Assembly (NCBI RefSeq): GCF_900104025.1
Contig: NZ_FNIQ01000004.1
Location: forward strand, 248,001 to 312,000
DNA from: Geodermatophilus sp. DSM 45219
GTDB lineage: Bacteria > Actinomycetota > Actinomycetes > Mycobacteriales > Geodermatophilaceae
DNA: 64,000 nt
Direction: 5' to 3'
The notes beneath the pieces are model-generated. The model was not told the DNA's origin, ran no database searches, and saw only the letters and a list, made by a program, of their open reading frames with translations. Numbering within the stretch: position 1 is the first letter of the stretch; the number at the start of each line of letters is the position of its first letter. Below are positions 1 to 64,000 of this stretch, piece after piece. The position numbers were made by a program, and so were the translations under genes.

Positions 1-8
1 CGCCGCTG

Positions 9-608
9 ATGCGTGCCGCGGCCGGGGGGATGAACCTCAACGACTCGGTCTACGAGCGCCTGCTCCGCGAGCGCATCATCTTCCTCGGCAGCCAGGTCGA
101 CGACGTCATCGCCAACCAGCTCGCCGCCCAGATGCTGCTGCTGTCGGCGGAAGACCCCAAGCAGGACATCCACCTCTACATCAACTCGCCCGGTGGCTCC
201 GTCAGCGCCGGCATGGCCATCTACGACACGATGCAGTTCATCGACTGCGATGTCGCCACCTACGGCATGGGCCTGGCCGCCTCGATGGGCCAGTTCCTGC
301 TGACGGCCGGCACCGCGGGCAAGCGCTACGCCCTGCCGCACGCGCGGATCATGATGCACCAGCCGTCGGCCGGCGTCGGCGGCACCGCGGCCGACATCGC
401 GATCCAGGCCGACCTGTTCCGCCGGACGAAGACCGAGCTCAACGAGCTGCAGGCGCAGCACACCGGTCAGACCGTCGAGCAGATCGAGAAGGACTCCGAC
501 CGCGACCGCTGGTTCACGGCGCAGGAGGCCCTCGAGTACGGGATGGTCGACCACGTGGTCAGCCGCGCGACGATGACCGACTCCACCAACCCGGTCGCCG
601 ACAACTGA
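9..608 (+). CDS. clpP1: ATP-dependent Clp protease proteolytic subunit ClpP1
   Basis: Serine peptidase of the Clp degradation machine; with ClpP2 it forms the cytosolic barrel fed by ClpX or ClpC. Counted from the ATG at 9, the catalytic triad is visible as Ser92 (GLAASMGQ), His117 (MMHQPS) and Asp166 (in DRDRW). The family core begins at NDSVYERLL, so the in-frame ATG at 30 (MNLNDSV) is equally possible. The true start could also lie just outside the window, which begins 8 nt upstream. clpP2 follows after 17 nt, the usual actinobacterial clpP1-clpP2 operon. Confidence 0.95.
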
Positions 609-625
609 GTCCGGAGGGACTGACG

Positions 626-1252
626 ATGAGCTTCCAGATGCCCTCCAGCCGATACATCCTGCCCTCCTTCGTGGAGCGCACGAGCTACGGCATGAAGGAG
701 TCCAACCCGTACAACAAGCTCTTCGAGGAGCGCATCATCTTCCTCGGGGTGCAGATCGACGACGCCTCGGCCAACGACGTGATGGCCCAGCTCATCACGC
801 TCGAGTCGGCCGACCCGGACCGCGACATCACCATCTACATCAACTCGCCCGGTGGCTCCTTCACCTCGCTGATGGCCATCTACGACACGATGATGTTCGT
901 CCGGCCCGACATCCAGACCGTGTGCATGGGCCAGGCCGCCTCGGCCGCCGCCGTCCTGCTCGCCGCCGGCACCCCCGGCAAGCGGCTCGCGCTGCCCTAC
1001 TCCCGCGTGCTGATCCACCAGCCCTCGGGCGAGGCCGGCGGCCAGGTCTCCGACCTGGAGATCCACGCGGCGGAGATCGAGCGGGTCCGCAAGCAGATGG
1101 AGGAGATCCTGGCGCGGCACACCGGCCGGACGGCCGACCAGGTCCGTGCCGACATCGACCGGGACAAGATCCTGACCGCCGAGGAGGCCAAGGCCTACGG
1201 CATCGTCGACGAGGTCATCCAGAGCCGGAAGCTCAACGCGCTCCCGGGCTGA
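626..1252 (+). CDS. clpP2: ATP-dependent Clp protease proteolytic subunit ClpP2
   Basis: Second ClpP paralogue; in actinobacteria ClpP1 and ClpP2 form a mixed double-ring peptidase. The triad is Ser106 (GQAASAAA), His131 (VLIHQPS) and Asp180 (DIDRDK). The roughly 30-residue N-terminal extension before [15 protein letters not shown] is typical of ClpP2. A Shine-Dalgarno-like GGAGGG lies at 613-618. The 17-nt spacing to clpP1 argues for co-transcription, and a hairpin follows the gene. Confidence 0.95.
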
Positions 1253-1265
1253 CGCCCCATTCGGG

Positions 1266-1302
1266 ACGGGTCGAGTGCGCGCGTGTCGGGCGCTCGACCC
1301 GT
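1266..1302 (+). terminator. Hairpin between clpP2 and clpX
   Basis: A perfect 10-bp inverted repeat, ACGGGTCGAG (1266-1275) and CTCGACCCGT (1293-1302), with a 17-nt loop lies 13 nt after the clpP2 stop. No U-tract follows, which is normal for GC-rich actinobacterial terminators. It suggests clpX has its own promoter somewhere in the remaining 230 nt before its start. Confidence 0.55.
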
Positions 1303-1532
1303 ACCGTCGGGGGACGCGGGACGAATGAGGACCAGGCACCTCCGCGACCGGGCGAGTCATCGCCCTCCGAGGCCGGTGCCGGCAGGTACGGTCGGCGAAC
1401 GTCCGATCCCCGGCCCGAGGTGCCGGGTGGAGGGCCTCGCCGACGAGCGGGGCCGAGCACGGGACACACGCACCAGTTCACAGGCAGGCACCTGATCCGG
1501 GAGCCTGATTCCCCCGAGGTGGAGGTCAGCAG

Positions 1533-2804
1533 GTGGCACGAATCGGTGAGAGCGGTGACCTGCTCAAGTGCTCGTTCTGCGGGAAGAGCCAGAAGCAGGT
1601 CAAGAAGCTCATCGCTGGCCCCGGGGTCTACATCTGCGACGAGTGCATCGACCTCTGCAACGAGATCATCGAGGAAGAGCTCTCGGAGTCGTCGGACCTG
1701 AAGTTCGACGAGCTGCCGAAGCCCAAGGAGATCCACGACTTCCTCGAGCAGTACGTCATCGGCCAGGACAAGGCCAAGCGTGCGCTCTCCGTCGCGGTCT
1801 ACAACCACTACAAGCGGGTGCAGGCCGGCGGCGCGGGCAGCCGCGACGACTCCGTCGAGCTGGCCAAGTCCAACATCCTGCTGATGGGCCCGACCGGCTG
1901 CGGCAAGACCCACCTCGCGCAGACCCTGGCCCGGATGCTCAACGTCCCCTTCGCGATCGCCGACGCGACCGCCCTCACCGAGGCCGGCTACGTCGGGGAG
2001 GACGTCGAGAACATCCTGCTCAAGCTGATCCAGGCCGCCGACTACGACGTCAAGCGGGCCGAGACCGGCATCATCTACATCGACGAGGTCGACAAGATCG
2101 CCCGCAAGAGCGAGAACCCGTCGATCACCCGCGACGTCTCCGGCGAGGGCGTGCAGCAGGCGCTGCTGAAGATCCTCGAGGGGACGACGGCGTCGGTGCC
2201 CCCGCAGGGCGGTCGCAAGCACCCGCACCAGGAGTTCATCCAGATCGACACGACGAACGTGCTGTTCATCGTGGGCGGCGCCTTCGCCGGGCTGGAGAAG
2301 ATCATCGAGCAGCGGGCCGGCAAGCAGGGCATCGGCTTCGGCTCGGAGATCCGCAGCAAGAAGGAGATCGACGAGGCCAACGCCTTCGCCGAGGTCATGC
2401 CCGAGGACCTGCTGAAGTTCGGCATGATCCCCGAGTTCATCGGCCGGCTCCCGGTGATCACCAGCGTCGAGAAGCTCGACCGCGACGCGCTGATGAACAT
2501 CCTCACCGAGCCGAAGAACGCCCTGGTGCGCCAGTACCGGCGGCTGTTCGAGCTCGACGGGGTGGAGCTGGACTTCACCGACGACGCGCTCGAGTCGATC
2601 GCCGACCAGGCCATCCTCCGCGGCACCGGCGCCCGCGGCCTCCGCGCGATCATGGAGGAGGTGCTGCAGTCGGTGATGTACGACGTCCCCAGCCGGGACG
2701 ACGTCGCCTCCGTGGTGATCACCCGGGAGGTCGTGCTGGAGCACGTCAACCCGACGATCGTGCCCCGCAAGCCCAACCGCGCCCCCCGCGAGAAGTCGGC
2801 CTAG
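1533..2804 (+). CDS. clpX: ATP-dependent Clp protease ATP-binding subunit ClpX
   Basis: AAA+ unfoldase that delivers substrates to ClpP1P2. It has an N-terminal zinc-binding domain (Cys13, Cys16, Cys35, Cys38), Walker A GPTGCGKT at residues 119-126, Walker [10 protein letters not shown], and the pore and sensor regions, at the normal family length of 423 aa. The GTG start is supported by GGAGGT at 1521-1526, 6 nt upstream. The gene ends with TAG, so UAG acts as a terminator here although the window also carries a UAG-reading tRNASec. Confidence 0.97.
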
Positions 2805-2820
2805 CCCGTCGCACCGTCTG

Positions 2821-2851
2821 CGAGCCCGTCCCCTCCCCGGGGGCGGGCTCG
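2821..2851 (+). terminator. clpX terminator hairpin
   Basis: CGAGCCCG (2821-2828) pairs with CGGGCTCG (2844-2851). The loop can extend the stem through its C-run and G-run. It lies 16 nt after the clpX stop and fits an intrinsic terminator without a U-tract. Confidence 0.6.
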
Positions 2852-2868
2852 CTGCGTTCCTGGCCCCC

Positions 2869-2927
2869 GGTGATGTGCACCTGTGGTGCGTTCGGGTGCC
2901 GCAGGTGCACCGGAAGCGCACATCACC
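2869..2927. repeat. Flanking repeat A, copy 1 (with internal hairpin)
   Basis: GGTGATGTGCA (2869-2879) followed by a conserved TGTGGTGC core recurs in the same orientation at 3922. In this copy GGTGATGTGC also pairs with GCACATCACC at 2918-2927. The second arm overlaps the last codons of the DUF559-type gene. The element may act as a terminator for that gene or mark an insertion boundary. Confidence 0.6.
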
Positions 2928-3840
2928 TGAGGGCGAGCAGCGCCTCCCGCGCTCGGCAGACGCGCAGGATCTCGCGGCGACAGGCATCTGGCTCCCGCGT
3001 GAGCCGCCGGTAGCTGAAGCGCAGCACCACCCACCCCAGCGCAGCCAGGGCCACGTCCCGCCGGGTGTCGCGTTCCCGCGCCTCCGCACTGCCGTGGAAG
3101 GCAGCGCCGTCCAGCTCGACGGCCACCCTGAGCTCGGGCAGCGCGGCGTCCAGGTGGACGACCCCGGTGGGCAGGACGACGCGGTGCTGCTGGACGAAGG
3201 GCGGCATCCCCGGTCCCCGCAGGACCTCGCGCACGCCCCAGATCTCCAGCTCGCTCTGGCAACCCTGCTCGACGAGACCAGCCAGCGTCACGAGCTCTCG
3301 GTTGCCCGGCAGCGCCGGCCGGCGGGCTGCCTCGGTGCGCAGCTGCGCCACGCTCACCCGACGATCGCGGAGCGTCTCGATCACAGCGGCTCGTACCCGC
3401 TCCACGGTGCGGCGGGAACCGGACCGGCCGTGCGCCCAGCCCCACGTGTCGACGAGCGCCCGGGGGAGCGGCGTGACGGGGAGGGGGCCGAGCCGGTCGG
3501 TGACGAGGTCCTGCACCCGGTGGACGACGAGGCCCGGACTGCGCAGCGCGCGGCGGCCGGCCCGGACCGACACGTGCACCGAACCGACGTCCTCGACGAC
3601 CCGCCACGCAGCCAGGGCCGAGCCGTGGCTGAGCGTCCCGCCGGTGGCGAGCACGCCGGCGAGTGCGCGGGTCGGCCACTCGTCCCAGCACCTCGGCGCG
3701 ACGAGCACGCCCCGGTGCGGCCGCAGCAACCGGCCGTCGGCGACCCAACGGCCGACGGTGTGCCGGTCGACCAGCCCGGCCAGCTCGGATGTGCGGGCGA
3801 CACCGTGGGGACCGAGCAGGGCGAGGAGGTCAGGTGCCAC
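2923..3840 (-). CDS. DUF559 / AbiEi-like winged-helix plus Vsr-type nuclease-fold protein
   Basis: A 305-aa protein with two parts. Residues 1-100 resemble the AbiEi-antitoxin-like N-terminal region (a winged helix, then LLRPHRGVLVAP and SHGSALAAW). The C-terminal part looks like a DUF559/Vsr-type restriction-endonuclease fold, with SELEIWGVREVL, then LDAALPELRVAVELDG and a terminal LGWVVLRFSYRRL strand. Such genes are abundant orphans in soil actinobacteria and their role is unproven; defence or DNA repair is a guess from the folds. It stands alone on the minus strand, bracketed by direct repeats at 2869 and 3922, which suggests it was acquired as a unit. Confidence 0.75.
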   Translation of the reverse strand: MAPDLLALLGPHGVARTSELAGLVDRHTVGRWVADGRLLRPHRGVLVAPRCWDEWPTRALAGVLATGGTLSHGSALAAWRVVEDVGSVHVSVRAGRRALRSPGLVVHRVQDLVTDRLGPLPVTPLPRALVDTWGWAHGRSGSRRTVERVRAAVIETLRDRRVSVAQLRTEAARRPALPGNRELVTLAGLVEQGCQSELEIWGVREVLRGPGMPPFVQQHRVVLPTGVVHLDAALPELRVAVELDGAAFHGSAEARERDTRRDVALAALGWVVLRFSYRRLTREPDACRREILRVCRAREALLALR

Positions 3841-3921
3841 CCCGCCACCGTGGGTCTCGCGCCGGCCGAATGGGATCGGCGCACTGGTGCTGTGGAGCGC
3901 CGGCGCGCCTGTGGAGGCCGG

Positions 3922-3950
3922 GGTGATGTGCAGTTGTGGTGCATCCCGGG
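3922..3950. repeat. Flanking repeat A, copy 2
   Basis: Direct repeat of the motif at 2869: GGTGATGTGCA, two changed bases, then TGTGGTGC and a degenerate tail, about 24 of 29 positions identical by eye. It lies 81 nt upstream of the DUF559-type gene's start, so the two copies bracket that gene. Confidence 0.6.
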
Positions 3951-3991
3951 CTCAGACCGCGCCACGACCGCACAGCACCGCGCAGGCGGGG

Positions 3992-6607
3992 TCAGGACTC
4001 CGCGGGCGGGGCGAGGACGACGTCGACGGTGAGCTCGCCGTCGCTGCTGGGCACGATCGACAGCGAGCGGATGCGCCCGGCGTCGACCAGGTCGTCCCGC
4101 GCCGCCTCGACCAGCTCGGGCGAGGGCGCGGCCACGGTCGCCGACTCCACGTCGGCCCGCATGGACTGCTTGGCCTCCGACTTCGCCTTGCGCACCGCGG
4201 ACAGCGCCTCGGCCGTGGCCGTGAGGACCACCCACTGCCCGTCGGCCGGAAGCTCGGCGGTCGTGGGCCAGGGGGCCTGGTGGATGGACCCGCTCTGCCA
4301 CCAGGACCACACCTCCTCGGTGACGAACGGCAGCACCGGCGCCAGCAGGCGCAGCTGCACCGAGAGGGCCAGCGCGAGCGCGGCCTGGGCGGACTCCGCC
4401 TCGGGGCCGGTGCGGTACGCCCGCGACTTGACCAGCTCGACGTAGTCGTCGCAGAACGACCAGAAGAACTCCTCGGTCAGCTCCAGGGCCTTCGTGTAGT
4501 TGTAGGCCTCCATCGCCGCGGTGGCGTCGTCGACGACCGCGGCGAGCTCGTCGAAGAGCCCCTTGTCGATCGCCTGGGTGATCCGGCCGGCCGCCGTCGA
4601 CAGGTCCACCGTCCCCGCGCCCAGTCCCAGCACGAACTTGCCGACGTTGAGGACCTTCATGGCCAGCCGGCGGCCGACCTTCATCTGCGCCTCGTCGAAC
4701 GGCGAGTCCGCGCCCGGCCGGGCACCGGCGGCCCGCCAGCGCACCGCGTCGGTGCCGTAGCGCTCGAGCACGTCGATCGGCGTGACGACGTTCCCCTTCG
4801 ACTTCGACATCTTCTTGCGGTCGGGGTCGACGACGAAGCCGGAGATCGTGGCGTGCGTCCACGGCACCGTGCCGTGCTCGAAGTGCGAGCGGACGACGGT
4901 GGAGAACAGCCAGGTGCGGATGATGTCGTGGGCCTGCGGGCGCTGGTCCATCGGGAAGACGTGCGCGAACAGCTCCGGGTCGGTGTCCCAGCCCGAGGCC
5001 ACCTGCGGCGACAGCGACGACGTCGCCCAGGTGTCCATGACGTCGGGGTCGCCGATGAAGCCGCCGGGCTCCCCGCGCTGGTCCTCGGTGAAGCCGTCGG
5101 GCACGTCGGACGACGGGTCGACCGGCAGCGCCGACTCGGGGGCGAGCAGCGGCTCGTCGAACACCGGCTCGCCCGCGGGGTCCAGCCGGTACCAGACCGG
5201 GAACGGGACGCCGAAGAACCGCTGTCGGCTGATCAGCCAGTCGCCGTTGAGGCCCTCGACCCAGTTCTCGTAGCGGTGCCGCATGTGCTCGGGCACCCAC
5301 TGGATCTCCCGACCGCGGGCGATCAGCGCGTCCCGCAGCTCGGGGGACCGGCCGCCGTTGCGGATGTACCACTGCCGCGTGGTGACGATCTCCAGCGGCC
5401 GCTCGCCCTTCTCGAAGAACTTCACCGGGTGGGTGATCGGCTTCGGCTCGCCCTCGAGGTCGCCGGACTCGCGCAGCATCTCAACGATCCGCTGCTGCGC
5501 GCTGAACACCGTCTTCCCGGCCAGCTCCGCGTAGGTCTCCGCCGGGACGCCGGACGGCGCGTCGGGCAGCAGCCGGCCGTCCCAGCCGACGATCGCGCGG
5601 GTGGGCAGCTGCAGCTCGCGCCACCAGGTGACGTCGTTGAGGTCGCCGAAGGTGCAGATCATCGCGATGCCCGAGCCCTTGTCCGGCTCGGCGAGGCGGT
5701 GCGCGACCACCGGCACCTCGACGTCGAACAGCGGCGTCCGCACCGTCGTCCCGAACAGCGGCTGGTACCGCTCGTCGTCGGGGTGGGCGACCAGCGCCAC
5801 GCAGGCCGGGATCAGCTCGGGCCGGGTGGTCTCGATGAAGACGAGGCCGTCGGGCGAGTGGAACGAGATCCGGTGGTAGGCGCCCGGGCGCTCGCGGTCC
5901 TCGAGCTCGGCCTGCGCGACCGCCGTCCGGAAGGTGACGTCCCAGAGGGTCGGCGCCTCCTGGGCGTAGGCCTCGCCGCGGGCGAGGTTGTGCAGGAAGG
6001 CGCGCTGGGCGGTGGCGCGGGAGGTCTCGGAGATCGTCCGGTAGACGTTGGTCCAGTCCACCGACAGGCCCACCCGCCGCCACAGCTGCTCGTAGGCGGC
6101 CTCGTCCTCCTCGGTGAGCTGCATGCACAGCTCCACGAAGTTGCGCCGCGAGACCGGCACCTGCTCCTTGCCCGGCTCGGCCGGGGGCTGGAACCCCTCG
6201 TCGTAGGGGAGCGACGGGTCGCAGCGGACGCCGTAGTAGTTCTGCACCCGGCGCTCGGTGGGCAGGCCGTTGTCGTCCCAGCCCATCGGGTAGTAGACGT
6301 GCTTGCCGCGCATCCGCTGGTAGCGGGCGACGATGTCGGTGTGCGTGTAGCTGAACACGTGCCCGACGTGCAGCGACCCGCTCGCGGTCGGCGGCGGGGT
6401 GTCGATCGAGTACGTCTGCTCCCGCGGCGCCGACAGCGCGGCCGCGCGGTCGAAGGCGTAGGTGTCGGCCTCCGCCCAGCGGGCGGCCCACTTCTCCTCG
6501 AGCCCGTCCAGCGACGGCTTCTCCGGTACGCCGACCGACGCTCCCGGCGCCACGTCCATGGGTGCCTGCGGCACGGGGGCGTCCGGGGTGCGGGTGTCGG
6601 TGACCAT
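3992..6607 (-). CDS. valS: Valine--tRNA ligase, archaeal-like type without C-terminal coiled coil
   Basis: Class I aminoacyl-tRNA synthetase charging tRNAVal, 871 aa. The HIGH-type motif is SGSLHVGH and the KMSKS motif lies in [10 protein letters not shown]. The editing region contains [12 protein letters not shown] and [13 protein letters not shown], wording I associate with archaeal-type ValRS. The usual bacterial C-terminal coiled coil is absent; the protein ends soon after the anticodon-binding domain. The ATG at 6607 gives the family-typical N-terminus; the frame stays open further upstream but would overlap folC. A minus-strand TAGACT ends 7 nt before the ATG, pointing to a leaderless transcript divergent from folC. 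Confidence 0.93.
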
Positions 6608-6614
6608 GTACCTG

Positions 6615-6642
6615 AGTCTAGGAAGTGGGCGGCTGGCATCCT
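6615..6642. promoter_or_regulatory. Divergent valS/folC promoter region
   Basis: On the minus strand TAGACT (6620-6615) precedes the valS ATG by 7 nt. On the plus strand CATCCT (6637-6642) precedes the folC ATG by 7 nt. Both have leaderless geometry, and only 42 nt separate the two start codons. Confidence 0.45.
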
Positions 6643-6649
6643 GGAGAGG

Positions 6650-7993
6650 ATGAGCAGCGACCTGACCCGCGTCGAGGATGAGCTGCTGGCCCGCTGGCCG
6701 GAGACCCGCCTGGAGCCCTCGCTGGGCCGCATCTCCGCCCTGGTCGACCTGCTGGGCTCCCCGCACCGCGCCTACCCCGTCGTCCACGTGGCGGGCACCA
6801 ACGGCAAGACGACGACGGCGCGGATGGTCGACGAGCTGCTGCGCGGCTTCGGCCTGCGGGTGGGCCGCTTCACCAGCCCGCACCTGCAGTCGGTGCGGGA
6901 GCGGATCGTGCTCGACGGCGAGCCGGTGAGCGCCGAGCGGTTCGTCGAGACCTACGACGACATCGCCCCCTACGTGCAGATGGTCGACGCCGCCGGCGAG
7001 CACCCGATGAGCTTCTTCGAGGTCATGGTCGGCATGGCCTACGCGACCTTCGCCGAGGCGCCGGTGGACGTCGCCGTCGTCGAGGTCGGCATGGGCGGCA
7101 CCTGGGACGCCACCAACGTCGCCGACGCGCGGGTCGCCGTCGTCACGCCCGTGGCGCTGGACCACGCCGAGTACCTCGGGCCGGACGTCGGCACGATCGC
7201 CGGCGAGAAGGCCGGGATCGTCAAGCGCGACTCCGTCGCGGTGCTCGCCCGCCAGCAGCCGGCGGCCCTCGACGCGCTGGTCCGCCGCGCGGTCGAGGTG
7301 GAGGCCGTGGTGGCCCGCGAGGGCACCGAGTTCGGCGTGCTCGACCGGCGGGTCGCCGTCGGCGGTCAGCAGCTGCGGCTGCAGGGCCTGGGTGGCGAGT
7401 ACGAGGAGCTGTTCCTCCCGCTCTTCGGCGCCCACCAGGCGCAGAACGCCGCCACCGCGCTCGCCGCCGTCGAGGCGTTCCTCGGCGCGGGCGCGGCCAC
7501 CGGGCCGATCGACCAGGAGACCGTGCGCGCCGCGTTCGCCGCCGTCCGCTCGCCGGGCCGGCTGGAGCGCGTGCGCACCAGCCCGACGGTCCTGGTCGAC
7601 GCCGCGCACAACCCCGCCGGCATGGCAGCGACCGTCGACGCGGTCCGCGAGTCCTTCGACTTCACCCGGCTGGTCGGGGTCGTCGGCGTCGTCCACGGCA
7701 AGGACGTCGCCGGGATGCTTGCCGCGCTGGAGGAGGTCTGCGCCGAACTGGTGGTCACCCAGAACGGCTCGCCGCGCGCGATGCCCGCCGACGAGCTGGG
7801 CGCGCTGGCCGTGGACGTCTTCGGTGCCGACCGGGTCAGCGTCTCGCCCCGGCTCCCCGAGGCCCTCACCGAGGCGATCGAGCTGGCCGAGGCCGGTCCG
7901 GACGACGCGCTCGGCGGCTCCGGCGTGCTGGTCACCGGCAGCGTCGTCACGGCGGGGGAGGCCCGCACCCTCATGGGCGGGACGCGGGCGTGA
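6650..7993 (+). CDS. folC: Bifunctional folylpolyglutamate synthase / dihydrofolate synthase
   Basis: Mur-ligase-family enzyme that adds glutamate to dihydropteroate and folates in the cytosol. The ATP loop is [14 protein letters not shown] near residue 50. [12 protein letters not shown] and the C-terminal-domain motif [10 protein letters not shown] also fit FolC. The 447-aa length is normal. The ATG at 6650 gives the expected short lead-in ([18 protein letters not shown]); the same frame is open far upstream but that region is the antisense of valS. The stop overlaps the next gene by 4 nt. Confidence 0.95.
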
Positions 7994-8388
7994 CCGCCCC
8001 GGACCCGCAGCGGGCCGCGCGGGCGCTGCGCGGGTCCGCGGCCGCCGTGCTGGTGCTCGAGGGCATCGCCGTGCTGTTCGTGCCGCGGGGCATCGCGCAG
8101 ACCGAGGAGGGGCTGGACGGCGTCCGGCTCACGCTGCTGCTCGTGCTGGCCGTCGTCCTCGTGCTGGCCAGCGGGCTGCAACGCCGTCCGCAGGGACTGC
8201 TGGTCGCCACCGCGCTGCAGGTGCCGCTGCTGCTGACCGGGCTGATCAACGGTGCGATGTGGATCGTCGGCGGCGTGTTCGTGCTCATCTGGCTGTACCT
8301 GCTGCAGATCCGCAAGGAGCTGCTGGGCTCGACGTTCGGCGACCCCGGTCCCCGGCAGGACGACGACGCCGGTACCGGCGCCGCGTAG
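7990..8388 (+). CDS. DUF4233-type four-helix membrane protein
   Basis: A small integral membrane protein of 132 aa with four predicted hydrophobic segments (about residues 15-33, 46-63, 69-84 and 88-106), ending in a charged tail. Proteins of this family, function unknown, sit between folC and ndk in many actinobacteria. The GTG start overlaps the folC stop (GTGA), indicating translational coupling. Its TAG stop codon is also the first half of the ndk -10 box. Confidence 0.85.
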
Positions 8389-8391
8389 GCT
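8386..8391 (+). promoter_or_regulatory. ndk leaderless -10 box
   Basis: TAGGCT lies 8 nt before the ndk GTG and overlaps the TAG stop of the preceding gene. This is the arrangement expected for a leaderless actinobacterial transcript. Confidence 0.45.
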
Positions 8392-8399
8392 CCGCGCTC

Positions 8400-8822
8400 G
8401 TGTCCGAAGCCACCGCAGAACGCACCCTCGTCCTCGTCAAGCCCGACGGCGTCGCCCGTGGCCTGGTCGGCGAGGTGATCTCGCGCCTGGAGGCCAAGGG
8501 CCTGCGGCTGGTCGCCGCCGAGCTGCGCACGCTGATCCGCGAGACGGCCGAGACCCACTACGCGGAGCACCGCGAGCGGCCGTTCTTCGGCTCGCTGGTC
8601 GAGTTCATCACCAGCGGTCCGCTGATGGCGCTGGTGGTCGAGGGGCCGCGGGCGATCGAGGCGTTCCGCGCACTGGCCGGCGCGACCGACCCGGTGAAGG
8701 CCGCGCCCGGCACGATCCGCGGCGACTTCGCCCTCGAGGTGCAGAACAACATCGTCCACGGCTCCGACTCGCCCGAGTCCGCCGAGCGCGAGGTCAAGCT
8801 CTTCTTCCCCGACCTGGACTGA
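8400..8822 (+). CDS. ndk: Nucleoside diphosphate kinase
   Basis: Transfers the gamma phosphate from ATP to nucleoside diphosphates through a phosphohistidine. The catalytic His lies in [12 protein letters not shown] near the C-terminus, and the protein opens with the family's [11 protein letters not shown]. Length is 140 aa, slightly longer than the common 135-137. The GTG start at 8400 gives [11 protein letters not shown] and lies 8 nt after a -10-like TAGGCT. Confidence 0.96.
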
Positions 8823-8825
8823 GTT

Positions 8826-8843
8826 CTCCCGACCTAGCGGGAG
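8826..8843. terminator. Convergent hairpin between ndk and a small membrane protein gene
   Basis: CTCCCG (8826-8831) pairs with CGGGAG (8838-8843). It sits between converging ndk and the 71-aa minus-strand gene and overlaps the latter's TAG stop. It could serve both directions. Confidence 0.4.
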
Positions 8844-9049
8844 CCCAACCAGCCGACCAGGCCCACCGTGAGCAGGACGAACCCGGCCAGCAGGCTGCCC
8901 CACAGCAGCAGCTGCAGGCCGGTGCTCGGGCCACCGCCCGTGGCATCGAAGTAGTAGCCCGCGGCCGTCAGCCCGACCGCGGCCGCCGCGGTGACCAGGG
9001 CGCCGATGAGGCCGAGCGTCCGCGCCCTGCTGCTGTGGTCGCTGGTCAT
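8834..9049 (-). CDS. Small two-helix membrane protein, function unknown
   Basis: 71 aa with two hydrophobic segments (about residues 12-33 and 45-67) joined by YYFDATGGGPS, ending in WLGSR. I do not recognise a family. The ATG at 9049 is chosen as the start nearest the first membrane segment; the frame is open further upstream. It is convergent with ndk and divergent from the radical-SAM gene, and it ends with TAG. Confidence 0.6.
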   Translation of the reverse strand: MTSDHSSRARTLGLIGALVTAAAAVGLTAAGYYFDATGGGPSTGLQLLLWGSLLAGFVLLTVGLVGWLGSR

Positions 9050-9142
9050 CTCGGTGTCCCGTCCCCGTGCCGATGAGGGAACGGATCCTGTCACCTCGGC
9101 GCAGGGAACTCGGCCCGCCGACCCGGCTACCCTGGACCGGTC

Positions 9143-11071
9143 ATGAACGGTGAAACGCTGTACCCCCGCCTCGAACCGCTCCTCGCGCAGGTGCAGAAGC
9201 CGATCCAGTACGTCGGCGGTGAGCTGAACGCGCAGGTCAAGCCGTGGGAGGACGTCGCCGTCCACTGGGCGCTGATGTACCCCGACGCCTACGAGGTGGG
9301 GCTGCCCAACCAGGGCCTGATGATCCTGTACGAGGTGCTCAACGAGCGCCCCGACGCCCTGGCCGAGCGCACCTACGCCGTCTGGCCCGACCTCGCCGCC
9401 CTCATGCGCGAGCACGGCGTCGGCCAGTTCACCGTCGACTCCCACCGCGCGGTCGCCGACTTCGACCTGCTGGGCGTCAGCTTCGCCACCGAGCTCGGCT
9501 ACACCAACCTGCTCGAGGCCCTCGACCTGGCCGGGGTGCCGCTGCACGCCGTGGACCGCGACGAGACCCACCCGGTCGTCGTGGCCGGCGGGCACGCCGC
9601 GTTCAACCCCGAGCCGGTCGCCGACTTCGTCGACTGCGCCGTCCTCGGCGACGGCGAGCAGGTCGTCGGCGACGTCACCGACGTGGTCGCGGCGTGGAAG
9701 CAGCAGGGCCGACCCGGCGGCCGCGTCGAGCTGCTGGCCCGCCTGGCCCGGGTCGACGGCGTCTACGTGCCGCGCTTCTACTCGGTCTCCTACGGTCCGG
9801 ACGGCGCCATCGCGGCCGTGACCCGCACGCGGGACGACGTCCCCGCCCGGGTCGGCAAGCGCACCGTCATGGACCTCGACGAGTGGCCCTACCCGAAGAC
9901 GCCGCTGGTGCCGCTGGCCGAGTCGGTGCACGAGCGGATGAGCGTGGAGATCTTCCGCGGCTGCACCCGCGGCTGCCGGTTCTGCCAGGCCGGGATGATC
10001 ACCCGCCCGGTGCGGGAGCGGACCATCACCGGCATCGGCTCGATGGTCGACCAGGGACTGCGCGCCACCGGCTACGAGGAGGTCGGGCTGCTGTCGCTGT
10101 CCAGCGCCGACCACTCCGAGATCGGCCAGGTCGCCAAGGAGCTCGCCGACCGCTACGAGGGCACCAACACCGGGCTGTCCCTGCCGAGCACCCGCGTCGA
10201 CGCGTTCAACGTGACGCTGGCCAACGAGCTGTCCCGCAACGGCCGCCGCTCCGGCCTGACCTTCGCCCCCGAGGGCGGCAGCGAGCGGATCCGCCGGGTG
10301 ATCAACAAGACGGTGTCCAAGGACGACCTGGTCCGCACGGTGACGACGGCGTACGCCAACGGCTGGACGCAGGTGAAGCTCTACTTCATGTGCGGTCTGC
10401 CGACCGAGACCGACGAGGACGTGCTGGAGATCGCGGAGCTCGCGGTCGAGGTGATCCGCGCCGGCCGGGAGGCCAGCGGCCGCAAGGACATCCGCTGCAC
10501 CGTCTCCATCGGCGGCTTCGTGCCCAAGCCGCACACGCCCTTCCAGTGGGCCGGGCAGGCCAGCGCCGAGACCATCGACTCCCGGCTCAGGCTGCTCCGG
10601 CAGGCCATCAACGCCGACCGCCGCATCGGCCGCTCCATCGGCCTGCGGTACCACGACGGCAAGCCCGGCGTGGTCGAGGGCCTGCTCTCCCGGGGCGACC
10701 GGCGGGTGGGCCGGGTCATCGAGCAGGTGTGGCGCGAGGGCGGCCGGTTCGACGGCTGGAGCGAGCACTTCTCCTTCGAGCGCTGGACCGCCGCCGCGGC
10801 CGCCGAGCTCACCCCGCTCGGCGTCGACCTCGACTGGTACACCACCCGCGAGCGCGGCCAGGACGAGGTCCTGCCCTGGGACCACCTGGACTCCGGGCTG
10901 GACAAGGAGTGGCTCTGGGACGACTGGCAGGAGGCGTTGAGCGAGGAGGAGGTCGCCGACTGCCGGTGGACCCCCTGCTACGACTGCGGCGTCTGCCCGA
11001 CCAACGGCACCGAGATCCAGATCGGACCGACCGGGCGCAGCCTCCTCCCGCTGACCGTCGTCGGTCGCTGA
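9143..11071 (+). CDS. B12-binding radical SAM protein (TIGR03960 type)
   Basis: 642-aa protein with an N-terminal B12-binding-like domain and a radical SAM core whose 4Fe-4S ligands are the three Cys of CTRGCRFC (about residues 274-281). A Cys-rich tail (CYDCGVCP) lies near the C-terminus. It precedes the TIGR03936/DUF2344 gene, RNase E/G, L21 and L27, the conserved actinobacterial context; a role in RNA or ribosome maturation is only inferred from this. TACCCT at 9128-9133 is 9 nt before the ATG, consistent with a leaderless start. Confidence 0.9.
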   Translation: MNGETLYPRLEPLLAQVQKPIQYVGGELNAQVKPWEDVAVHWALMYPDAYEVGLPNQGLMILYEVLNERPDALAERTYAVWPDLAALMREHGVGQFTVDSHRAVADFDLLGVSFATELGYTNLLEALDLAGVPLHAVDRDETHPVVVAGGHAAFNPEPVADFVDCAVLGDGEQVVGDVTDVVAAWKQQGRPGGRVELLARLARVDGVYVPRFYSVSYGPDGAIAAVTRTRDDVPARVGKRTVMDLDEWPYPKTPLVPLAESVHERMSVEIFRGCTRGCRFCQAGMITRPVRERTITGIGSMVDQGLRATGYEEVGLLSLSSADHSEIGQVAKELADRYEGTNTGLSLPSTRVDAFNVTLANELSRNGRRSGLTFAPEGGSERIRRVINKTVSKDDLVRTVTTAYANGWTQVKLYFMCGLPTETDEDVLEIAELAVEVIRAGREASGRKDIRCTVSIGGFVPKPHTPFQWAGQASAETIDSRLRLLRQAINADRRIGRSIGLRYHDGKPGVVEGLLSRGDRRVGRVIEQVWREGGRFDGWSEHFSFERWTAAAAAELTPLGVDLDWYTTRERGQDEVLPWDHLDSGLDKEWLWDDWQEALSEEEVADCRWTPCYDCGVCPTNGTEIQIGPTGRSLLPLTVVGR

Positions 11072-11838
11072 TGGCCCGCCAGCCCGACGGGCCGCCCCCG
11101 CCGCCCACGGTCCAGAAGCTGCGGCTGCGCTACGCCAAGCGCGGCCCGCTGCGCTTCGCCTCGCACCGCGACCTCGCCCGCGCGCTGGAGCGGGCGCTGC
11201 GCCGGGCACGGGTGCCCATGGCCTTCTCCGCGGGCTTCTCCCCGCACCCGAAGGTCTCCTACGTCGGCGCGGCCCCCACCGGGGCGGCCAGCGAGGCCGA
11301 GTACCTGGAGATCGGCCTGGCGCAGCGCTGCGACCCCGAGCAGGTCCGCGCCGCGCTGGACGCCTCGCTGCCCCCGGGCATCGACGTCCTCGAGTGCGTG
11401 GAGGCCGCCGAGGGCACCGGCTCCCTGGCCGACCGGATCGACGCCGCGGCCTGGCGCGTCGAGCTGCCGGGCGTGTCCCTCGCCGAGCTCGCCCCGGCCG
11501 TCGAGGCGCTGCTGGCCGCCGACGTGGTGGTGGTCGAGAAGCGCACCAAGAACGGCCTCCGGGACGTCGACGCGCGGGCCGCCGTGGTCGCCGCGTCGGC
11601 GGCCGAGGAGGCAGGTTGTGCCATACTGCACATGGTCGTCCGGCAGGTGACGCCCGCCGTTCGACCCGACGACGTGTTGGCCGCGCTGGTCGCCGTCGCC
11701 GACCTGCGCCCGCCGTCGCCCACCCGGGCCGTGCGTGAGGCGCAGGGCCGGCTCGACGACAGCGGCGCCGTGGCCGACCCACTCGGCCCGGACCGTGTCG
11801 CGGGCGCCCGCTGCCAGGGGGAGCCCGCCGCGGTCTGA
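11071..11838 (+). CDS. TIGR03936 / DUF2344 radical-SAM-associated protein
   Basis: 255-aa partner of the preceding radical SAM protein. The opening KLRLRYAKRGPLRFASHRDLARALERALRR and the GFSPHPKVSY segment are hallmarks of the DUF2344 family. Its biochemical role is not known. The ATG shares its A with the TGA of the upstream gene, so the pair is translationally coupled. The C-terminal 60 residues are less conserved and Ala/Arg-rich. Confidence 0.88.
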   Translation: MARQPDGPPPPPTVQKLRLRYAKRGPLRFASHRDLARALERALRRARVPMAFSAGFSPHPKVSYVGAAPTGAASEAEYLEIGLAQRCDPEQVRAALDASLPPGIDVLECVEAAEGTGSLADRIDAAAWRVELPGVSLAELAPAVEALLAADVVVVEKRTKNGLRDVDARAAVVAASAAEEAGCAILHMVVRQVTPAVRPDDVLAALVAVADLRPPSPTRAVREAQGRLDDSGAVADPLGPDRVAGARCQGEPAAV

Positions 11839-12100
11839 CCGGTGGGGCCGGGGGCCGCACGCCGTCGCGCGGCACGGCTGCCAGACGTGACGCACCCCGA
11901 GATCTCGTACCACCGCAGGACCCGCACCACCCGGCGCCCGGCCGCGGCTACCGCCGCCCGGGAGCTGGACCACAGACTTCGCGAGCCGAGCCTGCCGCCG
12001 CACCCGGCGCGGGCCCGGCCCGTCCGACACCGTGCTCCTGCGCGGCCGCCAGTCCTCTGCGATGGGCGCCCGGGAGCACCACACAGGAGGCGAGCCACCC

Positions 12101-15100
12101 GTGGCCGACCAGACAGACGACAGCACCACCACCCCGGCCGACGAGGGCCTCGACCCGGCGGCCCTGCCCGAGGGCGGCGCCCCGGCCGCCGAGGAGCTGC
12201 TCCAGGAGGCCGAGGCCGGCGAGGACGACGACGCCGGCGAGCAGGCGGCCGCCGAGGAGGGGCCCCCGGCCGGCGAGGCGGCCGCCGCGACCCCCGAGCC
12301 GGAGCCCGAGCCCGACGAGGCCCCGGTCTCCCCGTTCGGCGCCCAGTTCAGCTCCCCGGAGCCCACCGCGGTCATCGCCCGGCCCCGCCGCCGGGCCACC
12401 CGCCCGGCCGGCGCCGCCGACCCCGGCTCCTACACCCCCGTCGCGCCGGCGGTCCCCGCGCTGCCGGCCTTCGTCAGCTTCGTCGCGCCGACCGAGACCG
12501 ACGTCCCGACCGCGCCGCGCCGCCGCAGCCGCCGGCCGGAGGCCGAGTCGCCCGGCGTCGAGGAGGCCGAGGTCGAGCCGACCGAGGACCTCGACGAGGA
12601 GGTCCCGGCGCCCCGGTCCCGGCGCAGCCGCTCCCGCCGCCGCGCCGCCAGCGAGGAGGCCCCTGCGGCAGCCGAGGACGCCGACACCGCCGAGTCCGAC
12701 GAGGACCGGTCCGACGAGGACGGGACCGACGCCGAGGACACCGACGACAACGGGTCCGCGGCCAGCCGGCGCCGCCGCCGGGGCCGCCGCGGCCGGGGTC
12801 GCGGGCGCAGCGGCGAGGACGCCGCCGACACCGAGGACGAGGACTCGACCGACGAGGAGTCCGGCGACGAGCAGGACGCCGACGAGGACGCCGACGCCGA
12901 CAGCGGCGAGGACACCGCCGAGGGCGACGAGGACGAGGGCGGCTCGAGCACCCGTCGCCGGCGCCGCCGCCGTCGTCGCGGGACCAGCGCGGAGAACGGG
13001 GACGCCGCCGCCGAGACCGACGACGACCGTCCCGAACGGGCCGGCCGCAACGGCCGCACCACCAGCGACGACGACGTCCGGGGCGTCACCGGCTCCACCC
13101 GGCTGGAGGCCAAGCGCCAGCGCCGCCGCGACGGCCGGGACAACGGCCGCCGTAGGGCGCCGATCCTCACCGAGAGCGAGTTCCTCGCCCGGCGCGAGGC
13201 GGTCGACCGCAAGATGGTCATCCGGCAGCGGGGCGAGCGCACGCAGATCGCCGTCCTCGAGGACGACGTGCTCGTCGAGCACTACGTGACCCAGGCCCAG
13301 GCGACGTCCTTCGCCGGCAACGTCTACCTCGGCCGGGTGCAGAACGTGCTGCCCAGCATGGAGGCGGCCTTCATCGACATCGGCAAGGGCCGCAACGCCG
13401 TCCTCTACGCCGGCGAGGTCAACTGGGACGCCGCGGGCCTCTCGGGCAAGCAGCGCTCGATCGAGACCGCCATGAAGTCCGGCGACAAGGTGCTGGTGCA
13501 GGTCACCAAGGACCCGATCGGCCACAAGGGCGCCCGGCTGACCCAGCAGGTCAACCTGCCCGGCCGGTTCCTGGTCTACGTGCCCGGCGGCTCGATGACC
13601 GGCATCAGCCGCAAGCTGCCCGACACCGAGCGGCAGCGGCTCAAGGACATCCTCAAGAAGATCGTCCCCGAGGACGCCGGCGTCATCATCCGCACCGCGG
13701 CCGAGGGTGCGTCGGAGGAGGAGCTGACCCGCGACGTCGCCCGGCTGCAGGCGCAGTGGGACGTCATCCAGAAGAAGGCCGACTCCTCCTCGAACGCCCC
13801 GGCGCTGCTCTACGGCGAGCCGGACCTGGCCATCCGGGTCATCCGCGACGTCTTCAACGAGGACTTCAAGGAGCTCGTCGTCCAGGGCGACGACGCCTGG
13901 GACACCGTCGAGGCCTACGTCGCGCACGTCTCCCCGGAGCTGGTCGGCCGGCTCTCCCGGTCCACCGGCGAGGGCGACGTCTTCCGCGACCTGCGCATCG
14001 ACGAGCAGCTGGCCAAGGCGCTGGACCGCAAGGTGTGGCTGCCCTCGGGTGGCTCGCTGGTCATCGACCGCACCGAGGCGATGACCGTCGTCGACGTCAA
14101 CACCGGCAAGTTCACCGGCTCCGGCGGCAACCTCGAGCAGACCGTCACGCGCAACAACATGGAGGCGGCCGAGGAGATCGTCCGCCAGCTCCGGCTGCGC
14201 GACATCGGCGGCATCATCGTCATCGACTTCATCGACATGGTGCTGGAGAGCAACCGCGACCTGGTGCTGCGGCGGCTGACCGAGTGCCTGGGCCGCGACC
14301 GCACCAAGCACCAGGTCGCCGAGGTCACCTCGCTCGGCCTGGTGCAGATGACCCGCAAGCGGGTCGGCCAGGGCCTGCTGGAGGTCTTCTCCGAGCCGTG
14401 CGAGCACTGCCGCGGCCGCGGCGTCATCGTCAACACCGACCCGGTGGACGAGAAGCGCCGCGGCGGCGGGAACGCCCCGTCCGGCAACGGCGGCGGCAAG
14501 CCGCGCGAGCAGCAGCGTGCCGAGAAGGCCCGCGACAACGGCGCCCGCCTGGCCGAGGACGCCGAGCCCGCGGTCGAGGCACCCGGTGAGGACGGGGCCG
14601 ACGGCGAGGGGCAACGGTCCGGAGGCGGACGGCGCAGCCGCGGCCGGCGCAACCGCGGCCAGTCCGGCGAGGAGCGCGCCGCCGAGGACGCCGCCGTGCT
14701 CGCCGCGGCCGGCGGGCGGTCCGAGGACACCGCCGCCGAGGACACCGCCGCCGAGGACACCGCCGCCGAGGACACCGCCGTCGCGGACGCTGTGCCCGAC
14801 GGGCCGGCCGACGAGCCCGACCAGCCGGACGCCGTGGTCCCGGAGCCGGCGCCCGAGCCCGCCGGCGAGCCCACCCCCCCGGGGCCGGCACCGGCGGACC
14901 AGGCGCTCGCCGAGCCGTCGCTCGCCGAGCCGGTGGACCGGGCCCTGTCGACCGGGACCGGGGCCACCGGGCGGGACGACGAGGAGGCCGTGCCCGCCGG
15001 TGCGGGCCCGGACGACCCCGGCCCGATGGACGTCGAGCCGGACGACGCCGAGCCGGCCGCGGCCGGAGGTCCGGTGGCGGGGGCCCAGCCGCCGGCCACC

Positions 15101-15187
15101 GACGACGCTGGCGAGCCCTCGGCGCCGGTCACCCGCCCGCGCCGCCGCCGGGCCGCCAGCCGCCCGGCGGGCCCGCCCGCGTCCTGA
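12101..15187 (+). CDS. rne: Ribonuclease E/G
   Basis: Endoribonuclease for rRNA processing and mRNA decay. The core (about residues 365-800) has the S1 domain beginning [18 protein letters not shown], catalytic acidic residues in [16 protein letters not shown] and IVIDFIDM, and a Zn-link-like CEHCRGRG. About 360 acidic and Arg-rich low-complexity residues precede it and about 240 follow, a layout typical of actinobacterial RNase E. The GTG at 12101 is chosen because AGGAGG (12085-12090) lies 10 nt upstream; an in-frame ATG at 12062 lacks this. The 262-nt leader (11839-12100) has no gene I can support. Confidence 0.93.
14723..14781 (+). repeat. 15-bp tandem repeat inside rne
   Basis: Four near-perfect copies of GAGGACACCGCCGCC encode an EDTAA repeat in the disordered C-terminal tail of RNase E/G. 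Copy number in such a coding repeat is likely to vary among strains. Confidence 0.85.
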
Positions 15188-15212
15188 TCCCCCCTGCAGG
15201 AACCCGCCGCGG

Positions 15213-15269
15213 CCCCGTCCAGGGGACCGCCCTGGGCTCGCGAAGGGTGGGGAGGACGGGGTCCTCCCC
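15213..15269 (+). terminator. Repeat family E, copy 1: hairpin after rne
   Basis: CCCCGTCC (15213-15220) pairs with GGACGGGG (15254-15261) 25 nt after the rne stop. Positions 15241-15269 match 36371-36399 at 25 of 29 positions. The other copy carries a compensatory change in the stem, which supports a real folded element, probably a terminator. Confidence 0.6.
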
Positions 15270-15277
15270 TTCCCCCG

Positions 15278-15308
15278 TTCGACCCGGCTCCGGCCGCTCG
15301 GGTACGCT
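15278..15308 (+). promoter_or_regulatory. Candidate rplU-rpmA promoter
   Basis: TTCGAC (15278-15283) and TACGCT (15303-15308) are separated by 19 nt and lie about 130 nt before rplU. The long leader between the promoter and the start codon could carry ribosomal-protein autoregulation, but no recognised leader motif was seen. Confidence 0.4.
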
Positions 15309-15438
15309 GGTCGGGTTGCACCGCCCCGGTGCCGCGCACCTCCGGGTGCCGCCTGGGAGGCGGGCAGCCCGTCCAGCACCCGGCGCCCGACGTCCGGGCG
15401 CATGCAGGACACGACAGAGGCGATCGAGGAGTTCAGTG

Positions 15439-15750
15439 GTGTACGCAGTCGTCAAGGCCGGTGGCCGGCAGCACAAGGTCGCCGTGGGCGACCGGTTCAC
15501 GGTCAACCGTCTCGTGGGTGAGGCGGGCGACTCCGTCACCCTCCCGGCCCTGCTCCTGGTCGACGGCGACACCGTCACCAGCGACGCGGAGACCCTGGCC
15601 GGGGTGACCGTGACCGGCGAGATCGTCGGCCACGGCAAGGGCCCGAAGATCCGCATCCACAAGTTCAAGAACAAGACCGGCTACCACAAGCGTCAGGGGC
15701 ACCGTCAGCCCCTCACCGACGTCGTGGTCCGCGACATCACGAAGGGCTGA
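15439..15750 (+). CDS. rplU: 50S ribosomal protein L21
   Basis: Large-subunit ribosomal protein of 103 aa, opening [13 protein letters not shown] and carrying the family's [13 protein letters not shown](H)KRQGHRQ segment. Two adjacent GTG codons (15436 and 15439) compete. GAGGAG at 15426-15431 is 7 nt from the second but only 4 nt from the first, and the second gives the standard L21 N-terminus. rpmA follows after 7 nt. Confidence 0.97.
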
Positions 15751-15757
15751 CGCAGAC

Positions 15758-16015
15758 ATGGCACACAAGAAGGGCGCCTCGTCCTCCCGCAACGGCCGCG
15801 ACTCGAACGCGCAGCGCCTCGGCGTCAAGCGCTTCGGGGGCCAGGTCGTGAAGGCCGGCGAGATCATCGTCCGCCAGCGCGGGACCCACTTCCACCCGGG
15901 CCTGGGCGTCGGCCGCGGCGGCGACGACACGCTGTTCGCGCTCGAGGCCGGTGCGGTCACCTTCGGCACGCGGCGGGGACGCAAGACCGTCTCCATCTCC
16001 GCGGTCGAGGCCTGA
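15758..16015 (+). CDS. rpmA: 50S ribosomal protein L27
   Basis: Large-subunit protein near the peptidyl-transferase centre, 85 aa. It begins directly with [16 protein letters not shown], so no N-terminal processing sequence of the firmicute type is present. [20 protein letters not shown] matches the family. It forms an operon with rplU and is closed by a strong hairpin. Confidence 0.97.
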
Positions 16016-16034
16016 GCACTCGAACGAACCGCTT

Positions 16035-16068
16035 CACGAGCGCACGGGCCTCGGCCCGTGCGCTCGTG
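16035..16068. terminator. rpmA-obgE intergenic terminator
   Basis: A near-perfect stem of about 15 bp (arms 16035-16049 and 16054-16068, CACGAGCGCACGGGC and its complement) with a 4-nt CTCG loop sits between rpmA and obgE. It probably terminates or attenuates rplU-rpmA transcription before obgE. Confidence 0.8.
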
Positions 16069-16090
16069 GCGTTCCAGGAGTAGCTGACAC

Positions 16091-17584
16091 ATGGCCGCTT
16101 TCGTCGACCGCGTGGTCGTGCACGTCTCCGCCGGCAACGGCGGGCACGGCGTGGCCTCGATCCACCGGGAGAAGTTCAAGCCGCTCGGCGGCCCCGACGG
16201 GGGCAACGGCGGCAACGGCGGGGACGTCGTCCTCGAGGTGGACCCCAGCGTGCACACGCTGCTGGACTTCCACCACCGCCCGCACCAGAAGGCCGGCAAC
16301 GGCCGGCCCGGCGAGGGCAGCAACCGGCACGGCGCCCGCGGTGCGGACCGCGTCCTGCGGGTCCCCGCCGGCACCGTGGTCAGCACCCCCGACGGCCGGG
16401 TGGTCGCCGACCTCGTCGGCGCCGGCACCCGCGTCGTCCTGGCCTCCGGCGGCAAGGGCGGGCTGGGCAACGCCGCGCTGGCCAACTCCCGCCGCAAGGC
16501 CCCCGGCTTCGCGCTGCTGGGCGAGCCGGGCGAGGCGTTCGACGCGGTCATCGAGCTGAAGAGCATCGCCGACGTCGGCCTGGTCGGGTTCCCCTCGGCG
16601 GGCAAGTCCTCGCTGATCGCGGCCATGTCCGCCGCCCGCCCGAAGATCGCCGACTACCCGTTCACCACGCTGGTGCCCAACCTCGGCGTGGTCCGGGCCG
16701 GCGACACCGTCTTCACGATGGCCGACGTCCCCGGGCTGATCCCCGGCGCGTCCGAGGGCCGCGGGCTGGGCCTGGAGTTCCTCCGCCACATCGAGCGCTG
16801 CGCCGTCCTGGTGCACGTCGTCGACATGGCCACGATGGAGCCCGGCCGCGACCCCGAGAGCGACATCGAGGCGCTGCAGCACGAGCTGGCCCAGTACCGC
16901 GGGGACCTCGTCGACCGGCTGCGGGTCGCCGTCCTCAACAAGGTCGACGTCCCCGACGCGCGCGACCTGGTCGACCTGGTCCGCGAGCCGCTGGAGCAGC
17001 GCGGGCTGCGGGTGTTCCCGGTGAGCGCGGCGACCGGCGAGGGGCTGCGCGAGCTCGGCTTCGCGCTGGCCGCGGCCGTCGAGGAGTACCGCGCCGCGCT
17101 GCCCGAGCCCGAGCCGGTGCGGGTCACCCTGACCCCGCGGGCGGTCGACGACAGCGGCTTCACCGTCGAGCGCGACCCCGACGAGGGCTCGTTCACCGTG
17201 CGCGGCGTCAAGCCCGAGCGCTGGGTCCGCCAGACCGACTTCACCAACGACGAGGCGGTGGGCTTCCTCGCCGACCGGCTCAACCGGCTCGGCGTCGAGG
17301 ACGCCCTGCAGGAGGCCGGCGCCCAGGAGGGCGACACCATCGTCATCGGCGACGTCGCCTTCGACTTCGTGCCGACGCTGCCGGCCGGCACGCTCAGCGT
17401 CGAGGAGTCCGCCGGCCTGGGTGGGCGGGGCACCGATTCCCGCATCGACGCCCCGCACCGGGTCCGCGCCGACGAGCGGCTGGCGGCCAAGAAGGCCCGC
17501 CGGGTGCCCTACGAGCTCAGCGAGGCGACGTACTCGGGGACGTGGACCGACGAGGACCTGCCCGACGGGGACGACGACGCATGA
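16091..17584 (+). CDS. obgE: GTPase Obg (CgtA)
   Basis: Ribosome-associated GTPase in 50S maturation and growth control. It has the glycine-rich Obg fold (about residues 1-158, [14 protein letters not shown]), a G domain with [10 protein letters not shown], the DVPGLIPGA switch region and NKVD, and a C-terminal OCT domain (about 350-425, [12 protein letters not shown]). Length is 497 aa. The last four bases overlap the proB start (ATGA). Confidence 0.96.
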
Positions 17585-18702
17585 GCCCGCGCGCGGAGAT
17601 CGCCGGCGCGCGCCGGGTCGTGGTCAAGGTCGGCTCGTCGTCGCTGACCAGCCTGCCGGCGGGCCTGGACGAGCAGCGGCTGACCGCGCTGGTCGACGTC
17701 CTGGGCGCGGTGCACGCCCAGGGCCGCGAGGTGGTGCTCGTCTCCTCGGGCGCGATCGCCGCCGGGCTGGCCCCGCTCGGGATCCCCGGCCGCCCCCGCG
17801 ACCTCGCCACCGCCCAGGCCGCGGCCAGCGTCGGCCAGCTGCGGCTGGTGCAGACCTACGCCGACGCCTTCGCCCGGCACGACGTCACCGTCGGCCAGGT
17901 GCTGCTCACCGCCGACGACCTCACCCGGCGCAGCCACTACCGCAACGCCCAGCGCACGCTGGAGCGGCTGCTCACCCTCGGCGTCCTGCCGATCGTCAAC
18001 GAGAACGACACGGTCGCCACCGAGGAGATCCGGTTCGGCGACAACGACCGGCTGGCCGCGCTGGTCGCCCACGTCGCCCGGGCCGACGCGCTGCTGCTGC
18101 TCTCCGACGTCGACGGCGTGTACGACGGCGACCCGCGCCAGGGCCCGGCCCAGCTGCTGGACACCGTCCGCGACCCGGCCGACCTCGGCGAGGTCACCCT
18201 CGGCACCGCCCGCCGCAACGGGGTGGGCACCGGCGGGATGGCCACCAAGGTGGAGGCCGCGCTGATCGCCGCGCACGCCGGCGTCCCCGTCGTCGTCACC
18301 TCCACCGCCCAGGCCGCCGCCGCGCTGGCCGGCGAGCAGGTCGGCACCCGCTTCGCGGTCATGGGGCCCCGGCCCCGTGCCCGCCAGTTCTGGCTGCGCT
18401 TCGCCACCCGCCCCCGCGGCCGGCTGGTCCTGGACGAGGGCGCGGTGCACGCGGTGCGCGAGCGGCACGCCTCGCTGCTGCCCGCCGGCATCACCGACGT
18501 GGTGGGGGAGTTCCTCGCCGACGACCCGGTCGAGCTGGTCGATCCCGACGGCGTCGTGGTGGCCCGTGGCCTGGTCGCCTACGACGCCCGGGAGCTGCCG
18601 CCGCTGCTGGGCCGCAGGACCAGCGAGCTGGACCCGGAGTACCAGCGGGAGATCGTGCACCGCGACGAGATGGTGCTGGTGAGGCGCCCGTCCCTGGGCT
18701 GA
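17581..18702 (+). CDS. proB: Glutamate 5-kinase
   Basis: First enzyme of proline synthesis, phosphorylating glutamate. The amino-acid-kinase domain starts [14 protein letters not shown] and contains [22 protein letters not shown] and [15 protein letters not shown] domain follows from about residue 280 ([14 protein letters not shown]). The ATG at 17581 overlaps the obgE stop. proA is not adjacent but lies 6.7 kb downstream. Confidence 0.95.
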
Positions 18703-18715
18703 GAGACTGCACCGC

Positions 18716-19198
18716 GTGACGATCCGTCCCATCCGCGAGCTCGGTGACCCGGTCCTCCGCACGCCCGCCGACGAGGTGCGCAGCTTCGACAGGGAGCTCG
18801 CCGCGCTGGTCCGCGACCTGGAGGACACCGTCGCCGACCCCGGCCGGGCCGGCGTGGCCGCGCCGCAGATCGGCGTCGGGCTGCGGGCGTTCTCCTACAA
18901 CGTCGACGGCGTCATCGGGCACCTGGTCAACCCGCGCATCGTGGAGCTGTCCGAGGAGACCCAGGACGGCGACGAGGGCTGCCTGTCGATCCCCGGCCTG
19001 TGGGCGCCCACCGTGCGGGCGATGCACGCCGTCGTCGAGGGCTTCGACGTGCACGGCGAGCCGGTGCGGCTGGAGGGCACCGGCCTGATGGCCCGCGCCC
19101 TGCAGCACGAGGTCGACCACCTCGACGGGAAGGTCTTCCTCGACCGGCTCACCGGCGAGGCCCGCAAGGCGGCCCTTCGGGCACTGCGGGACCGCTGA
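18716..19198 (+). CDS. def: Peptide deformylase
   Basis: Fe/Zn hydrolase that removes the formyl group from new proteins. All three motifs are visible: AGVAAPQIG (motif I), EGCLSIPG with the metal Cys (motif II) and QHEVDHLDG with the HExxH metal site (motif III). Length is 160 aa. The GTG start gives the usual TIRPIRELGDPVLR opening. It lies 13 nt after proB and may share its transcript. Confidence 0.95.
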   Translation: MTIRPIRELGDPVLRTPADEVRSFDRELAALVRDLEDTVADPGRAGVAAPQIGVGLRAFSYNVDGVIGHLVNPRIVELSEETQDGDEGCLSIPGLWAPTVRAMHAVVEGFDVHGEPVRLEGTGLMARALQHEVDHLDGKVFLDRLTGEARKAALRALRDR

Positions 19199-19200
19199 CC

Positions 19201-19323
19201 GTGAGGGGCTTGCAGCCGGTCGCCCTGAGCGGCGAGCTGGTGGCGCTCGAGCCGCGCAACCGGCGGGTGCCCGACGGGTCGCTGCGGGACACCGCCGTCT
19301 CCTCGATCCCCGACACCGGGTGA
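19201..19323 (+). pseudogene. Remnant of a RimJ/RimL-type GNAT acetyltransferase
   Basis: A 40-codon open frame reads like both ends of a GNAT acetyltransferase with the middle missing. LQPVALSGELVALEP resembles the usual N-terminal strand, and RRVPDGSLRDTAVSSIPDT resembles the usual C-terminal segment. The roughly 120-140 residues normally between them, including the acetyl-CoA site, are absent. This looks like an internal deletion. The family call rests on motif memory alone. Confidence 0.45.
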
Positions 19324-19382
19324 CCCGCCGTCCGCAGCGGCCCGGGGTACCGGCTCGCGCGGCACGCCGGCTGACCGCGCCG

Positions 19383-19388
19383 TAGCGT
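19383..19388 (+). promoter_or_regulatory. Leaderless -10 box of the PEP-mutase-family gene
   Basis: TAGCGT lies 7 nt before the GTG at 19396. This placement favours that GTG over the in-frame GTG at 19387, which would overlap the -10 box itself. Confidence 0.45.
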
Positions 19389-19395
19389 GCCCGCC

Positions 19396-20178
19396 GTGAC
19401 CGACCTCGCCACCCGCGCCCGCACCCTCCTCGACCTGCACACCGCCCCGGAGATCCTCGTCCTCGCCAACGTGTGGGACGTCGTCTCCGCCCGGGTGGTC
19501 GCCGCGACCGACGGCGTGCGTGCCCTGGCGACCGCCAGTCACGGCATCGCCGCCACCTTCGGCTACGAGGACGGCGAGAACATCCCGCTCGACCTGCACC
19601 TGGACATGGTCGGCCGGATCGCCGCCGCGGTGGACCTGCCGGTGAGCATGGACATGGAGGCCGGCTACGGCGACGCCGGCGAGACCACCCGCCGGGCGAT
19701 CGGGCTCGGCGTCGTCGGCGGCAACCTCGAGGACCAGATGAAGCCGCTGGACGAGGCCGTGGCCGCGGTCGAGGCGGTGCTGCGCGCCGGCCGGGACGCC
19801 GGCGTCGACTTCGTGCTCAACGCCCGCACCGACACCTTCGTCCGCGCGGCCGAGGGCGCCGACCGCGGCGAGCTCGTCGCGGAGGCGATCCGCCGCGGCC
19901 GGGCCTTCCTGGAAGCGGGCGCGCCGGTGGTGTTCGTGCCGCGGCTGGTCGACCGCGAGGAGATCGCCGCGGTGGTCGAGGGACTCGGGCGCGGGAAGCT
20001 CACGCTGATCAGCGTGCCCGGCGCCTCGCTGCCCGCCCGCGAGATGCAGGAGCTCGGCGTCGCCCGGGTCTCCACCGGGCCGTTCACCCAGCGGGTCGCG
20101 CTGACCGCGCTCCAGTACGCGGCCGCGGAGATGGTCGGCGGCGGCACGCTCCCGGCCGGGACCCGCGCCCTCAACTGA
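19396..20178 (+). CDS. Isocitrate lyase / phosphoenolpyruvate mutase family enzyme
   Basis: 260-aa TIM-barrel enzyme of the ICL/PEPM superfamily, whose members form or break C-C or C-P bonds next to a carboxylate. Visible motifs are LANVWDVVSARVV near the start, the metal-site region SMDMEAGYG, GGNLED and NARTDTF. The lack of a Cys-rich isocitrate lyase loop argues against isocitrate lyase. Oxaloacetate decarboxylase-like or PEP-mutase-like activity is possible but not determined. The start is set by the upstream -10 box; 19387 is an alternative. Confidence 0.8.
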   Translation: MTDLATRARTLLDLHTAPEILVLANVWDVVSARVVAATDGVRALATASHGIAATFGYEDGENIPLDLHLDMVGRIAAAVDLPVSMDMEAGYGDAGETTRRAIGLGVVGGNLEDQMKPLDEAVAAVEAVLRAGRDAGVDFVLNARTDTFVRAAEGADRGELVAEAIRRGRAFLEAGAPVVFVPRLVDREEIAAVVEGLGRGKLTLISVPGASLPAREMQELGVARVSTGPFTQRVALTALQYAAAEMVGGGTLPAGTRALN

Positions 20179-20229
20179 GCCGCGGCGCCACGGCTGGCCG
20201 GCCCGGCCATCAGGTCGACACTCGGAGCC

Positions 20230-20446
20230 ATGACGCACGTCGACGTGCAGGAGGCCGAGACCGGGCTGTCCCAGCTCCTCGCCGCGGCCGAGCGCGGCGA
20301 GGAGGTCGTGATCGCGCGCGGCGCCGGCCGGTGGTGCGCCTCGTGCCGGTCGACGAACCGGCACCCCGGCCCGTCGGCTTCGTGGCGGGTCAGCTGCCCG
20401 AGACCTTCTCCGAACCGATCCCGGACGACGAACTGGCCCGGTGGGA
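20230..20446 (+). pseudogene. Frameshifted Phd/YefM-type antitoxin (VapB-like)
   Basis: The first frame reads MTHVDVQEAETGLSQLL...GEEVVIARGAG, then loses homology. The next frame resumes PVVRLVPVDEPAPRPVGF and ends PDDELARWE, the normal antitoxin C-terminal half. One base appears to be missing at about 20325-20328 (near GGCGCCGGCC). Together the halves make a typical Phd-family antitoxin for the PIN toxin that follows. A sequencing error or programmed shift is possible. The second frame also lacks a stop after WE. Confidence 0.75.
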
Positions 20447-20839
20447 GTGTCCTCCCTGCTGTTCGACACCCACGCCCTCCTCTGGGTCCTGCTCGACCCC
20501 GGACGCATCCCGGCCCAGACCCTCGCGACCGTGCGCGCGTCCGGCACCACCGTGTACGTCTCCGCGGCGAGCGCCTGGGAGATCGCCACGAAGCACCGGC
20601 TCGGCAGGCCGGAGGGGGCAGCCGCCGTGGTCAGCGGCTACCGGGAGCACCTCGACCGGCTGCGCGCGGAGGAGTTGCCCATCACGGGGCACCACGCGCT
20701 CACTGCCGGCTCGCTGCAGTGGTCCTACCGCGACCCCTTCGACCGGGTGATCGTCGCCCAGGCGGTGCTGGAGTCGCTCCCCGTCGTCACCAGTGACACC
20801 GCACTCGCGGAGTTCCCGGCGATCCGCACCCTCTGGTGA
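20447..20839 (+). CDS. PIN-domain ribonuclease toxin (VapC family)
   Basis: PIN-fold RNase toxin of about 130 aa. The four conserved acidic residues are all present: Asp in FDTHALLW, Glu in SAWEIATK, Asp in YRDPFDR and Asp in VTSDTAL. So it looks catalytically intact even though its antitoxin is frameshifted. Two in-frame GTG codons (20441 and 20447) could start it; the second gives the usual short lead SSLLFDTHALLW. It overlaps the end of the antitoxin frame. Confidence 0.85.
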   Translation: MSSLLFDTHALLWVLLDPGRIPAQTLATVRASGTTVYVSAASAWEIATKHRLGRPEGAAAVVSGYREHLDRLRAEELPITGHHALTAGSLQWSYRDPFDRVIVAQAVLESLPVVTSDTALAEFPAIRTLW

Positions 20840-20882
20840 GCCGTGCGGGCAGGACCGGTGGCGTCCGCGTCGACCCGGGTGG

Positions 20883-21542
20883 TCAGGTCGGCCTCCCCGG
20901 TGCGCCGTCGCGGCGGCCTCGCGCCGCCTGCAGTCGATGGGCGCCCGCGCCCGACAGCCGGTCGAGCGCGGCCTCCCGCCCGGTCACCAGCAGCAGGAGC
21001 GCGGCGATCGGCCCTTCCACCGGGAGGCCGGACCCGACCGTCCAGTCGGCGTCGGTCGCGCTCAGCCGGAATCCCTGGAGCCGTCGCCGGGCGCGGAACG
21101 GGAAGCCGGTCCCCCAGACCCGCGTGGCGGCCGCGACGGCCGCGGCGACGGGCACCGGCCGGTCACGTCCCAGCGGGACGGCGATGTCCTGCCCGTGCAC
21201 CAGGACGTCGATGAGCGGCTCGGTCGGGGTGACGAACGGGGCCGTGCGCCGCGAGCCGACCATCGCGCGGAGGCGTCGCGGGTACTCCGCGCGGGGCAGG
21301 GAGGCCGCGCGCAGGGCGGTGTCGCGGATCATCCGGTCGAAGCTGCCCCGCGCGCGGACCGCGCCGACGAGCGCGGCCCCCGGCCCCATGTGGGCGAGGG
21401 TGAGGTGGGCCGCGACGTCGCCGACCCGCCAGGCGTCGCACAGCGACGGTGCCGCCCACTCGGCGGGGGAGAGCTCGTCGAGCAGGTCGGCCAGGCCGGC
21501 GCGCTCCGCGTCGATGGTCCGCCACACCGCGTCGAGGTCCAT
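20883..21542 (-). CDS. Mycothiol-dependent maleylpyruvate isomerase-family (DinB-like) protein
   Basis: 219-aa member of the actinobacterial maleylpyruvate-isomerase-like family. The N-terminal four-helix DinB/MDMPI domain reads LADLLDELSPAEWAAPSLCDAWRVGDVAAHL, with a His ligand in VAAHL and another in DVLVHGQDIA, as in metal-dependent thiol transferases. The substrate is unknown. The ATG at 21542 is preferred because GGAGG lies just upstream; an in-frame ATG at 21557 would add five residues. It is divergent from the marR gene. Confidence 0.8.
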   Translation of the reverse strand: MDLDAVWRTIDAERAGLADLLDELSPAEWAAPSLCDAWRVGDVAAHLTLAHMGPGAALVGAVRARGSFDRMIRDTALRAASLPRAEYPRRLRAMVGSRRTAPFVTPTEPLIDVLVHGQDIAVPLGRDRPVPVAAAVAAATRVWGTGFPFRARRRLQGFRLSATDADWTVGSGLPVEGPIAALLLLVTGREAALDRLSGAGAHRLQAARGRRDGAPGRPT

Positions 21543-21568
21543 GACTCCTCCACCCATCGGTACGATGT

Positions 21569-21586
21569 TCTGACCATTCCGTCAGA
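21569..21586. promoter_or_regulatory. Candidate MarR operator
   Basis: TCTGAC-N6-GTCAGA is a perfect interrupted palindrome, and a further half-site (TCTGAC) follows at 21590-21595. TACGAT (21561-21566) could be the -10 of the plus-strand gene. The site lies between the two divergent genes, where an autoregulating MarR protein would bind. Confidence 0.5.
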
Positions 21587-21612
21587 GAATCTGACCATCG
21601 TCAAGGGGGAAC

Positions 21613-22059
21613 GTGGCCGATCAGGCAGCGGAGCGGCAGAACCTCGGCCTGCTCTGCTTCTACCCGCACCGGGCCCTGGAGTCGCGGCTGCTCGCGGCCC
21701 TGGTCGCCGCGGGGTACGACGACATCACCACCGCGCAGGGCCGCATCGCCGCCCGGATCGGCCCCGGTGGCACCCGGCTGACCGCGCTGGCCGAGCAGGC
21801 ACTGGTGACCAAGCAGACCGCGGGCCACCTCGTCGACCAGCTCGAGAAGGCCGGTTACGTCCGCCGGGTGCCCGACCCCACCGACGCCCGCGCCCGGCTG
21901 GTGCAGATGGCCGGGCGCGGACTGGAGGTCGTCGCGGTGGCCCGCCGGGTCGAGGCCGAGGTGGAGGCCGAGTGGACGGCCCACCTGGGCGAGGAGGCCA
22001 CCGCCCAGCTCCGCGCGGCCCTGGAGCGGCTGCGGGAGATCACCGACCCGTACCGCTGA
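21613..22059 (+). CDS. MarR-family transcriptional regulator
   Basis: 148-aa winged-helix regulator. The helix-turn-helix and wing are visible as [44 protein letters not shown] (about residues 55-98). The GTG start gives ADQAAERQNLG. Its divergent neighbour is a mycothiol-type enzyme, so it may control a thiol or detoxification response. The ligand is unknown. Confidence 0.88.
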   Translation: MADQAAERQNLGLLCFYPHRALESRLLAALVAAGYDDITTAQGRIAARIGPGGTRLTALAEQALVTKQTAGHLVDQLEKAGYVRRVPDPTDARARLVQMAGRGLEVVAVARRVEAEVEAEWTAHLGEEATAQLRAALERLREITDPYR

Positions 22060-22061
22060 GC

Positions 22062-22457
22062 TCAGCGCGCGGTGCAGCAGGCCGCGCAGGTGCCGAAGAC
22101 CTCCAGCTGGTGCTGGACGTCGGCGAACCCGTGCTCGGCGGCGACGCGGGCGGCCCACCGCTCGACCGGCGGGTCCTCGACCTCGACGGTGCGCCCGCAG
22201 GAGCGGCACACCAGGTGGTGGTGGTGCACGGGGGAGCAGCGCCGGTAGCCGGCCTCGCCGTCGCTGCGCAGCACGTCGACCAGGCCGTCGTCCACCAGGG
22301 CCTGCAGCGCCCGGTAGACCGTCGCGAGGCCGACCGCGTCGCCCCGCTCGCGCAGGAGCGCGTGCAGCTCCTGCGCGGTGCGGAAGCCGTCGAGCTCGTC
22401 GAGCAGGGCCAGCACGGCGCTGCGCTGCCGCGTCTGGCGGCGGGGTGCCTCGGTCAC
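22062..22457 (-). CDS. zur: Fur-family zinc uptake regulator Zur
   Basis: 131-aa metalloregulator with an N-terminal winged helix (RQRSAVLALLDELDGFRTAQELH, VGLATVYRALQALVDDGLV) and metal-binding HHHHLVCRSCG and CAACC motifs (structural zinc CxxC pairs). It is assigned as Zur rather than Fur because it is the last gene of the znuA-znuC-znuB operon, overlapping znuB by 4 nt (GTGA), and because a Zur-like box precedes znuA. Confidence 0.88.
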   Translation of the reverse strand: MTEAPRRQTRQRSAVLALLDELDGFRTAQELHALLRERGDAVGLATVYRALQALVDDGLVDVLRSDGEAGYRRCSPVHHHHLVCRSCGRTVEVEDPPVERWAARVAAEHGFADVQHQLEVFGTCAACCTAR

Positions 22458-23479
22458 GCGCGTCCCCCCGTCCCCGCCGGCGGCACGTGCTCGCCGTGCT
22501 CGTCGTAGTGCACGCCGGTACCGGTGCGGTGCGGCGCGTGCCGGTGGCCGTCGTGGTCGTAGTCGACGTGGTCGCCGTGCGGCACCGCCGGGTGGCCGCA
22601 CCGGTCGCCGTGCTCGTGCGGGTGCGCGGCGTGCACCTCGGCACGGCGCCGGTGGCGGCGGCGGGCGGTCGCCTCGCGCAGCGCGACCGCCGCCGTGGCC
22701 AGCAGGAACAGCGCGATGGCCAGCAGCACGATGGTCCCGCCGGAGGGGGTGCCGGTGTAGTAGGAGGCCGTCGTCCCGGCGACGCTGGTGACCAGCCCGA
22801 TGCCGCAGGCCAGGTACAGCGTCTGGCGGAAGCTGCGGGCCAGCTGCTGGGCGACCGCGCTCGGCACGATCATCAGCGCGCTGATCAGCAGCAGGCCGAC
22901 GACGCGCATGGACAGCACGACGGTGGCCGCGACCAGCACGGCGAGGACGACGTTCAGCGCGAGCACCGGCAGGCCGACCGCGCGGGCGTACTCCTCGTCG
23001 TCGCTGACGGCGTAGAGCCGCTGGCCGAGCAGCCACACGACGCCCAGCACCACCACGGTGATGACGGCGAAGACCGCGACGTCCCCCGTGGTCGTGGTGG
23101 TGATGGCGCCGAACAGGTAGGCGTCGAGGTTGGTCGCCTGGCCGCGGGGGGCCAGGCCGAGCAGCACCACGCCGCCGGCGATGCCGCCGTAGAAGAGGAC
23201 GGCGAGCGCGACGTCGCCGCTGGTGCGGCCGCGGGCGCGGACCAGCTCGATGAGGACCGCACCCAGCACGGCGGCGACCAGCGCCGTCCCGACCGGTGCG
23301 GTGGCGGTGAGGACGCCGACCGCGACGCCGGTGAGCGCCACGTGGCCGAGGCCGTCACCGAGCAGGGAGAGCCGGCGCTGCACCAGGAAGACACCGACCG
23401 CCGGGGCGACCAGGCCGACCATCAGCGAGGCCAGCAGCGCCCGCTGCATGAAGCCGTACTCGAGGACCTCCACGCTCAC
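22454..23479 (-). CDS. znuB: Zinc/manganese ABC transporter permease with His-rich C-terminal tail
   Basis: ABC-3 family permease of 341 aa with about nine hydrophobic helices (FMQRALLASLMVGLVAPAVG to about residue 270). The last 60-70 residues are unusually rich in His and Asp (HPHEHGDRCGH, HGDHVDYDHDGHRH), probably a cytosolic zinc-binding tail. The GTG start overlaps the znuC stop and the gene end overlaps zur, so all three are coupled. Confidence 0.9.
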   Translation of the reverse strand: MSVEVLEYGFMQRALLASLMVGLVAPAVGVFLVQRRLSLLGDGLGHVALTGVAVGVLTATAPVGTALVAAVLGAVLIELVRARGRTSGDVALAVLFYGGIAGGVVLLGLAPRGQATNLDAYLFGAITTTTTGDVAVFAVITVVVLGVVWLLGQRLYAVSDDEEYARAVGLPVLALNVVLAVLVAATVVLSMRVVGLLLISALMIVPSAVAQQLARSFRQTLYLACGIGLVTSVAGTTASYYTGTPSGGTIVLLAIALFLLATAAVALREATARRRHRRRAEVHAAHPHEHGDRCGHPAVPHGDHVDYDHDGHRHAPHRTGTGVHYDEHGEHVPPAGTGGRA

Positions 23480-24255
23480 CGCACCCCGTCCGTCGTCACC
23501 CGCGGCTGGTCCTGGCGGTACCCGCGCGCCGGTGGCTGTCCCGTGCCCTCGGGGTGGTGGTGCCCACCGGTGACCTCCCCGGCGCCGGCCAGCGGCCCGT
23601 CGTAGGCGATCCGCCCGTGGTCGACGACGACCGCGCGGGTGAGCACGCCGGCCAGCGCGGCGGTCTCGTGGGTGACCACCAGCAGCGTGGTGCCGGTGGC
23701 CGAGACGTCGGCGAGGACGGCGGCCAGCGCGTCCTGGCTGGCGGCATCGACCCCGGCGGTCGGCTCGTCCATGACCAGCAGCTCGGGCTCGGCGGCCAGT
23801 GCGCGGGCGACCAGCACCCGGCGCTGCTGCCCGCCGGACAGCGAGGCGACCGGGTCGTCGAGCCGGTCGGCCAGCCCGACGGCGGCCACCGCGTCTCGCA
23901 CCGCGGCCCGGTCGGCCGGGCGCAGCCGGCCGACCGGGCCCAGCCGGGCCAGCCGGCCGACGCCGACGACCTCGCGGACGGTGGCCGGCACCGCGCCGCT
24001 GACGGTGTGCCGCTGCGGCACGTAGCCGATCCGCCCGCGCTCGCGCGGGCGCCCGACAGGGGCGCCGAGCACCTCGACCTCGCCGCCGAGCACGGTGGCC
24101 AGGCCCAGCAGGCCCCGGGCCAGCGTGGTCTTGCCCGACCCGTTGGACCCGAGGACGGCCACCGCCTCGCCCTCGGCCACGGTGAGGTCGACGCCCTGGA
24201 CGACGGCGGTGTCGCCGTAGCCGATCCGGGCGTCGCGGAGCCTGAGTGCGATCAC
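23476..24255 (-). CDS. znuC: Zinc/manganese ABC transporter ATP-binding protein
   Basis: ABC ATPase of 259 aa with Walker A GSNGSGKTT, signature LSGGQQ and Walker B LLVMDEPTAG, followed by the H-loop His in VVTHE. The C-terminus carries a short His patch (GGHHHPEG). The GTG start is preceded at a 4-nt distance by GAGGAGG contributed by a 73-bp dispersed repeat at 24260-24332. Confidence 0.92.
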   Translation of the reverse strand: MIALRLRDARIGYGDTAVVQGVDLTVAEGEAVAVLGSNGSGKTTLARGLLGLATVLGGEVEVLGAPVGRPRERGRIGYVPQRHTVSGAVPATVREVVGVGRLARLGPVGRLRPADRAAVRDAVAAVGLADRLDDPVASLSGGQQRRVLVARALAAEPELLVMDEPTAGVDAASQDALAAVLADVSATGTTLLVVTHETAALAGVLTRAVVVDHGRIAYDGPLAGAGEVTGGHHHPEGTGQPPARGYRQDQPRVTTDGVR

Positions 24256-24259
24256 GCGC

Positions 24260-24332
24260 CCTCCTCGCTGGCGCTCGTCGGCCGCGTTCCCGGCGATGCC
24301 GTGCCCACGCGTGAGCTCGCGAGCTCGCTCAC
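24260..24332 (-). repeat. Dispersed 73-bp RBS-carrying repeat B, copy 1 (znuA-znuC junction)
   Basis: On the minus strand the element begins with a palindromic GTGAGCGAGCTCGCGAGC block and ends with GCGAGGAGG, 4 nt before the znuC GTG. It matches 50648-50720 at 67 of 73 positions without gaps. Its start overlaps the znuA stop codon, so it fills the junction of two operon genes. Confidence 0.85.
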
Positions 24333-25303
24333 GTGCAGGACTGGCCCTCCTGCAGGGTGGCCAGGTTGGCCCGCATGACCTCGAGGTAGTCACTGCCGGC
24401 CGACTCGTCGGTCAGCCCTTCCAGCGGGTCCAGCACGGCCGTCTGCGCGCCGGCCTCGGTGGCCACGGTCTCGGCGACGGCGGGGTCGACCAGGGTCTCG
24501 GTGTAGACGGTGGTCACCCCGCGCTCGCGGACCAGCTCGGTGATCTCCGCCTGCGCGGCCGGGCTCGGCTCCGCCGAGGGGCTCAGTCCGCTGATCCCGA
24601 CCACCTCGAGACCGTAGCGGTCGGCGAGGTAGCCGAACGCGTCGTGGCCGGTGACCAGGGTGTCGACCGCGCAGTCGGCCAGGCCCGCCGACATCTCGGC
24701 GTCCAGGGCCTCCAGGTCGGCGCGCAGCGCGGCGGCGTTCTCCTCGTAGGTGGCCGCGCCGTCGGGGTCGGCCTCGGCCAGCCGCTCGGCCAGCGCGTCG
24801 CCGACCGAGGCCAGCCGGGTCGGGTCGAGCCAGAAGTGCGGGTCGAGCGCCTCGCCCTCCTCGCCCTCCTCGGCGTGCTCGGCGTGCTCCTCGGCGGTCT
24901 CTCCCTCGTGGCCGTGCTCCTCGGCGGTCAGGGAGAGGTCGGCGGCCTGCCCGGCGTCCCACGCGGTGTCGGCGGCCTCGTTCTGCGCGGCCTCGTCCAG
25001 CGCGGGCTGGAAGCCCTCCAGGTACACCAGCAGGTCGGCCTCGGAGACGGCGGCGACGTCCTGCGGGGCGAGCTCGAGGTCGTGGGCCTCCGCGCCGGGC
25101 GGGGTGAGCGAGGAGACGTCGACCCGGTCCCCGCCGACCCGCTGCGCCGCCCACTCCAGCGGGTAGAAGCCGGCGACGACGGTCAGCCCGTCCCCGCCGC
25201 TGCCCGCCGCGGCGGTCCCTCCGGTGCCGCCGCACCCGGCCAGCGCGAGGGCGGCCGCCGAGGCGGTCGCAGCGGTCACGGCACGGGTCGTCCAGGTGTT
25301 CAT
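24329..25303 (-). CDS. znuA: Zinc-binding lipoprotein of a ZnuA-type ABC transporter
   Basis: Extracellular metal-binding protein of 324 aa. The signal peptide ends in a lipobox-like LALAGCGG, so it is probably lipid-anchored. An acidic/His-rich loop ([19 protein letters not shown]) precedes DPHFWLDP, as in zinc-specific members, and [16 protein letters not shown] is the cluster A-I hallmark. It is the first gene of the operon; a Zur-like palindrome abuts the ATG. Confidence 0.92.
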
Positions 25304-25317
25304 GGGAATCATTCTCA
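25303..25317 (-). promoter_or_regulatory. Zur box overlapping the znuA start
   Basis: On the minus strand TGAGAATGATTCCCA is nearly palindromic and closely resembles the actinobacterial Zur consensus TGAAAATGATTTTCA. It overlaps a possible -10 (GAGAAT, 7 nt before the ATG) and the first base of the start codon, so bound Zur would block transcription of znuA-znuC-znuB-zur. Confidence 0.7.
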
Positions 25318-25364
25318 CATGTGCGAGTCGGAATCGGGACAGGGGGAGGGCCGGCCCGCCCGCG

Positions 25365-25370
25365 TACCCT
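25365..25370 (+). promoter_or_regulatory. proA leaderless -10 box
   Basis: TACCCT lies 7 nt before the proA GTG at 25378. The promoter is 50 nt from the divergent Zur box. Confidence 0.45.
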
Positions 25371-25377
25371 CTCGGGC

Positions 25378-26634
25378 GTGTCCGACGTCTCCGGCCTGCC
25401 GCTGATCGGGGCCGCGGCGCTGCGCGCCCGCGCCGCCGCCCGGGTGCTGCGCACCCTGCCCACCGACACCAAGGACGCCGCGCTGCGCGCCATGGCCGAC
25501 GCCCTGGTCGAGCGCGCCGACGAGGTGCTCGCCGCCAACGCCGCCGACGTGGAGGCGGCCGAGGCCGACGGCACGTCCCCGGCGATCGTCGACCGGCTGC
25601 GGCTGGACCCCGGCCGCATCGCCGGCGTGGCCGACGCGCTGCGCCAGCTGGTCGCGCTGCCCGACCCGGTCGGCGACGTCGTCCGCGGGTCGACGCTGCC
25701 CAACGGCCTGCAGCTGCGCCAGGTCCGCGTGCCGCTCGGCGTGGTCGGCATCGTCTACGAGGCGCGGCCGAACGTGACCGTCGACGCGGCCGGCCTGTGC
25801 CTGAAGAGCGGCAACGCGGCACTGCTGCGCGGCTCGGCCTCGGCGTTCGGCACCAACACCGCGCTGGTCGCCGTCCTCACCGAGGCCGGGGAGAAGGCCG
25901 GGCTGCCGGCCGGCTCGGTCCAGCTGCTGCCGGCCGACCGCGCGTCGGTGGGCGAGCTGCTCAACGCCCGGGGCGTGGTCGACGTGGTGATCCCGCGCGG
26001 CGGGGCGTCGCTCATCCAGCGGGTGGTCCGCGAGGCGCGGGTGCCGGTCATCGAGACCGGCGAGGGCAACTGCCACGTCTACGTCGACGCCTCCGCCGAC
26101 CCCGCGACCGCCGAGGCGATCGTGCTCAACGCCAAGACGCACCGGGTGAGCGTCTGCAACTCCGCCGAGACGCTGCTGGTGCACCGCGACGTGGCGTTCC
26201 TGCCGCGACTGCTGTCCGCGCTGGCCGACGCCGGCGTGACGCTGCACGGGGACGACGCCGCGCAGGCCACGCACGACGCCGTCGTCCCGGCCACCGACGA
26301 GGACTGGGCGACCGAGTACCTGTCGATGGACATGGCGGTGCGCGTGGTCGACGACCTGCCGGCCGCGCTGGACCACATCGAGCGGTGGGGGAGCGGGCAC
26401 TCGGAGGCGATCGTCGCCGACTCCGCGCGCGCCATCGCCGACTTCACCGCCGGGGTGGACGCCGCCGCCGTGCTGGTCAACGCCTCGACCCGGTTCACCG
26501 ACGGCGGGGAGTTCGGCTTCGGCGCCGAGATCGGCATCTCCACGCAGAAGCTGCACGCCCGCGGTCCCCTGGGCCTGCCGGAGCTGACCTCGACCACCTA
26601 CGTCGTCACCGGCAGCGGCCACACCCGCCGCTGA
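25378..26634 (+). CDS. proA: Glutamate-5-semialdehyde dehydrogenase
   Basis: Second enzyme of proline synthesis, reducing glutamyl phosphate with NADPH. Visible are [42 protein letters not shown] and the catalytic-Cys segment [16 protein letters not shown]. Length is 418 aa. The GTG at 25378 is set by the -10 box 7 nt upstream; the frame is open further upstream. proB lies 6.7 kb away, so the two steps are not in one operon. Confidence 0.94.
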
Positions 26635-26652
26635 GCCCCTCGAAGGAGCCGC

Positions 26653-27540
26653 ATGCCCCGCCCGCCGTCGCAGTCCCCGCAGTTCTCCTCGGTCTCCGAC
26701 GTCGGCAAGCGGCTGGCGGCGGCCGGCTACCTGCCCGACGCGCAGATCTCGACGACGGTCTTCCTCGCCGACCGGCTGGGCAAGCCGCTGCTGGTCGAGG
26801 GGCCGGCCGGCACGGGCAAGACCGAGCTGGCCAAGGCCCTGGCCGCGGCCACCGGCTCGGAGCTGATCCGGCTGCAGTGCTACGAGGGCCTGGACGAGGC
26901 GCGGGCGCTGTACGAGTGGAACTACAAGAAGCAGCTGCTGCGGATCCAGGCGGCGCAGGGCACCGACGGCGCCGACTGGGACTCCCTGCACGACGACGTC
27001 TTCGGGGAGGAGTTCCTGCTCGCCCGGCCGCTGCTGACCGCCATCCGGCGCAGCGAGCCGACCGTGCTGCTCATCGACGAGACCGACAAGGCCGACGTCG
27101 AGGTCGAGGGCCTGCTGCTGGAGGTGCTCAGCGACTTCCAGGTCACCATCCCCGAGCTCGGCACGGTCACCGCGGTCCGCCGTCCGATGGTGGTGCTGAC
27201 CTCCAACGCCACCCGCGAGCTCTCCGAGGCGCTCAAGCGGCGCTGCCTGTACCTGGCGCTTGACTACCCGTCCGCCGAGCGGGAGCGGGAGATCGTGCTG
27301 TCCCGGGTGCCCGACCTCGCGCCCGGGCTGGCCGAGCAGCTGGTGCGCACCGTCCGCGCGCTGCGGGCCCTGGAGCTGAAGAAGTCGCCGTCGATCTCCG
27401 AGACCCTCGACTGGGCGCAGACCCTGCTCGAACTGGGGCTGGACACCCTCGACGAGCCGGCGGTCCGCTCGACGCTGGGCGTGGTGCTCAAGCACGCCAG
27501 CGACCAGGAGCGGGCCGCGGCCGAGCTGCGGCTGAACTGA
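26653..27540 (+). CDS. MoxR-family AAA+ ATPase
   Basis: 295-aa AAA+ ATPase with Walker A GPAGTGKTE, Walker B LLIDETDKAD and the sensor VLTSNATRELSEALKRRC. MoxR proteins act as chaperones for partner proteins with von Willebrand domains. The next gene is such a VWA protein and overlaps by one base (TGATG), so the two form a functional pair. The pair sits between proA and nadD; its target is unknown. Confidence 0.88.
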   Translation: MPRPPSQSPQFSSVSDVGKRLAAAGYLPDAQISTTVFLADRLGKPLLVEGPAGTGKTELAKALAAATGSELIRLQCYEGLDEARALYEWNYKKQLLRIQAAQGTDGADWDSLHDDVFGEEFLLARPLLTAIRRSEPTVLLIDETDKADVEVEGLLLEVLSDFQVTIPELGTVTAVRRPMVVLTSNATRELSEALKRRCLYLALDYPSAEREREIVLSRVPDLAPGLAEQLVRTVRALRALELKKSPSISETLDWAQTLLELGLDTLDEPAVRSTLGVVLKHASDQERAAAELRLN

Positions 27541-28973
27541 TGACGGCGGGGGTGGGCGGGCCGGCGAGCACCGCCGGGGGCCTGGCCGGCCACCTCGACG
27601 GCTTCGTCCGGGCGGTGCGCGACGCCGGCATCCCGGTCGGCATCAGCCAGGCCGTGGACGCCGCGGAGGTGCTCACCGCCGTCGACCTGCTCGACCGGGA
27701 GCAGTTGCGGCACGGCCTGGCCGCCGTGCTGCTGCAGCGTGCGGCGCAGCGGCCGGCCTACGACGTGCTGTTCGACCTGTGGTGGCCGCTGTCGGACCGG
27801 CCGGTGGCCCCGGGCTCGGCGGACGACGACGCGGTCCCGGGCGAGACCGGTGACTCGACCCTCGACCTGCCCGACGGTGCCGACCTGGCGCAGCTGATGC
27901 GCGAGGAGCTGTCCCGGCTGCTGCTCTCCGGCGACGAGGAGGCGCTGCGCCGCTTCGCCCGCGAGGCCGTCGACCAGCTCGGCCGGACCGCACCGGGACC
28001 CTCGGGCCAGTCGTACTTCAGCTACCGGGTGATGCGGGCGCTCTCGCCCGACACCCTGGTCGCCCAGCTGCTGGCCGGCCTGCTCGGGGAGGCCGAGCGC
28101 GGCGGGCTGGCCGAGCAGGTGGCCCGCCAGACGGTGCGCGAGCGGCTGGCGGCGTTCCGGGCGGCGGTGGAGGCCGAGGTCCGGCGGCGGACGGCGGCCG
28201 AGCGCGGGCGGGACAAGGTGGCGAAGAACGCCGTCCGCCCGCTGGCCGACCAGGTCGACTTCCTGCGCGCCCAGGCCGCCGACCTGGCCGAGCTGCGCCG
28301 GACCGTCGCCCCCCTGGCGCGGCGGCTGGCCGTGCGGCTCTCGGCCCGGCGGCGGCACGGCCGCGAGGGCCGGCTGGACTTCCGCAGGACCGTCCGCGCC
28401 TCGCTGGGCACCGGCGGCGTGCCCGTGGTGACCCACCACCGGCCGCGGACGGTGCACAAGCCGGAGCTCGTGGTGCTCTGCGACGTCAGCGGCTCGGTCG
28501 CCGGGTTCAGCCACTTCACGCTGATGCTGACCCAGGCGCTGCGCGAGCACTTCTCCGGCGTCCGCGCGTTCGCCTTCGTCGACTCCACCGACGAGGTGAC
28601 CCGCTTCTTCCGTCCCGGGGTGGACGTCGCCGACGCGGTCGCGCGGATCGGCCGCGAGGCCGACGTCGTCGGCTTCGACGGGCACAGCGACTACGGGACG
28701 GCGTTCGAGGTGTTCGCCGACCGCTGGGCCTCGGCGGTCGGGCCGAAGACGTCGCTGCTGGTGCTCGGCGACGGGCGCACCAACTACCGCCCGCCGGGCC
28801 TGCCCGTCCTGGCCGACCTGGTCCGGCGCTCGCGGACCGCGCACTGGCTGAACCCCGAGCCGCGCCGGCTGTGGGGCAGCGGGGACTCCGCGGCCGACCG
28901 CTACGGCGAGGTCGTCGACATGGTGGAGTGCCGCAACGCCGCCCAGCTCGCCGACTTCGTCACCACGCTCTGA
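27540..28973 (+). CDS. VWA-domain CoxE-like protein
   Basis: 477 aa. The C-terminal half carries a von Willebrand factor A domain with the metal-ion site DVSGS (in VVLCDVSGSVAGF) and SLLVLGDGRTNYR. The N-terminal half is helical and Arg-rich. It is the likely partner of the MoxR ATPase immediately upstream. No signal peptide is seen. Exact function is unknown. Confidence 0.85.
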   Translation: MTAGVGGPASTAGGLAGHLDGFVRAVRDAGIPVGISQAVDAAEVLTAVDLLDREQLRHGLAAVLLQRAAQRPAYDVLFDLWWPLSDRPVAPGSADDDAVPGETGDSTLDLPDGADLAQLMREELSRLLLSGDEEALRRFAREAVDQLGRTAPGPSGQSYFSYRVMRALSPDTLVAQLLAGLLGEAERGGLAEQVARQTVRERLAAFRAAVEAEVRRRTAAERGRDKVAKNAVRPLADQVDFLRAQAADLAELRRTVAPLARRLAVRLSARRRHGREGRLDFRRTVRASLGTGGVPVVTHHRPRTVHKPELVVLCDVSGSVAGFSHFTLMLTQALREHFSGVRAFAFVDSTDEVTRFFRPGVDVADAVARIGREADVVGFDGHSDYGTAFEVFADRWASAVGPKTSLLVLGDGRTNYRPPGLPVLADLVRRSRTAHWLNPEPRRLWGSGDSAADRYGEVVDMVECRNAAQLADFVTTL

Positions 28974-28980
28974 AGAAGGA

Positions 28981-29018
28981 CCCTCCTGCTCCCCACCACT
29001 GGGGCCCCTGCAGGAGGG
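28981..29018 (+). terminator. Repeat family D, copy 1: two-stem hairpin after the VWA gene
   Basis: CCCTCCTGC (28981-28989) pairs with GCAGGAGGG (29010-29018). Inside, CCCCA pairs with TGGGG, leaving an asymmetric CCCCT bulge. An inverted copy of the same architecture lies at 55478-55528. It sits 8 nt after the VWA gene and likely terminates it. Confidence 0.6.
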
Positions 29019-29042
29019 CCACGGGGTCCGGTCGGCTCCGGA

Positions 29043-29048
29043 TACCCT
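29043..29048 (+). promoter_or_regulatory. nadD leaderless -10 box
   Basis: TACCCT ends 6 nt before the nadD GTG at 29055, just after the repeat D hairpin. It marks the start of the nadD-rsfS-phosphatase-degV operon. Confidence 0.45.
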
Positions 29049-29054
29049 CGATCG

Positions 29055-29792
29055 GTGGCGGGACGGCGGGTCGGGGTGATGGGCGGGACGTTCGACCCCG
29101 TCCACCACGGGCACCTCGTGGCGGCGAGCGAGGTCGCGGTGCTGTTCGGCCTCGACGAGGTCGTCTTCGTCCCGACCGGCCAGCCGTGGCAGAAGAGCGA
29201 CCGCGCGGTGTCCCCGGCCGAGGACCGATACCTCATGACGGTCATCGCCACGGCGTCCAACCCGCGATTCTCGGTGAGCCGGGTCGACGTGGACCGCGGG
29301 GGGCCCACGTACACGATCGACACGCTCGAGGACCTGAAGCGCCAGCGACCGGACGACGAGCTGTTCTTCATCACCGGCGCGGACGCGCTCTCCCAGATCC
29401 TCACCTGGCGCGACGCCGACGCCTGCTTCGCCCTGGCGCACTTCGTCGGCGTGACCCGCCCCGGGTTCGACCTGGGCGCGGCCCACCTGCCCGAGGGCGC
29501 GGTCAGCCTGGTCGAGGTGCCGGCGCTGGCGATCAGCTCCAGCGACTGCCGCGGCCGGGTGGGCCGCGGGATGCCGGTCTGGTACCTGGTGCCCGACGGT
29601 GTCGTGCAGTACATCGAGAAGCGCGGGCTGTACCGCACTCCCGGCGGTCCCCGCCCCGCCGCCCGCGAGGGCGCCGACCGTGGTCTGCCCGCCGACCGCC
29701 CCACGTACGACCGGCCGCCGGCGACCGACGCCGCGACCGCGGGCCCGCCTCCCGAACCACCGACCACCGATCTCCAGGAGGTACCCCGATGA
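29055..29792 (+). CDS. nadD: Nicotinate-nucleotide adenylyltransferase
   Basis: Makes deamido-NAD from nicotinate mononucleotide and ATP. The nucleotidyltransferase motif is [11 protein letters not shown] and the C-terminal motif is [10 protein letters not shown] (usual form ISST-R). The enzymatic part ends near residue 198. A Pro/Ala-rich tail of about 45 residues follows and contains the Shine-Dalgarno of rsfS. The stop overlaps rsfS by 4 nt. Confidence 0.95.
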
Positions 29793-30289
29793 CCGCCTCG
29801 ACCGAGGCGCGGGAGACCGCACTGCTGGCCGCCCAGGCCGCCGCCGACAAGCTGGCGACCGACGTGGCCATCGTCGACGTCAGCGAGCGGCTGGCCATCA
29901 CCGACGCGTTCGTGCTGGCCTCGGCGCCCAACGAGCGGCAGGTGCAGGCCATCGTCGACGAGGTCGAGGAGCGCCTCCGCGAGCACGGCGTCAAGCCGGT
30001 CCGCCGCGAGGGCGTCGCCGAGGCGCGCTGGGTGCTGCTGGACTTCGTCGACGTCGTCGTCCACGTCCAGCACGCCGAGGAGCGCGCCTACTACGCCCTC
30101 GAGCGGCTGTGGAAGGACTGCCCGACCATCCCGTTCGTCGACCGCTCCGCCCCTCCGGCCGGTGCGGACGGGGCGGCGGCCCCCGGCACCGCCGGCACGC
30201 CGTCGGCCGACGACGCCGGCCCGGCCGGCGCGGACCCCACGCCGGCGCCCGAGCCGTCCGGCGACGGCCCGGGGACGACCGGCAGGTGA
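29789..30289 (+). CDS. rsfS: Ribosomal silencing factor RsfS
   Basis: Binds ribosomal protein L14 and prevents subunit joining under starvation. The family core is visible as [34 protein letters not shown] and [15 protein letters not shown]. About 45 Ala/Gly/Pro-rich residues are appended after the core. The ATG at 29789 is set by AGGAGG at 29776-29781 and the ATGA overlap with nadD. Confidence 0.94.
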
Positions 30290-31005
30290 GCGACCTCCCG
30301 GCGCTGCCGGTGCCCCGGCTCCTCCTGTGGCGGCACGGGCGCACGGAGTGGAACGCCGAGGGGCGCTTCCAGGGCCAGCTGGACCCGCCGCTGGACGAGG
30401 TGGGACGCCGCCAGGCCCGCGTCGCCGCCCCGCACCTGGCCGCCCCGCTGCCCGAGGGGACCGTCGTGGTCTCCAGCGACCTGGTCCGGGCGGCCGAGAC
30501 GGCGGTCGCGCTCACCGACGTCCTCGGCGTGCCGCTGCGACTGGACCCCCGGCTGCGCGAGGTCGGCATGGGCTCCTGGGAGGGGCTGACCCGCCAGGAG
30601 GTGGCCGAGCGGCACCCCGACCAGTACGCCGACTGGCTCGCCGGGCGGCCGATCTCCGGTCGTGGCGGTGAGGAATCCGCCGACGTGCCGGTCCGCGCGC
30701 TGGCCGCGGTCGCCGAGCTGCCCGAGGCCCCGGCGGCCGTCGTCGTCACCCACGGTGGCACGTCCGCGCGGGTGATCGAGGCGCTGCTGGGGCTCGGCCC
30801 CGAGCACCGCCGCGTGTTCGGGCCGCTCGCCAACTGCGCGTGGAGCGAGCTCGCCGAGCAGAGCGGCCGGTGGCGGCTGCTGCGGCACAACACCTCGGCC
30901 CCCGAGCTGCCCGACGGCCCGGCTCCGTCGGCCCGCCGTCCGGACGCCGGGGCCAACCCCGAGGAGGGCGCGCCGGCCCCGGCCCAGGACGCCGACGCCC
31001 TGTGA
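30286..31005 (+). CDS. Histidine phosphatase family protein (GpgP-like by position)
   Basis: 239-aa enzyme with the catalytic RHG motif (LLLWRHGRTEWN) and the second His in VVTHGGTSARV. In mycobacteria the gene at this position, after nadD and rsfS, is the glucosyl-3-phosphoglycerate phosphatase GpgP of methylglucose lipopolysaccharide synthesis. That identity is inferred from synteny only. The last 40 residues are low complexity. GTG start and stop overlap both neighbours by 4 nt. Confidence 0.88.
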   Translation: MSDLPALPVPRLLLWRHGRTEWNAEGRFQGQLDPPLDEVGRRQARVAAPHLAAPLPEGTVVVSSDLVRAAETAVALTDVLGVPLRLDPRLREVGMGSWEGLTRQEVAERHPDQYADWLAGRPISGRGGEESADVPVRALAAVAELPEAPAAVVVTHGGTSARVIEALLGLGPEHRRVFGPLANCAWSELAEQSGRWRLLRHNTSAPELPDGPAPSARRPDAGANPEEGAPAPAQDADAL

Positions 31006-31916
31006 CCCCGGTCGACGAGCCGCCCCGGCCGCAGCCGGTGGCGGTGGTCACCGACTCGTCGGCCTACCTGCCGGCCCGGCTGGTCGAGCAGTACTCGGTC
31101 GAGGTGGTGCCGCTGTACGTCGTCATGGCCGGGCACTCCGGCCGCGAGGGCGACGACATCGGGCCGGCGGACGTCGCCCGCGCGCTCGGCACCCGCGGCC
31201 ACCACGTCTCGACCTCCCGGCCGACGCCCGGGGACTTCGTCGCCGCCTACCGCCGGCGGCTGGCCGCGGGAGCCGAGCGGATCGTCTCGGTGCACCTGTC
31301 CGCCGAGCTCTCCGGGACGGTGGACGCCGCGCGGCTGGCCGCCGCGCAGGTCGGTGAGCACGTCGTGACCGTCGTCGACTCCCGTTCCGCCGCCATGGGC
31401 AACGGCTTCGCGGTCCTGGCCGCCGCCCGGGCGGCCGCCCGGGGGGAGGACATGGCGGCGGTGACTGCGGCCGCCCGGGACACCGCCGCCGCGACCCGCA
31501 CGCTGTTCGTCGTCGACACCCTCGAGCACCTGCGCCGGGGCGGCCGGATCGGGCACGCCGCCTCGATGATCGGCACCGCGCTGTCGGTGAAGCCGGTCCT
31601 GCACGTCGCCGACGGCCGGGTGGTGCCCCTGGAGAAGGTGCGCACGTCGGCCCGGGCCCTGGTCCGCCTCGTCCAGCGCGGGGTGGAGGCCGCCGCCGGC
31701 CGGCCGGTCATGGTCGCGGTCCACCACCTCGCGGCACCCGAGCGGGCCGAGCGGCTGGCCGCCGATCTCGAGGAGCGCATCCCCGAGCTGCAGGAGTTGT
31801 ACGTCAGCGAGCTGGGCGCCGCGATCGGCGCGCACGTGGGGCCGGGCGCCGTGGGACTGGTGGTGGCCCCGGCCGGGGCGTCGTCTCCGCCTCCCCCGGA
31901 GGCCGGGGAGCGGTAG
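31002..31916 (+). CDS. DegV-family fatty-acid-binding protein
   Basis: 304-aa DegV protein; family members bind fatty acids, often for fatty acid kinase. The hallmark VAVVTDSSAYLP is at the start, followed by TSRPTPGDF, HLSAELSGT and the RGGRIG segment of the C-terminal domain. It is the last gene of the nadD operon as in mycobacteria. It ends with TAG. Confidence 0.9.
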   Translation: MTPVDEPPRPQPVAVVTDSSAYLPARLVEQYSVEVVPLYVVMAGHSGREGDDIGPADVARALGTRGHHVSTSRPTPGDFVAAYRRRLAAGAERIVSVHLSAELSGTVDAARLAAAQVGEHVVTVVDSRSAAMGNGFAVLAAARAAARGEDMAAVTAAARDTAAATRTLFVVDTLEHLRRGGRIGHAASMIGTALSVKPVLHVADGRVVPLEKVRTSARALVRLVQRGVEAAAGRPVMVAVHHLAAPERAERLAADLEERIPELQELYVSELGAAIGAHVGPGAVGLVVAPAGASSPPPPEAGER

Positions 31917-32040
31917 GCGGTCGAGGGAGAGCACCGCGGCAGCCTGCCCCTCCCGCCCTGCTCGGCCCGTCCCGGTGTCCACAGCCGGGGCGTCCGTCCA
32001 CAACCCGGCCGGCCACGGCCCGGCCCGGCCCCGGTGTCCC

Positions 32041-32046
32041 TAGCGT
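32041..32046 (+). promoter_or_regulatory. comEA leaderless -10 box
   Basis: TAGCGT lies 7 nt before the GTG at 32054. The 124 nt upstream, back to the degV stop, contain two TCCACA(G/A) motifs of uncertain meaning and no gene. Confidence 0.45.
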
Positions 32047-32053
32047 CGCGCCG

Positions 32054-32890
32054 GTGCGCCTCCCTCCCCGCCGCAGCGACGACGCAGACCTCATCCGGAA
32101 CCGGCTGCGCACCCTGCTGCACGAGAGCCGCCCCGCCGGCTGGGTGCCCGACGAGCAGCCGGCCGACCCCGGGCCCGACGATCCCGACGACGAGCCCGAC
32201 GACCACCCGGCCGACGACGGGCTGCCGGCACGCATGGGGCGGCACCGTGCTCCGGGCAGCGCCGTGCGCGTGGCGCCGGGACGGCGCGCGGTGTGGGGGC
32301 TGTGGGTCGCCGGTGTGCTCGCTGCACTCGTGGTCGTCGGCAGCACCTGGGCCGGCCGACCCCAGGTGGAACCCGCCCCGGTCGACCCGGCCCCTCCGGC
32401 GGCCCCGACCGCCGAGGCCCCCGCGGCCACGCCGTCCGTCGGGGTCGCGGCCGACACCGCCACGACGGTGGTCGTCTCGGTGGTCGGGCTGGTCGCCCGT
32501 CCCGGGCTGGTCACCCTGCCGGAGGGATCGCGGGTGGCCGACGCGGTGGCCGCCGCCGGTGGCCTGCTCCCGGACGCCGACCCGGCCTCGGTGAACCTGG
32601 CCGCGGTCGTGGCCGACGGCGAGCAGGTGGCGGTCGGCGTGCCCGGCGCGGGCACGGGCGGCGGAGTCGCGGGCGGGACGGCCGGTGCACCCGCGACGGG
32701 GCCGGTGGACCTCAACGCGGCCACCGCTGCCGACCTCGACGCGCTGCCCGGTATCGGGCCGGTGCTGGCCCAGCGGATCGTCGAGCACCGCGAGCGCAGC
32801 GGCCCCTTCCGCACCGTCGAGCAGTTGGACGACGTCCCGGGCATCGGCCCGACCACCTACGCCGAGCTCGCCGAGCTGGTGACCGTGTGA
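32054..32890 (+). CDS. comEA: ComEA-type DNA-binding protein
   Basis: 278-aa membrane-anchored protein. A charged N-terminal cytosolic segment is followed by one membrane helix (about residues 79-99), an SLBB domain (VVGLVARPGLVTLPEGSRVADAV) and two helix-hairpin-helix motifs at the C-terminus (LDALPGIGPVLAQRIVEHR and LDDVPGIGPTTYAEL). In competent bacteria ComEA binds incoming DNA outside the membrane and hands it to ComEC, which follows directly with a 4-nt overlap. Confidence 0.92.
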   Translation: MRLPPRRSDDADLIRNRLRTLLHESRPAGWVPDEQPADPGPDDPDDEPDDHPADDGLPARMGRHRAPGSAVRVAPGRRAVWGLWVAGVLAALVVVGSTWAGRPQVEPAPVDPAPPAAPTAEAPAATPSVGVAADTATTVVVSVVGLVARPGLVTLPEGSRVADAVAAAGGLLPDADPASVNLAAVVADGEQVAVGVPGAGTGGGVAGGTAGAPATGPVDLNAATAADLDALPGIGPVLAQRIVEHRERSGPFRTVEQLDDVPGIGPTTYAELAELVTV

Positions 32891-35800
32891 GCGCCGGGGC
32901 CGGACGGTGGTCGTGGGTGGACCTGCGGCTGGCGCCCGCGGCGGCGACGGTGTGGGCCACCACGCTCCTCGCGCCGCTCCTGCCGGTCCCGTTGCTGGCC
33001 GGTGCGGTGCCCGCCGCCGCGGTCACCGCGGTCTGGGTGTCCCGGCGCAGCCGCTCACCGGCGGCGGTCGTGCTGGTCGGGGTGCTCGCAGCGCTCGCGG
33101 TCACCTCGGCCACCGCCGCGTTGCGCGAGTCGGCACGCGAGGCCTCACCGCTGGTCGCGGCCGCGCAGGACCGGCGCACGGCCCAGCTGGACCTCGAGCT
33201 CGACGGCGATCCCACGCCGGTGCGCGGGGTGGGTCCGCCGCGGGTCGTCGTCGAGGCCACGGTCACCGCGATGGACGACGGCGGGACCCGCACCCGGCTG
33301 GAGGGCGCCGTGGTGGTGTTCGGGCCCGCTGAGGAGTGGCTCGGGCTGGTGCCGGGCCAGGCGCTGCGGGTCCGGGCATCCCTGTCCCCGGCCGGCGCGG
33401 ACGAGGGTCTGGTGGCGCGGGTGTCCGCGCGGTCGCCACCGGCGCTGCTGGGCGACGCGCCGTGGGTGCAGCGTGCCGCCGGAGGGCTGCGCGAGGGGTT
33501 GCGCGACTCCGCCGTCGAGGTGCTCGGACCGCAGGCGGGCGGGTTGCTCCCCGGCCTCGTCGTCGGGGACACGCGGTCGATGGACCCGGTGCTCGTCGAG
33601 GACTTCCGGCGGGCGGGGCTGGCGCACCTGACGGCGGTGTCCGGCGCCAACGTGGCGATCGTGCTGGCCGGGGTGCTGGCGCCGCTGCGCCGCCGGGCGG
33701 TCGACCGGCGGGTGCAGGCGCTGGTCGCGGTGGTCGCGCTCGTCGGCTTCGTCGTCCTGGCCCGGCCCAGCGCCAGCGTGCTGCGTGCCGCGGCCATGGG
33801 CGCGGTCACGCTGCTGGCGCTGGCCACCGGCCGCTCGCGCGCGGCGCTGCCCGCGCTCGGCGCGGCCGTCGTCGTGCTGCTGCTCGCCGACCCGGGGCTG
33901 GCGCGCGACGCCGGATTCGCGCTCTCCGTGGCGGCGACCGCGGCGATCGTGCTGCTCGCGCCCGGCTGGTCGCGGCGGCTGCGCGAGCGGGGCTGGCCGT
34001 TGCCGCTGGCCGACGCGGTGGCGGTCGCCGCGGCCGCCGGCCTGGCCACCGCGCCGCTGGTGGCGGGGCTCTCCGGTCTGGTGAGCCCGGTGTCGCTGCC
34101 GGCCAACCTGCTCGCCGCACCCGCCGTCGCCCCGGCGACCGTCCTCGGGCTGCTGGCCGCGCTCACCCTGCCGGTCGCGCCACCGCTGGGTGACGCGCTG
34201 GTCCGGCTCGCGGGCTGGCCGGTGCGCTGGCTGGTCGTCGTGGCACAGCGGGCGGCGGCGCTGCCCGACGGTGCCACCGGGTGGCCGGCGGGCACGCGGG
34301 GCGCGGTGCTGCTGACCGCGCTGCTGCTCCTGGTCGGCTGGCTGCTGTGGCGCTTCCCCCGCGCACGGCCGCTGGCGCTGGCGGCACTGGTCGGCGTCGT
34401 CGTGCTCGGCTGGCCGCTGCGCCAGGTCACCCGCGGCTGGCCGCCGGAGCGGACCGTCCTGGTCGCCTGCGACGTCGGCCAGGGCGACGCGCTGGTGGTC
34501 CCGACCGGTCCGGGGGAGGGCGTGCTCGTCGACGCCGGGCCCGACGTCGGCCCGGTCGACCGCTGCCTGGACCGGCTCGGCATCGACACGCTGCCCCTGG
34601 TGCTCGTCACCCACCTCGACGCCGACCACGCCGGCGGGCTGGCCGGAGCGCTGTCCGGGCGGGAGGTGGGCGTCGTGGCCACCGGCACCCTCTCGCCCGC
34701 CGAGGACCGCGCGGTCCGCCTGGACGCCGACGCGCGGCGGGCCGGCGCGGAGCGGGCGGTGCTCGTCCCCGGCGACATACGGACGGTGGGGACCGCGACG
34801 ATCGAGGTGCTCGCCCCGCCGCCGGAGATCGCCACGGCCGCGGTACCGGCCAACGACCTCTCCCTCGTGGTCCGGGTGACCCAGCGCGGGGTCCGCGTGC
34901 TGCTCACCGGTGACCTCAGCGGCGAGGCCGAGGCGCGCATCGTCGCCCGCGGGGTGGACCTGCAGGCCGACGTGCTCAAGGTGCCGCACCACGGCAGTGC
35001 CGACGCCGACCGGGGCTTCTTCGCCGCCACCGGCGCGCGGGTGGCGCTGGTCTCGGCCGGGCGGGACAACTCCTACGGGCACCCCACGGCGCGGGTGCTG
35101 GCCTGGCTCGCCCAGGAGGGCGCGCGGGTGCACCGCACCGACCGGGAGGGCGACCTGGCCGTGGCGGGGGACGCCGGCGGCTGGGGCGTCGCCGTCCGCG
35201 GCCCCGACGACGGCGTGTCCGCCGCGGGCCCGGTCGGCGCGCCCGCGGAGCCGGCGGTGGTCCGCGCGCGTCGACGGGAGCGTCGCTCCCGCGTGACACC
35301 ATCGCGGTGTGGCCGCAGCACCCCCCGCACCGACCTCCCGCCTGCGTGCCGTGGTCGGCGAGGAGGAGCTGCTCCGCTCGCGCGCCGTGTCCGCCGTGCG
35401 CACCGCCGTCCTCGAGCGCCACCCCGACGCCGAGCTGCACGAGCTGCCGGCGCAGGGGCTCCCGGTCGGCCAGCTCGCCGACGTGCTGGCCCCCTCGCTG
35501 TTCGGCGGGCACCGCGTGGTCGTCGTGACCGGGGTGCACGAGGCCGCCGGCGCGCTCGTCGACGCGCTCACCGGCTACGCCAGGGAACCCGACCCGGACC
35601 TGACGCTCGTCGTCGTCCACAACGGTGGCAAGCGCAACGAGGCGCTGGTCAAGGCCTTCACGGCGGCGGGGGCCGCGGTCGACGACTGCCCGAAGGTCAG
35701 CTCGGTGGGCGACCGGATCGCCTTCGTGCGCAACGAGGTGCGGGCCGCCGGCGGCCGGATCACCGCCGACGCCGCGTCCTCGCTGGTCGAGGCGGTCGGC

Positions 35801-35946
35801 GCGGACCTGCGGCAGCTGTCCTCGGCCGCCTCGCAGCTGGTCTCGGACTTCGGCGGCGCCATCGACGCCGACGCGGTGGCCCGCTTCCACCGCGGGCAGG
35901 CCGAGGTCAGCGGCTTCACCGTCGCCGAGCGGGTGCTGGTGGGTGA
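32887..35946 (+). CDS. comEC: ComEC/Rec2 competence protein, frame running on into holA
   Basis: DNA-channel protein. The competence domain (VSGANVAIVLAG to about residue 510, with many membrane helices) is followed by a metallo-beta-lactamase domain (CDVGQGDALVVPT, THLDADHAGG, KVPHHGSADADRG). Homology ends near 35230 (about residue 780), the normal family length. The frame has no stop there; it runs 638 nt through holA in another frame, and that extension is Arg-rich and probably not meaningful protein. A TGA in the +1 frame at 35294 may be the ancestral stop. GTG start overlaps comEA. Confidence 0.85.
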   Translation: MSAGAGRWSWVDLRLAPAAATVWATTLLAPLLPVPLLAGAVPAAAVTAVWVSRRSRSPAAVVLVGVLAALAVTSATAALRESAREASPLVAAAQDRRTAQLDLELDGDPTPVRGVGPPRVVVEATVTAMDDGGTRTRLEGAVVVFGPAEEWLGLVPGQALRVRASLSPAGADEGLVARVSARSPPALLGDAPWVQRAAGGLREGLRDSAVEVLGPQAGGLLPGLVVGDTRSMDPVLVEDFRRAGLAHLTAVSGANVAIVLAGVLAPLRRRAVDRRVQALVAVVALVGFVVLARPSASVLRAAAMGAVTLLALATGRSRAALPALGAAVVVLLLADPGLARDAGFALSVAATAAIVLLAPGWSRRLRERGWPLPLADAVAVAAAAGLATAPLVAGLSGLVSPVSLPANLLAAPAVAPATVLGLLAALTLPVAPPLGDALVRLAGWPVRWLVVVAQRAAALPDGATGWPAGTRGAVLLTALLLLVGWLLWRFPRARPLALAALVGVVVLGWPLRQVTRGWPPERTVLVACDVGQGDALVVPTGPGEGVLVDAGPDVGPVDRCLDRLGIDTLPLVLVTHLDADHAGGLAGALSGREVGVVATGTLSPAEDRAVRLDADARRAGAERAVLVPGDIRTVGTATIEVLAPPPEIATAAVPANDLSLVVRVTQRGVRVLLTGDLSGEAEARIVARGVDLQADVLKVPHHGSADADRGFFAATGARVALVSAGRDNSYGHPTARVLAWLAQEGARVHRTDREGDLAVAGDAGGWGVAVRGPDDGVSAAGPVGAPAEPAVVRARRRERRSRVTPSRCGRSTPRTDLPPACRGRRGGAAPLARRVRRAHRRPRAPPRRRAARAAGAGAPGRPARRRAGPLAVRRAPRGRRDRGARGRRRARRRAHRLRQGTRPGPDARRRPQRWQAQRGAGQGLHGGGGRGRRLPEGQLGGRPDRLRAQRGAGRRRPDHRRRRVLAGRGGRRGPAAAVLGRLAAGLGLRRRHRRRRGGPLPPRAGRGQRLHRRRAGAGG

Positions 35947-36301
35947 TCGGCAGGGCTCGCTGGAGATGCTGCGCTGGGCGCTGCAGCGGGGCGTCGCGCA
36001 CGTGCTCATCGCCGACGCGATCGCCGACGGCGTGCGCACGGCGGCCCGGGTCTCCTCGGTCCGCAGCGCCAACCCCGGCGACCTGGCCCGCACGCTGAAG
36101 ATGCCGCCGTGGAAGGTCAAGAAGGCCCAGTCGCAGGCGCGCGGCTGGAGCATCGAGGGGCTGCAGCAGGCGATCGGTGTGGCCGCCGAGCTCAACGCCG
36201 ACGTCAAGGGCGCTGCGGCCAGTGCCGACTACGCGCTCGAACGGGCCATCCGCCGGATCGTCGCCATCCGCCGGGAGACCGGTCGCGGCGTCCGCGGCTG
36301 A
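35309..36301 (+). CDS. holA: DNA polymerase III subunit delta
   Basis: Clamp-loader subunit that opens the sliding clamp, 330 aa. It opens with LRAVVGEEELLRSRAVSAV and includes LVVVHNGGKRNEALVKAF and LKMPPWKVKKAQSQARGW, the latter typical of actinobacterial delta. The GTG at 35309 is favoured by CACCAT 7 nt upstream. It lies inside the run-on frame of comEC but is clearly the true gene in this region. Confidence 0.92.
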   Translation: MAAAPPAPTSRLRAVVGEEELLRSRAVSAVRTAVLERHPDAELHELPAQGLPVGQLADVLAPSLFGGHRVVVVTGVHEAAGALVDALTGYAREPDPDLTLVVVHNGGKRNEALVKAFTAAGAAVDDCPKVSSVGDRIAFVRNEVRAAGGRITADAASSLVEAVGADLRQLSSAASQLVSDFGGAIDADAVARFHRGQAEVSGFTVAERVLVGDRQGSLEMLRWALQRGVAHVLIADAIADGVRTAARVSSVRSANPGDLARTLKMPPWKVKKAQSQARGWSIEGLQQAIGVAAELNADVKGAAASADYALERAIRRIVAIRRETGRGVRG

Positions 36302-36342
36302 GAGCGGGCCTGCTGCCCCCGCACCCGGCCTCCTCCAGGGGT

Positions 36343-36399
36343 CCTCGTCCCCCGTCCCACCGTGAACCTGCGGAGGGTGGGCAGGACGAGGTCCTCACC
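36343..36399 (+). terminator. Repeat family E, copy 2: hairpin after holA
   Basis: CCTCGTCC (36343-36350) pairs with GGACGAGG (36384-36391). Compared with the copy after rne, one stem pair has changed on both sides (C-G to T-A), a compensatory change that supports the fold. It lies 41 nt after the holA stop. Confidence 0.6.
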
Positions 36400-36443
36400 G
36401 GGGGGTCCTGCCGTCTGCGGGGGCCCACGGTCCGGGAACGCGA

Positions 36444-36475
36444 CGAGCCCCCGTCCCGCAGGGGGAGGGGGCTCG
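36444..36475. terminator. rpsT terminator (convergent with holA)
   Basis: CGAGCCCCC (36444-36452) pairs perfectly with GGGGGCTCG (36467-36475), and the loop can add further C-G pairs. It lies just downstream of rpsT on the minus strand. Confidence 0.7.
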
Positions 36476-36504
36476 CCGGACGGCCGCGCGGAGGCGGCCG
36501 GAGG

Positions 36505-36771
36505 TCAGCTGGAGAGGTCGGCCAGCCGCTTGGCCATGCCCGACTTGCGGTTCGCGGCCTGGTTCTTGTGGATGACGCCCTTGCTGGCGGCCTTGTCCAG
36601 CGCCTTGCTGGCCGTCTGCAGGGCGGTCGTCGCGGCGGCGGCGTCCCCGGCCTCGGCGGCGGTGCGGAAGCGGCGGACGGCCGTCTTCAGGGCGGACTTG
36701 ACCGCGACGTTGCGCTGACGCGCCTTCTCGTTGGTCTTGATCCGCTTGAGCTGGGACTTGATGTTCGCCAC
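36505..36771 (-). CDS. rpsT: 30S ribosomal protein S20
   Basis: Small-subunit protein of 88 aa, opening [20 protein letters not shown] and ending [18 protein letters not shown], a full match to the family. The GTG at 36771 gives the usual N-terminus; an upstream in-frame ATG would add about 28 residues without homology. It is divergent from lepA, as in many actinobacteria. Confidence 0.96.
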
Positions 36772-36953
36772 GCGTGAGCCTCGGGTGTCTCTCGGGAGGG
36801 GAGTACTTCTGGACAGTGCGTCCGGACGGCGTGCGTCAGCGGACCGGTCTGCCAAGATACCAGCGTCGCCTGCCCGGCCCCAACCCGCGGGTACGCGCCC
36901 GGGCCCGGGCGTGCGCTGGACGGGGCGGCTGGCCGTGGGACGATGGGGGCACT

Positions 36954-38801
36954 GTGACGACTCCCGCCTACACCGACCCGGCCCGCATCCGGAACTTCTG
37001 CATCATCGCCCACATCGACCACGGCAAGTCGACGCTGGCCGACCGGATGCTCGAGGTCACCGGCCTCGTCGAGGGCCGTCACATGCGCGCCCAGTACCTC
37101 GACCGCATGGACATCGAGCGCGAGCGCGGCATCACCATCAAGGCCCAGAACGTGCGGCTGCCGTGGACCCCGCGGTCCGGAACGCACACCGGCACCGAGT
37201 ACGTGCTCGACATGATCGACACCCCGGGCCACGTCGACTTCACCTACGAGGTGTCGCGGTCCCTGGCCGCCTGCGAGGGCGCGGTCCTCCTCGTCGACGC
37301 CGCCCAGGGCATCGAGGCGCAGACGCTGGCCAACCTGTACCTGGCGCTGGAGAACGACCTCACCATCATCCCGGTGCTGAACAAGATCGACCTGCCGGCC
37401 GCCCAGCCCGAGCGGTACGCCGAGGAGATCGCCCACATCATCGGCTGCGAGCCCGACGACGTCCTGCGGGTCAGCGGCAAGACCGGTGTGGGCGTGCCCG
37501 AGCTGCTCGACCGGATCGTCGAGGAGATCCCGGCCCCCACCGGCGAGGCCGAGTCGCCGGCCCGAGCGATGATCTTCGACTCCGTCTACGACATCTACCG
37601 CGGCGTCATCACCTACGTCCGCGTCGTCGACGGCCGGATCTCGGCCCGCGACAAGATCAAGATGATGTCGACCGGCGCCACCCACGAGCTGCTGGAGATC
37701 GGCGTCATCTCCCCGGAGCCCAAGCCGGTCGAGAGCCTCGGCATCGGCGAGGTCGGCTACTTCATCACCGGCGTCAAGGACGTCCGCCAGTCCCGCGTCG
37801 GCGACACCGTCACCCTGCAGCACAAGCCGGCCGCCGAGCCGATCGGCGGCTACAGCGACCCCAAGCCGATGGTCTACTCCGGCCTCTACCCGATCGACGG
37901 CAGCGAGTACCCGCTGCTGCGCGAGGCGCTGGACAAGCTGCTGCTCAACGACGCCGCGCTCACCTACGAGCCGGAGACCTCGGCCGCGCTCGGGTTCGGC
38001 TTCCGCGTCGGCTTCCTCGGCCTGCTGCACCTGGAGATCGTCCGCGAGCGGCTGGAGCGCGAGGCCGGCATCAGCCTCATCTCCACCGCGCCCAACGTCG
38101 TCTACCGGGTGGTCATGGAGGACCGCTCGGAGGTGATCGTGACCAACCCGAGCGACTGGCCCGAGGGCAAGATCGACACGGTCCACGAGCCGATCGTCAA
38201 CGCCACGATCATCGCGCCCAGCGACTACACCGGCGCGATCATGGAGCTCTGCCAGAGCCGCCGCGGGCAGCTGGGCGGGATGGACTACCTGAGCGAGTCG
38301 CGGGTCGAGCTGCGGTACACGCTGCCCCTCGGCGAGATCATCTTCGACTTCTTCGACGCGCTGAAGTCGCGCACCCGCGGCTACGCGAGCCTCGACTACT
38401 CCGAGGCCGGCGAGCAGGAGTCGCAGCTGGTGAAGGTCGACATCCTGCTGCAGGGCGAGGCCGTCGACGCGTTCAGCGCGATCGTGCACAAGGACAAGGC
38501 CTACAGCTACGGCGTGATGATGGCCGGCAAGCTGCGCGAGCTCATCCCGCGGCAGCAGTTCGAGGTGCCGATCCAGGCCGCCGTCGGCTCCCGGGTCATC
38601 GCCCGCGAGACGGTCCGCGCCATCCGCAAGGACGTGCTGGCCAAGTGCTACGGCGGTGACATCACCCGCAAGCGGAAGCTGCTGGAGAAGCAGAAGGAGG
38701 GCAAGAAGCGGATGAAGATGGTCGGCCGCGTCGAGGTCCCCCAGGAGGCCTTCGTGGCCGCGCTCTCCACCAACGAGTCGACCGCCTCCGCGAAGAAGTG
38801 A
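36954..38801 (+). CDS. lepA: Elongation factor 4 (LepA)
   Basis: Ribosomal back-translocase/assembly GTPase, 615 aa. The G domain shows AHIDHGKST, the RGITI switch, DTPGHVDF and NKID. The C-terminal LepA-specific domain ends [19 protein letters not shown]. The GTG at 36954 gives the normal lead-in [30 protein letters not shown] 9 nt upstream may be its -10. The stop overlaps the next gene by 4 nt. Confidence 0.97.
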
Positions 38802-39454
38802 CGTCCGGACTCGTCACCGCGGTCTGCGTCTCCGGCGCCGACCTGCTGGCGGTGCCCGACCGTCGCCCGAACCGCAGCGGCATCGACAAGCGGCCGGTCG
38901 AGGGCCGGGTCGCCGTCCACCCGCTCGGCCTGGACGGCGACGTCCAGGTCAACCGCAAGCACCACGGCGGCGAGGGGCAGGCGGTCTACGCCTACGCGCA
39001 GGAGGACGCCGACTGGTGGGCCACCGAGCTGGACCGCGAGCTGCCGGCCGGCCGGTTCGGCGAGAACCTGCGGACGGCGGGCCTGGACCTCACCGGTGCC
39101 GTCCTCGGCGAGCGCTGGAGGGTCGGGACGACGCTGCTCGAGGTGAGCGCCAGCCGCACCCCGTGCGCCAACTTCGAGCGGTTCTGGGGCGTGCCGCAGC
39201 TGGTCAGGCGGTTCGCCGCGCACGGCGCGACCGGTGCCTACCTGCGGGTGCTCGAGACCGGGGACGTCGGCGCCGGTGACGCGGTCGAGGTCGTCTCCCG
39301 CCCCGACCACGGCGTCACCGTCGGCCTGCTGTTCCGGGCGACGACGACCCAGCGGCGCCGGCTGCCCGAGATCGCGCCGGCCCTGGAGCACCTGCCGCTC
39401 AAGGACCGGCCGAAGCTCGCGGCCCGGATCGAGCAGCGGCTCGCCGGCGCCTGA
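38798..39454 (+). CDS. MOSC-domain protein (YiiM-like)
   Basis: 218-aa MOSC-domain protein; the family binds molybdopterin or handles sulfur via a conserved Cys. Visible are [24 protein letters not shown], the GRFGENLRT segment and the candidate active Cys in [13 protein letters not shown]. It is coupled to lepA by a GTGA overlap. Substrate unknown; YiiM-type N-hydroxylated-base detoxification is one possibility. Confidence 0.85.
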
Positions 39455-39469
39455 ACCCTCCGGCGCCGC

Positions 39470-39880
39470 TCAGTGCAGCCACGGCGCGAAGGACAGGCCC
39501 ACGACGAGCCGCTCGGGTGACTGCAGCCGGGCGACCGTCTGGCCCCACGGCTCGGTCCGCGCCCCGTGCAGGAGGAGGTGGCCGGCGGCCTCCAGCTCGG
39601 CCGCACCGCCGGCCACCGTGGCCTCGTCGGCGAGCTCGAACTCGATGCTGGCCTGCGGTACCGGACGGTCGGCCGGCCAGTCCGGCGTACCGAAGCAGGC
39701 CGCTGCGGCCTCGGCGAGCGGCCACACGCCGAAGTGCTTGCTGCCGCCGATGTGCTCGCTGGCCCAGTACTCGCCGTCGAGGCGTTCGAGCGGCAGTCCC
39801 AGGGCGTCGACGTAGAGGCGCCGGCTCTCCACCGGGTCCGGTGCGATGACGCTGACGCTGGCGACGAAGAGGATCTCCAC
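39470..39880 (-). CDS. VOC/glyoxalase-fold protein
   Basis: 136-aa protein of the vicinal-oxygen-chelate fold. The pattern VSVIAPDPVESRRLYVDALGLPLE at the start and RLQSPERLVVGLSFAPWLH at the end fit one glyoxalase module. Metal ligands are not clear, so it may be a binding protein rather than an enzyme. The GTG at 39880 is chosen; an ATG at 39919 would add 13 residues. Confidence 0.7.
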   Translation of the reverse strand: MEILFVASVSVIAPDPVESRRLYVDALGLPLERLDGEYWASEHIGGSKHFGVWPLAEAAAACFGTPDWPADRPVPQASIEFELADEATVAGGAAELEAAGHLLLHGARTEPWGQTVARLQSPERLVVGLSFAPWLH

Positions 39881-39944
39881 GCCGGCACCGTCCCACCGGG
39901 GGGTGACAGGGCAGCCCATGCGAGGCCCCGCCGGAGCGCCGCGG

Positions 39945-40487
39945 TCAGGAGCCCAGCGCCGCGGTGACGTCGGCGCGCAGGACCCGCGGGTCCACGCCGC
40001 GGTCGAGCAGCACCTTCGTCGCCAGACCCTCGCCCTCCCGCAGCAGGCCGAGCGCGACGTGCCCGTCGGAGATGCGGTTGGACCGCAGCGCGATCGCCTC
40101 GCGCAGCGACAGCTCGAGGACCTTCTTCGCCCCGGCGGTGAACGGGATGTGTGCCGGGCTGCTGCGCCGGCGTCCACCGCCGGGCCGGTCCAGCGCGCCC
40201 GGGCCGAAGGTCGCCTCGACGACGTCCCGGACGGCGTCCAGGTCGATGCCGAGCGTGCGCAGGGCGTCGGCGTCCAGCCCGTCGCCGCCGGTGGCGGCGG
40301 CGACCGCTCCGGCGACCTCGTCGTGGTCGAGTCCGTGCCGGCGCAGGACGGCGGTCGTCGGGGTGTCCTGGCGCAGCAGCGCGAGCAGCAGGTGCTCGGT
40401 GCCGATGTACCCGTGACGGAGGCTGCGGGCCTCGTCCTGGGCGAGGACGACGACCTCGCGGGCCTCGGTCGTGAAGCGTTCGAACAC
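39945..40487 (-). CDS. Clp N-terminal-repeat (Clp_N) protein without ATPase domain
   Basis: 180 aa made of two ClpC-type N-terminal repeats: FERFTTEAREVVVLAQDEARSLRHGYIGTEHLLLALL (residues 1-40) and FTAGAKKVLELSLREAIALRSNRISDGHVALGLL (from about 105). No AAA+ domain follows, so it may bind the same substrates or adaptors as ClpC without unfolding them. The GTG start has GGAGG 8-9 nt upstream. The gene begins 2 nt after a small HTH gene, and both sit behind a palindromic operator. Confidence 0.85.
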   Translation of the reverse strand: MFERFTTEAREVVVLAQDEARSLRHGYIGTEHLLLALLRQDTPTTAVLRRHGLDHDEVAGAVAAATGGDGLDADALRTLGIDLDAVRDVVEATFGPGALDRPGGGRRRSSPAHIPFTAGAKKVLELSLREAIALRSNRISDGHVALGLLREGEGLATKVLLDRGVDPRVLRADVTAALGS

Positions 40488-40489
40488 GG

Positions 40490-40723
40490 TCAGTCCCTCC
40501 GCCGGAGCGGCCCACGGCCGCCTGCGTGCTTCTTGTGCACCGCCTGCCGCGTGACGTCGAGCTGCTGGGCGATCTGCTCCCACGTCCAGCCCTGCTCACG
40601 GGCGTTCGCCACCTGCAACGCCTCCAGCCGCTCCACCAGCGTGCGGAGCGCGCGGACCGCCTTCAGCCCGACCGCGGGGTCGCGACTGCTGGCGGCGGAG
40701 GCCACCTGTGCTGTGTCGGCCAT
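40490..40723 (-). CDS. Small HTH DNA-binding protein
   Basis: 77 aa. The C-terminal half is a helix-turn-helix (GWTWEQIAQQLDVTRQAVHKKH) preceded by a helix VRALRTLVERLEALQVANAREQ. It is adjacent to and co-directional with the Clp_N gene and is probably its regulator. The ATG at 40723 is preferred; a second in-frame ATG at 40747 arises from the other arm of a large palindrome that spans both. Confidence 0.85.
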   Translation of the reverse strand: MADTAQVASAASSRDPAVGLKAVRALRTLVERLEALQVANAREQGWTWEQIAQQLDVTRQAVHKKHAGGRGPLRRRD

Positions 40724-40726
40724 GCC

Positions 40727-40771
40727 GTCAACTGTGGTTGACGGCATGGCCTCGTGTCAACCGTCGTTGAC
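40727..40771 (-). promoter_or_regulatory. Twin operator GTCAAC-N4-GTTGAC before the HTH/Clp_N pair
   Basis: Two perfect palindromes, at 40727-40742 and 40756-40771, are spaced 29 bp start to start. On the minus strand TTGACA (40760-40755) matches a consensus -35, and CACAGT (40736-40731) lies 18 nt further as a -10. So one operator overlaps each promoter element. The inner site is part of a longer palindrome with 15-nt arms (40718-40732 and 40737-40751). Confidence 0.7.
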
Positions 40772-40780
40772 GCGCGGGGC

Positions 40781-40848
40781 CGAGTGGGCAGTCGGGGTCG
40801 CCGACACGCAACGGCGCGCCGTCGCCGGCGCCGGCAACTGCCCACTCG
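40781..40848. repeat. Dispersed repeat C, copy 1 (hairpin)
   Basis: CGAGTGGGCAGT (40781-40792) pairs perfectly with ACTGCCCACTCG (40837-40848). The left arm and the following 30 nt recur at 43308-43349 (about 33 of 42 identical). The element lies between the HTH promoter and the end of the YbaK-family gene. Confidence 0.6.
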
Positions 40849-40868
40849 ACGGCCGGAGGGCCCGCCCA

Positions 40869-41330
40869 TCAGGCGACGGCGGCCTCGGTGCCGCCGGTCA
40901 GCCGCAGCAGGTCGGCGTACGTGAGGGCGAGCATCGTGTGGTGGTCGCCGCCGCCGGCCCAGAGCAGCGGGTGGGCGGCGAGGTCGACGTCGACCAGCGC
41001 GCGCAGCGGGGAGGGGTGGCCGGTGGGGGCCACGCCGCCGACCTCCTGGCCGGTGGCCGCGAGCACGGACTCCGGGGTCGCCCGGCGCACCCGCTGCGCA
41101 CCGACCAGCGCCGCCACCTTCCCGGTGTCGACGCGGTGCGCCCCGCTGGCGAGCACCAGCAGCGGGGCGCCGTCGGCGTCGAAGACCAGGCTGTTGGCGA
41201 TCGCGCCGACCGGGCAGCCGAGCGCCTCCGCCGCGGCGGCCGCGGTCGGGACGGGCCGGTCGAGGCGCCGCACCTCGGCGTCGACGCCGGCCTCGCGCAG
41301 CGCCGCGACCACCCGGTCGACCGGGCTCAC
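40869..41330 (-). CDS. YbaK/EbsC-family aminoacyl-tRNA editing protein
   Basis: 153-aa protein of the Cys-tRNAPro/Pro-tRNA editing domain family, which hydrolyses mischarged tRNAs. GCPVGAIANSLVFDADG, LASGAHRVDTGKVAAL and VGGVAPTGHPSPL are the family motifs. The GTG start overlaps the stop of the dehydrogenase gene upstream (GTGA), so the two are coupled, though no functional link is obvious. Confidence 0.88.
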   Translation of the reverse strand: MSPVDRVVAALREAGVDAEVRRLDRPVPTAAAAAEALGCPVGAIANSLVFDADGAPLLVLASGAHRVDTGKVAALVGAQRVRRATPESVLAATGQEVGGVAPTGHPSPLRALVDVDLAAHPLLWAGGGDHHTMLALTYADLLRLTGGTEAAVA

Positions 41331-42295
41331 GGCAGCGTGAAGACGATCTTCCCCGCCGTCCGCCCCTCGAGCATCCGCTCGAAGCCCTCCCGCGCCTGGG
41401 TCAGCGGCAGCTCGACGTCGATGACCGGGCGGACGCCGGTGGCGGTGCACATCCGCACGAGCGCCTCCAGCTCGTCGCGGGTGCCCATCGTGGAGCCGAT
41501 GACCGACAGCTGGGTGAAGAAGACCCGGTTGAGCTCGGCGCCGGGGTTGGCGCCGGTGGTCGCGCCGGAGATGACGACGACGCCGCCCGGCTTGAGCGAC
41601 TTGACGCTGTGGCTCCAGGTCGCCTCGCCGACGGTCTCCATGACGCCGTCCACGCGCTCGGGCAGCCGGGCACCGGTCTCGAACGCCTGGTCCGCACCGA
41701 GCTCGAGGGCGGCCTGCCGCTTCTCCTCGCTGCGGCCGGTCACCCACACGCGGAAGCCGGCGGCCTTGCCGAGCGCGACCAGCGCGGTGGCGACGCCGCC
41801 GCTGGCGCCCTGCACGAGCACGGTCTGGCCCGGCCGCAGCCCGGACTTCACGAAGAGCATCCGGTAGGCGGTCAGCCAGGCGGTGGGCAGGCAGGCGGCC
41901 TCGGCGAAGGAGAGCTCGGCCGGCTTGGGCAGCACGTTGCGCCGGGGGACGGCGACGCGCTCGGCCATCGTGCCCTGGTGCAGCTCCGAGAACAGGGTGC
42001 GCTTGGGGTCGAGCGTCTCGTCCCCGATCCAGTCCGGGGTCGCGACGACGCCGTGGACGACGACCTCGTTGCCGTCCTCGTCCAGGCCGGCGGCGTCGGT
42101 GCCCAGGATCATCGGCATCCGCTCCTGCGGCAGGCCGACGCCGCGCAGGCTGAACAGGTCGTGGTGGTTCAGCGAGACGGCCTTGACCTGTACCGTCGTC
42201 CAGCCGTCGGGCACCTCGGGATCCGGGCGCTCACCGACCTCCAGGACGGAGAGCGGGTCCTTCGGGGCGGGCGTCGAGACGAAGGCAGCGAGCAT
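41327..42295 (-). CDS. Zinc-type medium-chain alcohol dehydrogenase/quinone reductase family protein
   Basis: 322-aa MDR-family oxidoreductase. The GroES-like half contains VKAVSLNHHDLFSLRG and MILGTDAAG. The Rossmann half has VLVQGASGGVATALVALGKAAG. Structural zinc cysteines are absent, as in quinone reductase-like members. Substrate unknown. A minus-strand TAGCTT lies 6 nt before the ATG, suggesting a leaderless start. Confidence 0.85.
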   Translation of the reverse strand: MLAAFVSTPAPKDPLSVLEVGERPDPEVPDGWTTVQVKAVSLNHHDLFSLRGVGLPQERMPMILGTDAAGLDEDGNEVVVHGVVATPDWIGDETLDPKRTLFSELHQGTMAERVAVPRRNVLPKPAELSFAEAACLPTAWLTAYRMLFVKSGLRPGQTVLVQGASGGVATALVALGKAAGFRVWVTGRSEEKRQAALELGADQAFETGARLPERVDGVMETVGEATWSHSVKSLKPGGVVVISGATTGANPGAELNRVFFTQLSVIGSTMGTRDELEALVRMCTATGVRPVIDVELPLTQAREGFERMLEGRTAGKIVFTLP

Positions 42296-42416
42296 GCCCG
42301 CAAGCTAGCCGAGGTGCCGACCGGCGGCGACGGCAGACCGTGCACGCGGGGGTGGGCGGCGACCCCGGCGTCCGGGACCATGCGGGGGTCAGGGGTCCGG
42401 CCGACGGGAGACGGCG

Positions 42417-43292
42417 ATGACCGTGCCGACACCACCGCAGCCCCCGCTCGTCGACGTGCGGAACGCCGAGATGGCCGAGGCCTGGAACGGGGCGGAGGGC
42501 GCGGACTGGGCGGTCCACGCCGACCGCTACGACGCGGCGTCGGCGGCCTTCGACCCGGCGCTGGCCGACGGTGCCCGGATCGCCGCGGCCGACCGGGTGC
42601 TCGACGTCGGCTGCGGTGCCGGGATCTCGACCCGCGCGGCCGCGCGCGCGGCGTCCGCGGGGCACGCGACCGGCATCGACCTCTCGGCACCCCTGCTCGC
42701 CGAGGCCCGCCGGCGCAGTGCCGCCGCCGGGCTGGGCAACACCACGTTCGTCCAGGGCGACGCCCAGGTGCACCCGTTCGAGCCCGGCGCCCACGACGTC
42801 GTCGTCAGCCGGTTCGGCGCGATGTTCTTCGGCGACCCGGTGGCGGGCTTCGCCAACCTCGCCCGGGCACTGCGGCCCGGCGGGCGGCTGGCCGTGCTGT
42901 CGTGGCAGGCGCTCGCCCGCAACGAGTGGCTGCTGACGATCCGCGGGGCGCTGGCCGCCGGCCGCCCGCTGCCCGAGCCCCCCGGGAACGCCCCCGGCCC
43001 CTTCGGCCTCGCCGACCCCGACCACGTCCGCCGCGTCCTGGCCGCCGCGGGGTTCGAGTCGGTCGACCTCGCCGGGATCCCCGGGACCGTCCGGCTGGGT
43101 GCCGACCCCGAGGACGCGTTCGGCTTCGTCAGCGGGCTGGGCCTGATCCGGGGGCTGCTCGGCGGGCTGGACGACGACGCCCGCCGGGCGGCGCTCGACG
43201 ACCTGCGCGACCGGTTGGCCGCGCACGCCACCCCGGACGGCGTGCGGCTGGGTGCGTCCGCCTGGCTCACCACGGCCCGCCGGGTTCCCTGA
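42417..43292 (+). CDS. Class I SAM-dependent methyltransferase
   Basis: 291-aa methyltransferase with SAM-binding motif I VLDVGCGAGISTRAAA, then GIDLSAPLLAEARRR and FVQGDAQVHPFEPGAHDVVVSRFGAMFF. The substrate cannot be told. A GGGAG-like Shine-Dalgarno lies about 9 nt before the ATG. The 121 nt upstream hold no other feature I can support. Confidence 0.88.
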   Translation: MTVPTPPQPPLVDVRNAEMAEAWNGAEGADWAVHADRYDAASAAFDPALADGARIAAADRVLDVGCGAGISTRAAARAASAGHATGIDLSAPLLAEARRRSAAAGLGNTTFVQGDAQVHPFEPGAHDVVVSRFGAMFFGDPVAGFANLARALRPGGRLAVLSWQALARNEWLLTIRGALAAGRPLPEPPGNAPGPFGLADPDHVRRVLAAAGFESVDLAGIPGTVRLGADPEDAFGFVSGLGLIRGLLGGLDDDARRAALDDLRDRLAAHATPDGVRLGASAWLTTARRVP

Positions 43293-43307
43293 CGGCGCCC
43301 CGCCGGC

Positions 43308-43349
43308 CGAGTGGGCAGTGGTCGTCGGTGACACGCGCGGACGCGCCGT
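43308..43349. repeat. Dispersed repeat C, copy 2 (degraded right arm)
   Basis: CGAGTGGGCAGT followed by a GTCG...GACACGC...CGCGCCGT core repeats the element at 40781. The right arm that would close the hairpin is degenerate here. It lies at the convergent junction of the methyltransferase and selD. Confidence 0.55.
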
Positions 43350-43404
43350 GCGGGACGACCGCAGCTGCTCTCCCGGCAGGCCCGCCCGCTCGACGCCCCC
43401 GGCC

Positions 43405-44412
<1,008 letters not shown>

Positions 44413-44418
44413 CGCCCC

Positions 44419-44428
44419 ACCGTAAGCT
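44419..44428. promoter_or_regulatory. Overlapping divergent promoters of selD and tRNASec
   Basis: TACGGT on the minus strand (44424-44419) ends 6 nt before the selD GTG. TAAGCT on the plus strand (44423-44428) ends 7 nt before the first base of the tRNA. The two -10 boxes share two base pairs, so the two sel genes are likely transcribed in competition or together. Confidence 0.5.
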
Positions 44429-44435
44429 CCTCCGC

Positions 44436-44531
44436 GGAGGCGTCAGGGTGTCTGGTGGCCCCCGCGGCCTCTAAAGCCGACGTGGCCGAGCATCTCGGTC
44501 AGGCGGGTTCGATTCCCGTCCGCCTCCGCCA
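44436..44531 (+). tRNA. selC: tRNA-Sec with anticodon CUA (reads UAG)
   Basis: A 96-nt tRNA including an encoded CCA end. The acceptor stem pairs GGAGGCG (44436-44442) with CGCCTCC (44521-44527), discriminator G. The anticodon stem CGGC/GCCG holds a 7-nt loop CTCTAAA, so positions 34-36 (44471-44473) are CUA, which pairs with UAG, with U33 and A37 as expected. The variable arm is long, 7 bp (44484-44490 with 44494-44500). The T-arm is normal (GGGTTCGATTCCC). The eighth acceptor position (T44443 opposite C44520) is unpaired. The flanking selD, selA and selB confirm the Sec identity; ordinary Sec tRNAs have UCA. Confidence 0.95.
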
Positions 44532-44546
44532 CCTCCTCCCGCGCCG

Positions 44547-44575
44547 CGGGCCGCCGTCCCCCGGACGGCGGCCCG
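44547..44575 (+). terminator. tRNASec terminator
   Basis: A perfect 13-bp stem (CGGGCCGCCGTCC at 44547-44559 with its complement at 44563-44575) and a 3-nt loop lies 16 nt after the tRNA. Confidence 0.75.
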
Positions 44576-44639
44576 CCCGCGGTGACCTGCCCGGTCGGAC
44601 AGTCGCGCACAACCCGGCGGGGGCCTACGGTTCCTGCGA

Positions 44640-44665
44640 GGGGACGTGACCCGCGTCACGTCCCC
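44640..44665. promoter_or_regulatory. Palindrome upstream of the selenoprotein gene, CRP/GlxR-like
   Basis: GGGGACGTGAC (44640-44650) and GTCACGTCCCC (44655-44665) form a perfect palindrome with a 4-nt spacer. Its centre reads CGTGA-N6-TCACG, close to the CRP/GlxR pattern TGTGA-N6-TCACA. It lies 54 nt before the start of the UAG-containing gene. It could instead be a hairpin in the leader. Confidence 0.5.
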
Positions 44666-44718
44666 GAGGCGGTGCCGACCGGTCCGTGGTGCCGCTCCTG
44701 AGCCCAGGGAGGCCACGC

Positions 44719-46419
44719 ATGACCGCACCACCGGAACCGGTCGGCACCGTCCACGTCGTCGACCCCTCGCCGCTGAACTGGCTGTTCATCACCTGGAACA
44801 CGATGGAGGAGCCGATCCGCATCGACGAGGCCGGGCGGGTCGTCTACTCGCTCGCCGAGTCCTCGGAGTGGCTCGACGAGCGCACCCTGGAGCTCCAGCT
44901 CCGCCGTGGCGTGCGCTTCCAGGACGGCGAGCACTTCACCGCGCACAACATCAAGCAGAACTTCGACGAGATGCAGCGGTGGGCCGCGCCCCACCCGCCG
45001 GGCACCTGGCTGAACTTCCCGGCGCCGGAGTCCACCGCCGAGGTCGTGGACGACCACACCCTGCGCTTCTCCTTCCCCGGCCCCGACGGGCTGGCCATCG
45101 GCAAGTTCCGCGGCTTCCACATCGCCAGCTCGGCCTTCTGGAACGGCAAGGACGCCCCCGGCTTCGGGTACAAGAAGTTCGGCTCCGGTGAGGGCCACTG
45201 GTAGGTGATCGACGAGCCGGGCCCGTGGGGCACCGGTCCGTTCACCCTGGTCCAGGGTGCCTCGTCGATCACCACCCGTCCCGCGATCATGAGCGCGGCG
45301 CCCTTCCGGGCGTCCTCGATCATCGAGAGCGAGCAGCGCGACCCGCAGGTCGTGCTGGAGGCCAACCGCGACCACTGGAACCGCGCCGCGCGCGGTCCCC
45401 GGATCGAGCGCGCCGTCTTCCGCAACGACCTGACACCCGACGAGGCGCTGCGCCTGGTGTGCGACACCGAGGGCGAGGTCGACATCGTCACCGAGGTGTC
45501 CCCGGCCGACGCCCAGCGGGTGCTGGACTCCGCGCACGCACGGCTGGTGGTGTCCGACGCCAACCGGGTGCTGGTCGGCATCCTCAACCGCGGCAGCGAC
45601 GCGCCGCTGCACGACGTCGAGGTGCGCCGGGCGCTGAACCGGGCCATCGACCGCGAGGCGGTCGTCGACCGGGGCCTGAACGGCTACGCCTCGGTCATCC
45701 CGGCCATGACGCCACCGTGGTGCAGCGGGTTCCCGGCGGGGGTGCAGCCGTACGAGCTCGACGCCGCGAGGGCGCGGGAGGCGTTCGCGCAGGCCGGCTG
45801 GCCGCCCCGCCGCCCGCTGCGGATCGCCACCCCGGAGTCCTTCGCGGCCATCGCGCACATCCTGGCGGCCGGCATCCGCTCCGCCCTCGACCTCATGGTC
45901 GAGGTGGTCGTGGTGCCGCCCGACCAGCTGCCGGCCGGCTCCCGCGCGCTGATCGAGAAGAAGCTCGACCTGCCGTGGGACGTGCTCCTGCACCCGTGGT
46001 TCGACCTGTCGTCGGAGGCGCCGCCGGCCGCGGTGCACCGGGAGTTCTTCGGCCTGGACGGCGCCTTCCGCGCCGGCCCACCGGACGACGGCTTCGACGC
46101 GCTGTTCGACGAGATGAAGGTGCAGCTGGACGGTGAGGCGCTGGTCGAGGTCGCCGAGCGGATCGACGCCTACGTGCACGACCAGGCGCTCGCACTGTTC
46201 ATCTGCGCACCGCAGGCGCTGTACGCGGTCAACGAGCACGTCACCTTCTCGCCGTACAAGACCACCTTCGAGCTCGCCGAGGTCACCGTCGACGAGCAGC
46301 ACTGGTCGGTCAGCGGCGGGCGCTCGGACACCGGCGGCGGGGACCTCGGCGACCGGACCGCCATCCGGCCGACGAGCGGCAAGCCGACCTTCTCGCAGGC
46401 CTCGGGGAACGCCTGCTGA
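44719..46419 (+). CDS. SBP_bac_5-like selenoprotein with in-frame UAG decoded as selenocysteine (Sec162)
   Basis: A 566-residue protein similar to family 5 (peptide/nickel) ABC substrate-binding proteins. Codons 1-161 end GEGHW, codon 162 is TAG (45202-45204), and the same frame continues VIDEPGPWGTGPFTL to 46419. Family motifs occur on both sides of the TAG (LRRGVRFQDGEHFTAHNIKQNF before; PDEALRLVCDTEGEVDIV and VRRALNRAIDREAVV after). So the gene is one unit with a single recoded codon. AGGGAGG at 44706-44712 supports the ATG at 44719. No signal peptide or lipobox is visible, so it seems cytosolic. It lies between tRNASec(CUA) and selA. The role is unknown; handling selenium or a metal is conceivable. 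If UAG is not recoded, a 161-aa truncated product results. Confidence 0.9.
45204..45246 (+). promoter_or_regulatory. Candidate bacterial SECIS hairpin directly after the UAG
   Basis: Starting at the last base of the UAG, GGTGA (45204-45208) pairs with TCACC (45242-45246). After a TCG bulge, 45212-45220 pairs with 45233-45241 (one A/C mismatch, one G-T pair). After a bulged A, GCCC (45221-45224) pairs with GGGC (45228-45231), leaving a GTG apical loop about 21 nt from the UAG. Position and the G-U in the loop fit a bacterial SECIS read by SelB. The fold was done by eye. Confidence 0.75.
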
Positions 46420-46466
46420 ACGCCTTGCCGCGGAGCCGGCCCGTCCGGTTCCGCGGCGGCCCCGCC

Positions 46467-46472
46467 TACCCT
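46467..46472 (+). promoter_or_regulatory. selA leaderless -10 box
   Basis: TACCCT lies 8 nt before the selA ATG, so selA-selB appear to have their own leaderless promoter separate from the selenoprotein gene. Confidence 0.45.
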
Positions 46473-46480
46473 CGGCGCCG

Positions 46481-47791
46481 ATGAGTCCCGACCCGCGGCG
46501 GCAGGTGCCCCGCACCGACGCGCTGCTCGCCGAGCCGCAGCTGGCCGCCGCCGCCGGCCGGCTGGGCCGCGACCTGGTCAAGGCCGCCGTCCAGGACGTG
46601 CAGCGGCGCATCCGGGACGGCGCCCTCGCCCCCGTCGGCGCGGTCGACGCCGTCCTGGGCGCGCTGCCGACGACGGCGAGCAGCCTGCGCCCGGTGCTCA
46701 ACGCGACCGGCGTCCTGGTGCACACGAACCTGGGTCGCGCGCCGCTGTCCCCGGCTGCCGTCGAGGCGGTCGTCGCCGCCAGCGGCACCACCGACGTGGA
46801 GCTCGACCTGGGCACCGGCCGCCGCGGCCCCCGGGGGGAGGCGGCGCTGGCCGCGCTGCGGGACGCCGTCCCCGCCGCAGAGGCCGCACTGGTGGTCAAC
46901 AACTGCGCCGCGGCGCTCGCCCTGGTCGCCACCGCGCTCGGCGGTGAGCTGGTCATCGCCCGCGGCGAGCTGGTCGAGATCGGCGACGGCTTCCGCATCC
47001 CCGAGCTGTTGGAGGCCACCGGCGCCCGGCTGCGCGAGGTGGGGACGACGAACCGCGTCGCGCTCGAGGACTACCGGCGCGCGCTGTCCGAGCACACCGG
47101 CGCGGTGCTCAAGGTGCACCCGTCGAACTTCGTCGTCCGCGGGTTCACCCGGGCGGTCGAGGTGGCCGAGCTCGCCGCCGGGCTGGCCGGGACCGGCCTC
47201 CCGCTGGTGGCCGACGTCGGCTCGGGGCTGCTGCGCCCGCACCCGGCGCTGCCCGGCGAGCCGGACCTGCAGACCACCCTCGCCGACGGCGCCGACCTGG
47301 TGCTGTGCAGCGGGGACAAGCTGCTCGGCGGGCCGCAGGCCGGGCTGGTGCTCGGCCGCGGCGATCTGGTGCAGCGGCTGCGGCGGCACCCGCTCTACCG
47401 GGCGTTCCGCGTGGACAAGACGACCCTCGCCGCGCTCGAGGCGACGCTGCGCGGCCCGCAGCCGCCGGTGCAGCAGATGCTCGCCGCCGACCTCGACAGC
47501 CTGCGCCGCCGCGCCGCCGCGCTCGCCGCCCGGCTGACCGCCGCCGGGCTCGACGCGGTCGCGGTCGACGCCGAGGCGCGCGTCGGCGGGGGAGGGGCGC
47601 CGGAGCACCCGCTGCCCAGCGCCGCGGTCTCGCTGCCCGCGGAGTTCGCGGTGCCGCTGCGCGCCGGCGCGCCGCCGGTGGTCGGGTACCTGGCCGGCGA
47701 CCGCACCCTGCTCGACCTGCGCAGCCTGCCGCCGTCGGACGACGAGGCGCTGGGGAGCGCGGTGCTGGAGGTGGCCCGCCGGTGGACGTGA
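46481..47791 (+). CDS. selA: L-seryl-tRNA(Sec) selenium transferase
   Basis: PLP enzyme that converts Ser-tRNASec to Sec-tRNASec using selenophosphate. The PLP lysine is Lys280 in CSGDKLLGGPQAG. The N-terminal tRNA-binding region and VLNATGVLVHTNLGRAPL are typical. Length is 436 aa. It must act on the unusual CUA tRNA encoded 2 kb upstream. selB starts inside its last codons. Confidence 0.96.
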   Translation: MSPDPRRQVPRTDALLAEPQLAAAAGRLGRDLVKAAVQDVQRRIRDGALAPVGAVDAVLGALPTTASSLRPVLNATGVLVHTNLGRAPLSPAAVEAVVAASGTTDVELDLGTGRRGPRGEAALAALRDAVPAAEAALVVNNCAAALALVATALGGELVIARGELVEIGDGFRIPELLEATGARLREVGTTNRVALEDYRRALSEHTGAVLKVHPSNFVVRGFTRAVEVAELAAGLAGTGLPLVADVGSGLLRPHPALPGEPDLQTTLADGADLVLCSGDKLLGGPQAGLVLGRGDLVQRLRRHPLYRAFRVDKTTLAALEATLRGPQPPVQQMLAADLDSLRRRAAALAARLTAAGLDAVAVDAEARVGGGGAPEHPLPSAAVSLPAEFAVPLRAGAPPVVGYLAGDRTLLDLRSLPPSDDEALGSAVLEVARRWT

Positions 47792-49542
47792 TCGCGACCG
47801 CGGGCCACGTCGACCACGGCAAGTCCACGCTGGTCCGCGCGCTCACCGGCATGGAGCCCGACCGGTGGGAGGAGGAGCGCCGCCGCGGGCTGACCATCGA
47901 CCTCGGCTTCGCCTGGACGACGCTGCCCTCGGGCCGCCGGCTCGCCGTCGTCGACGTCCCCGGGCACGAGCGGTTCGTCGGCAACATGCTGGCCGGCGTC
48001 GGCTCGGTGCCCGCCGCGCTGGTCGTCGTCGCGGCGGACGACGGCTGGTCGGCGCAGACCGCCGAGCACGTCGCCGTCCTCGACGCCCTCGGCGTGCGGC
48101 ACGCGCTGCTCGCCGTGACCAAGGCCGACCTCGCCGACCCCGCGCCGGTGCTCGCCGACGTGCGCGACCGGCTGGCCGCCACGTCGTTGGGGACCGGGCC
48201 GCTCCGCGAGGTTCCCGGGGTGGCGGTCAGCGCCGCCACGGGCGCGGGTGTGCCCGAGGTCGTCGCCGCGCTCGAGGCGCTGCTGGCGGGGCTGCCCGCC
48301 CCCGACCGGGACGCGCCGGTGCGGCTGTGGATCGACCGCGCCTTCCCGGTCAAGGGCGCCGGCACGGTGGTCACCGGCACGCTGGCCGCCGGCCGCGTCG
48401 GTGCCGGCGACCGGCTGCAACTCGGCGGGCGGGAGGTCGGCGTCCGCGGCGTGCACGCGCTGGGGCAGCCGGTCGAGCGGGCCGAGGCCACCGCACGGGT
48501 GGCGCTCAACCTGCGCGGGGTCGCCGTCGAGGACCTGTCCCGCGGCGACGCGCTGCTCACGCCGGGCGCGTTCCGCTCGACCGCCGAGCTCGACGTGACC
48601 CTCGCCCGCGCCGTCGAGGACCGGTTGCCCGCCGAAGTCGTCGTGCACGTCGGCTCGGCGGCCGTCCCGGCCCGGCTGCGCCCCCTGGAGGGGGCGGCCG
48701 TCCGGCTGCGGCTGGCCACCCCGCTGCCGCTGCGGGTCGGCGACCGGCTGCTGCTGCGCGACCCCGGCGCCCGCCGGGTGCTCGGCGCCGACGTGCGGGA
48801 CGTCGACCCGCCGGAGCTGCGCCGCCGCGGGGCCGCCCGCCTCCGGGCCGAGGAGCTGGCCGCCCAGCCGACCGGTCCGGCCGGCGCCGCGGCCGAGCTC
48901 GCCCGCCGCCGCTTCGTGCGGGCCGCGGACTTCGCCGCGATGGGCTGGCCGACCCCGGACGACGCCACGGCGGTGGGGCCCTGGCTGCTCGCCCCCGGGC
49001 TGGTCGAGGAGCTGGCCGGGAAGCTGCCCGCGGTCGTCGCCCGCTACCGGCAGCTGCGCCCGCTGGAACCGGGGCCGCCGGTGGCCGTCGTCCGCCGCGC
49101 GCTGGAGCTGCCGGACGACGAGCTGGTGCCGGCCGTCGTCCGTGCTCCGCTGGCCCTGCGCGAGGGCCGGGTGGCCGTCGCGACCGCCGGGCTGCCCGCG
49201 TGGGTGCAGCAGGCCGTCGACGCGATCCGCGCCCGGCTGGCCGCCGACCCGTTCGCCGCGCCCGACGCCGACGAGCTGCGCGCCGCGGGGCTCGGGCCGC
49301 GGGAGCTCGCGGCGGCCGTCCGCGACGGTCAGCTGGTGAAGGTCGCCGACGGGGTCTACCTGGCCCCCGGGGTCGAGGAGCAGGCGCGGGCCCGGCTGGC
49401 CGGCGTCCCGGCGCCGTTCACGCTCAGCCGGGCCCGCTCGGCGTGGGGCACCAGCCGGCGGGTCGCCGTCCCGCTGATGGAGTGGCTGGACGCGCGCGGG
49501 GTGACCGAGCGGCTGCCCGACGACACCCGCCGGCTGCGCTGA
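47782..49542 (+). CDS. selB: Selenocysteine-specific translation elongation factor
   Basis: EF-Tu-like factor that carries Sec-tRNASec to the recoded codon by binding the SECIS. The G domain has GHVDHGKST (residues 8-16), DVPGHERFVGNML and TKAD. Domains II-III follow, and the C-terminal half carries the winged helices that bind SECIS RNA. Length is 586 aa. GTG at 47782 gives the typical VDVIATAGH opening; GTG at 47788 would overlap the selA stop by only 4 nt and is an alternative. In this organism it should serve UAG rather than UGA. Confidence 0.95.
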   Translation: MDVIATAGHVDHGKSTLVRALTGMEPDRWEEERRRGLTIDLGFAWTTLPSGRRLAVVDVPGHERFVGNMLAGVGSVPAALVVVAADDGWSAQTAEHVAVLDALGVRHALLAVTKADLADPAPVLADVRDRLAATSLGTGPLREVPGVAVSAATGAGVPEVVAALEALLAGLPAPDRDAPVRLWIDRAFPVKGAGTVVTGTLAAGRVGAGDRLQLGGREVGVRGVHALGQPVERAEATARVALNLRGVAVEDLSRGDALLTPGAFRSTAELDVTLARAVEDRLPAEVVVHVGSAAVPARLRPLEGAAVRLRLATPLPLRVGDRLLLRDPGARRVLGADVRDVDPPELRRRGAARLRAEELAAQPTGPAGAAAELARRRFVRAADFAAMGWPTPDDATAVGPWLLAPGLVEELAGKLPAVVARYRQLRPLEPGPPVAVVRRALELPDDELVPAVVRAPLALREGRVAVATAGLPAWVQQAVDAIRARLAADPFAAPDADELRAAGLGPRELAAAVRDGQLVKVADGVYLAPGVEEQARARLAGVPAPFTLSRARSAWGTSRRVAVPLMEWLDARGVTERLPDDTRRLR

Positions 49543-49551
49543 CGACCTCTG

Positions 49552-49704
49552 TCAGCCGCCCGCCTGGCGCAGGAACACCTCGCGCTCGTCGCTGGCGTCC
49601 CCGGCGGGGACGGGGGAGGTGTCGACGCCCTCGACCGTGTCCTCGGGCCGCACGGGGTCGGGCAGGTGGCGGAACCGCTCGCGCCGGTCGTCGGGCTCGC
49701 TCAT
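49552..49704 (-). CDS. Short hydrophilic conserved-looking protein
   Basis: 50 aa: MSEPDDRRERFRHLPDPV, then EDTVEGVDTSPVPAGD and ending EVFLRQAGG. Strongly charged, with no membrane segment or cysteine. I recall similar short acidic proteins in actinobacteria but cannot name a family. It is convergent with selB (9-nt gap). The call rests mainly on its ordered, protein-like sequence. Confidence 0.5.
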   Translation of the reverse strand: MSEPDDRRERFRHLPDPVRPEDTVEGVDTSPVPAGDASDEREVFLRQAGG

Positions 49705-49814
49705 GCCGGGAGGGTCCTCCCGCGGACGGGCCGGGGCAAGGACCCGCCCGGCCGGTCCCGGGTGCTGCCCCGCCCCTCGTCCGGGCCGGGCCGGTCGCCG
49801 GCTCCGTGCTGTGG

Positions 49815-49871
49815 GTCCGGGACGCTCGTGCTCTGCCCACCGTGGTGGGCAGAGCACGAGCGTCCGCGGAC
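49815..49871. repeat. Long perfect palindrome at the end of the enoyl-CoA hydratase gene
   Basis: Arms of 22 nt at 49820-49841 and 49844-49865 (GGACGCTCGTGCTCTGCCC... and its complement) are separated by only 2 nt. Five further pairs (GTCCG/CGGAC) extend the stem outward. It ends 2 nt before the stop codon of the minus-strand gene, so it may be that gene's terminator. The GTGGGCAG core recalls repeat C. Confidence 0.7.
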
Positions 49872-49872
49872 C

Positions 49873-50643
49873 TCAGTCCGCCGCGGGCACCCAGCGGGCC
49901 GGGCGCTTCTCCCGGAACGCCGCGATGCCCTCCTGGCCCTCTGCGCTCGCGAAGAACCGTGCGGACAGCTCCAGCAGCTCCTCGGCCGAGCCGCGCAGCC
50001 CGCCGGCGCGCAGCAGGCGCTTGGTCTCGGCGAGCGCGGCCGGCGCCCCGGCGGCGAGCGCGGTGACCTGCGCGGCGACCGCGGCGTCCACCTCGTCGTC
50101 GGGCACGGCGAGGTCGACCAGCCCGCCGGCGGCCGCGGCGGCGGCGTCGAACACCTCGCCGGTCAGCATCAGCCGGTGCGCCGCGTGCGGCACCATCCGC
50201 GGCAGCACGACCGCCGAGATGACCGCCGGCACGATGCCCAGCCGCACCTCGGTGAACGCGAAGGTCGCCGAGCTCGCCGCGACGACGACGTCGCAGGCCG
50301 CCGCCAGCCCCACCCCGCCGGCGCGCGCCGGCCCGCGGAGGACGGCGACCACCGGTTTCGGCGAGCGCCACACCGTCTCCAGCAGCTCGGGCAGCTCGCG
50401 CACCCCCTGGTCACCGGCCGCGCCGCCGGCGGCCTCGGTGAGGTCCATCCCGGAGCAGAAGACCCGGCCGGTGTGGTCGAGCACGACCACCCGCACCGCG
50501 TCGTCGGCCAGCGCGCCGGCCAGCGCCTCGCGCACCTGCGCGCGCATCGCGCGGGACAGCGCGTTGCGGTTGGCGGGGGAGTCCAGCGTGAGGGTCGCGA
50601 CCCCCCGGGACGTCGAGACCTGCAGCACCGTGTCGTCGCTCAC
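49873..50643 (-). CDS. Enoyl-CoA hydratase/isomerase family protein
   Basis: Crotonase-fold enzyme of 256 aa. The oxyanion-hole segments are FCSGMDLTEA and GPARAGGVGLAAACDVVVAA. The position of the usual first catalytic Glu reads Arg/Ala-rich and the second glutamate lies in the VRLGIVPA region, so hydratase activity is uncertain. The GTG start at 50643 is preceded at 4 nt by GAGGAGG supplied by the 73-bp repeat at 50648. Confidence 0.85.
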   Translation of the reverse strand: MSDDTVLQVSTSRGVATLTLDSPANRNALSRAMRAQVREALAGALADDAVRVVVLDHTGRVFCSGMDLTEAAGGAAGDQGVRELPELLETVWRSPKPVVAVLRGPARAGGVGLAAACDVVVAASSATFAFTEVRLGIVPAVISAVVLPRMVPHAAHRLMLTGEVFDAAAAAAGGLVDLAVPDDEVDAAVAAQVTALAAGAPAALAETKRLLRAGGLRGSAEELLELSARFFASAEGQEGIAAFREKRPARWVPAAD

Positions 50644-50647
50644 GTGT

Positions 50648-50720
50648 CCTCCTCGCTGGCGCTCGTCGGCCGCGTTCGCGGCGCTGCTGTGCCCTCATGT
50701 GAGCTCGCGAGCTCGCTCAC
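50648..50720 (-). repeat. Dispersed 73-bp RBS-carrying repeat B, copy 2
   Basis: Ungapped match to 24260-24332 at 67 of 73 positions, in the same orientation relative to the gene it precedes. Its last bases, GCGAGGAGG, end 4 nt before the GTG of the enoyl-CoA hydratase gene, exactly as for znuC. It also contains the self-complementary block GAGCTCGCGAGCTC. Confidence 0.85.
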
Positions 50721-50758
50721 CACCGGGCATCCTGCCCGGCGCGGCACACTGGGGTCAG

Positions 50759-51979
50759 ATGAACACCGTCCTGCCGCTGCTGGAGTCCCCGCCGCGGACC
50801 CTGCAGCTCCCCGACTCCGCCCGCGAGGGGCTGACCCGCACGCCCTTCGGGCTCTACGTGCACGTGCCCTTCTGCGCCACCCGCTGCGGCTACTGCGACT
50901 TCAACACCTACACCGCGGACGAGCTGGGACCCGGCGCCAGCCGCGCGGAGTACGCCGGCACCGCGATCGCCGAGCTGCGCCAGGCCGCCGAGACCCTCGG
51001 CCCGGACCTGCCCACGGTCTCCACCGTCTTCGTCGGCGGCGGCACCCCCACGCTGCTGCCCGCCGACGACCTGGCCGCCGTCCTCGCCGAGGTCCGGCGG
51101 CTCTTCCCGGTCGCCGACGGCGTCGAGGTCACGACGGAGGCCAACCCCGAGACGGTGACGCCGGCGTCGCTGGCGACCCTGCGCGCGGCGGGCTTCACCC
51201 GGATCAGCCTGGGCATGCAGTCCGCGGCCGAGCACGTGCTCGCCGTCCTCGACCGCCGGCACACCCCCGGCCGGGCCGTCGAGGCCGCGGGCGAGGCGCG
51301 CGCGGCCGGGTTCGAGCACGTCAACCTGGACCTGATCTACGGGACGCCGGGGGAGACCGACGCCGACTGGAGCGCCTCGCTGGACGCCGTCCTGGCCGCG
51401 CCGGTGGACCACGTCAGCGCCTACGCCCTCATCGTCGAGGAGGGCACCCGGCTGGCCCGCCGCATCGACCGCGGCGAGCTGCCGGTGCCCGACGACGACG
51501 TCCTCGCCGACCGCTACGAACAGGCCGACGCCACCCTGCGCGCCGCCGGCTTCGACTGGTACGAGGTGTCGAACTGGGCGACCAGCGGGGCCGCCCGCTG
51601 CCGGCACAACGAGCTCTACTGGGCCAACGCCAACTGGTGGGGCGTCGGCCCCGGCGCGCACAGCCACGTCGGCGGGCTGCGCTGGTGGAACGTCAAGCAC
51701 CCCGCCGCCCACGCCGGCCGGCTGCTGCGCGGGGAGAGCCCGGTGCAGGACACCGAGCTGCTGGACGACGACGACCGCGCGCTGGAGACGGTGATGCTCG
51801 GCCTGCGGCTGCGCGAGGGGCTGCCGCTGACCGCGCTGTCGGAGGCCGGCCGCGCCCGCGCCGCCGACGCCGTCGTCCGTGGGCTGCTCGAGCCGGCCGC
51901 GCACGCCGCCGGCCGCGCCGTGCTCACCGACCGCGGCCGCCTGCTCGCCGACGCCCTGGTCCGCGACCTGACCGACTGA
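50759..51979 (+). CDS. hemW: Radical SAM heme chaperone HemW
   Basis: 406-aa radical SAM protein of the coproporphyrinogen-oxidase-like group. The 4Fe-4S ligands are in CATRCGYCDF. The HemW signature HNELYW follows, with GVGPGAHSHVGGLRWWN. The C-terminal HemN_C domain is present. The ATG at 50759 has CACACT 8 nt upstream, a plausible leaderless -10. Its position before hrcA-dnaJ is the usual actinobacterial one, here with an ABC/two-component cassette inserted between. Confidence 0.92.
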   Translation: MNTVLPLLESPPRTLQLPDSAREGLTRTPFGLYVHVPFCATRCGYCDFNTYTADELGPGASRAEYAGTAIAELRQAAETLGPDLPTVSTVFVGGGTPTLLPADDLAAVLAEVRRLFPVADGVEVTTEANPETVTPASLATLRAAGFTRISLGMQSAAEHVLAVLDRRHTPGRAVEAAGEARAAGFEHVNLDLIYGTPGETDADWSASLDAVLAAPVDHVSAYALIVEEGTRLARRIDRGELPVPDDDVLADRYEQADATLRAAGFDWYEVSNWATSGAARCRHNELYWANANWWGVGPGAHSHVGGLRWWNVKHPAAHAGRLLRGESPVQDTELLDDDDRALETVMLGLRLREGLPLTALSEAGRARAADAVVRGLLEPAAHAAGRAVLTDRGRLLADALVRDLTD

Positions 51980-51990
51980 CGCAGCTGCCT

Positions 51991-52002
51991 TTATCGCGAT
52001 AA
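51991..52002. promoter_or_regulatory. Perfect 12-bp palindrome TTATCGCGATAA, candidate operator
   Basis: AT-rich flanks make this stand out in very GC-rich DNA. It lies 11 nt after the hemW stop and 86 nt before the ABC ATPase GTG, where a repressor of the exporter cassette would bind. A hairpin (TCCCGCA/TGCGGGA, 52046-52063) follows. The binding protein is unknown. Confidence 0.5.
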
Positions 52003-52088
52003 TGGCGGCCTCGGGGCTGACGGATGTCAGGTCGGGGTCGCGACGTCCCGCACTACTGCGGGATCGGGCCGGGCCAGAGGCTGGTCCC

Positions 52089-53006
52089 GTGCCCACCCGA
52101 AGCGCTCTGGAGGTCCGCGACCTCACCGTCCGCTACGGCGACACCGTCGCCGTCGGCGGCCTCGACCTGCACCTGCGCACCGGCGAGACCGTCGCACTGC
52201 TCGGCCCCAACGGCGCCGGGAAGTCGACGGTGGTCAACGCCGTCCTCGGCCTGGTCCCGTCCACCGGCTCGGTGCTGGTGCTCGGCCGCACGCCCGCCGC
52301 GGCCGTCCGGGCCGGCTGCGTCGGCGCCATGCTGCAGCACGGCGGGCTGCCCGGCGAGGCCCGCGTCGGGGAGGTCGTCGAGCTGGTCCGGCGCAGCTTC
52401 GGGCGGGCCGGGCGAGCGATGGCGTGGCCGCTGGACGACCTCGTCGTCAACGCCGGCATCGAGGGCCTGCTCGGCCGCCCGGTCGACGCCCTCTCCGGCG
52501 GTCAGCGCCAGCGCGTGCTGCTCGCCCTCGCGCTGGCCGGCGGGCCACCGCTGCTGCTGCTCGACGAGCCCACCTCGGCCATGGACGTCGAGGGGCGCCG
52601 CGCCTTCTGGACGACGATGCGCCGGCTCGCCGACCGCGGCACCACCGTGGTCTTCGCCACCCACCACCTCGAGGAGGCCGACGCCGTCGCCGACCGCGTG
52701 GTCGTGGTCGCCGGCGGGCAGGTCGTCGCCGACGGCACCGCCGCACAGGTGAAGGCCGGCACCTCCGGGCGCACCGTCACCTTCACCGCCGCCGGGGGCG
52801 CCTTCGACGGCCTCCCCGGCGTGACCGCGACCGAGCGGTCCGGCGACCGGGTGGTCCTCACCACCGGCGACGTCGAGGCCACCCTCCGCGCGCTGCTGGC
52901 CGCCGGCCGGCGGCTGCCCGACCTCGACGTCCGTGGCGCCAGCCTGGAGGAGGCGGTGCTCTCCCTGACCAGCCGTCCCCGCACCCCGATCGGAGCCGAC
53001 CGATGA
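52089..53006 (+). CDS. ABC exporter ATP-binding protein
   Basis: 305-aa ATPase with Walker A GPNGAGKST, signature LSGGQRQR, Walker B LLLLDEPTSAMD and the H-loop in FATHH. A C-terminal extension typical of drug or antibiotic exporters follows. The GTG at 52089 begins just before ALEVRDLTVRYGD; an in-frame ATG at 52002 would add 29 residues without homology. It overlaps the permease gene by 4 nt. Substrate unknown. Confidence 0.9.
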   Translation: MPTRSALEVRDLTVRYGDTVAVGGLDLHLRTGETVALLGPNGAGKSTVVNAVLGLVPSTGSVLVLGRTPAAAVRAGCVGAMLQHGGLPGEARVGEVVELVRRSFGRAGRAMAWPLDDLVVNAGIEGLLGRPVDALSGGQRQRVLLALALAGGPPLLLLDEPTSAMDVEGRRAFWTTMRRLADRGTTVVFATHHLEEADAVADRVVVVAGGQVVADGTAAQVKAGTSGRTVTFTAAGGAFDGLPGVTATERSGDRVVLTTGDVEATLRALLAAGRRLPDLDVRGASLEEAVLSLTSRPRTPIGADR

Positions 53007-53758
53007 GCACCCTGCTCGCCTTCCAGCTGCGCCGGGTCGGGCGCAACCGGCAGTTCCTGTTCTTCACGGTGCTGCTGCCGGCGCTGTTCACCGTCTTCTT
53101 CACGGAGGTCTTCGGCGCCCAGGCCGGCACCGGCAGCGCCTACCAGGAGTACGCGACCGGCTCGATGGTCGCGATGATGGCCTACGGCGGGATGGGGGCA
53201 GCCCTCGGTGCGACCATCCGGATCTCCTTCGACCGGGCCTCGGGCTGGCTGCGGCAGCTGCGGGTCACCCCCGTCCCGGCGTCGTCCGTCGTCGCCGTCG
53301 ACGTGCTGGTCGGCGTGCTGCTGGTCCTGCCCGGCCTGGTCGTCGTCGCGCTGGTCGGCCGGTTCGTCAACGGCGTCCAGCTCGCCCTGCCGACCTGGGT
53401 GGCGCTGGTCGCGGTGCTCTGGCTGGGGTCGGGCGCCTTCGTCGCGCTCGGGTTGCTGATCGGCCATGCGCTCGAGGAGAAGGCGGCCGGCGCCGCGATC
53501 GGCGTCGTGGGCACCGTGCTGGCCGCGCTCGGCGGGTTGTGGGTGCCGGTCGAGCTGTTCCCCGGCGGGCTGCGGGTCCTCGCGCACGTGCTGCCGTCGT
53601 ACTGGTACGCCGAGCTCGGCCGGGACGTCGTGGCCCTGGGGGCCCCGGCGCCGGGCACGGTGCTGGCCGTGGCCGCGTTCGCCGTGGCCGCCGCCGTCCT
53701 CACCGCCGCGGTCGTGCGACGCCGTCCGTCGCCCGCCGTCGCGGGCCGAGCGGGCTAG
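53003..53758 (+). CDS. ABC-2 type exporter permease
   Basis: 251-aa ABC-2 permease with six hydrophobic segments. It opens STLLAFQLRRVGRNRQFLFFTVLLPALFTVFF, and PVELFPGGLRVLAHVLPSYWYAELGRD is a characteristic C-terminal loop. With the preceding ATPase it forms an exporter of unknown substrate. It ends with TAG, which doubles as part of the -10 box of the following kinase gene. Confidence 0.9.
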   Translation: MSTLLAFQLRRVGRNRQFLFFTVLLPALFTVFFTEVFGAQAGTGSAYQEYATGSMVAMMAYGGMGAALGATIRISFDRASGWLRQLRVTPVPASSVVAVDVLVGVLLVLPGLVVVALVGRFVNGVQLALPTWVALVAVLWLGSGAFVALGLLIGHALEEKAAGAAIGVVGTVLAALGGLWVPVELFPGGLRVLAHVLPSYWYAELGRDVVALGAPAPGTVLAVAAFAVAAAVLTAAVVRRRPSPAVAGRAG

Positions 53759-53761
53759 CGT
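53756..53761 (+). promoter_or_regulatory. Histidine kinase leaderless -10 box
   Basis: TAGCGT overlaps the TAG stop of the permease and lies 7 nt before the kinase GTG, so the two-component genes may have their own promoter inside the cassette. Confidence 0.4.
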
Positions 53762-53768
53762 CCCCGCC

Positions 53769-54872
53769 GTGGACCCCCGCCCCCGCTGGTACCGCATCGG
53801 CTGGGCGCTGCCCTGGCTGCTGTTCCAGGCGTTCCCGCTGGCCGACCTGGCCGGGACGCCCCGCCCGATGGCCGTCCGGGTGGTCGCCCTGGTGGGCCTG
53901 GTCGCCTTCACCGCGGTCTACCTCACGGTGTTCACCCGGATGTCGGGCCGCTGCGGCGTCCCCTGGCGGGCGCTGCTCACGGTGGCGGTGCTCGGCGTCG
54001 GGCTCGCCGTCTGGCTCGGCCCGGCCTGGTCGGGGCTGATGATCTACGTGTCGGCCGCGGCGGCGGCCGGGCTGCCCGAGCGCTGGGTGTGGCCGGCGGT
54101 GGTCGGCGCGGCCGGCGTGTGCACCGCGGTCGTCGCGACCGACGGCCTGCTGCGCGAGCTGGCCTTCCTTCCGGTGCTGTGCCTGCTCACCGCGTTCGCG
54201 CTGCGCGGCACCCGCCACCTGGTCTCGGTCAACGCCGAGCTCGCCGAGGCGCGCGAGGAGCTGGCCCGGTCGGCCGTCGCGGAGGAGCGGTTGCGCTTCG
54301 CCCGCGACCTGCACGACCTGCTGGGTCACAGCCTGTCGCTGATCGCGCTGAAGTCCGAGCTGGCCGGCCGGCTCGCCGAGTGCGACCCGGCCCGGGCGCG
54401 CACCGAGATGGCCGACGTCGAGGCCGCTGCCCGCCGGGCACTGGCCGAGGTCCGGGAGGCGGTCAGCGGCTACCGGCAGGTCGGCCTGGCGCCGGCGCTC
54501 GCGGAGGCCCGCACCGCGCTGTCCGCGGCCGGGACCACGCTGCGGGCGCCGTCCCCGGTGCCGGAGCTGCCCGGGCCGGTCGACGCCGTCCTCGGCTGGG
54601 TGGTGCGCGAGGCGACGACCAACACGCTGCGGCACAGCGGGGCCGGCGCGGTCACCGTCGAGCTGTCCCGCTGGGCCGGGGAGGTCGAGCTCACCGTGAC
54701 CGACGACGGCCGCGGGCCGGGGGACGGCGCCGCGGGGTCGGGGCTCGCCGGGCTGGCCGAGCGGGTGGCCGGCGTCGGGGGCCGGCTGGAGCACGGCGTG
54801 GGGCCCGGCGGCGGCTTCCGGCTGGCCGCGCGGGTGCCGGTGCCGGCGGACGACCGGGTGGGTGCGCGGTGA
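53769..54872 (+). CDS. Sensor histidine kinase (DesK/NarX-like, HisKA_3)
   Basis: 367 aa. Five or six membrane helices (residues 10-150) are followed by the HisKA_3 motif RFARDLHDLLGHSLSLIALK, with the phosphoacceptor His in LHD, and an HATPase domain (EATTNTLRHSGAGAV, DDGRGPGDGAAGSGLAGL). The sensory part is mostly membrane, as in DesK- and LiaS-type sensors of envelope stress. The GTG at 53769 is set by TAGCGT upstream. It overlaps its regulator by 4 nt. Confidence 0.9.
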   Translation: MDPRPRWYRIGWALPWLLFQAFPLADLAGTPRPMAVRVVALVGLVAFTAVYLTVFTRMSGRCGVPWRALLTVAVLGVGLAVWLGPAWSGLMIYVSAAAAAGLPERWVWPAVVGAAGVCTAVVATDGLLRELAFLPVLCLLTAFALRGTRHLVSVNAELAEAREELARSAVAEERLRFARDLHDLLGHSLSLIALKSELAGRLAECDPARARTEMADVEAAARRALAEVREAVSGYRQVGLAPALAEARTALSAAGTTLRAPSPVPELPGPVDAVLGWVVREATTNTLRHSGAGAVTVELSRWAGEVELTVTDDGRGPGDGAAGSGLAGLAERVAGVGGRLEHGVGPGGGFRLAARVPVPADDRVGAR

Positions 54873-55474
54873 TCCGGGTGCTCATCGCCGAGGACCAGTC
54901 GATGGTCCGCGGGGCGCTGCGGGCGCTGCTGGAGCTGGAGGAGGACCTGGCGGTGGTCGCCGAGGTCGGCCGCGGCGACCAGGTGGTGGACGCCGCCCGC
55001 GAGCACTCCCCGGACGTCGCCCTGCTGGACATCGAGATGCCCGGCTGCGACGGCATCGAGGCGGCCCGGGCGCTGGCGGCCGCGGTGCCCGCCTGCCGGG
55101 CCGTCGTCCTCACCACCTTCGGCCGGCCAGGGTTCCTGCGCCGGGCCATGGAGGTCGGCGCCGCGGGCTTCCTGGTGAAGGACGCCCCGGTCGCCGAGCT
55201 GGCCCGGGCCATCCGCGCCGTCGTCGCCGGGGAGCGGGTGATCGACCGGGACCTGGCCGCCGCGGCGCTCGCGCTCGGTGCCACGCCGCTGTCCGCCCGC
55301 GAGGCCGACGTGCTGCGCGCGGCCGCGGACGGCGCGACCGTCGCGGACATCTCGCGGACGCTGTTCCTGTCCGAGGGCACGGTGCGCAACTACCTGTCCT
55401 CGGCGATCGGCAAGACCGGCGCGCGGACCCGGGTCGAGGCCGCGCGGGTGGCGGAGGAGAAGGGCTGGCTGTGA
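54869..55474 (+). CDS. LuxR/NarL-family response regulator
   Basis: 201 aa. The receiver domain has the acidic pocket (AEDQ), phosphoacceptor Asp in VALLDIEMPGCDG and Lys in FLVKDAP. The C-terminal LuxR-type helix-turn-helix is LSAREADVLRAAADGATVADISRTLFLSEGTVRNYLSSAI. Partner of the preceding kinase. It probably controls the exporter genes directly upstream. Confidence 0.92.
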   Translation: MIRVLIAEDQSMVRGALRALLELEEDLAVVAEVGRGDQVVDAAREHSPDVALLDIEMPGCDGIEAARALAAAVPACRAVVLTTFGRPGFLRRAMEVGAAGFLVKDAPVAELARAIRAVVAGERVIDRDLAAAALALGATPLSAREADVLRAAADGATVADISRTLFLSEGTVRNYLSSAIGKTGARTRVEAARVAEEKGWL

Positions 55475-55477
55475 CGG

Positions 55478-55528
55478 CCTCCCTGCAGGGGCCCCCCGCG
55501 AGCCTGCGAGTGGCGGGGGGCAGGGGGG
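55478..55528. terminator. Repeat family D, copy 2 (inverted): two-stem hairpin
   Basis: CCTCCCTG (55478-55485) pairs with CAGGGGGG (55521-55528) and CCCCCCGC (55492-55499) with GCGGGGGG (55513-55520), with an asymmetric CAGGGG strand between the stems. This is the reverse complement of the architecture at 28981-29018. It lies at a convergent junction and may terminate both genes. Confidence 0.6.
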
Positions 55529-55535
55529 TCCTTGC

Positions 55536-55853
55536 TCAGCGGCTGATGGCGGGGATGAGCGCGTCGAGGTCGAGCACCCGCACGTGGATGACGGTGCGCT
55601 GCTGCAGCGCGGCGCGCAGCGCGCGGTGCAGGCCGTCCTCGAGGTAGAGCTCGCCCTTCCACTGGACGGCGTGCGGGAACAGGTCGCCGTAGAAGGTGGA
55701 GTCCTCGGCGAGCAGGGTGTCCAGGGCCAGCTCGCGCTTGGTGGTGGTCAGCGTGTCGAGGCGCACCTGGCGCGGCGGGATCATGGCCCAGTCCCGCGGC
55801 GACAGCCCGTGGTCGGGGTAGGGCCGGCCGTCCCGGACCGCCTTGAAGATCAG
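55536..55853 (-). CDS. Conserved hypothetical protein next to hrcA (Rv2375-like), probable CTG start
   Basis: 105 aa if begun at CTG 55853. Sequence upstream of the first ATG (55784) reads as real protein ([23 protein letters not shown]), continuous with [37 protein letters not shown]. No ATG or GTG is available there, but GGAGGG lies 7 nt before the [17 protein letters not shown] recalls the ParB/sulfiredoxin-like motif. As I recall, mycobacteria have a similar short gene divergent from hrcA. Function unknown. Confidence 0.75.
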
Positions 55854-56011
55854 GGGAACGCCCTCCGCTCTGTGCCGGTCCGTACGGGTTCCGAGCCGCC
55901 GCCAACCCTATCGGGCCGCCCCGGTCCCGCTACCGACCGCGGACACGCGGTCCCGGTCACACCGCCCGGCCGGCCCGGCCCGAGCTCCACGACGGGGGGC
56001 GCGACCGGTCG

Positions 56012-56042
56012 TATGCTGGCACTCAGCCCGTGCGAGTGCCAG
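56012..56042 (+). promoter_or_regulatory. CIRCE element and -10 box of hrcA-dnaJ
   Basis: CTGGCACTC (56016-56024), 9 nt, then GAGTGCCAG (56034-56042) is a perfect CIRCE inverted repeat, the HrcA operator. TATGCT (56012-56017) overlaps its left edge as the likely -10. HrcA bound here would shut off its own operon until heat shock. Confidence 0.9.
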
Positions 56043-56101
56043 GACGCGGTCCTGGTCCGGCCCGCGTGCGGGCCCGTCGACCGGTACGGGGAGGTGTCGC
56101 C

Positions 56102-57124
56102 GTGGCGCACGACGAGCGCCGCCTGCAGGTCCTGCGGGCCATCGTCCAGGACTACGTCTCGACCAACGACCCGGTGGGCAGCAAGGCCCTCGCCGAGCGG
56201 CACGACCTCGGCGTCTCGCCGGCCACCATCCGCAACGACATGGCCGTGCTCGAGGAGCAGGGCTACATCACCCAGCCGCACACCAGCGCCGGCCGCGTGC
56301 CCACCGACAAGGGCTACCGGCTCTTCGTCGACCGGCTCTCGGCGCTCAAGCCGCTCTCGGTCGCGGAGAAGCGGGCGATCGAGCGGTTCCTGGACGGCGC
56401 CCTCGACCTGCACGACATCCTCAGCCGCACGGTGCGGCTGCTGGCCCAGCTGACCCACCAGGTCGCCGTCGTCCAGTACCCGACGCTGTCGCGCAGCGCC
56501 GTCCGCCACCTCGAGGTGGTGCAGGTGGCCATCTCCCGGCTGCTGCTGGTGCTCATCACCGACACCGGCCGGGTGGAGCAGCGCCTGGTCGACTGCCCGG
56601 CCGACGTCGACCGCGACGACGTCGCCGACCTGCGCGCGCTGCTCAACCAGACCTTCGCCGGCGCGAAGCTCTCCGACGCCGCCGGCCTGGTGCCCGACCT
56701 GCTGGAGACCGCCCCGCCGAAGCTGCGCCGGCTGGTCGCCGGCGTCGGCGCCGCCCTCGTCGAGACGCTGGTCGAGCCGGGGGAGGACCGCCTGGTCGTC
56801 GGGGGGACGGCGAACCTCGCGCGGGTCGCCGTCGACTTCCCCGGCAGCCTGCGCCCGCTGCTGGAGGCGCTGGAGGAGCAGGTCGTCGTCCTCCGGCTGA
56901 TCAGCGAGGTGGACACCGGCGGTGCCGTCCTGGTGCGGATCGGTGAGGAGAACGCGCACGAGGCGCTCTCCGGTGCATCGGTCGTCTCCGTGGGGTACGG
57001 CTCCGGCGACCGTGCGCTGGGCGGGCTGGGCATCGTCGGCCCGACCCGCATGGACTACCCGATGAACATGGCCGCGGTGCGAGCCGTGGCCCGCTACGTC
57101 GGCCAGATCCTGGCCGAGAGCTGA
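56102..57124 (+). CDS. hrcA: Heat-inducible transcription repressor HrcA
   Basis: 340-aa repressor of chaperone genes. The N-terminal winged helix reads [52 protein letters not shown], and the C-terminal end has [22 protein letters not shown]. The GTG at 56102 is set by GGGAGG about 7 nt upstream; an earlier in-frame start would add residues encoded by the CIRCE region. dnaJ follows after 16 nt. Confidence 0.96.
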
Positions 57125-57140
57125 GGACAGAGACTTCTCG

Positions 57141-58268
57141 ATGGCAACCGACTACTTCGCCGTGCTGGGCCTCTCCCGTGGAGCCAGTGACACGGACGTC
57201 AAGAAGGCCTACCGGCGGCTGGCCCGGGACCTGCACCCCGACGTCAACCCCGAGCCCGAGGCCAAGGAGCGCTTCCAGGAGGTCAGCCGCGCGTACCAGG
57301 CGCTGACCGACCCGGAGAAGCGGCGCATCGTCGACCTCGGCGGTGATCCCTTCGACAACGGCCAGGGGGCCGGTGCCGGCGGGTTCGGCGGGGCCGGCTT
57401 CGGCGGGCTCGGCGACATCATGGACGCCTTCTTCGGCGGCGGGGCGGCCACGCGCGGACCGCGCAGCCGGGTCCGGGCCGGCGGTGACGCGCTCATCCGG
57501 CTGGACCTCGACCTCGACGAGACGGTGTTCGGCACCACCAAGGACATCACCGTCGACACCGCCGTCCTCTGCGACGCCTGCACCGGTGCGGGCACCGCGC
57601 CGGGCACGCACCCGACCACCTGCGTGACCTGCTCCGGCCGCGGCGAGGTGCAGAGCGTGCAGCGCTCGTTCCTGGGCCAGGTCGTCGCCACCCGCCCGTG
57701 CCCGACCTGCGCCGGCACCGGCCAGGTCATCCCCGAGCCGTGCCCCAAGTGCGGCGCCGAGGGGCGGGTGCGGCAGCGCCGCACGATCCCGGTCAAGGTG
57801 CCGGCCGGCGTCGAGGACGGCATGCGGATCCGGCTCACCGGCCACGGCGAGGTGGGCCCCGGCGGCGGGCCCGCCGGCGACCTGTACGTGGAGATCGCCG
57901 AGCGGCCGCACGACGTGTTCACCCGGGACGGCGAGGACCTGCACTGCCGGGTCACGCTGCCGATGACCGCCGCGGCGCTGGGCACCACGCTGACCCTGCA
58001 GACCCTCGACGGCGAGGAGGAGGTCGACATCCGGCCGGGCACCCAGCCCGACAGCGTCATCACGCTGCGCGCCAAGGGCGCCCCCCGGCTGCGGGCCACC
58101 GGCCGGGGCAACCTGATGGTGCACGTGGAGGTCCAGACGCCGACCCGCCTGGACGCCGAGCAGGAGAAGCTGCTGCGCGAGCTCGCGGCGCTGCGCGGGG
58201 AGGACCGTCCGGCCGCGGCCGGCGCCGACGGCGGCCACGCCGGGATCTTCTCCCGGCTGTTCAAGTGA
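57141..58268 (+). CDS. dnaJ: Molecular chaperone DnaJ (DnaJ2 type)
   Basis: 375-aa Hsp40. The J domain has HPD ([16 protein letters not shown]). A Gly/Phe-rich linker follows (about residues 72-100). The zinc domain has four CxxC motifs (CDAC, CVTC, CPTC, CPKC), each followed by a G-rich step. It partners DnaK. The hrcA-dnaJ-rsmE order is normal for actinobacteria. The stop overlaps rsmE by 4 nt. Confidence 0.96.
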
Positions 58269-59050
58269 CGTCCTCCTCGCCCGGCGGCGCCGTCCCCACC
58301 GACGACCGGCTGCCCGAGCTGGACGGCGCACCGCTGTTCCTCCTCGACGAGCTCCCCGACGCCGCCGACCTGCTGGTCGACGGCGCGGAGGGCCGGCACG
58401 CCGTCGACGTGCTGCGGCTGACCCCCGGCGAGCGGGTCCGCGTGGGCGACGGCCGCGGCACGGTCGCCGAGGGCGAGGTCGTCGCCGCCGGGCCGCAGGG
58501 GCTGCGGGTGCAGGTGTCCGCGCGCCACGAGGTGCCACCGCCGGCGCTGGAGCTGGTGCTGGTGCAGGCGCTGCCCAAGGGCGAGCGCGGGCCGCTGGCC
58601 GTGGAGCTGGCCACCGAGCTGGGCGTCGACCGGATCGTGCCGTGGGCGGCCTCCCGCTGCGTGACCCGCTGGCGGGAGGACCGGGCGGCCAAGGGCGTCG
58701 CCAAGTGGCGGGCCGCGGCGCGGGCGGCCAGCAAGCAGTCCCGCCGTCCCCGGGTGCCCGAGGTGACCGACGTGCTCACCACGCGGCAGGTGCTCGGCGA
58801 GCTGGCCGACGTCGACGTCGCGCTGGTGCTGCACGAGCAGGCCCGGCACCCGATGTCCCGCGTCGAGCTGCCCAGGACGGGCACGGTCGCCGTCATCGTC
58901 GGGCCCGAGGGCGGGCTCACCGACGGCGAGGTGGTCGCGCTGACCGCGGCCGGCGCCCGCCCGGTGCGGCTCGGCCCCGAGGTGCTGCGCACCTCGACCG
59001 CGGGTGCCGCCGCGCTCGCCGCGCTCTCGGCCCGCACCCGGTGGCGATGA
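58265..59050 (+). CDS. rsmE: 16S rRNA (uracil1498-N3)-methyltransferase
   Basis: SPOUT-fold methyltransferase acting on the 30S subunit, 261 aa. The trefoil-knot SAM motifs are [14 protein letters not shown] and [17 protein letters not shown]; the N-terminal PUA-like domain contains [21 protein letters not shown]. The GTG start overlaps the dnaJ stop. Confidence 0.93.
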
Positions 59051-59090
59051 CCAGCGGCGCCTGGGTGATCAGGTGAGCTGATCGTCCGGC

Positions 59091-59122
59091 GTCCTGGCTC
59101 ACCGTCGGGCGTGAGCCAGGAC
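59091..59122. terminator. rsmE/DUF418 convergent hairpin
   Basis: GTCCTGGCTCAC (59091-59102) and GTGAGCCAGGAC (59111-59122) form a perfect 12-bp stem with an 8-nt loop. GGTGATC-AGG motifs occur on both sides (59064 and 59130), so this may be part of a larger REP-like element. Confidence 0.65.
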
Positions 59123-59198
59123 CCGCGAGGGTGATCCAGGACGGCGCCGACCCCCGGGCTGTGGTCGCCGTCCTGGCGCTGCGCGGTGGGGACGGCGG

Positions 59199-60383
59199 TC
59201 AGCGGGCGCGGGTCAGCGCCCGGTACGAGGCGTTCCACAGCCACTCCACCGGGCCGCGGGCGAAGCGGCGCAGCCAGAGGTGCGCGAACGCGACGACCAC
59301 GGCGACGACCACCACGTACAGCGCCACGGTCGCCGGCACGCGGACGGCGGGGTCCAGCCGTGACGCCAGGCCGAGACCCCAGCCGTAGCAGAGCGCCGAG
59401 GCGACGACGTTCTGCAGCACGTAGCCGCTCAGGGCCATCCGTCCCACCTCGGCCAGCCGTCGTCCCACCGCGCCCGGTCGCTCGCGCCGGCCGACCACCT
59501 CCACCACGAGGGCCAGCAGGCCGAGGGCGACCAGCGGGGCGGTGCCGTACCGGGCGAGGACCAGCCCGGCCGGGCCGCCGAACACCCCGAGTGCGAGGTC
59601 GACCGGCAGCGCCACGGTGCCGACGACGAGCAGCCGGCGGCGCAGTGCCGCGCCTACGGGAGCGAGCGCGCCGGCCCGCAGCAGCCGGGCGCCCAGCAGG
59701 AACAGGGCCACCGACAGGGCCTGGATGAACACCGGCTCGATCCGGAACAGGACGGCGGCGTCCACCCGGAGCAGCACGAGGTCCCACCAGGACCCGTCGG
59801 CGTAGGGGTTCGGCTCGATCCCACCGGGAGCCGGCGGCGCCGGGGCGGCGGTCAGCGCCGCCGTTCCCAGGCCGAGCAGCAGGACGTGCACGCCGGCGGC
59901 CGCGAGCATCCAGGCGCGCTGGGCGCGCTCGCTCGTCGCGAGGAGGTAGGCGACCACGGCTCCGGTGACCGCGTAGCCCATGAGGACGTCGAACTCCACG
60001 ACCAGCAGGTAGTGCACGACGCCGTCGAGGAACAGCAGGGCGGCACGGACCGTGTACCGCCCGGGCCAGCGCCGTCCCGCGCGCAGGGCCGACCGCCGCT
60101 GGATCTCCAGCCCGATGCCGAACAGCAGCGTGAGCAGCCCGAGGAACTTGCCCTGGGACAGCTGCTGCAGCAGGGCCTCGACCGCTGCCCATCCGGCGGG
60201 CGTGGTCGACGCGGTGTCCTCGAGGAGGTACCCGAGGAAGCCGCCGGGATCGGTGAAGATCCAGATGTTGGTGGCGAGCGTGCCGAGGATGGCCACGCCG
60301 CGGAGCACGTCGAGCGCCGCGATGCGCTCGGACGGCGCTGCCGGGGGCTGGGGAGTCGTGCGCTGCGTCGCGCTGGCGGACAT
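59199..60383 (-). CDS. DUF418-family membrane protein
   Basis: 394-aa integral membrane protein with about nine to ten helices. It has RIAALDVLRGVAILGTLATNIWIF near the start and the DUF418 domain at the C-terminus (GRMALSGYVLQNVV). The family is of unknown function, often thought to be in transport or acyl transfer. The ATG at 60383 lies 8 nt after a minus-strand TAGGCT. It is divergent from a TetR gene and probably its target. Confidence 0.85.
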   Translation of the reverse strand: MSASATQRTTPQPPAAPSERIAALDVLRGVAILGTLATNIWIFTDPGGFLGYLLEDTASTTPAGWAAVEALLQQLSQGKFLGLLTLLFGIGLEIQRRSALRAGRRWPGRYTVRAALLFLDGVVHYLLVVEFDVLMGYAVTGAVVAYLLATSERAQRAWMLAAAGVHVLLLGLGTAALTAAPAPPAPGGIEPNPYADGSWWDLVLLRVDAAVLFRIEPVFIQALSVALFLLGARLLRAGALAPVGAALRRRLLVVGTVALPVDLALGVFGGPAGLVLARYGTAPLVALGLLALVVEVVGRRERPGAVGRRLAEVGRMALSGYVLQNVVASALCYGWGLGLASRLDPAVRVPATVALYVVVVAVVVAFAHLWLRRFARGPVEWLWNASYRALTRAR

Positions 60384-60399
60384 GGTGGAGGAGCCTACC

Positions 60400-60413
60400 C
60401 ATACGATCGTATG
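60400..60413. promoter_or_regulatory. TetR operator CATACGATCGTATG
   Basis: A perfect 14-bp palindrome between the divergent DUF418 and TetR genes. It is adjacent to the DUF418 -10 (TAGGCT on the minus strand, 60397-60392) and overlaps the upstream candidate ATG (60411) of the TetR gene. It is the natural binding site for that repressor. Confidence 0.7.
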
Positions 60414-60431
60414 GTCGTCCAGGATGCGAGC

Positions 60432-61040
60432 ATGGCGGACGTGACCGGGCCCTCGGACCGCCTCATCGACTGCGTGCTCGACCTGCTGGTCGCCGAGGGG
60501 TACGAGGGCATCAGCATCCGGCGGGTCGCCACGGCCGCCGGGGTCTCGATCGGCGCGGTGCAGCACCACTTCGCGACCAAGGACGCCCTGCTGGCCGCGG
60601 CGATGGTCCGGGTCTCCCGGCAGTTCCAGGAGCGGCTGGACCGGCGCATCGCACCCGGAGCCGGGCCCGCCGAGGTGCTGCGCGCGGTTGCCGACGAGCT
60701 GCTGAGCACCGGGGAGGAACGCCGGCCGGCGAGCGTCATCTGGCTGGTGCGCATGGCGCGCGCCGCCGTCCACGAGCCGACGGCCGCGGTGCACCGGCGC
60801 GAGTGGCAGCAGGTCGAGGACCTGCTCGCGCAGCTGATCGCCGCCGCGCGCCCCGACCTGGCGGAGCAGGCCGTCCGGGACGAGGCGACCGTGCTGCTCG
60901 CGCTGCTCGACGGGCTGGCCGGCGCGGTCGCCGTCGAGCCCGGCCGGGTGCCGGCGGAGCGGGCGGAGGCGCTGGTGGCCCGGCACCTGGACGCACTCGT
61001 GGCTCCGGTCAGCGCAGGGCGGCGCGGGCGCGGTCGCTGA
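60432..61040 (+). CDS. TetR-family transcriptional regulator
   Basis: 202 aa. The N-terminal helix-turn-helix reads LIDCVLDLLVAEGYEGISIRRVATAAGVSIGAVQHHFATKDALLAAA, the classical TetR pattern. The C-terminal ligand domain is of the TetR_C_6 kind. ATG 60432 is chosen over ATG 60411, which lies within the operator palindrome. The last 32 nt overlap the convergent permease gene. Confidence 0.88.
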   Translation: MADVTGPSDRLIDCVLDLLVAEGYEGISIRRVATAAGVSIGAVQHHFATKDALLAAAMVRVSRQFQERLDRRIAPGAGPAEVLRAVADELLSTGEERRPASVIWLVRMARAAVHEPTAAVHRREWQQVEDLLAQLIAAARPDLAEQAVRDEATVLLALLDGLAGAVAVEPGRVPAERAEALVARHLDALVAPVSAGRRGRGR

Positions 61041-62616
61041 CCAGGTCGACCAGCCAGGTCAGGACGACGACCGCGGCGAGCACCGTGGTCACCGCGGCCC
61101 AGTCGAAGGTCGCCAGCTCCGAGGCCAGCAGCGCACCGAGCCCGCCGGCGCCGAGCAGCCCCACCAGCACCGTGTCGCGGATGGCCACCTCCCACCGGTA
61201 CAGCGCGTACGCCAGCACCGGCCCGGCCGCCCGCGGCGCCACCCCGTACAACCACGCGGCCACCGGGCGGGCGCCCAGCGCGGTGAGCGCCGCCCGCGGC
61301 CGCGGGTCGAGCTCCTCGGTCGCCTCGGCCGCCAGCCGGCCGAGCACACCGAGCGTGTAGACGCCCAGCGCCAGCGCACCGGGCAGCACCCCGGGCAGCA
61401 GCACGAACAGCAGCACCAGCGCCCACACCGGCGGCGGCACCGCGCGCAGCAGGAGCAGCCCCCCGCGCAGCAGCGCACCCGCGATCCGCCGTCCCGCGGA
61501 CGACCGCGCCGGCCGGGCCGCCGGACCGGCCAGCAGCACCGCCCCCAGCAGCGCGACGGCGATGGCGATCACCGACATCTGCACCGTGTCGACCGCCAGC
61601 GCGCCGACCGTGCGCAGCAGCCCGCCGTCGGTCGCCGGCGGCCAGGCGGCCCGCAGCACGTACGCGAGCTGCTCGGCGGTCCGCCCGGCGACCAGCGACG
61701 CCGGCGACAGCGCCAGGTACCAGACCGACCACCCGACCAGCAGCACGGTGCCCGCCACGGCGGTGGTCAGCAGCGGGTCCCGGCGGGTGGACGACGGCGG
61801 CGCGGCCAGCCGCCGGCGCACCGCCCGCCCGGCCACGTCGGCGACCAGGCACAGCGCGGCGAGGGCGTAGACCGCGCTCCACACCTGCTCCCAGCGCAGC
61901 GAGGCGAACGACAGCGCCAGCTGGTAGCCCAGCCCGCCGGCACCGACCATCCCGAGGACGACGGCCGAGCGGACCGCGCACTCCAGCCGGTAGAACGACC
62001 AGGACAGCAGCCCGCCCGCGGCCGGGGGCAGCAGCCCGTACAGCGCAGCGGCCGGCCGACCGGCGCCCGCGGCCAGCAGCGCCCGGTACGCCCCGCGCGG
62101 CACCTCGTCGACCAGGTCGGCGAACACCTTGGCGGTCCCGGCCCCGTAGGGGAGGCCGATCGCCAGCACCCCGACCCACGGGTCCAGCCCGAGCACGTTG
62201 ACCAGCAGCAGCCCCCACACCGCCTCGTGCAGTCCCCGGGGGACGGCGAGCAGCCCGCGCGCGGCCAGCCAGCCGGCGCGGCGGCGTCCCCAGGTGGTGC
62301 GCGAGACGAGCACCGCACCGGCGGCACCGAGGACCAGCGCCAGCGCGGTGCCGGCCGCCGCGTAGGCGACCGTGACCAGCGCCGACCGGGTGAGGACGCC
62401 GAGGAACTCCGCGTCGACCGCCGGGGAGAGCGCCGCCGACGCGAACCGGCCGAACTGCGCCGTCCCGGCGGGGTTGAGCACGTCGCCGGTGACCAGCCCG
62501 GCGCCGGCCAGCGACCAGAGCAGCACCGCGAGGGCACCCAGGCCCCACGCCCAGCGCCGGCGGTCGCGCCGCAGCCGCGGCGGTGCCGCCGGCGGCCGGT
62601 CGAGCGTCGTCGTCAC
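61009..62616 (-). CDS. Fused double phosphonate-type ABC permease (PhnE-PhnE)
   Basis: 535 aa containing two permease modules in tandem. Each ends in an EAA-like loop followed by GAGGLG (VGAGGLGYQLALSFASLRW near residue 230; LGAGGLGALLASELATFDW near 500). About a dozen membrane helices in total. Most PhnE permeases are separate single-module proteins. With the next two genes it forms a PhnCDE-type importer for phosphonate, phosphite or a related oxyanion. The GTG start overlaps the ATPase gene. Confidence 0.88.
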   Translation of the reverse strand: MTTTLDRPPAAPPRLRRDRRRWAWGLGALAVLLWSLAGAGLVTGDVLNPAGTAQFGRFASAALSPAVDAEFLGVLTRSALVTVAYAAAGTALALVLGAAGAVLVSRTTWGRRRAGWLAARGLLAVPRGLHEAVWGLLLVNVLGLDPWVGVLAIGLPYGAGTAKVFADLVDEVPRGAYRALLAAGAGRPAAALYGLLPPAAGGLLSWSFYRLECAVRSAVVLGMVGAGGLGYQLALSFASLRWEQVWSAVYALAALCLVADVAGRAVRRRLAAPPSSTRRDPLLTTAVAGTVLLVGWSVWYLALSPASLVAGRTAEQLAYVLRAAWPPATDGGLLRTVGALAVDTVQMSVIAIAVALLGAVLLAGPAARPARSSAGRRIAGALLRGGLLLLRAVPPPVWALVLLFVLLPGVLPGALALGVYTLGVLGRLAAEATEELDPRPRAALTALGARPVAAWLYGVAPRAAGPVLAYALYRWEVAIRDTVLVGLLGAGGLGALLASELATFDWAAVTTVLAAVVVLTWLVDLVSDRARAALR

Positions 62617-63341
62617 GGCACGGTCCGGTAGAGCTCCGCCAGGTCGGCCGCGGTCAGCGCGGTCACCGGGGAGTCGAGCACCACCCGGCCCCCGGCCAGC
62701 CCGACCACCCGGTCGCAGTGCCGCCGCACCAGCCCGGGGTCGTGCAGCGCGGCGACCAGCGCGCCGCCGCGGGCCAGGGTCGGCTCGCCGAGCAGCGCCA
62801 GCGCGCGGTCGGCGAGCACCGGGTCCAGCGCGGACGCCGGCTCGTCGGCCAGCACCAGGTCCGGGCGCTGCACCAGCAGCCGGGCGATCGCCACCCGCTG
62901 CCGCTGACCGCCGGAGAGCTGCTCGGTGCGCTCGAACGCCCGGTCGGCCAGGCCCACCTGCTCCAGGGCGGCCAGCACCTCCGGCAGGCCCTGCGGCCGG
63001 AGCAGCGACCAGGCCGCCCGCGCCGCCGACCACCCCGCCAGCCGGCCGGCGTTGACGTCGTGCACCACGCGGAGCCGCCCGACCAGCTCCAGCGACTGGT
63101 GGACGGTGCCGACCCGGGCCCGCACCCGCCGGTCCGCGGTCGAGGCGCCGAGCACCCGCACCGAGCCGGACGTGGGCGGCACCGACCCGTTGGCCACCGC
63201 GAGCAGCGTCGACTTCCCGGCCCCCGACGCGCCGACCAGGGCGACCCGCTCGCCGGGACCCACCTCGAGGTCGACCCCGGCCAGCGCCGTCGTCCCGCCG
63301 TACCGGACCGTGACGCCGTCCAACCGCAGGACGGCGGTCAG
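62613..63341 (-). CDS. phnC: Phosphonate-type ABC transporter ATP-binding protein (PhnC-like), possible CTG start
   Basis: About 242 aa with Walker A GASGAGKST, Q-loop VHQSLELVGRL, signature LSGGQRQR and Walker B LVLADEPASALDP. The domain begins LRLDGVTVRYGG, but no ATG or GTG precedes it within the frame. A CTG at 63341 overlaps the upstream stop as CTGA and gives LTAVLRLDG. A TTG at 63323 would cut the first strand. The CTG start is inferred from domain completeness and coupling. Confidence 0.85.
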   Translation of the reverse strand: MTAVLRLDGVTVRYGGTTALAGVDLEVGPGERVALVGASGAGKSTLLAVANGSVPPTSGSVRVLGASTADRRVRARVGTVHQSLELVGRLRVVHDVNAGRLAGWSAARAAWSLLRPQGLPEVLAALEQVGLADRAFERTEQLSGGQRQRVAIARLLVQRPDLVLADEPASALDPVLADRALALLGEPTLARGGALVAALHDPGLVRRHCDRVVGLAGGRVVLDSPVTALTAADLAELYRTVP

Positions 63342-64000
63342 CTGACCAGCCCCAGGTCGCGGCCGATCTGCTCGATGCGGTCGTGGTCGGAGGTCTGCAC
63401 CGGGACGAACGAACCCGCACCGAACAGGTCCAGCACGGGGTCGCCGGGCGGCAGGCCGGTGAAGAAGGCGAGCAGCCGGTCGGCCAGGTCCGGGACCCCG
63501 GTGCTCGCGGCGGCCCGCGGGTTCAGCAGCCAGTGGTAGTCGGCGTACGGCGGGGTCTCGGAGTGCAGGACGACGGCCGGGTCGACCGCACCCTCCTCGC
63601 TGCGCGCCCGCCAGACCTGCGCGTTGAGGGCGCCGGCCTGGTAGCTGCCGGAGGCCACCAGGGCGAGCGTGGCGTCGTGTGAGCCGGAGAAGCCGGGGCC
63701 GCCGGGGAAGCCCTGCGGGTCGACGCCGGCCTCGCGCAGGAACCACGCGGGCATCAGCCGCCCGGAGGTGGAGGTCTCGCTGCCGTAGGTGAACCGCAGC
63801 GGGGCGAGCGCGGTGAGGTCGGACGACGGCGCGACCCCGGTGGCCGCGTGGACGACGAACACCGAGGTGAAGGCCCGGTCGATGTCGCGCTGGGCGACGG
63901 GGACCGCGCCGGGGGTCTGCAGCCGGGCCTGGACGCCGGTGAGCCCGCCGAACCAGACCAGGTCCAGGTCGCCGGTGCGGAAGAGGGAGACGGCGGCGGC
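63338..64000 (-). CDS. Phosphonate-type ABC substrate-binding protein (PhnD-like), 5' end beyond the window
   Basis: The last 220 residues of a periplasmic-type binding protein of the PhnD family. The frame is open to the window edge, so the signal peptide is not seen. Visible are GDLDLVWFGGLTGVQAR, FTYGSETSTSGRLMPAWFL and GSHDATLALVASGSYQAGALNAQVW, all typical of PhnD proteins. It ends GLVS with a stop overlapping the ATPase start. Confidence 0.85.
   Translation of the reverse strand, partial: AAAVSLFRTGDLDLVWFGGLTGVQARLQTPGAVPVAQRDIDRAFTSVFVVHAATGVAPSSDLTALAPLRFTYGSETSTSGRLMPAWFLREAGVDPQGFPGGPGFSGSHDATLALVASGSYQAGALNAQVWRARSEEGAVDPAVVLHSETPPYADYHWLLNPRAAASTGVPDLADRLLAFFTGLPPGDPVLDLFGAGSFVPVQTSDHDRIEQIGRDLGLVS

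Follow-up and report, generated by a model that had tools for sequence, protein, structure and literature searches.

A predicted UAG-encoded selenoprotein with a family-5 substrate-binding fold in the sel locus of Geodermatophilus sp. DSM 45219

We analysed a stretch of 64,000 nucleotides from Geodermatophilus sp. DSM 45219 (the window), in which an in-frame TAG lies within a gene resembling those for family-5 substrate-binding proteins (SBPs). The reading that we favour, with a probability of about 0.92, is that this TAG, at codon 162, is decoded as selenocysteine (Sec). The adjoining tRNASec(CUA) would insert Sec after delivery by SelB, aided by a predicted SECIS hairpin just 3' of the codon, and the product would be a single 566-residue protein with a predicted family-5 substrate-binding fold. 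Its workplace is probably the cytosol, as judged from N-termini inspected by eye. Sec at residue 162 had been proposed in a preliminary description of this DNA, and the proposal is strongly supported: all 44 copies have a stop at this codon, stop and tRNASec anticodon fit each other in 37 of the 38 checkable copies, and the formate dehydrogenase gene of this genome likewise carries a TAG at its Sec site. We predict from sequence that the gene belongs to a new selenoprotein family, one that gene finders have split in two.

The interrupted gene and its locus

Translation confirmed that the frame at 44719-46419 contains one TAG and no frameshift, as previously described, and the Rfam and NCBIfam matches place the gene between tRNASec(CUA) and selA (Table 1). 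The genes selA, selB and selD and tRNASec make up a complete sel set within 43405-49542 of the window. Eight neighbouring open reading frames of the window were tested, among which we found one lone ABC ATPase (52002-53003) and no permease gene.

Table 1. Features of the sel locus, in positions of the window
Feature	Position	Strand	Details and basis
selD	43405-44412	-	TIGR00476, 386.3 bits (cut-off 125)
tRNASec	44436-44527	+	anticodon CUA at 44471-44473; Rfam RF01852, ARAGORN position
AGGGAGG, likely ribosome-binding site	44706-44712	+	6 bases upstream of ATG; read from sequence
Family-5 SBP-like gene, predicted to contain Sec	44719-46419	+	566 residues, terminal TGA; translation, Pfam, fold
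TAG codon 162, predicted Sec codon	45202-45204	+	within GEGHW-U-VID.PGPW; translation, comparison of copies
Predicted SECIS hairpin	45211-45242	+	directly 3' of TAG; 3-base loop at 45225-45227 (bases 24-26, with the T of TAG as base 1)
Gly-Asn-Ala-Cys C-terminal tail	46405-46416	+	conserved within clade A; alignment
selA	46481-47791	+	NCBIfam TIGR00474, 410 bits (cut-off 267.9)
selB	47782-49542	+	overlaps the end of selA; TIGR00475, 289.7 bits (cut-off 242.25)

The tRNASec(CUA) of the window scores 65.1 bits against its Rfam model (gathering score 47) and is the best Rfam match of the whole-genome search. In another genome of the same genus (G005), a tRNASec with anticodon UCA (81.8 bits; L066, G005:C17, 1169-1263, minus strand) occurs beside a lower-scoring one of 65.3 bits; perhaps this pair reflects two Sec codes within one genome, or foreign DNA.

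Formate dehydrogenase provides a comparison within the same genome. The alpha subunit gene (G000:C5:819900-822926; TIGR01553, 946.2 bits with its neighbours in the frame included, cut-off 814.2) contains one in-frame TAG, in ARI-U-HSATVPGL, with a hairpin of loop GGUCU directly after it. The Sec site thus reads U-H-S-A, with Ala as its fourth residue; the motif given for this enzyme in a review table is U-H-x-P (table of PMC13188914).

Stop codon and tRNASec anticodon across relatives

Copies of the gene were gathered by whole-genome searches that read through stops and by a scan of named genome contigs. In the genome scans, matches were accepted at E cut-offs of 1e-50 or 1e-60, and a sample of the matching genomes was taken (10 of 98, 9 of 397, 4 of 297 and 24 of 396 in the respective scans). 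Forty-four copies from 40 genomes cover the Sec codon, and each carries a stop at that position: 13 TAG, 30 TGA and 1 TAA. Sense codons were found in none of them. A stop at the identical codon in every copy is more than chance would give. Additionally, the sequence around the stop, which in the preliminary description had looked conserved, proved invariant as GEGHW-U-VID.PGPW in all 14 aligned full-length rows.

The copies fall into three groups. The clade of the window, clade A, comprises 10 copies (6 TAG, 4 TGA); its named members are the TAG copy of Modestobacter sp. DSM 44400 and the copies of Geodermatophilus sp. YIM 151500, Geodermatophilus sp. TF02-6, one Geodermatophilaceae MAG and one Pseudonocardiaceae MAG. 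The eight copies of clade B (7 TAG, 1 TAA) have about 47% identity to the protein of the window. The third group consists of 25 TGA copies from 23 genomes of a single family (f32), together with the TGA copy of genome G454.

We searched all 40 genomes for tRNASec and found it in 17 of 17 genomes outside f32 and in 18 of 23 within it. The five f32 genomes in which none was found are drafts, which hold six TGA copies, and the f32 set is 60-98% complete. The anticodon is CUA in all 11 genomes with TAG copies, and UCA in the remaining six genomes outside f32 and in the 18 f32 genomes. As a result, the stop fits the anticodon (TAG with CUA, TGA with UCA) in 37 of the 38 checkable copies, 13 with TAG and 24 with TGA, a count that overstates the number of events since close copies are not independent. 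The sole mismatch is the TAA copy of G032, a clade B genome with tRNASec(UCA); this copy looks decayed, its frame being broken near residue 26 and a TAG standing at 472. On a tree of 41 of the 44 copies and one outgroup, TAG requires two changes and TGA likewise, both forced by the starred branches, and none of 500 shuffles gave so low a number. Thus, in each of two paralogous lines the codon changed along with the code. In one clade B copy (genome G016; L048, 9708-11336) TAG serves as terminator and also occupies the Sec position, so that sequence context must separate the two roles.

Public annotation treats the sequence as two genes, a 161-residue piece ending at the TAG and a 404-residue piece starting from the adjacent GTG. 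We consider two separate genes very improbable, even though each of the 13 TAG copies has GTG right behind the stop and most listed database entries begin there. Three database searches yielded 244 listed proteins (the best 120 of 915, of 289 and of 177 matches), and among these matches listed 234 begin at codon 163, which is the annotation split that had been predicted for a misread Sec codon. Of the other ten, seven start at codon 163 or somewhat beyond it, with different letters, and three reach upstream of it. However, codon 163 is not a usual start in 19 of the 44 copies, where it is GCG, GCC, GCA, ATA, GTA or ATT, and the stop sits within one fold and within the best-conserved stretch of the protein. 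Moreover, the identity of the stop tracks the tRNASec anticodon, a behaviour not required of a plain terminator.

An inserted residue other than Sec is likewise highly improbable in our view. A tRNASec or other suppressor might read TAG and insert serine at low selenium, pyrrolysine, or a near-cognate Gly or Gln, and two observations could be taken in its favour: the ARAGORN label for 44436-44527 is tRNA-Pyl, and Gly occupies the site in two distant relatives. Against these, Rfam scores the tRNA as tRNASec, the TGA-using relatives have an ordinary tRNASec(UCA), and the window holds selA, selB and selD. The pyrrolysine version is contradicted by the Rfam score and by PylS, which stays below its cut-off in all 11 TAG-using genomes including that of the window (best score 25.8 bits against 178.15).

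Decay of the gene through a nonsense mutation is, to our mind, extremely improbable. Broken copies do occur in relatives: besides that of G032, the copy of the close relative G024 loses its frame near residue 228, and that of G014, also close, shows an inner deletion and a shift. In G701 (L061) a large inner deletion joins approximately residue 217 in frame to a tail of the KPGF-GNAC type, so that this copy retains both the Sec region and the tail. Yet all 44 copies, from three clades, share the position of the stop, and the frame past it is conserved over 400 codons. In five comparisons, synonymous differences were abundant before the stop as well as after it; after the stop, non-synonymous changes exceed synonymous ones in the more distant comparisons.

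Hairpin, protein fold and gene neighbours

The hairpin after the TAG is probably a SECIS, a prediction from its position and from local synonymous constraint. Its loop lies at bases 24-26 from the start of the stop, compared with 22-26 for formate dehydrogenase. In the synonymous test of f32, which used 20 of the 25 copies, the top 8 of 149 test windows have their first residue within 151-159 of the query (Sec being residue 153; p = 0.014). Within clade A (7 of 10 copies), 11 of 19 codons in the hairpin region are unchanged versus 90 of 274 elsewhere (p = 0.025), and clade B (6 of 8 copies) gave a weak signal, with 8 of 14 hairpin-region codons unchanged (p = 0.13). The folding energies of 19 copies were not exceptional relative to synonymous shuffles (z from -1.96 to +1.48), and in only one of the 19 was the energy matched by fewer than 5% of shuffles. 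At fixed structure we counted no compensatory pairs in the clade of the window and one, a slight signal, in clade B. Rfam at E up to 10 returned no SECIS at the hairpin and chance families only, the best of which, Virus_CITE_4 on the minus strand (E = 0.00037), fell short of its gathering score.

That the protein has an SBP fold, as the preliminary description suggested, is well supported. The Pfam model SBP_bac_5 (PF00496; gathering score 32.4) matches the part before the stop with 54.8 bits, the part after it with 81.7 and the joined protein with 135.5, and the full-length predicted fold is that of a family-5 substrate-binding protein. Confidence is low around the Sec loop, with a mean pLDDT of 56 for residues 151-160 and 70 for residues 161-170. 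Among the NCBIfam models, those for nickel and peptide binders come closest, all with scores far below their cut-offs. The secreted, transporter-bound role that such a fold might imply is doubtful, since the N-termini examined show no signal peptide by eye and the tested neighbours include no permease gene. These features would separate the protein from NikA, DppA and GsiB, with which it shares the Pfam match and the full-length fold but which differ from it in lacking a Sec in the middle of the protein.

As to what the protein does, we can offer only a tentative proposal. Sec162 would sit on the poorly modelled loop just upstream of the GTGPF strand, where its selenol could either bind or reduce a small ligand such as a thiol, a peptide or a metal ion. 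In clade A, the Cys of the C-terminal Gly-Asn-Ala-Cys tail would then form a selenenylsulfide with Sec162 and so resolve it.

Gene neighbours differ between clades and point to no shared partner; in the loci read, no partner gene was common to all clades. Within clade A, the Geodermatophilaceae loci that were read, including that of a TGA-using MAG (L022), have the gene closely behind tRNASec. In Pseudonocardiaceae it lies away from the sel genes, and locus L023 has no tRNASec within 13.6 kb. All five f32 loci read (L150-L154) have a gene of the LarAH (nickel-pincer hydroxyacid isomerase) family shortly upstream on the same strand, and one f32 member of that family passes an NCBIfam LarAH14/15/16 model. 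In two TGA genomes, a conserved six-gene set lies upstream of the Sec gene (L156, 4211-9567; L023, 676-5948); two of its members come from one family, and one of this pair (L156:5962-7842) has a Tubulin_2 match just over the cut-off. The window contains neither a LarAH-family gene nor the tubulin-like operon. In two clade B loci an MRJP/SGL-type gene lies close to the Sec gene, and one database protein (P0195) runs from the post-stop fragment into a gluconolactonase-like gene.

Origin of the Sec codon and relation to known selenoproteins

The preliminary description had expected homologues with Cys or Sec at position 162 and no other residue there. The Sec side of this expectation held, with a stop in every copy, and the Cys side failed: Cys was absent from the position in the 44 copies and in the three listed proteins that extend upstream. 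Two of these three, P0121 and P0151, are the distant relatives that can be read at the site, and both have Gly. P0151 comes from a Tectomicrobia MAG and has a hydrophobic N-terminus, the P0121 record has an adaptor-like N-terminus, and the third protein, P0212, is too garbled to read there. By the terms of that description, a residue other than Cys or Sec would refute the Sec reading; in our judgement, the tracking of codon and anticodon outweighs Gly in two distant relatives, and homologues with Cys are usual for selenoprotein genes rather than part of their definition.

The E cut-offs and the sampling of genomes mean that distant Cys forms may have been missed. Either Cys forms lie beyond the limits of the search or Sec may derive from Gly by a change of one base, the latter on the thin basis of two sequences. 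A possible, though less than even, history is that an originally secreted nickel or peptide binder, having lost its export signal, gave rise, through a change of GGA to TGA, to a family in which Sec is obligate and which would now serve as a cytosolic selenium-dependent carrier of a ligand or metal, with UGA then changing to UAG twice, in two paralogous lines. A 2025 paper states that Cys homologues now seem to exist for every known selenoprotein (PMC12013277). Protein A of glycine reductase, GrdA, is a parallel as a selenoprotein family once described without a Cys form (passage in PMC1794560), but for GrdA, too, homologues with Cys have become known since then (PMC12013277), whereas the SBP family has Gly in two relatives.

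In Geodermatophilaceae, UAG-encoded Sec has been described for formate dehydrogenase and for a protein with the UGSC motif (Mukai et al. 2016, cited through PMC5330540), as well as for AhpC (PMC5330540). The present case resembles these in bacterial family, tRNASec(CUA) and in-frame TAG; it differs in that the passages of PMC5330540 consulted name formate dehydrogenase, UGSC and AhpC and no substrate-binding protein. Two Sec-containing substrate-binding subunits of ABC transporters, SaoX (NF040735) and SaoB (NF040727), are entered in a 2026 table of 119 prokaryotic selenoprotein families and subfamilies (PMC13188914). They share the Sec-containing substrate-binding character but have the motifs UxP and CUxxT (excerpt of PMC13188914) in place of HW-U-VID, and no transporter genes were found alongside the SBP family. 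The SaoX and SaoB NCBIfam models gave no match at E up to 1 to the four proteins scanned. The SBP family is absent from the 119 entries of the table (PMC13188914, as excerpted), and we found no prior report of it in the open-licence literature, a scope outside which the founding UAG-Sec paper (Mukai et al. 2016) falls.

A selenoprotein family on a substrate-binding fold would be overlooked by programs that rely on Cys homologues, a limit stated in PMC12013277, and public protein sets carry the family as fragments. With the Cys form missing and Gly present in two distant relatives, the usual rule of selenoprotein origin becomes testable in this family. Finally, codon and tRNASec anticodon shifted jointly in two paralogous lines, which amounts to a natural experiment on how a change of code is carried through.
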